From a virus, in the IMG/VR virus record IMGVR_UViG_3300003635_000270, positions 1 through 22,393 of that record: a DNA stretch of 22,393 bases, one strand, 5' to 3'. Position numbers and translations under genes: made by a program. Below, in pieces: positions 1 through 22,393 of this stretch. Under the pieces are notes generated by a model that searched no databases, was not told the DNA's origin, and saw only the letters and a list, made by a program, of their open reading frames with translations. Position 1 is the first letter of the stretch. Every line of letters starts with the position of its first letter.

Positions 1-40
1 GCACGTTGCCACCGTCGTTCGCGTCTGCGTTCGAGCTCAT
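1..40 (-). CDS. 5' end of a leftward gene, cut by the window edge
   Basis: Only the first 13 codons are present, reading MSSNADANDGGNV. The ATG is at 38-40. It is preceded on the minus strand by a clean GGAGG Shine-Dalgarno site (plus positions 51-55, spacing 10 nt) and a TATA-like ATTTATTA about 45 nt upstream. The promoter, ribosome site and start codon fit together, so this is very likely a real gene start, but the visible protein is too short to assign a function. The small, polar, acidic residues fit a haloarchaeal protein. Confidence 0.6.
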   Translation of the reverse strand, partial: MSSNADANDGGNV

Positions 41-80
41 TTCTTTTCGTCCTCCGCACTCAGTGCTACACAGGCATGGG

Positions 81-115
81 TAATAAATCTATGCCATTTC
101 TCCGTAGCGAGACAT
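81..115 (-). promoter_or_regulatory. Leftward promoter with upstream element, copy A
   Basis: On the minus strand a TATA-like box (AGATTTATTA, 81-90) sits about 25 nt before a likely transcription start near 58-60, in front of the gene starting at 40. The 26 nt directly upstream (90-115) are repeated with 21 of 26 matches at 306-331, again directly before a TTTAT box. Conserved core pieces on the minus strand are TCGCTA and ATGGCATA. Sequence conserved upstream of the box suggests a binding site for a virus or host regulator; that part is inference. Confidence 0.5.
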
Positions 116-296
116 CTTACGCCCATGCGCGTTGTATGTTGAGGTAGTGGAATAGCCCGTACTGTGTCTAACGAAGCAGACGCAGTTCTGAGCGCATGGA
201 GGGTAGGTCCGATACATCGTAGGGGCCCTGGCCGACAAAAGGATGGATATAAACGTGGGGCCACCCGGCAGCGAGCATTACACATAACCCCCACCA

Positions 297-331
297 CCAT
301 AAAAGTATGCCATATCTACCTAGCGAAGCAT
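297..331 (-). promoter_or_regulatory. Leftward promoter-like element, copy B
   Basis: This is the second copy of the 26-nt element (306-331), followed on the minus strand by ACTTTTATGG (297-306) in the place of a TATA box. It lies just downstream of the terminator that closes the replication cluster, so it could restart leftward transcription after that terminator. No good open reading frame follows directly, so its product may be a long leader or a non-coding RNA. Confidence 0.4.
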
Positions 332-335
332 AAAG

Positions 336-376
336 AAAAAGCCCGCGGGCGCGCTACCCGTCGGGCTTCGTTTTTC
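336..376 (-). terminator. Hairpin terminator after the replication cluster
   Basis: The arms AAGCCCG (339-345) and CGGGCTT (362-368) pair, and inside them CGGG (346-349) pairs with CCCG (357-360), leaving a short loop. On the minus strand the hairpin is followed by TTTTTC, and on the plus strand by CGTTTTT, so it could act in both directions. It begins a few nucleotides beyond the stop of the last leftward gene (382-840), which is where the end of the replication transcript is expected. Confidence 0.75.
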
Positions 377-381
377 GCGCT

Positions 382-840
382 CTACGGATTGATGAGGACG
401 ATACAGTCGACACGAACCTGCGACTGAATCGGCCCGAACATTTCTCCCATCTTCTGCCCGTTGTGGCAAGTGATATGCTCGTCGGACATGATGGACGGCT
501 TCTCGATTCTGTGGTATTCCACAGGCGGAAGCTCCTGGACGATGCTGTCCTGGAGATAGGAGTTCTCGTTACACGGAGGACCATTCCAGAACACCACGCG
601 GTCGCCCAGCGAGAGACGCTCTCGCGCTTCCTCGACTGGGATACAACCCGTCTCTTCGTACACCTCGTCCGGGTACTCGCCCACGGACGGGAAGTGCTTT
701 GAGTACTGCGGAACCTCGTGGTTGTCCTCATCGACCTCGGTCACCTCCTCATCTCTCGTCCACTTGGAACGATAATCAGAGAAGGCGTCTTTGTCGTAGG
801 TCTCAACCGTGCGGCCGTTGACTTTGTATGAGTCACTCAT
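382..840 (-). CDS. Hypothetical protein, last gene of the leftward cluster
   Basis: This encodes an acidic 152-aa protein beginning MSDSYKVNGRTVETY. I chose the ATG at 838-840 because AAGGAGAC lies at correct spacing before it. A longer form from 873 adds a basic stretch (MYARANKETIE) and bypasses that ribosome site. A possible TATA-like TCAATATCC lies about 40 nt upstream. The protein has two cysteines in its C-terminal part (CHNGQKMG and VDCIVLINP) and a central Gly-Asp-Arg-Val-Val-Phe-Trp segment that could be a beta strand. I do not recognise a family. It is separated from rfcL by about 170 nt and may be transcribed on its own. Confidence 0.7.
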   Translation of the reverse strand: MSDSYKVNGRTVETYDKDAFSDYRSKWTRDEEVTEVDEDNHEVPQYSKHFPSVGEYPDEVYEETGCIPVEEARERLSLGDRVVFWNGPPCNENSYLQDSIVQELPPVEYHRIEKPSIMSDEHITCHNGQKMGEMFGPIQSQVRVDCIVLINP

Positions 841-914
841 TTCTATTGTCTCCTTGTTGGCGCGGGCGTACACCAGAACGGATATTGACGCCGGGGCGCA
901 GGGGTCCGTTCCTG

Positions 915-935
915 GGAAGGGGCGCTCCCTCTTCC
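915..935. repeat. Inverted repeat after rfcL
   Basis: GGAAG-GGG and TCCC-CTTCC arms around GCG form a hairpin with one bulged base, about 80 nt downstream of the rfcL stop on the minus strand. No T-run follows, so it is only a weak terminator candidate. A perfect short palindrome, ACCATAATGGT (958-968), lies between it and the rfcL stop and could be a protein-binding site. Confidence 0.3.
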
Positions 936-1014
936 ATGTAGTACAACGGCCCCCGGGACCATAATGGTGAGTAGCGGGGTGAAGGTAAAGAGAAGGCGTG
1001 TACCGCAGGAATCC

Positions 1015-2262
1015 TTAGAAATCGAGGACTGACTGTCCTTTCGACTCGTACTCTTGCACACTGGAGTCCTTACCGCCCGCCCAATCCTCGTAAGCGGATT
1101 TGTCGAGGTCGAGGACCTCTAATTCGTCTCCCTCAAGACGATGCCGGAGTGCGATTTCTTGACGGTCCTCAACGTCGAGGTCACAGAGCAGGTCGAGATA
1201 GACGTTCTTGAACTGTAGGTAGGACCCGGCGAACTTGAACGTGTCGCCGTCGTAGTCCTTGAGTTTGCGATACACGCGAGCAGTCGGCGTCTCTCCGTCT
1301 GCTTTGTCGAGGCTGTGCCTGAACCACTCCGGGAAGAGGTCAGGGATGTACGACGAGTGTGATTCAGTCAGGCGCACCTCTGCCGTCATGCGTGCAAGCG
1401 AACCCGCATACTTCCAATACCTGTAGTTTCGAGTCGACTGCGCACGTCCCAACCACTTGTCGGCACGCGCCAGACAGTCGTAAGCAACACCTGCCTCGAG
1501 ACCTCGGAATTCTTTCGCCACCGCCTGGTCGAGCCAGATGACCAAGTCATTCGGAGACAGGTCGTACCCCGCGTACTTGTCGCCACCGACGATTTCCGGG
1601 ATAGCGTCGAACGCTCCTTCTTCCCACTCACGTTCGTCGAATCCGAGGGGCACGTCGCTTTCCGCCATCATCTGTAGGTCGTTGATGGCAGAACGCAGGT
1701 CAGGACGTTGAGTGAGGCGTTTCTTGTCATGCTCGTCCAAGTCAACGCCCTCCTTCTTTGCGATTTCTCGAATCTTCGCAGCACGCGACCGCTTCCCGAG
1801 TTTGAACTTCTCGGTGTTCACCCGATTCTTGATGCCGTCAGGCACGTCATACTCCTCGTTAGCAGTGAGGATAATCGGGTTCGCGGGACTGCTCAGTGCG
1901 TCGTACAGCGGTTGCTTGTTGGACGCATGATGCCACCCGTCCACTTCGTCGAGCAGGACGAGTTGCCGCTGCCCGTCAACAGGCGAAGCAGCGATGCTCG
2001 CCGCCATGTCCTCGATATCTTTCGTCTTCCGCGCAGACGAAGCGTTGATTTGGTTGAGCGGCATGTCGAGAACGTCAGAAACGACGTATGCAGTCGTCGT
2101 CTTCCCGGTTCCCGGAGGACCAACCAGTAACTGCCCCTGGGCGCCGGGTTCCCAATCCTCCGCCCATTCTCGAATCCGGTCGAGTGCTGCGTTGTTTCCC
2201 TGAATCTCGCTGAACGACTCAGGACGATACTTGTCTACCCAGGATTCATTATCTTGTGTCAT
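1015..2262 (-). CDS. rfcL: Replication factor C large subunit (clamp loader)
   Basis: This 415-aa AAA+ ATPase matches archaeal RFC large subunits, which load the PCNA clamp on primed DNA. It opens with the conserved WVDKYRP box (residues 8-14). Then come Walker A GPPGTGKT (48-55), Walker B LVLLDEVD (101-108) and a sensor-1-like ILTAN (131-135), followed by a helical collar region. The last residues are GQSVLDF: Gln410 and Leu413 resemble a PCNA-interacting peptide, but the aromatic residue comes two positions after Leu instead of the usual three and is the last residue. The start is 2 nt after the GNAT stop. Archaeal large subunits are usually somewhat longer, so this is a compact form. It pairs naturally with the RFC small subunit at 7108-8091. 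Confidence 0.93.
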   Translation of the reverse strand: MTQDNESWVDKYRPESFSEIQGNNAALDRIREWAEDWEPGAQGQLLVGPPGTGKTTTAYVVSDVLDMPLNQINASSARKTKDIEDMAASIAASPVDGQRQLVLLDEVDGWHHASNKQPLYDALSSPANPIILTANEEYDVPDGIKNRVNTEKFKLGKRSRAAKIREIAKKEGVDLDEHDKKRLTQRPDLRSAINDLQMMAESDVPLGFDEREWEEGAFDAIPEIVGGDKYAGYDLSPNDLVIWLDQAVAKEFRGLEAGVAYDCLARADKWLGRAQSTRNYRYWKYAGSLARMTAEVRLTESHSSYIPDLFPEWFRHSLDKADGETPTARVYRKLKDYDGDTFKFAGSYLQFKNVYLDLLCDLDVEDRQEIALRHRLEGDELEVLDLDKSAYEDWAGGKDSSVQEYESKGQSVLDF

Positions 2263-2264
2263 GG

Positions 2265-2762
2265 TCAGAAGTCGAGTGGGTCCTCAACAGTGTAGTCAGG
2301 TTCCAATTCGCGTTCGTACACGGTCATACGATTCCCGCGGTCAGTGTAATAGTAATCGACTGCGTTGAACCCGTTGTCCTGCCACCAGTCATTACAATCA
2401 GCAGTCGATAGGAGGTCAGCGACCATAACCTCCTTTCCATGCTCCTCAGCGTATGCCACCGCCTCATCGAGCAACGCCGAACCGAGACCTTCACCTCGGT
2501 CCTGCGCAGCGACAGCGATGTTACGGAGACACGCTTCTTCGGGTGACAGGATGTCTGACTCCCGCCACACCATGCACGCGCCAGACACGCGGTCTCCGCG
2601 CAGGAAATACAGGAGACGCCTGTCCTCGCGTCGGGCACAACGCTCGACGTTCTCCCGTCGCACGAACCAGTACAGGTCCTGCTCGATTTCCACGCTACCG
2701 AAGAAGTCGTCTATCTCCTCGAGGCGTTCGTCGCCAGGTTCAGCAACCTGGATTTCTACCAT
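2265..2762 (-). CDS. GNAT-family N-acetyltransferase
   Basis: This 165-aa protein has the GNAT fold signature. Motif A IAVAAQDRGEGLGSALL (82-98) contains the Q-x-x-G-x-G acetyl-CoA pyrophosphate loop (Q87, G90, G92). A strand-helix ending in WWQDNGFNAVDYYY (126-139) is typical of motif B. GNATs transfer the acetyl group of acetyl-CoA to amines, but the substrate cannot be read from sequence. The gene is wedged between polB and rfcL. Its ATG lies inside the last polB codons (7-nt overlap), with a strong GGAGGAGGTG ribosome site encoded by the polB poly-glycine. It ends in DPLDF, close to the tail of RFC-L, which hints at a clamp-associated role. That last point is inference. Confidence 0.85.
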   Translation of the reverse strand: MVEIQVAEPGDERLEEIDDFFGSVEIEQDLYWFVRRENVERCARREDRRLLYFLRGDRVSGACMVWRESDILSPEEACLRNIAVAAQDRGEGLGSALLDEAVAYAEEHGKEVMVADLLSTADCNDWWQDNGFNAVDYYYTDRGNRMTVYERELEPDYTVEDPLDF

Positions 2763-5494
2763 GACAGAACACCTCCTCCTCCGTCGTCGTCTTCATCGTC
2801 GTTACCACCTGCGAACGGGTTACTGTTGTTGGAATCTTCAAGTTCAACTCCCTCCGTTTGAGCGCCTGCTGCCAGTTCGTCGAAGTCCCACCCAACCTCC
2901 TTGAGCATGGGACGAAGCGGGCGGTCAAGCGTCTTCTCGATATGCTTCTCAGCATCGAGGTCGAAGTCGCCCGGAATGTCGTCCCACCACTCAAGCGCGA
3001 GAACGTCGGTGTTGGGTTTCATCGCCGGCGTCTTCTTGATGTAATATATCCACGGTTGGTCGCCGTGCGACCAGTCATACCCGAGATGCTCGTTCGAGTA
3101 GATGGACGCACGAACCGACAACGTGGGCGACGAGTACGAGTTGAGCGGGTCGTTGATGGTTCCCGGTTTTGCGATTTTCCGCAGTTCAATATCCTCGCTA
3201 CGGATATCGTCACACAGTCCTTTGAGGTATTCACTCACCTCCTCAAAGTCAGCATCGTCGAGAATCATCTTGATGACTTCGGGTTGTGCCTCCTCCGTCA
3301 ATTCCGGTGAGTCACTACGTTCTGACTCGTACCCAGTAATAGACGGTTTCGGGACGATGTTACCCGCGTCGTCCTTGATGTACTTGCCCTCCTTCCACAC
3401 GCAACCGCCCGCGTACCGCTTCTTCTTACCGTGCTGGAAGAAGCGACGGAACAGTTTCTCAAACTCGAACGCCCACGCATGGTTCTCGTCGTCGGGCAGG
3501 TTGTGAGGCAGTTCGCTAATGTCGATGAACGGGTGGTCGTCACCGAGACCTATGTCCTCCGCAGCACGCCCAATTTCTTCGTTGATACGACGCTCGACCT
3601 CCTTACCGCGTTCGACGACCTTCTCCATCGCTTCACGTTCAGACAAGTCCTCGAACTCTTCGGGGTCAGCAAGCGACACCATGACCGAGTCAGTGTCACC
3701 GTAGAGCACCTCGTATCCCAGTTCCTCGCATATCTCGACACCCGTCCAAAGGATGAAGCGAGACAACCCGGTGATGGTGTCACCCAATTCCGGAGACGCC
3801 AGGCGGTAATACTTGTTGTTGCTGACTCCGAAGAAGGAGTTCATAATGACCTTCACCGCCGACTGCTTGTGGTCCCACACCTGGTACATCGGTGTGTCCG
3901 GGTCGTACTGATTCCGGTTGTCCTTCATCTCCTCGCGCTCGCTGAACAGCAACTTGAGGTACTTGGGCATGATACCCTCGTCGTCGAGTTTCAACCCCTG
4001 ACCGCGTTCAGCGTCGAAGTCGATATGCTCGCGCTCGATTGTACCACCGAAGTCGTCCTCCTTCTCTGGCATCCACGGGACAATAACGTCTGCCTCGTCG
4101 TTGTCGTTGGTCATCGTCTCCTTCGAGATGTTACCCGTCATAATCGAGGACGGATACAGTGACTTCAGGTCGATAACCCCGACCCACTCAGCGATGCCGG
4201 ACGACGGTGCAAGCACGAGACCTCCTGCCGCGTTGTCTACCTCAACGCCATCCGCGTTCGGGAGAATCTCGTCGTCCTCACGTCGAGACATGACGAACCC
4301 GTCCACGAGACGCATAGCGGAGAACGTGTCGTAAATCGGGACGCCTGTGAGGTCGGACAGTTGGTAGAAGAACCCGTGAATATCCGCCATACCGTCGAGC
4401 GCGACGAGCAACTGCGTGTCGATTATGTTGTACGCCGTCAGTCGACTGCGGTCCTTCTCATACCCTTCGCGGATGTTGATGTCTTCGACCTTGCCGACGC
4501 CCAGTTCCTCGTTCGACACGTAATCCAGCGACTTCGACCGCCAATCGCTGAACACCATCTGGTCGCAGTACGCGCCCATCATGTCGAACCCTGGCAACCC
4601 GTCGATACGACCGACCATCGTCTCGAGGTCGTTTCGGTAGTTGCGTGAGATACCTCCCACGTCAGACAGACGCCACGGGTCGACCCCGCTGAGATTGTCC
4701 ATCCGATTGATGAGGTATCGGTGGTCGAAGTCCTCCCAATTCCACCCGGATAGGAGGTCAGGTCGCACGTCCTCGATGTAGTCGAGGAAGGAATTTAGCA
4801 TCGCCGACTCGCTATCAGCAATCGTCAAGTCGATGTCTGCCTGCACGAACTGAGGCGCTAACTCGTGACCGTTCCAGTGGTCACCGAGATGATGCTTGAC
4901 CTCCTGCGGGTCCACCTCACGCCCCGGGTCGAGTACGAAAACGTCGTACTTGGCGGTGTGCGTGTCGTAGGCGGTAATCATTATGATTTCCCCAGGCGCC
5001 TCGTTCGTAAACTCGTCGAAGTCGATACCGTACTCAGGCAGTGCCTCGATGTCTGCCATGACCACTCGCGGGTCGATTGAGTCAACGTCCGCCTCGTCGA
5101 TATCTGTCTCGACTTCAGAGATGTCGCAGTGCTTCCGGTCAGGTACGCGGATGTAACCCGACAACCCGTAGTCGACTGAGACACGCCGTGAGAACGGGAT
5201 GTCTGCTTCGTATGACACCGAGAAGTCGTCACGGATACTGCTGACGTTCTTCGGTAGTTTCGTCACAACCTTCTTGAGTGGTCGCCCGTCGTACCCTTCG
5301 TACCCATGCTCCTCACGCACCACGCAGTCCTGTGTCGCGCTCTCGTGAGGCGGGACGAACAGATATGGTTCGGTTCCCCCGATGACCGTAACGTCTCGGT
5401 CATCATTCTCGTCGCGTCCGACTACGCGAACGATGGGGTCCCCGTCCTGTTCTTCGTCGTCGAGGTCCGTTACTCGAACCAATTTATCGCTCAT
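2756..5494 (-). CDS. polB: Family B DNA polymerase with 3'-5' exonuclease
   Basis: This 912-aa replicative polymerase is complete. The exonuclease motifs are Exo I DIE (148-150), Exo II NWEDFD (252-257) and Exo III Y355-x3-D359. The polymerase motifs are A, D442-x2-SLYPSS; B, K548-x3-NSFFG (552-556); and C, YGDTDS (598-603). A KKRY element (691-694) follows in the thumb region. All catalytic acids are present, so both polymerase and proofreading activity are expected. The last 25 residues form an Asp/Glu-rich linker with four glycines and end in VLSW, which resembles the C-termini of RFC-L, GNAT, HNH and the winged-helix protein here. The gene starts 21 nt after the HNH stop. Length and motifs are ordinary for a viral or archaeal PolB, and no intein is present. 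Confidence 0.97.
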   Translation of the reverse strand: MSDKLVRVTDLDDEEQDGDPIVRVVGRDENDDRDVTVIGGTEPYLFVPPHESATQDCVVREEHGYEGYDGRPLKKVVTKLPKNVSSIRDDFSVSYEADIPFSRRVSVDYGLSGYIRVPDRKHCDISEVETDIDEADVDSIDPRVVMADIEALPEYGIDFDEFTNEAPGEIIMITAYDTHTAKYDVFVLDPGREVDPQEVKHHLGDHWNGHELAPQFVQADIDLTIADSESAMLNSFLDYIEDVRPDLLSGWNWEDFDHRYLINRMDNLSGVDPWRLSDVGGISRNYRNDLETMVGRIDGLPGFDMMGAYCDQMVFSDWRSKSLDYVSNEELGVGKVEDINIREGYEKDRSRLTAYNIIDTQLLVALDGMADIHGFFYQLSDLTGVPIYDTFSAMRLVDGFVMSRREDDEILPNADGVEVDNAAGGLVLAPSSGIAEWVGVIDLKSLYPSSIMTGNISKETMTNDNDEADVIVPWMPEKEDDFGGTIEREHIDFDAERGQGLKLDDEGIMPKYLKLLFSEREEMKDNRNQYDPDTPMYQVWDHKQSAVKVIMNSFFGVSNNKYYRLASPELGDTITGLSRFILWTGVEICEELGYEVLYGDTDSVMVSLADPEEFEDLSEREAMEKVVERGKEVERRINEEIGRAAEDIGLGDDHPFIDISELPHNLPDDENHAWAFEFEKLFRRFFQHGKKKRYAGGCVWKEGKYIKDDAGNIVPKPSITGYESERSDSPELTEEAQPEVIKMILDDADFEEVSEYLKGLCDDIRSEDIELRKIAKPGTINDPLNSYSSPTLSVRASIYSNEHLGYDWSHGDQPWIYYIKKTPAMKPNTDVLALEWWDDIPGDFDLDAEKHIEKTLDRPLRPMLKEVGWDFDELAAGAQTEGVELEDSNNSNPFAGGNDDEDDDGGGGVLSW

Positions 5495-5515
5495 CTAATC
5501 ACCTATTATCGGTCG

Positions 5516-5812
5516 TCAGTAATCAAGCACGTCATCCACGTCAACCTCGTCTATGGCTTCGGGGTCGGGACACTCAATCCTACCTGTCTCAACAAGACGG
5601 TGGTGCGTCTTGCACAGGGTGATGAGGTTGTCCCGGGTGTGTGCGTTATCTGGGTCGTCGAACTTCTTGACCTTGACAACGTGGTGGACGTGCAGGGGAT
5701 ACTTGACACTCTGACTCTTGCCGCAGATTCGACACTCATGCCCGTCGCGCTCGAGTGCCTCCTCACGTTTCTCTTCCCACGTTTCTCCGTAGTCGCGTCG
5801 TTCATATCCCAT
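5516..5812 (-). CDS. HNH endonuclease
   Basis: This 98-aa protein begins MGYERRDYGETWEE and has a standard HNH/treble-clef arrangement: a CRIC zinc knuckle, the catalytic VHHVV, an Asn in DNLITL, and the closing CKTHH. I chose the ATG at 5810-5812, which follows the upstream nuclease stop directly (TGAGGATG). A GTG at 5866 would add 18 residues overlapping the nuclease. Such small HNH proteins in tailed viruses are nicking or cutting enzymes, either free-standing homing endonucleases or packaging partners. Lying between a RecB-like nuclease and polB, a role in DNA processing seems more likely than packaging. The C-terminus DDVLDY shares the L-x-aromatic ending of PolB and RFC-L. Confidence 0.88.
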   Translation of the reverse strand: MGYERRDYGETWEEKREEALERDGHECRICGKSQSVKYPLHVHHVVKVKKFDDPDNAHTRDNLITLCKTHHRLVETGRIECPDPEAIDEVDVDDVLDY

Positions 5813-5814
5813 CC

Positions 5815-6612
5815 TCAGTATTTCCAATACGAAACGTTCGCCATCGAGGTTTCCTGCGCGGGACACACGTACTCGTAGTCACAGAAGCTACAGTGACCAC
5901 CTGTCTTGGCCGGGAAGTTACCCGCGCCCATCGCTTGCAGCAGCGAACGAGCGTACTGTTTCATCTCCGACCAGCGTTCCTCGGTCGGTTGCAGGTTACG
6001 AATCTCACCGTCGCCGAGGTAGACGAACGTGACGTACTCCGGATACTCCCCGTACTTGTTGAGGTACGCGCCGGCGTATACCATCCCCTGAATCAGTTCC
6101 TCACGCTTCCGGTATTCACGCACGTTACCGTCGCTGTCTTGACGCTTGCCTGTCTTCCAGTCGAGAACACCCTCCCCCGTGACGATGTCCATCTTCGCGT
6201 TGAACCCCTGGTTGACCTCACCACCGACATGATACTGATGTTCCACCTCAAACCCTCGGAACGTCATGTCCTGCGCGTACTTCTCGATGTACTTGGCGGC
6301 GTTGTCGCAGCAATTCAGCCCCGAGTCGTACATCCACTCCGGTATGTCCGGGTCCTTCTCGCGGTAGGCACGTTTGAACCTGTGCGATAGGATACCGCTG
6401 TCTCGTATGCTCTCGTCGTCTAAGAGGGTGTCCTCAATCGCCTCGTGAACCGCCGTCCCCTTTTCTCGATACCCCTTCTCGGGCTTCGTGCGCTTCTCGT
6501 CAGCGGCGTATCCGAACCACCACTTGAGAGGGCACTGGGAGAATGTTTTGACTCTCGATGCTGATAGGTACTCGTCGAACAGGTAGTCGGGTACAGGTCG
6601 TGTCTCGGTCAT
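5815..6612 (-). CDS. PD-(D/E)XK nuclease, RecB/Cas4-like, putative Fe-S protein
   Basis: This 265-aa nuclease resembles the Cas4/AddB/RecB branch. LSASRVKTFSQCP (16-28) is the typical N-terminal S-x-S-R helix with Cys27. GTAVHEAIED (52-61) supplies His56, MDIV supplies Asp142, and LDWKTGK (150-156) supplies the D-x-K core. Q175-x3-Y179 is the family QxxxY motif. Cys241, Cys244 and Cys250 near the C-terminus, together with Cys27, reproduce the four-cysteine C...CxxCx5C pattern that holds a 4Fe-4S cluster in Cas4 and AddB. It probably resects or trims DNA ends for recombination with the Sak4-like and RadA proteins. It overlaps the upstream gene by ATGA and precedes HNH. No cas1 or CRISPR repeats are in the window. 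Confidence 0.9.
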   Translation of the reverse strand: MTETRPVPDYLFDEYLSASRVKTFSQCPLKWWFGYAADEKRTKPEKGYREKGTAVHEAIEDTLLDDESIRDSGILSHRFKRAYREKDPDIPEWMYDSGLNCCDNAAKYIEKYAQDMTFRGFEVEHQYHVGGEVNQGFNAKMDIVTGEGVLDWKTGKRQDSDGNVREYRKREELIQGMVYAGAYLNKYGEYPEYVTFVYLGDGEIRNLQPTEERWSEMKQYARSLLQAMGAGNFPAKTGGHCSFCDYEYVCPAQETSMANVSYWKY

Positions 6613-6920
6613 TTTCTTGTCCTCATCTTTTCCTTTTCTTTGGCAGCGAGGTCCTTCAACGTCGCGCCACCGGCCGCGTCCATGTTCGTTCCGTGCCGTG
6701 CCATCAAGTCGATATTCTCACCGTAGGACAGGGACGTATCGACCTTGGACGTCCAGTCGGTGACTTCGTAGTAAACCGCTGCCGCCTTGACACACTGCCA
6801 CTCGATGAGGGTCAGTTCATCGTCGTTCTGATTCCCCATAGGCAGGCGTCGTATCTCGTCGTCGGTGAGGCGTGCCTGCCCGAGCGGGATTGACTGACCA
6901 CAGCATGAGCAGGTCGGCAT
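6609..6920 (-). CDS. Hypothetical small protein with N-terminal cysteine cluster
   Basis: This 103-aa protein begins MPTCSCCGQSIPLG. Three cysteines at residues 4, 6 and 7 look like half of a zinc knuckle, but no second CxxC pair follows; only Cys43 (WQCVK) is left, so metal binding is uncertain. The middle is predicted helical and the last 20 residues are Lys-rich (KEKEKMRTRK), unusual for this acidic proteome and suitable for nucleic-acid contact. It is translationally coupled to the nuclease by ATGA and lies 2 nt after the preceding 62-aa gene. No family recognised. Confidence 0.75.
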   Translation of the reverse strand: MPTCSCCGQSIPLGQARLTDDEIRRLPMGNQNDDELTLIEWQCVKAAAVYYEVTDWTSKVDTSLSYGENIDLMARHGTNMDAAGGATLKDLAAKEKEKMRTRK

Positions 6921-6922
6921 CG

Positions 6923-7111
6923 TTACTGGATGTCGTCGTCGAACGTGTCCATCTCGTCGTACATCTCATCTATCTCATCGAGTTTCGCAAGCGCCTGCTC
7001 ACCGGACACCTCATGCACCTGCACGAGATGGCGTGCTGCGTCCTTGCGCGACTCGAAGTCGGTTTGGTGATTGAAGCAGTAATACCGACTGTAGTCACCT
7101 GACGGTTTCAC
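6923..7111 (-). CDS. Small C2H2-like zinc-finger protein
   Basis: This 62-aa protein contains C12-x2-H15-x12-H28-x4-H33, spaced like a classical C2H2 finger with His in place of the second Cys. The helix SRKDAARHLVQVH lies where the recognition helix would be. The tail is acidic (DEIDEMYDEMDTFDDD). It starts with GTG, overlapping the rfcS stop as GTGA, so it is translationally coupled to the clamp loader. Mini zinc-finger proteins of this size are common in haloarchaea and their viruses and are usually unassigned. A DNA- or protein-binding helper to the replisome is plausible but unproven. Confidence 0.75.
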   Translation of the reverse strand: MKPSGDYSRYYCFNHQTDFESRKDAARHLVQVHEVSGEQALAKLDEIDEMYDEMDTFDDDIQ

Positions 7112-8091
7112 TGCTCGTACCCCTCGAGTGACACGTACTGAGCAACGTGAAGGTCAGCGAGGAGCGAGTGGAATTGAACGTGCGGGTTCGCGCCTCGCAT
7201 GACGCGCCAGTTCGTCTCCGCTACCTTATCGACCATCTTCGCCTTCACGTCGCCCGGCAGGTCCTTCTTCTTGAGGACCTTGAGGAACGTGTCGCAGAGG
7301 ACGTTTGCCGGGACACCATCCTTCAGAATCTCCACGTCGAGTTGCCGCATAGCGTCGTCCAGGTCACCCTCGATTGCCGTATCTGCTATCTGGTGAACGA
7401 GCGCCTCGTTGACCGTCGAAACGACAACGTTGACGCCGTTCTCGTCGATATGTCCTTCGTACTCTGCCGCCTGCATGCTGTTGATGAGTTTGCGGGCGTC
7501 GCCGTCTGCCGCGTTCACCATCAACTTGAGCGTGTCGTCAGCGACCTTAATATCTTCCTGTTCCGCGACGTTTTTGGAGATTTGAACCAGGTCCTCATCC
7601 CCGAGAGGCGAGATGCTGAACGGAGCACACCGCGACTGGATGGGACCGATAATCTCCGATTTGTAGTTACAGGACAGGAAGAACCGCGTTACGTCCGCGT
7701 GGTCCTCCATGACCCGCCGAAGTGTCTGCTGCGCGTCTTTCGAGAGCGCGTCACACTCATCGAGGAAGATGATTTTGTACTGATGCTCACCGATTGTACC
7801 CTGCACCGCGTAGTCGCTCACCTTGTTCCGGATGGTGTCGATACCACTCTCGTCGGAAGCGTTGATGTCCAGGACGTTGTTTCGCCAGTTATCGGCACCG
7901 TACTTCTCCTTGGCGAACGCCTGAACGAGCGCCGTCTTACCGATACCCTGCTTCCCAGCGAAGAGGACGTGCGGAATCGACTCGTCGTCGAGGAAGTCGC
8001 GCATACGCTTCACGACCTCCCCGTGACCAACTATCTCATCCAGCGTCTGCGGTCTGTACTTTTCAACCCATATCTTATCATCCACGTTCAT
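7108..8091 (-). CDS. rfcS: Replication factor C small subunit (clamp loader)
   Basis: This 327-aa AAA+ protein of the RFC small-subunit family has WVEKYRP (8-14), Walker A GKQGIGKT (46-53), Walker B IIFLDECD (107-114), a sensor-1 Asn142 (SCNY), and the SRC arginine-finger motif QSRC (152-155), followed by the collar domain. It forms the RFC pentamer with the large subunit to load PCNA. Walker A deviates from the usual GPPGxGKT (Pro-Pro replaced by Lys-Gln) but keeps the catalytic GKT. Its first eight residues, MNVDDKIW, are repeated with other codons at the start of the endonuclease gene just upstream, whose stop overlaps this start as TAATG. A GAGGTG ribosome site lies inside the end of the endonuclease gene. 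Confidence 0.95.
   Translation of the reverse strand: MNVDDKIWVEKYRPQTLDEIVGHGEVVKRMRDFLDDESIPHVLFAGKQGIGKTALVQAFAKEKYGADNWRNNVLDINASDESGIDTIRNKVSDYAVQGTIGEHQYKIIFLDECDALSKDAQQTLRRVMEDHADVTRFFLSCNYKSEIIGPIQSRCAPFSISPLGDEDLVQISKNVAEQEDIKVADDTLKLMVNAADGDARKLINSMQAAEYEGHIDENGVNVVVSTVNEALVHQIADTAIEGDLDDAMRQLDVEILKDGVPANVLCDTFLKVLKKKDLPGDVKAKMVDKVAETNWRVMRGANPHVQFHSLLADLHVAQYVSLEGYEQ
8068..8091 (-). repeat. First eight codons of rfcS, second (recoded) copy
   Basis: These 24 nt encode MNVDDKIW, exactly as do the 24 nt at 8613-8636. The copies differ at five third-codon positions (GTG/GTT, GAT/GAC twice, AAG/AAA, ATA/ATC) and nowhere else. Purely synonymous divergence means both were kept as coding sequence or that one was imported from a related gene. 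The AT-rich codons continue to about codon 22 of rfcS (8026), after which the usual GC-rich codons return. Confidence 0.8.
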
Positions 8092-8636
8092 TAGTTGAAC
8101 ACCTCTTCTCGGAAGTATTCTGCACTGTACTTACTGTCTCTGTTCGAGTTTTTACGGAGTTCGTCTCGTGTTTCCATGATTTCCAGGAAGTCGTCTTCGT
8201 CCATCCAGCGATGCTCCCAATTCACGTCGAGTATCGTCTCTACGTCGTTTCGCTTCGCACGAGTATACCCGACGAACGCACGCAGGAACGTGAGAACGCT
8301 CGACCTCGACTGTATCTTGAAATACCATGCGTACCCGTCACCGTCCTGGTCACGGAACGTATGGGTCACATCGAGGTCCTCGCACGCTTGCGCGAGTAAT
8401 CCCTTCACTACCTCGGTTTCCTCGGTGTCCTTCATGCCTATCTCGACCTTCGGTTCAACCCGATAATCGAGACGGAGGGTAGAATCCTTGGACACACCAA
8501 TCCAGATTCCTGCTTCACCATCGAGGATTCCGCCCAGATAGTGTTTGTCTTCTTCGGTCAGTTGCATATTCACGACATGAGCGTTAGACGTATCTGGCAT
8601 TAAGCATCCCGTCCAGATTTTGTCGTCAACGTTCAT
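8091..8636 (-). CDS. LAGLIDADG homing endonuclease inserted at the 5' end of rfcS
   Basis: This 181-aa protein has one LAGLIDADG-type motif, YLGGILDGEAG (33-43), including the metal-binding Asp/Glu position. The later VLTFLRAFVGYTRAKR is typical of the second half of the fold. One motif implies a homodimer. Residues 1-8 (MNVDDKIW) are identical to the RFC small-subunit N-terminus; the enzyme proper probably starts after Trp8, near the Met codons at residues 13 or 24. Its base composition is more AT-rich than the neighbours, which fits recent arrival. Reading: a homing element entered rfcS at the highly conserved W-V-E-K-Y-R-P codons, kept the original start and promoter for itself, and left rfcS with a replacement 5' end. 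An intein is unlikely, because the reading frame stops before rfcS restarts. Confidence 0.85.
   Translation of the reverse strand: MNVDDKIWTGCLMPDTSNAHVVNMQLTEEDKHYLGGILDGEAGIWIGVSKDSTLRLDYRVEPKVEIGMKDTEETEVVKGLLAQACEDLDVTHTFRDQDGDGYAWYFKIQSRSSVLTFLRAFVGYTRAKRNDVETILDVNWEHRWMDEDDFLEIMETRDELRKNSNRDSKYSAEYFREEVFN
8613..8636 (-). repeat. First eight codons of rfcS, upstream copy fused to the endonuclease
   Basis: This copy of the MNVDDKIW codons heads the endonuclease gene. Its codons (GAC, GAC, ATC) are closer to the usage of the surrounding replication genes than those of the downstream copy. It is therefore the better candidate for the original rfcS start. After the Trp codon the sequence departs abruptly from RFC. 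Confidence 0.7.
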
Positions 8637-8683
8637 GCTTCGTTTGTAGTTATCCGCAAAGGGTTATCAGTTGTTTCGTCGAG

Positions 8684-8698
8684 AGAACGGGTCGTTCT
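8684..8698. promoter_or_regulatory. Palindrome upstream of the endonuclease-rfcS pair
   Basis: AGAACGGGTCGTTCT is a 6-bp perfect inverted repeat around a 3-nt centre, in the 66-nt gap between the 60-aa gene and the endonuclease start. No T-run follows on either strand, so an operator is at least as likely as a terminator. The same gap contains GTTATC twice as a direct repeat (about 8649-8676). No clear TATA box is visible. Confidence 0.35.
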
Positions 8699-8702
8699 TG
8701 GC

Positions 8703-8885
8703 TTAGAACGCTTCCGTCTCGGTGTCGTCGTACTCGTCGTTCTCGCGCATGATACGTGCCAGGTTCTCGAACGCTTCTGGAAGTGTGTCACCGTATGCTT
8801 TTACCTCGACCTTCTGCCGGTCGAGGAACGCCACTCCTATTTCTCGCTCGTTCATCGGCTCTCGGATGATTTCTATGTGTTCCAT
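8703..8885 (-). CDS. Small protein, possibly HicB-like fold
   Basis: This 60-aa protein begins MEHIEIIREPMN. The ATG is preceded by a very strong GAGGAGGAAA ribosome site overlapping the tail of the thymidylate kinase gene. The pattern of a beta-strand pair, then VKAYGDTLPEAFENLARIM, resembles the strand-loop-helix of HicB-like proteins (aberrant RNase-H-like half domain), but it is short, lacks a DNA-binding tail, and has no HicA toxin beside it. I treat the resemblance as weak. It ends the tmk transcript just before a palindrome and a 66-nt gap. Confidence 0.7.
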   Translation of the reverse strand: MEHIEIIREPMNEREIGVAFLDRQKVEVKAYGDTLPEAFENLARIMRENDEYDDTETEAF

Positions 8886-8886
8886 G

Positions 8887-9474
8887 TTAGATTTCCTCCT
8901 CAACGATGGCGAGGACCTCTTCACGCACTTCCTTCTTCGACTGCTCACCGTCCACAACCGCGTACTTCGGGTAATCCACGTCTCGCTCGATGAGTTGCTC
9001 GTAGTTCGCCTTGACCTGTTCGAGCATCTCACGCTTCTCGTACTTCTCCTCACCGTCACAGCGTTCGAGCGCGGTGTCCACCGATACGTCGAGGTAGATG
9101 GTCAGGTCCGGGATGTAGTTCCAGGGGCGCATTACATCTGACATCCACGCCACAGGGTCATCGAGGTCGTCCTGCAACTGAACCGGTTGATACGCGAGCG
9201 TCGAGTCAGAGAACCGGTCAGAGACGACGATTCCACCACCCTCGACTGCGGGTTTGATGAACTCTTCTATGTGATAGTGCCTGTCTGCCATGAACAGGAA
9301 GAAGTCAGTGAACGCCGGCGTGTCGTTCCGAAGCGCCTTGCGCACCTGCTTCCCCGTCCAGAACTCAGACGGTTCGCACGTCGTCTCAGCGTCGAACTTT
9401 CGTTTGATGGCCTTAACGACGAGCGTCTTGCCTGCACCGTCGAGACCTTCTACAGTGATGAACGTTCCTGACAT
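8887..9474 (-). CDS. tmk: Thymidylate (dTMP) kinase
   Basis: This 195-aa P-loop kinase phosphorylates dTMP to dTDP, supplying dTTP for replication. Walker A is EGLDGAGKT (9-17), and DRFSDSTLAYQ (86-96) contains the DR[YF] motif that positions dTMP. LTIYLDVSVDTALER is the conserved strand before the LID, and an Arg/Lys-containing LID segment (EEKYEKREM) follows. Length is normal for bacterial and archaeal Tmk. It starts 2 nt after the winged-helix gene stop, with a GAGGTT ribosome site inside the last codons of that gene. The viral copy probably boosts the nucleotide pool during infection. Confidence 0.93.
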   Translation of the reverse strand: MSGTFITVEGLDGAGKTLVVKAIKRKFDAETTCEPSEFWTGKQVRKALRNDTPAFTDFFLFMADRHYHIEEFIKPAVEGGGIVVSDRFSDSTLAYQPVQLQDDLDDPVAWMSDVMRPWNYIPDLTIYLDVSVDTALERCDGEEKYEKREMLEQVKANYEQLIERDVDYPKYAVVDGEQSKKEVREEVLAIVEEEI

Positions 9475-9476
9475 GG

Positions 9477-9929
9477 TTAGAACCTCAGCACGTCGTCTCC
9501 AGTGACCTCAGATGCAGGGTCGCCCAGTCGTTCGAGCAGTCGTCGTCCTTCCTCGGTGACGTAGTAGTACGAACGCCGACCGTCCTTGCGCTCGTTCGCG
9601 TATCCCGCCTTGAGCAACGCTGAGGTCGCGGGACTCGGCTCGAAGTCACCACCTGCCGACAGTTCACGCAGGTCGTAGTTGCTCAGCATGCTGCGCGGCG
9701 AATCCGCGTCGTTGTTGTCGAGGAGGTACAGGCACCGATGAGTCGGGTCGTCGTCTTGCACCGGGAGGTCCGGGTTGTACGAGGTCTCCTCGGCGTCAGT
9801 CAGGTCGCGTGGTTCAGGTTCGCCTTCCCGTTCGAGAACCCGGATATCCCCGTCGAACTCCGGGTTGTTGTAAAGGAACGATACCGCTTCATCTGTCGTC
9901 TCGAAGGTTTTGATGGTGTCTTGCGTCAT
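9477..9929 (-). CDS. Winged-helix protein with L-x-aromatic C-terminus
   Basis: This acidic 150-aa protein begins MTQDTIKTFETTDEA. I chose the ATG at 9927-9929, 2 nt after the primase stop (TAAATATG). Start codons further upstream (to 9980) would overlap the primase and add basic, uncharacteristic residues. The second half looks like a winged helix: ATSALLKAGYANERKDGRR is the likely helix and turn, and SYYYVTEEGRRLLERLG is the wing and last helix, as in PadR/ArsR-like or MarR-like haloarchaeal domains. It could be a DNA-binding regulator or a primase-associated factor. The protein ends GDDVLRF, matching the C-terminal pattern of PolB and RFC-L. Confidence 0.75.
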   Translation of the reverse strand: MTQDTIKTFETTDEAVSFLYNNPEFDGDIRVLEREGEPEPRDLTDAEETSYNPDLPVQDDDPTHRCLYLLDNNDADSPRSMLSNYDLRELSAGGDFEPSPATSALLKAGYANERKDGRRSYYYVTEEGRRLLERLGDPASEVTGDDVLRF

Positions 9930-9931
9930 AT

Positions 9932-11080
9932 TTATTCTACCCATTCTGCCTTGCCACCCGACCAACCGAAGGTCGAGCAATCCTCAGGTTCCTCCTTTCG
10001 CGTGCAGAGACCCAACGACTGAATCGACTGGCACGACATATCGGAGTACCCGCGTTTGTGTATCTGCTTGAGGAATTTCCGTGTCTTCCCACGGTCGGCG
10101 TCAACCCACCCGAGAGACATGAACATCTCCTCAATCTCCTGCCGCGTAAACCCCGCGTTGAACAGGAGAACCGCGCTGTTGAATCGTACCATGTGGTGCG
10201 GATTCGGTTGTACGAGTCGCTCGTACATACAGGGCATCTGAAGTAATTCTTTCAGCATGTTCAGAATACCCTGTCGTTCGTAGTTCTCAACGTCAATCTC
10301 AACCTCGACCTCACCCCGAACCGTCGCACGTTCCTCCAGGTAGTCATCGTACACCTGCATTTCCGGACGCTCCTGCTCGGGGAGCGGAATCTGTCGAGGT
10401 GATTCTGACCACTCGAGCAACTCCTTAACCGTGAGGTTCGCTACCTCACCGCGGGTCATGGGAATCGTATAGAGTTGACACGCCATCGTATGCGTGTCCT
10501 CAGTGATTGACTCACCACGCTCAGAGTCAACGTACACCCGTCGCACGTTCGGAATTCTGAGGATACGCTGAACGTCCCCGATGAGTTGAATATCGAGGGT
10601 GTTCAGGTCCAGTTCGTCGAGGTATCGTCTGACCGTCGTAGCGAGGTGCTGACGCGCCTGCAACTGTTCCTGGTACAGAAGGTGTAGATGTACGCCGAAC
10701 CCGGAGAAAACGCCTACGAGCGGTATTTCCTCACGTTGTGCGCGTTCGGCGACTCTCCGAGCGTCTTCCACGACCTCACCTAAGACCTCCTGCGCGAGGT
10801 CCAGGTCATCTCGCATGAGCATGACCTTCTCATCGTCGCGCTCCGTTCGTGGGAACGCGGCTTCCTTCATCGGTGAATCGAGGTCTATGGAGATTTTGTC
10901 GGACATGACACCGCCACCTTCGGTCAGGTCGAAGTGCGAGATGGTGGCGTACAGGTTACGTTCGCCTTCACACTCCTCGATGACTGCGTCCAGTTCACTG
11001 TCGCTATGGACGGGCCACTGAACCGGGTTACCGACCCGTCGCGGGAACTTACCATACAGCAGGTTTTGAATTGGGTCCAT
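9932..11080 (-). CDS. Single-chain archaeo-eukaryotic primase (PriS-PriL fusion)
   Basis: This 382-aa protein joins both halves of archaeal primase. The N-terminal AEP domain has motif I SIDLDS (D66, D68), motif II SGFGVHLH (126-133) with catalytic His131, and motif III GDVQRILRIPN (Asp169, Arg175). The C-terminal domain matches the PriL Fe-S domain: Cys284 (MPCMYERL), HHMVRF (295-300), Cys350 (MSCQS), Cys359 (LGLC) and Cys368. These four cysteines would hold the 4Fe-4S cluster. Cellular archaea normally use two separate proteins, and a one-chain form is known from Nanoarchaeum equitans. It should make primers for PolB and sits next to the clamp gene. No clear Shine-Dalgarno site precedes it. 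Confidence 0.88.
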   Translation of the reverse strand: MDPIQNLLYGKFPRRVGNPVQWPVHSDSELDAVIEECEGERNLYATISHFDLTEGGGVMSDKISIDLDSPMKEAAFPRTERDDEKVMLMRDDLDLAQEVLGEVVEDARRVAERAQREEIPLVGVFSGFGVHLHLLYQEQLQARQHLATTVRRYLDELDLNTLDIQLIGDVQRILRIPNVRRVYVDSERGESITEDTHTMACQLYTIPMTRGEVANLTVKELLEWSESPRQIPLPEQERPEMQVYDDYLEERATVRGEVEVEIDVENYERQGILNMLKELLQMPCMYERLVQPNPHHMVRFNSAVLLFNAGFTRQEIEEMFMSLGWVDADRGKTRKFLKQIHKRGYSDMSCQSIQSLGLCTRKEEPEDCSTFGWSGGKAEWVE

Positions 11081-11095
11081 AGCGAGGTCAGGCGA

Positions 11096-11953
11096 TTAGT
11101 TCTTGTTGACCGGGCCGATAACGTTCCGGAGCACCTGACCTTCGTACTCGTCCTGGACGACGCAGATAGGCAGTTCCTCCTGCGTCTCGATACGCACGTC
11201 TCCCGAGAGCGTGCCGAAGAGTTCCTCGAACCCCTGGTTGTACTCGTTCGACAGGTCGGGACCTTCGACGTTGTCTGCGTTGAGCGCACCCCACGCGGCG
11301 TTACGTCGCTCATCCTTCCCAACACTCAGGTACAGCTCGCCGTCCTGGATGGTAATCGGGTAGAACTTCGTGTCGTCGTCGTCGTTGACGATGTCCACGA
11401 TACGGTTGATTTCTCGCACGTCCGTCTCGATGAGTGCCTCCATCGGTTCGCCTTCGCCAGTGAGGAACGAGTGAGTGTCCTCGTCGAAACGTCCCACGGC
11501 GTCGAGCGGAACCTCATCGAGGTTCGACTCACTCGCGGGTAGCATGACGCGCGTCTGAATCGCTCCGTGAAACTGAAGCGCGTGACAGAGGCGGTCCTCC
11601 TCGTCACCGAGGAGTGTCAGTTCGACCGTACTGCTCGGGTCGTCCTGCGCGTAGTTGAGATACGTGAGGAAGTCCTCGACGTTGATAATCGCCTCCGCCG
11701 TCCCGTTGTTGTCCTCGATGAGGAGGTCTTGGTCGACCTCGGTCGTGGTCAGGAAACCATCACCGAAGGTCGAGTACGAGATGACACTGTTGTTCTGCTT
11801 GGACGCGAGGAACCGCGCCTCGCCGCCACCGACGTTGACGTACACCTCCGAGTGCACAGCATCGCCAGCAGACGCCTTGAGGGACGCCTTCTTAATCATC
11901 TGCTCGAGTCGGTTCGCGTCGGCCGTGATAGTCGCTTTGGTAACTTCAGTCAT
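11096..11953 (-). CDS. pcna: PCNA-like sliding clamp
   Basis: This acidic 285-aa protein starts MTEVTKATITADANRLEQ. The ATG at 11951-11953 overlaps the HhH gene stop as ATGACTGA. Two similar halves can be seen. The first ends around INVEDFLTYLNYAQD, like the PCNA 'hDhD-hxxhL' element. The second ends with YNQGFEELFGTLSGDVRI and IETQEELPICVVQ, like the C-terminal PCNA strand-helix 'FsldYLkdmlk...evti...e.Pl'. Length is close to PCNA (about 245-250) plus about 35 residues. Identity to cellular PCNA looks low, so the call rests on this pattern plus the presence of RFC-L, RFC-S and PolB. It would tether PolB to DNA. Confidence 0.75.
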   Translation of the reverse strand: MTEVTKATITADANRLEQMIKKASLKASAGDAVHSEVYVNVGGGEARFLASKQNNSVISYSTFGDGFLTTTEVDQDLLIEDNNGTAEAIINVEDFLTYLNYAQDDPSSTVELTLLGDEEDRLCHALQFHGAIQTRVMLPASESNLDEVPLDAVGRFDEDTHSFLTGEGEPMEALIETDVREINRIVDIVNDDDDTKFYPITIQDGELYLSVGKDERRNAAWGALNADNVEGPDLSNEYNQGFEELFGTLSGDVRIETQEELPICVVQDEYEGQVLRNVIGPVNKN

Positions 11954-12446
11954 CGTTGTCGTTCTCGTCGTTCTTGTCCGCACTTACTTCGTTGTCGAGT
12001 TGGGCACTTATCGCCTCGGGTCTAACATCGCCGAGGTATCTGTCCAGAACGTCGAGTGCGGTGACGTTCTCGCCCGCCAGTTCGTTAACGTCGTCATGCA
12101 CGTCTTCCTCGACGTACACCGAGACGTACTCTTCCTCCGGAATCTCCATCCGGTGTGCCTCTACGTCGTCAGGCAGGAGAACACGTAGGGCGTCACTGAG
12201 CGTGTACTCCGTACCCTCGACGGCATCCTTCAGGGTAGTGCGCCAGTCACGCGGGACACGGATTCCCTTGAGGTTCCGTTCCTCGGTGATTTCCATCTTC
12301 ATCACCAGGCCGCGCCCGATACCTTCGACAGACAGCAGTTCATCGTTGTCCTCAGTCAGGACCTCCTCGGCGCTCTCGTACCCTGCTTCAGCCAGGATAC
12401 CCGCCGTTTTTGGCCCGACACCGGCGAGACGCTCTAACTCAGTCAT
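11946..12446 (-). CDS. Helix-hairpin-helix protein
   Basis: This 166-aa protein starts MTELERLAGVGPKTAG, with its ATG inside the preceding stop region (ATGACTGA overlap). Two HhH motifs are visible, LAGVGPKTAGILAEAGY (7-23) and LLSVEGIGRGLVMKM (37-51). This is the same (HhH)2 arrangement as the N-terminal domain of RadA, here without an ATPase. The rest is acidic and helical and ends in a short Asp/Asn-rich tail. Non-specific backbone binding to DNA is the known job of such motifs. Between a Sak4-like recombinase and the clamp, it may be a recombination mediator or junction-binding factor; that is inference. Confidence 0.82.
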   Translation of the reverse strand: MTELERLAGVGPKTAGILAEAGYESAEEVLTEDNDELLSVEGIGRGLVMKMEITEERNLKGIRVPRDWRTTLKDAVEGTEYTLSDALRVLLPDDVEAHRMEIPEEEYVSVYVEEDVHDDVNELAGENVTALDVLDRYLGDVRPEAISAQLDNEVSADKNDENDNDD

Positions 12447-14037
12447 CGCCCCACCGTCCAGGATTACCCTCGATGACTTGCACGTCGCCACCGAGCACTT
12501 CTTCGAGCATCGGGTCCTTGCCCTCGTCCTCGAGGTCACGGATTTCCTCGCACACCTGCTGGTGCTTGTCGAACGTGGGATACCGCAGGCCCGTGTAACT
12601 GTACTTCGACAGCCCGTTCTTCTGCAACTGTCCGATGGGTTCGCCATCAGGACCTTCAACGAAGCGCAGAATCTGGTCGACCTTGTAGGCGTTGTCTCGC
12701 TCGCCCACCGGTTTCTTCGGGTTCCCTTCATCCCCCTCCATGATGGCCTCGTAGTCGTCCGTCTGCATGGCCGTCCAGTAGAAGTGGAACGGGGTGTCAA
12801 TCATTACCTCACGGAAACGCTTGTTGTGGTACCGTTTGATGACTTTCCAGTCACTCTCGCCGGAGCGTCCCATATTCGAGGAGAGGTTGACTTCATCGAG
12901 CGTCTTCCCCTGGTACGCCTTACTGACGTACTTCTGCTTCGACCACTCCCACATCTCGCTCATCGAGTCGACTACGATGGTCCCGCGGTGACCTTTCTCG
13001 AGGTACTTGTGCAGCACCTCAATCGCTTCGTCGAGGGCATCTCGTGCCTCGTCGTAGTCGTCAGGTTGCCAGATGTACGTGACCTTTTCCTCGAACTTCG
13101 AGGCGAGGTTATGTGCTTTCCCCTCCGTGTCGATAATGCACACCGGCTGAGGCATGGTGTACCCGAAGTGAGTTTTACCCTTACCGGGTTCTGCCCACCC
13201 GAGGATACGCCACAGGTACGGTTGCTCTGCTGCCTCACTGGTATCCATGGCGTTCGGCGCGACGTTGCCGATTTCCACGTCTGCGATACCGTCTGGATTC
13301 TCGTCTAACGAAGACACTTCGGTCGTCTCCGGTTCCTCAGTATCGTCCGACGTGTCATCCGTACCTTCGTCGGCGAGGTTCTCTACCCCCAAGTCGTCGA
13401 GTTCATCAGTATCGACTTCCTCGAGGTCGTCGTCCTCCTCAGCATCGTCCATGCCCCACCCGTCACCGTTGTCGCTGTCGTCGGTGTCGTCGGGACTGCT
13501 TGTCGAAGTGCTCTCGGATTCGTTCTCCGGCGTCTCGTCGTCCTGCGACGTAGAGGTAGACGTCTCGTCGTCCTCGCCGGGCGAGGTGTCGTCGGAGTCG
13601 TTTCCCGCGTCATCTACGTCGTCTAACGCCTCTGCTACGTCGTCGTCGGTCGCCCCGTCGTCTCCATCGTCGTCAGGACGAACCTGCTTGAGACGACGCT
13701 CGTACACCTCACACGCAGACGAACGTGTGTCCTGTTCGAGCGCTTTCTCGAGAGCGTCGGTGTCGTCGATTTCTTTGTACTTGTCCTCGATAGTGGACAC
13801 GGTGATGCTCTCCACGTTCTCCGCGTCCACGAGGGAGGCGAACTGAGTGGCGAACCCGACCTCCTTCTCCTCAGTGTCGTCGTCGGCATCCTCCACGTCG
13901 CCCACGTCCGAACCCCATCCTCCAGCGTCGTCGGACGTGTCCTCAGTGGTATCCTCCGCCGCTTCTTCGTTCGCGGTTTCGTCGTCCGCCTCGAGGTCCT
14001 CAGCCTCCAGTTCGTCGTCGTCCATTCCCCAACTCAT
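12439..14037 (-). CDS. Sak4-like recombinase (RecA-fold ATPase) with long acidic N-terminus
   Basis: This 532-aa protein has two parts. Residues about 1-265 are extremely Asp/Glu/Ser/Thr-rich and probably disordered, apart from a possible helical segment near 60-118. WGMDD occurs at 3-7 and 194-198, WGSD at 41-44, and the protein ends RWGDD. Residues about 270-532 form an AAA_24/Sak4-type ATPase: Walker A AEPGKGKT (282-289), CIIDTEGKA (300-308), Walker B TIVVDS (353-358), and WTAMQTDD at the sensor strand. Sak4 proteins are phage single-strand annealing recombinases related to Rad51 that work with SSB. The gene is coupled by ATGA to the SSB-like gene upstream, which supports this. RadA-like identity is excluded by the short core and lack of L1/L2 signatures. 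Confidence 0.82.
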   Translation of the reverse strand: MSWGMDDDELEAEDLEADDETANEEAAEDTTEDTSDDAGGWGSDVGDVEDADDDTEEKEVGFATQFASLVDAENVESITVSTIEDKYKEIDDTDALEKALEQDTRSSACEVYERRLKQVRPDDDGDDGATDDDVAEALDDVDDAGNDSDDTSPGEDDETSTSTSQDDETPENESESTSTSSPDDTDDSDNGDGWGMDDAEEDDDLEEVDTDELDDLGVENLADEGTDDTSDDTEEPETTEVSSLDENPDGIADVEIGNVAPNAMDTSEAAEQPYLWRILGWAEPGKGKTHFGYTMPQPVCIIDTEGKAHNLASKFEEKVTYIWQPDDYDEARDALDEAIEVLHKYLEKGHRGTIVVDSMSEMWEWSKQKYVSKAYQGKTLDEVNLSSNMGRSGESDWKVIKRYHNKRFREVMIDTPFHFYWTAMQTDDYEAIMEGDEGNPKKPVGERDNAYKVDQILRFVEGPDGEPIGQLQKNGLSKYSYTGLRYPTFDKHQQVCEEIRDLEDEGKDPMLEEVLGGDVQVIEGNPGRWGDD

Positions 14038-15074
14038 AGGCTTTGGGTCTCCGTGCTATCGTCGTCGTTGCTTCCGCCGCCGTTACCGTAGTTGTCGTCG
14101 ATGGGCATGGAGATGTACGGAACGATGCCGACCACGTTAATCTGCACCTGACCCTTGTTGTCTCCGCTGTCCTCGCGCGTGATTGTACCGTAGAAGTCAC
14201 ACTGAGAGTCGTTGCCGAACTCCATCAGGTCCGGTTGCGTCCACGCGGTAAGACCCGCGTTCCGGTCATCGCCACCGGTAATCTCCTCACGGAGGTCGTT
14301 CGGGTCGACCACCGTATCGTCGAGGATATTGTAGATGCCGAACGGATTACCGTTCTGCGACTCGCCCTGATAGTGGTCGACCACGTACCCGCTGATACGC
14401 TTGAGGTCGCCTTCGTGTGAGAAGTCATCCGAGTCTCCGACGGACAGGTGGTCACCCACGTCTGCGAGCGTTGCCGCATCCTCGATTTGATTGTTGATGA
14501 CTTTCCGCTTCCCGTCCTTGCTGTCCGGGAGGTCCTCGAAGTCACCTTCTTCTGCCTTCGTCTTGTCCGACGACCAGCACACGTAGATTGGCGTGGGTTC
14601 GGGGTCGCCCGTCGCCTTCACGTCGCCTGTCTCGATGGAATTCCACACCTTCAGTTCGTTGAGCGGACGGAACTTCGCCTTCATGTCGCCCAGGTCAACG
14701 CCGTCGGTTTCGTCGAAGATAAACACCCCGATACCGACTGCTTTGTCGTGAGGATTGACGATGCCATACGCGAACAGAACATCTCGCTCCTCAGTGTTCG
14801 GGTTGTTTCGACCCCATCGCCGGATGCCACCGTGACCGAGTGCGAGAGTCGGAATCTCGACGACTTCACCCGAGAAGGACGACGTGCGGTCCTGACGCAT
14901 GATTTCCGAGCGCACCATACGCACCGCGAAGGACTTGATGGCGTCCTCACTCAGGTCGTCCTCAGCGTTTTTGCGTGCGTCGCTGAGTTTGTTTTGGTAT
15001 CGCTCCTTCAGGTCAGACACGTCCTTCCCCGTGTCGTCTGCGATATCTTGAAGTTCTTGCGCCACGTCCGTCAT
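14034..15074 (-). CDS. Putative ssDNA-binding protein (OB-fold, RPA-like)
   Basis: This 346-aa protein is the first gene of the leftward cluster. It has a good GAGGAG ribosome site before its ATG. A helical N-terminus (1-60) is followed by two beta-rich segments (about 67-150 and 226-325) with the alternating hydrophobic/charged look of OB folds, for example FSGEVVEIPTLAL and RISGYVVDHYQGE. The tail is Gly/Asn/Asp-rich and acidic (NGGGSNDDDSTE), as in many SSB proteins. No zinc-finger cysteines are present. Identity as SSB/RPA rests on this layout and on ATGA coupling to the Sak4-like gene, whose known partners are SSBs. I am sure of the gene, less of the function. Confidence 0.6.
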   Translation of the reverse strand: MTDVAQELQDIADDTGKDVSDLKERYQNKLSDARKNAEDDLSEDAIKSFAVRMVRSEIMRQDRTSSFSGEVVEIPTLALGHGGIRRWGRNNPNTEERDVLFAYGIVNPHDKAVGIGVFIFDETDGVDLGDMKAKFRPLNELKVWNSIETGDVKATGDPEPTPIYVCWSSDKTKAEEGDFEDLPDSKDGKRKVINNQIEDAATLADVGDHLSVGDSDDFSHEGDLKRISGYVVDHYQGESQNGNPFGIYNILDDTVVDPNDLREEITGGDDRNAGLTAWTQPDLMEFGNDSQCDFYGTITREDSGDNKGQVQINVVGIVPYISMPIDDNYGNGGGSNDDDSTETQSL

Positions 15075-15291
15075 AGCATATCTCCTCGTTTCATCTGCGT
15101 CTTTTCGTTTACCGTACCCCTCCGTAAAGGGTCGGTTCTAAGTCCGCCCGCAAGAATAGGTCCAGCAGCCACCCGTCAATAGAGACTAAGCGTTAATACC
15201 CCTGTCACCGTAGCTGTTGCTGTAAACGTAGCAGTGGTAGTAGTAGTATAATGGATTTGAACTAACGACACTGGATACAGCAACACTAATC
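15075..15291. promoter_or_regulatory. Divergent control region between the replication cluster and radA
   Basis: This 217-nt region is more AT-rich than its flanks. For the rightward radA, a clear TATAAT (15247-15252) preceded by a run of GTA triplets lies 40 nt before the ATG. No Shine-Dalgarno site is seen, so the leader is short. For the leftward cluster, a weaker CCTTTACGG (about 15121-15130, minus strand) is the best box. TACCGTACC (15110-15118) recurs at 16517-16525 in the other divergent control region and may be an operator. Confidence 0.55.
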
Positions 15292-16203
15292 ATGGAAGTA
15301 ACAGAGCTAACAGGAGTCGGACAGGTAACGTATAACGATAAGCTGAAGCCAGCCGGATTTGATACAATCGACAAGATTGCTAAGGCTACGGTGGATGAGC
15401 TTGTTGATGAAGCAGGACTGACTGAAGGAAAAGCAGAGAAGATACATCAACGAGCAAACCGTGAAGCAGTAATTCTGCAAACGGGTCAAGACGTACAGGA
15501 TGAGTACGACAGCAAGGGATACGTCACGAGTGGTATGGAGAAGCTCGATAGGCTACTCGGTGGAGGATGGGAGGAGGGGTTCCTCATTACGCTGTCGGGG
15601 GAAGCAGGTTCGGGGAAGACACAGGTCGCGTTTAACTCGATGGTGCATGCTGTTGAGAACGAAGGAAAGCCTGCTGTCTACATCGAGACGGAGCCTAACC
15701 GTTATCGCCCTGAACGCCTCCGCTCCTTGGCGAACGAGGAAGACACTCAGCAAGACATATATCGTATAAAGGCATACGACCTCGAGAAGCAGAAGCTCGC
15801 ATACGAAAAAGTGCGAGAAGCGTTTGACGAAGTGTCTCTCGTTGTGGTCGACTCGTTCACCGCTCGATTCCGCCTCGCCGAGCAATTCGACGGACGTGGC
15901 TCGCTGAGTCAACGTTCCGAAGAAATGGGCGCTCACCTACGTCGTCTCGAGCGCTTGTGTGACGAACTGGGTGCTCCGGTAATTCTCACCGCGCAGGTGT
16001 ACGGGAATCCCAGTGGTTTCGGTGCAGGAGACGCTGTCTACGGGGGTTCCCTCATGCAGCACACCGTGTCATGCTTCGTCAATATGAAGTCGTCGAGCGG
16101 CAATCTCAAGGAGGCACAACTTCGCGGTCATCCTGGTCAGGCAGACGAGGAGGTCTACGTCAATATCGGGGAGAATCAGCTCGAAGCGATGGATAACGTC
16201 TAA
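15292..16203 (+). CDS. radA: RadA-like recombinase
   Basis: This 303-aa homologue of archaeal RadA/Rad51 has an N-terminal HhH domain (residues 1-60), then a RecA core. Walker A is GEAGSGKT (103-110), YIETE (130-134) carries the catalytic Glu, and Walker B is LVVVDS (183-188). ARFR plus GRGSLSQRSEEM (191-212) corresponds to the ATP-cap/L1 region, and QVYGNPSGF...YGGSLMQHT (235-258) to the L2 region. It forms filaments on ssDNA and drives strand exchange. It is slightly shorter than cellular RadA. It is the only rightward gene before the packaging operon and has its own TATA box. Its first 60 codons are clearly AT-richer than the rest, which returns to GC-rich viral usage around the ATPase domain. 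Confidence 0.93.
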   Translation: MEVTELTGVGQVTYNDKLKPAGFDTIDKIAKATVDELVDEAGLTEGKAEKIHQRANREAVILQTGQDVQDEYDSKGYVTSGMEKLDRLLGGGWEEGFLITLSGEAGSGKTQVAFNSMVHAVENEGKPAVYIETEPNRYRPERLRSLANEEDTQQDIYRIKAYDLEKQKLAYEKVREAFDEVSLVVVDSFTARFRLAEQFDGRGSLSQRSEEMGAHLRRLERLCDELGAPVILTAQVYGNPSGFGAGDAVYGGSLMQHTVSCFVNMKSSSGNLKEAQLRGHPGQADEEVYVNIGENQLEAMDNV

Positions 16204-16352
16204 TAGCGACCGTAACTCGTCCGACTCCGACTTTTCCTCTCGACGTGACGTAGGAAAACGTACACGCCCATCGTCACCCACAGTCCTCCGAGGAATATGA
16301 CTAACGACAGCAGGAGCATCATCTGCATTTCTGCGACGAGTGACTCAAACAC
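16200..16352 (-). CDS. Small single-TM protein (second of a pair)
   Basis: This 50-codon frame starts at GTG (16350-16352), in frame and one codon after the stop of the preceding micro-gene. It reads MFESLVAEMQMMLLL, then a hydrophobic span SLVIFLGGLWVTMGVYVFL, then a basic tail RHVERKSRSRTS. This gives one TM helix with a positive C-terminus, as in small holins or other viral membrane proteins. An inner ATG (MQMMLLL) could also serve as start. Its stop overlaps the radA stop on the other strand by 4 nt. The upstream GGCGGG is a weak ribosome site, so translation is probably coupled to the first gene. Function not assigned. Confidence 0.6.
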   Translation of the reverse strand: MFESLVAEMQMMLLLSLVIFLGGLWVTMGVYVFLRHVERKSRSRTSYGRY

Positions 16353-16355
16353 GGG

Positions 16356-16457
16356 TCAGAACCCGCCTGAGACGCTCGCCACCATCATAACGCCAGTCAG
16401 GAACAGGACGATTAACGCCCAGATTCCCGCACCAACGCGAACGAGAGTGTGGTTCAT
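16356..16457 (-). CDS. 33-aa single-TM micro-protein (first of a pair)
   Basis: The protein begins MNHTLVRVGAG, continues as a TM helix IWALIVLFLTGVMMVA, and ends SVSGGF. The gene call rests on signals that agree with each other: a TATA box GTATTTATGC (16493-16502, minus strand), then GAGGTG (16464-16469), then 6 nt, then ATG (16455-16457). The gene lies on the opposite strand to both radA and the terminase operon. Single-TM peptides of this size in tailed viruses include holin-like and regulatory proteins, but nothing specific is recognised. Only one codon separates its TGA from the next gene, in the same frame. Confidence 0.65.
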   Translation of the reverse strand: MNHTLVRVGAGIWALIVLFLTGVMMVASVSGGF

Positions 16458-16791
16458 CTGTGTCACCTCACACATGGTAGTACACAGGTCGAGCATAAAT
16501 ACTTGGCGGAGAAAATACCGTACCAAAGCGTATACCGTAGAGTAGCAAAAACGTAAACCGCCTTTAGAAGCGCCTATGCAACCAAGAATACGCGAAGCGG
16601 GGTATAGCAGTCAACGTCAGGCCATCAGAGTTACCGCGACGTACTACTGAAACCCCCGAGAACAGGTCTACCGCCCGTCAACTGTCTTTAGAAGGGCTAT
16701 ACTCCGTCCTAGTTCAACAGGTATCTCGGTCGGTCAAATTCTCTGCGGGATGTTGAAGGTCGCCTGACTGGAAACGTACTATAGAGCGCGT
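16458..16791. promoter_or_regulatory. Control region upstream of the packaging operon
   Basis: No further gene is seen in these 334 nt. The region holds the leftward TATA box of the micro-genes and two direct ATACCGTA repeats 17 nt apart (16515-16522, 16532-16539). It also has two CTTTAGAAG repeats 124 nt apart (16562-16570, 16686-16694), each followed by a TAT-containing stretch. A related GAAGCGGGGTATAGCA lies at 16594-16609. Candidates for the rightward late promoter are GGCTATACTC (16694-16703) and ACTATAGAG (about 16779-16787). The latter is too close to the ATG at 16792 for a normal leader. The repeats could also be small-terminase or regulator sites. Confidence 0.4.
16493..16502 (-). 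promoter_or_regulatory. TATA box of the micro-gene pair
   Basis: GTATTTATGC on the minus strand lies about 40 nt before the ATG at 16457. A start about 25 nt downstream would give a leader of roughly 15 nt that just includes the GAGGTG ribosome site. This is the best-formed complete promoter/ribosome-site combination in the window apart from the one before the gene at 40. Confidence 0.6.
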
Positions 16792-17454
16792 ATGCCAGGT
16801 GACAGACCCAAGTTCAGGAAGAAAGAAACCCGCGTAGAGGTTGCTCTCGCCAAGTACTACGGGCTCGGCGATGAGGACCCGTGGGACCTCGACAGGATAG
16901 CGGAGTACCTCAACGTCTCCCGCTCGACTATCGAGGACTACGTGTATAACACAGAAATGGCAGAGGAGGTGGAACGTGCCGCTGCGGAAGCGCAGGCCCG
17001 CACGCGCATGGAAATCGTCGTCAAACTCAAACGCGAGCTCAAGAAGCTCGAAGATATCGAGGACGACCTCCTCCAAGCAAAAGACACCGTCATCTCGTCG
17101 TACACACCGAAGAACGTCGAGGTGAAAGTCAACTCCCCCGAAGGTGTGCACTTCAGCGACGACGCGGAGAGCCCGACGGTTAGCACGCAGATTCCGGTGC
17201 CTCAGGACTACAAGGAGGTACCCGACACGTCGAAACTGAAGAACGTCTGGATTCAAAAGCGCAAAATCATCCAAGACATCGAGGACCTGATGGGACTCGA
17301 GGCACCCGATAAGGTGGAGCAGGAGAACAAATCCGTCCATCTGGAGAAGAAGGTGTACGAGGTGCGCGACCAGGGGAACTTCCCGGAAGCGGATGTTCAG
17401 CACGTCAACGAGGAACCCGCAGAAATTGATGTAGAAGCCACAGACGACGCATGA
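16792..17454 (+). CDS. terS: Putative terminase small subunit
   Basis: This 220-aa protein sits directly before terL. The N-terminal part has a helix-turn-helix, WDLDRIAEYLNVSRSTIEDYV (about 31-51), as in DNA-recognising TerS proteins. A long Arg/Glu/Lys helix (about 55-105) follows, consistent with the coiled-coil oligomerisation domain. A C-terminal acidic segment would contact TerL. TerS rings bind the packaging start site and feed it to TerL. It overlaps terL by ATGA. Sequence similarity of TerS is always weak, so the call rests on HTH, architecture and position. No strong ribosome site precedes the ATG. Confidence 0.75.
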   Translation: MPGDRPKFRKKETRVEVALAKYYGLGDEDPWDLDRIAEYLNVSRSTIEDYVYNTEMAEEVERAAAEAQARTRMEIVVKLKRELKKLEDIEDDLLQAKDTVISSYTPKNVEVKVNSPEGVHFSDDAESPTVSTQIPVPQDYKEVPDTSKLKNVWIQKRKIIQDIEDLMGLEAPDKVEQENKSVHLEKKVYEVRDQGNFPEADVQHVNEEPAEIDVEATDDA

Positions 17455-18899
17455 GTAGCTCGGGGGAATCCGCTGCCTGGTCGTTCGAGCCCTTCGACAA
17501 GCAGGAGGAGTTCCTTAACTGCACGGACAGGCAGGTTCTCCTGTCTGGCGCGTTCGGTACGGGCAAAACGCTCGTCGGGTGTGAGAAGGGGTACAGGTTC
17601 AATCAGATGTACCCTGGCAATAGAGGGCTCATCGTTCGTAAGACGTTCACTGACGTGAAGTCAACAACGGTCAATCAGACGCTCCTCGAGGACGTTATTC
17701 CTCCGTCTCATATCGTTGACCACAACCGTTCGGAACACGTCATAGAACACTACACGGGCGAGAAAACGCCTGACGGTGAACCCGTCACGTCGGAAATCTT
17801 CTATCACGGGCTCGACTCTGGTCGTAAGACGGGGGACGACGACCTCCCGCGTAAGATTGGTGGGATGGAGTTCGGGTGGATTTTTGTTGACGAGGCTTCT
17901 GAACTGTCGAAAGGTGAGTGGACCCAGCTCATGGGTCGTCTCCGTTTCGACGGACGCCGTGTCGGCAACTACGAATATAACGTCCCTTACCGTCAAATCT
18001 TCGCAGCGACGAACCCGGAACACCCAGGACACTGGATGTACCGTTGGTTCTTCGAGGACAACCGCGGCAAGCACTTCACCCTGCGCATGGACGATAATCC
18101 CCACCTGGCGCAGGACTACGTTGAGGACAACAAGGCGAACTACTCGGGCGTGTACTACGACCGATATATCCTCGGTAAATGGGTCGGTGCAGAAGGTCTC
18201 ATCTACGACGAGTGGGACCCGGATGTGCACCACGTTAAACCGCGTGAGCTTCCCGGAGATTGGGATGTAATTCGGACGGAGGAGTACGAGGACGGCGAGG
18301 CGTACTTCGCGTCTCCGCCCGATGACTGGCGTGTGTACCGAACTATCGACTTCGGGTATCGTAACCCGTTCGTGTGTCAGTGGTGGGGTCGAGGACCGGA
18401 CGACCAGTACGTCCTGTTCCGTGAACTCTACAAGACGGAATCGCTCGTCGAGGACCTGGCAGGAGAAATCAAAAAACTTGACCCGCAGGGACACGTCGTT
18501 GACCAGTCCTTCGCTGATTGGAATGCCGAGGACCGAGCGACGCTTCAACGTCACGGGGTCGACGTTGCTCAGGCGACGAAGGACGTGTCGCCGGGCATCC
18601 AATCCGTGAAGTCGCGCCTGCAAAAAGACGAGCGTGGAAAACCGGGTCTCTACATCATGCAGGGGGCTCGTGTGCATGAGCCTGACGACGTTCTCGATGA
18701 GGACAACGACCCGGTTAAGACGGTGGGGGAAATAACGGGGTACAAGTGGAACGACTCAGACAACGAGGACAAGCCGCAGAAAAAGAACGACCACGGGATG
18801 GACGCGCTCCGGTACTTCGTTCATACGCTCGAAGCCAGAGGGCAGATGACCATGGACGAGATGCAAGAGTGGTCGCAAACCGTTAACGATACCTGGTAA
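17451..18899 (+). CDS. terL: Terminase large subunit (DNA-packaging ATPase/nuclease)
   Basis: This 482-aa protein has both TerL domains. The ATPase has Walker A GAFGTGKT (33-40), Walker B IFVDEASEL (144-152) with Asp147/Glu148, and a coupling-type FAATNPEHPG (184-193). The RNase-H-like nuclease has Asp300 (RTIDFGYRNP), Asp356 (FADWN), and Asp447/Asp451 (NDHGMDALRY). It translocates DNA into the prohead through the portal and cuts the concatemer. Length and motifs are those of a complete tailed-virus TerL. It overlaps terS and is 3 nt before the portal gene. Confidence 0.96.
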   Translation: MSSSGESAAWSFEPFDKQEEFLNCTDRQVLLSGAFGTGKTLVGCEKGYRFNQMYPGNRGLIVRKTFTDVKSTTVNQTLLEDVIPPSHIVDHNRSEHVIEHYTGEKTPDGEPVTSEIFYHGLDSGRKTGDDDLPRKIGGMEFGWIFVDEASELSKGEWTQLMGRLRFDGRRVGNYEYNVPYRQIFAATNPEHPGHWMYRWFFEDNRGKHFTLRMDDNPHLAQDYVEDNKANYSGVYYDRYILGKWVGAEGLIYDEWDPDVHHVKPRELPGDWDVIRTEEYEDGEAYFASPPDDWRVYRTIDFGYRNPFVCQWWGRGPDDQYVLFRELYKTESLVEDLAGEIKKLDPQGHVVDQSFADWNAEDRATLQRHGVDVAQATKDVSPGIQSVKSRLQKDERGKPGLYIMQGARVHEPDDVLDEDNDPVKTVGEITGYKWNDSDNEDKPQKKNDHGMDALRYFVHTLEARGQMTMDEMQEWSQTVNDTW

Positions 18900-18902
18900 A
18901 TC

Positions 18903-20780
18903 ATGGCAACAAGAATTGGAAAGGCCGTTCGTAGCCGTGTTACGAACACTCTGGACAAACGTATCGCCGGCATGCTGTCGAAGTACGGGGCAGGTTACCC
19001 GTCCTTCTCACGCGCGGAGCAACCGCGTGGACGTGAGCCGCAACCACCCTATCAGCGTCGCGTCAGCCCGTCGTTCATCTACCGACTTCGGCAGAACTCG
19101 ACGCTGGTCAACAACGCCATCGAGGAGAAGGTATCGCAGACCTTCAGGCGTGGGTTTACGGATATCGAGAAGCAGTGGGAAGCGAAGTGTCCTTCGTGCA
19201 AGGAAGAGTTCGAGACGCTGCAACCGTTCTACGATACGTTCTCGTGGCTCGAGGAGGGCGACGATATTGACCTGGACGCAGAACGACGCTGCCCGGAATG
19301 TGACGACTGGGTGGTGTTTCAGGTCCCGCAGAAGGAGGACAAGTACCTTCTCGAGTCGTTCCTCGGACAGTCGAATTTCCGTTCTCAGGTCAACACCGAC
19401 CTCGAACCCGCAGAACAGAATTCAGTCGGGCAAACGCTCGTCGAGATTTTGAAGGAGGTCGGGTGGGACATCCAGTCGTTCGACGACGGATGGCTCATCT
19501 TCGAGCGTTCGTATGTTACTGATGAGGACGGGAAGATTCAGGACTACGAGCTGAGCGGCGTTCACCGCGCACCGCCGGAACTCATGCGATACTCGGTGGA
19601 CGACAACGGGAGCTTCGGGAACGAGTTCTACGTGTGTGTCGAGTGTCGAGCGAAGCGTGGTGATGAGTACGTAGCAAAGTCAACGGGAGAACGGTGTGAC
19701 TGCGGGAATCACACGTACCCTGCATACGCAGTAGGACTCGAAGGTCAAGGTCGTCAGAACAACGACAACCCGGAAAATTACTTCATCCGTGGAGAGTTCG
19801 TACACGCGAGTGAGTACGAACCGTCGAAGTTCTACGGGTACTCGCCTATCCTCACGTTGTGGGACGAGGCGTCTACCCTCGAGAAAATGGACACCTGGTA
19901 TCGAGAGGCGTATAAGGAGCGTCGCGCACCGCGTGGCGCTATGATTATCTCGTCCTCGAACAGCGAATCCACCCGCGCGTTCAACAAGGGCGAGATGGAG
20001 AAGCTGCGGAACGACCCCAACTATATCCCCACGTTCATCGACGACTCTCAAGCGGGGGACAGCGGTAAGCCTATCGAGTTCATCAACCTACTTGAGTCGC
20101 CTGCCGCCATGCAGCACATGGAGATGAGGGAGTGGTTCCTCGACAGGATTTCCGCGAAGTACGGTGTCACCGCGGTATTCCAGAGTGGGTCACCTGAGAA
20201 CGCGGGTCTGTCGCAGTCGATGGAGATTCAGGTCAGTAATCGGAGCGCCGACCGACTGCGCACCATCTTCAATAACACGTTCATCCCGGCAATCCTCGGT
20301 CAACTCGGCGTAGACGGTTGGACTGTCGAGATTGATACGGTCGAGGAGGAGGACGAGCAGGAGGAAGCGCAGCTCACGCAGACGCACCTCAAGATGGCGA
20401 AGCTCGCGTTGGAAATCGGTGCAGACGTTGAGTGGACAGCGAACGACCGCGCAGACATCAAGGCGGGCAAACTCGAGTCGCCCGAGCAGGAGCAACCTGA
20501 AGGCGGCATGGGTGGCCTCGGTGATATGATGGGCGGTGGCGATGAGGACATGATGGGCGAGGACGGTGACCCCGAGGCGGGGTCGATTCCCGCGCAGGAC
20601 GAGGAACAGGACCCAGGCCCGCAGGGCGGCGCAGAAGGCGGGATGGCGCCGAAACCTGAGGAGGGCGACGGTGACCCGAGGTTCCAATCACCCGGGAAGA
20701 TGGACAAGGCAAGCGACCTCGAGATGACGCGCGAGGGTGACACGTTCAAACTCGTCCCGCGGGAGGAGTCAGATGACTGA
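18903..20780 (+). CDS. Portal protein with zinc-ribbon insertions
   Basis: This 625-aa portal is assigned from its position directly after terL and from portal-like content: a basic N-terminus, PEL and DWY-like wing segments, and EYEPSKFYGYSPILTLWDEASTL, which matches the 'h-YG-SPh' stem region of SPP1/HK97-type portals, then AVFQSGSPENAGLSQSMEIQ. Two cysteine clusters are unusual: CPSC (96-99) with CPEC (130-133), and CVEC (245-248) with CDC (265-267). They look like two zinc ribbons in the wing region. The C-terminal 120 residues are a low-complexity Gly/Glu/Asp/Met tail (GGMGGLGDMMGGGDEDMM). Its stop overlaps the next gene as ATGACTGA. The portal forms the dodecameric vertex channel. Confidence 0.85.
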   Translation: MATRIGKAVRSRVTNTLDKRIAGMLSKYGAGYPSFSRAEQPRGREPQPPYQRRVSPSFIYRLRQNSTLVNNAIEEKVSQTFRRGFTDIEKQWEAKCPSCKEEFETLQPFYDTFSWLEEGDDIDLDAERRCPECDDWVVFQVPQKEDKYLLESFLGQSNFRSQVNTDLEPAEQNSVGQTLVEILKEVGWDIQSFDDGWLIFERSYVTDEDGKIQDYELSGVHRAPPELMRYSVDDNGSFGNEFYVCVECRAKRGDEYVAKSTGERCDCGNHTYPAYAVGLEGQGRQNNDNPENYFIRGEFVHASEYEPSKFYGYSPILTLWDEASTLEKMDTWYREAYKERRAPRGAMIISSSNSESTRAFNKGEMEKLRNDPNYIPTFIDDSQAGDSGKPIEFINLLESPAAMQHMEMREWFLDRISAKYGVTAVFQSGSPENAGLSQSMEIQVSNRSADRLRTIFNNTFIPAILGQLGVDGWTVEIDTVEEEDEQEEAQLTQTHLKMAKLALEIGADVEWTANDRADIKAGKLESPEQEQPEGGMGGLGDMMGGGDEDMMGEDGDPEAGSIPAQDEEQDPGPQGGAEGGMAPKPEEGDGDPRFQSPGKMDKASDLEMTREGDTFKLVPREESDD

Positions 20781-22393
20781 GCCCATCGAGATTAGCGAGA
20801 ACGTTCGTGTGTTCATCCGTGACACCTCCGAGGCGCCTGATTCCGTGGACCTCGAGGTCGCTGATGAGGACGACCCGGGTGAGTACTACTATGAGGTGCC
20901 TATCGACGAACTGGGTAAGCGCCTCGGAAAGCGGTACGTTCGGTATGATGGGCCTGAGGGTCGAGGATTCTATGACGCCGCGAGGGGAGAACTGCACACG
21001 CGCCCGCGGCGTGACGACGCAGAGACGAACGAGAACACGGTCAAGAACAAAATCTTCGAGAAGGCTGACCGTATCCTCGACAAGTACAAGATATACATCA
21101 GCGACGCAGACACGCGCGCTGAGGCGGAGCAGATGGCGCCCGAGTGGGCGGATGTTCAGACGACGCAGCAAGGCGCGTTCTATTACGAGAAACTGCCCGG
21201 GCAGGGCGGTGATGGCGGCCTCGATGAGGACGAGCTCGAAGTCGGCGACTACGACGTAGACACGCAGTTCGGAAAAATCGTCGCTGACCGTGTACTCAAC
21301 GACGACGTGGGAGACATCCCAGTCGACGACTTTCACGAGTACATGGACGAGATTGACGACCCGGAGCTCATCAAGGACTGCATACAGGCAGAAATGGAAG
21401 GCCCGAACAGGAAGACGGGCAAGCAGTTCATCGAGGTGCGTGCGAACGCGCTCGACATAGACCTCGACTTCCTCTACAAAGAGGATGGCCCGGACGTGTC
21501 GGGTGAGGGCTCGGTCACGTCACTTCTTGAGATGGGCGTTGGAATCGAGGACTTGCCTGAAGGTACAATCACGAGCCCCGATGAGAACGACTACGTGGAC
21601 AGAGAATGGACCTACGAGGAGGTCTGGGACGTGTATATCGACGGCGACAAACCGCTTCCGACGGGCATGGGGAATCCTGACGATATTCCCGCGGGCACGT
21701 TGTCGAACGCACTCGAAGAAGTCGATAATCCCGCGGTCCTCATGCAGTTTTACGACCAGGGTAATTATCAGTTCCGGCATGACGTAGGAGATATGCTGGA
21801 GGAGCGTGGAATCCATCCGAAGGTTGAGCAGGTTGATAGTGACAAACGGTTCAACCTCGATGAGATGGACCAGTATATGTCCGAGGAAGCTGTGCAGAAT
21901 CTCAACGAGGGTGACCGGATTGTTATCGACGACTTCGCCGGTGGGTTCCAGGAAGCTGTTGTCGTCGAGGTCGGGAACGCGGAGCTCATCGTTGAAGATG
22001 CTGAGGGGTATAGCGATGCTATGGGAATCCCGCTGACGAACGTGTTTACTGATGAGTATTACCTAGCGTCAGCGATGGAGGAGGACGGGTTGAACGAACC
22101 CCATATCCATCATCTCGAGATTCCCGACGACATAATTAAACGAGTCGAAGACGACTCAGTTCTCACTCGTATCGAGGGATGGGACGGTGGGAATAACGAC
22201 ATGAGTCCACGTCCTGAAGTCATGTCGGCAATCAACAACCGTCTCGCTGAACTGAATCCTCCCGACCCGGAGGAGTATGACATGGATGAGGATACGATGA
22301 ACCTCCTCCACGGAGCCTCGTGGCCATCCTGGGATACTGGTGTGAAGGCAGCGGGGAGCGGTATCTCGCAAGGTCTTCGTGACGTGTATAATG
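20773..22393 (+). CDS. Head-region protein, 3' end outside the window
   Basis: Starting MTEPIEISENVRVFIRD, this frame stays open for 540 codons to the window edge. The ATG overlaps the portal stop (ATGACTGA), so it is coupled to the portal. The protein is strongly acidic. Near residues 195-220 it contains IKDCIQAEMEGPNRKTGK, resembling the short helical E-x-x-G-x-N-R-K-T motif found in many tailed-virus structural proteins. Further on it has a beta-rich segment (LNEGDRIVIDDFAGGFQE, VVVEVGNAELIVED). Position right after the portal suggests a minor head, adaptor or prohead-processing protein, but I see no protease catalytic signature. Function unassigned. Confidence 0.85.
   Translation, partial: MTEPIEISENVRVFIRDTSEAPDSVDLEVADEDDPGEYYYEVPIDELGKRLGKRYVRYDGPEGRGFYDAARGELHTRPRRDDAETNENTVKNKIFEKADRILDKYKIYISDADTRAEAEQMAPEWADVQTTQQGAFYYEKLPGQGGDGGLDEDELEVGDYDVDTQFGKIVADRVLNDDVGDIPVDDFHEYMDEIDDPELIKDCIQAEMEGPNRKTGKQFIEVRANALDIDLDFLYKEDGPDVSGEGSVTSLLEMGVGIEDLPEGTITSPDENDYVDREWTYEEVWDVYIDGDKPLPTGMGNPDDIPAGTLSNALEEVDNPAVLMQFYDQGNYQFRHDVGDMLEERGIHPKVEQVDSDKRFNLDEMDQYMSEEAVQNLNEGDRIVIDDFAGGFQEAVVVEVGNAELIVEDAEGYSDAMGIPLTNVFTDEYYLASAMEEDGLNEPHIHHLEIPDDIIKRVEDDSVLTRIEGWDGGNNDMSPRPEVMSAINNRLAELNPPDPEEYDMDEDTMNLLHGASWPSWDTGVKAAGSGISQGLRDVYN

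Follow-up and report, generated by a model that had tools for sequence, protein, structure and literature searches.

Replication and DNA-modification proteins of druskaviruses share a conserved C-terminal leucine-x-aromatic tail that probably acts as a shortened clamp-docking motif

The 22,393-nucleotide viral record analyzed here, the whole of which we call the window, is a contig of the Druskaviridae (haloarchaeal tailed viruses) with 78-85% DNA identity to HVTV-1, HCTV-5, HCTV-1 and HCTV-16. Its genes fall into a leftward replication block and a rightward set for packaging and virion, of which only the start is included; the tails, genes and putative clamp whose coordinate ranges are given below lie on the minus strand. 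Five proteins encoded in the window terminate in closely similar residues. The large subunit of the RFC clamp loader (RFC-L; 1015-2262, stop at 1015; NCBIfam E = 2.7e-56, under the family's curated cut-off) ends in QSVLDF (1018-1035). A protein with a GNAT fold by Pfam (2265-2762) ends in EDPLDF (2268-2285), PolB (2756-5494) in GGVLSW behind a Gly/Asp-rich linker (2759-2776), and an HNH endonuclease (5516-5815) in DDVLDY (5519-5536). The fifth, a winged-helix protein (9477-9980) whose wing resembles PadR regulators at E = 0.03, ends in DDVLRF (9480-9497). Translation of the genes gives these C-termini exactly as a sequence-only reading of the window had listed them. The small subunit of the clamp loader (RFC-S; 7108-8091; an NCBIfam equivalog above cut-off, E = 6.9e-104) ends in SLEGYEQ and lacks the tail, as does the primase. 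The ends of a Cas4-like protein (SYWKY) and of the terminase (VNDTW) do not fit L-x-aromatic, and both proteins were dropped as carriers. A putative sliding clamp, the proposed receptor of the tails, is encoded at 11096-11953 and carries a PCNA annotation in MZ334523 and MZ334524.

Orthologues were compared in HVTV-1, HCTV-5, HCTV-1 and HCTV-16 and in three metagenomic contigs (L006, L008 and L021). The RFC-L tail QSVLDF is identical in all four reference viruses, with synonymous codon changes only. EDPLDF closes the GNAT protein in four of four reference viruses and becomes EDPLNF in L021; GGVLSW closes PolB in the same four and becomes NGVLDF in L021. HNH orthologues in the reference viruses end in DDVLDY or DDPLDY and winged-helix orthologues in DDVLGF or ESVLEF, while the metagenomic contigs contribute VLGF (winged helix), VLDY (HNH), PLNF (GNAT) and VLDF (PolB). 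The alignment of orthologues that the sequence-only reading had called for thus bears out the shared tail: leucine at position -3 and an aromatic residue at position -1 are invariant in every relative examined, and the residue between them is free (D, S, R, G, E and N are seen). Pooled pN/pS is 0.28 over the last three codons, 0.23 over the last four and 0.34 over the linkers; the tails fall only slightly below the linkers, as the motif leaves its middle residue unconstrained, and it is the two fixed positions that carry the argument. Only a small number of viruses was sampled and they are close kin, so that the conservation counts do not amount to many independent events, and scans of viral contigs for deeper alignments returned close druskaviruses only.

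Among the 172 annotated coding sequences of HVTV-1, translated with the frameshift product excluded, seven end in L-x-aromatic, and all seven have the form [VP]-L-x-[FWY]. From C-terminal composition, 1.2 Lx[FWY] ends are expected (P = 2e-4) and 0.13 of the narrower form (P = 1e-10, [VP] having been picked post hoc); a column shuffle of the C-termini gives P = 8e-4. A scan of all C-termini of a full genome, as the sequence-only reading had suggested, thus shows enrichment in HVTV-1. Nor is the pattern as common in virion proteins, an outcome that would have counted against a replication role: six of the 18 leftward replication-block genes of HVTV-1 carry it, against none of the 29 virion-block genes (Fisher P = 0.002). 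When three-position C-terminal words were compared with internal frequencies in an unbiased scan, the sole word returned was ..VL.F (4 seen, 0.02 expected, P = 6e-9 before multiple testing). The control viruses HSTV-1 and HHTV-1 together have a single Lx[FWY] end in 127 coding sequences, and that one is not of the [VP] form. HCTV-5 has eight carriers, and HCTV-1 has six plus an odd small protein ending in WRLRW.

The last codons of PolB serve a second reading frame. The GNAT start codon (ATG, 2760-2762) lies within the final Ser-Trp codons of PolB, in the arrangement tcATGGtag, which is found in the window and in its Tredecimvirus relatives; HCTV-1 and HCTV-16 have a GTG start at this place. 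This double duty accounts for PolB ending in SW rather than DF. In L021 an extra open reading frame lies between the two genes, the GNAT frame starts about 600 bases downstream, and PolB, freed of the forced start codon, ends in VLDF, the family consensus; L021 is the only such instance, though it goes the way predicted. The sequence-only reading had warned that the last codons of both PolB and the winged-helix gene overlap the ribosome-site area of the next gene. For PolB the warning holds and can be sharpened, as the overlap involves the GNAT start codon itself, beyond the ribosome site; the winged-helix gene has no overlap with the next coding sequence (the gene ends at 9477 and TMPK starts at 9474). 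A gene-overlap artefact was rejected for every window tail save the Ser-Trp of PolB, the others overlapping no start codon.

Beyond the window, the tail is found on D12-class N6-adenine methyltransferases of HVTV-1 (gene 89, TDVLDF) and HCTV-5 (gene 84, RDVLDF). A third methyltransferase carrier, HCTV-5 gene 48 (TNVLDF), shows only 38% identity with the HVTV-1 enzyme across 224 residues and sits in a different genome region. The DUF6610 protein of HVTV-1 (gene 69) and its orthologues end in DNVLEF or SDVLDF, and the gene adjoins those for GTP cyclohydrolase I and preQ0; in Mycobacterium phage Knocker, the DUF6610 homologue is gene 1 of a preQ0 cluster with a queuine tRNA-ribosyltransferase. 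AlphaFold modeling of the DUF6610 protein on three sequences reached a pLDDT of 37, and a PDB profile search gave no match. The DNA of HVTV-1 contains preQ1 at about 30% of G, and the genome of this virus yielded no DpdA (PMC6884629). The tail is real and conserved, and its carriers are confined to the replication and modification class of proteins; modifying enzymes dominate the added members, and the clientele is wider than the sequence-only reading had proposed. The GNAT, HNH and winged-helix proteins are the least explained carriers. No homologue with a canonical PCNA box was found for any of the three, so that the case for their recruitment comes from the motif itself. We can speculate that the GNAT protein acetylates either preQ1-DNA, at its free amine, or the clamp, and that the winged-helix protein couples transcription to replication in the manner of gp33 and gp55 of T4.

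The homologues of three other carriers, taken from outside the family, suggest a possible origin of the tail. Cellular haloarchaeal RFC-L ends in QSGLSDFM or QTGLGQF and cellular haloarchaeal PolB in QAGLAQFM or QTGLGAWG; these cellular tails were taken from four plasmid-borne genes because a scan of genome contigs with RFC-S found no haloarchaeal relative. PolB of other haloviruses ends in QSGLAQFM (HGTV-1), QSGLGAFI (HSTV-2), QTGLAAFC (HF2) or QTGLGAFV (HRTV-25), and the HCTV-2 homologue of the methyltransferases in QASLGGYANE, as against TDVLDF, RDVLDF and TNVLDF in druskaviruses. All these ends are canonical PCNA boxes, and the place that bears the box on the PolB, RFC-L and methyltransferase homologues is the place of the short tail on the druskavirus proteins. 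RFC-L is the clearest case: aligned as QSGLSDFM against QSVL-DF, the viral end has lost one residue between the leucine and the aromatic, plus the terminal methionine. A canonical box occurs within the last 20 residues of none of the 172 HVTV-1 proteins. The canonical boxes in this position on RFC-L, PolB and methyltransferase homologues lend good, if indirect, support to the proposal of a shortened PIP-like code.

The presence of RFC-L and RFC-S in one block leads to the expectation of a viral clamp. The 11096-11953 protein is named PCNA in the records of HVTV-2 and HCTV-16. It has no PCNA_N/PCNA_C, other Pfam, NCBIfam or PDB match, the PDB profile search giving one chance match at E = 0.85; HSTV-1 PCNA does match. 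Global alignment to five PCNAs yields a shuffle z of 3.96, five control proteins from the window giving between -0.4 and 1.9, and hhalign against a five-sequence PCNA alignment gives a non-significant result whose best segment is in register near the C-terminus. An AlphaFold model from seven close sequences has a pLDDT of 31, and a Foldseek search with it returned no match at E<=0.001, with PCNA entries among the noise only. With the druskavirus clamp as query, tblastn against phage records found druskaviruses only, and a search with the recognizable PCNA of other haloviruses did not recover it; an atypical clamp therefore accompanies the atypical tail. These tests support the PCNA label weakly, through the annotation of two relatives and a faint alignment signal; with both RFC subunits in the block, we nonetheless judge it likely that 11096-11953 encodes the viral sliding clamp.

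On the sequence comparisons above, the clamp-docking reading is much the best account of these observations. The tail is probably a C-terminal docking motif that derives from or mimics the haloarchaeal PCNA box, shortened to suit the virus's own diverged clamp. In this scheme, Q-[ST]-G-L-x-x-[FW]-(M) would have given rise to, or been imitated by, [V/P]-L-x-[F/W/Y]-COOH through loss of one residue between the leucine and the aromatic and of the terminal hydrophobic residue. Viral RFC would place the clamp on DNA, the leucine and the aromatic would enter a hydrophobic pocket of the 11096-11953 protein, and the acidic or Gly-rich flexible linker would serve as a tether. PolB, the clamp loader, the HNH, GNAT and winged-helix proteins and, in relatives, the methyltransferases and the DUF6610 protein would dock in turn, with the result that DNA is both copied and chemically modified near the fork. 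We infer that this clamp is the receptor, that it refuses host-type boxes and that each client performs its task there. A stronger version, which we put forward tentatively and regard as somewhat doubtful, is that the diverged clamp reads the short tail only and that captured genes are wired into the replisome by gaining four residues; such genes might include the methyltransferases, DUF6610, GNAT (perhaps acting on preQ1-DNA) and the PadR-like winged-helix protein (perhaps coupling transcription).

Several other explanations of the tail deserve consideration. Bacterial SSB and T7 gp2.5 have acidic tails with a terminal phenylalanine, and the druskavirus proteins likewise present an acidic run and then an aromatic carboxy terminus; together with the weak support for the identity of the clamp, this raises the prospect that the tails are ligands of some other viral or host hub, for example a receptor of the SSB or primase type, with a convergent likeness to PIP boxes. 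We consider this unlikely, as the loader and polymerase tails lie exactly where their cellular homologues bear PCNA boxes, and as SSB is a single hub protein with many partners, whereas here many proteins carry one tail. Marginally less probable still is docking on host PCNA, with the tail as a degenerate PIP box tolerated by a shallow haloarchaeal pocket. Deviant PIP motifs are indeed common, 34% of confirmed PCNA ligands lacking the Gln (PMC6881253), and the pocket of H. volcanii PCNA is shallow, with a relaxed aromatic requirement (PMC2737543). However, haloviruses without a druska-type clamp retain a canonical PolB box, the druskaviruses supply their own loader and putative clamp, and a merely relaxed box would hardly be so uniform over eight proteins. 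That the tail marks early viral proteins for degradation or localization would fit its confinement to carriers outside the virion block, but is very improbable given that most early proteins lack it, that the corresponding end of homologues bears a docking motif whose function is known, and that the common substrate of the carriers is DNA. Chance, gene-overlap constraint and common descent, to which the overlap of PolB with the GNAT start and the relatedness of the compared genomes might seem to point, are similarly improbable and already largely refuted: the carriers come from at least seven unrelated families, the enrichment and the unbiased scan stand, the other window tails overlap no start codon, and the shifted overlap in L021 yields the consensus VLDF.

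If the tail is a docking motif for the viral clamp, then a virus and its clamp partners have jointly altered a near-universal docking motif, and the viral replisome would be insulated from that of the host. Four residues would provide a handle by which proteins of the replisome and of DNA modification could be spotted among unknown viral genes. This handle flags the DUF6610 protein in viruses with preQ1-DNA, of which HVTV-1 is one in which the inserting enzyme DpdA has not been found (PMC6884629). Tests of how specific clamps are for their motifs would also become feasible with short peptides at molar salt. A search of the open-access literature returned no earlier report of the tail.

The druskavirus tail resembles the canonical PIP box in its C-terminal place, in its pairing of leucine with an aromatic, in its occurrence on PolB and RFC-L behind an acidic disordered linker, and in the invariance, across all tails seen, of the leucine that corresponds to the aliphatic position 4. 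It differs in that the Gln of position 1 is kept in RFC-L only (QSVLDF), the gap between leucine and aromatic is one residue instead of two, and the aromatic is the terminal residue; the haloarchaeal box Q[STA]GLxx[FW](M) further has glycine before the leucine, where the druskavirus tails have valine or proline. A shortened clamp motif is already known from Sulfolobus PolB1, whose QLTLF binds PCNA2 (PMC3504372, PMC9690074). Like that motif and the QL[SD]LF of bacterial beta-clamp ligands, the druskavirus tail is short and may place a phenylalanine at the terminus; the pentapeptide itself is not matched, for the druskavirus tails do not start with QL, have leucine at -3 and carry a polar or variable residue before the aromatic. 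In its way of working, though not by homology, the tail parallels the code of the T4 gp45 clamp, which is bound by the interchangeable acidic-hydrophobic C-termini of gp43, gp55 and gp33 through variable linkers (PMC2988020), so that there, too, a polymerase and regulators have nearly the same C-terminus behind divergent linkers. The T4 sequence and clamp are different ones, and T4 couples late transcription, which in druskaviruses is conceivable by way of the winged-helix protein; the druskavirus tails are instead found mostly on enzymes of DNA modification.

A second C-terminal word, approximately [EQ]FWDxR[LMW], is common to about 20 short open reading frames (25-100 aa) of HVTV-1, which lie at 2132-5189, 41567-41644, 92608-92790 and 98364-100901 of that genome (loci L012 and L013). 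Its variants include FWDARMP, FWDRWCA, FWDRRMP, FWDGRLDA and FWDWRLDDV, and [FY]W occurs within the last 24 residues of 24 of the 172 HVTV-1 proteins, against 6.4 expected. The word is possibly another docking code, alongside the [VP]-L-x-[FWY] tail. An invariant C-terminus is also found on a 346-aa protein without a Pfam match (window 14034-15074, minus strand), which ends in TETQSL in all relatives.

The linker of PolB (window 2756-5494) and the N-terminus of the DUF6610 protein, the product of HVTV-1 gene 69, have the word NSNPF in common, which in both proteins lies within an acidic stretch and is kept in relatives. These stretches are probably disordered, and the shared word may reflect chance. 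The DUF6610 protein (L012:33803-34963 in HVTV-1; gene 1 of Mycobacterium phage Knocker, L045:1-1317) lies inside or adjoins the preQ0 gene clusters of two unrelated virus groups. DpdA is reported to be absent from HVTV-1, whose DNA carries preQ1 (PMC6884629), and the DUF6610 protein is a candidate for the base-inserting enzyme, or a partner enzyme, for this preQ1-DNA.

At the PolB-GNAT junction, different inserted reading frames, both of which begin inside the final part of PolB, are found in HCTV-16 (an HNH endonuclease, L004:5517-6101) and in the metagenomic druskavirus contig L021 (4376-5131; an ORF with a CxxC motif, whose C-terminus resembles that of HVTV-1 LAGLIDADG proteins). The PolB/GNAT overlap looks as if it were targeted by homing genes. 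Two genes after PolB in HRTV-25, the short protein gp43 (L028:11602-11733) ends in QTGLGDFV, a canonical PCNA box nearly identical to the QTGLGAFV of HRTV-25 PolB.
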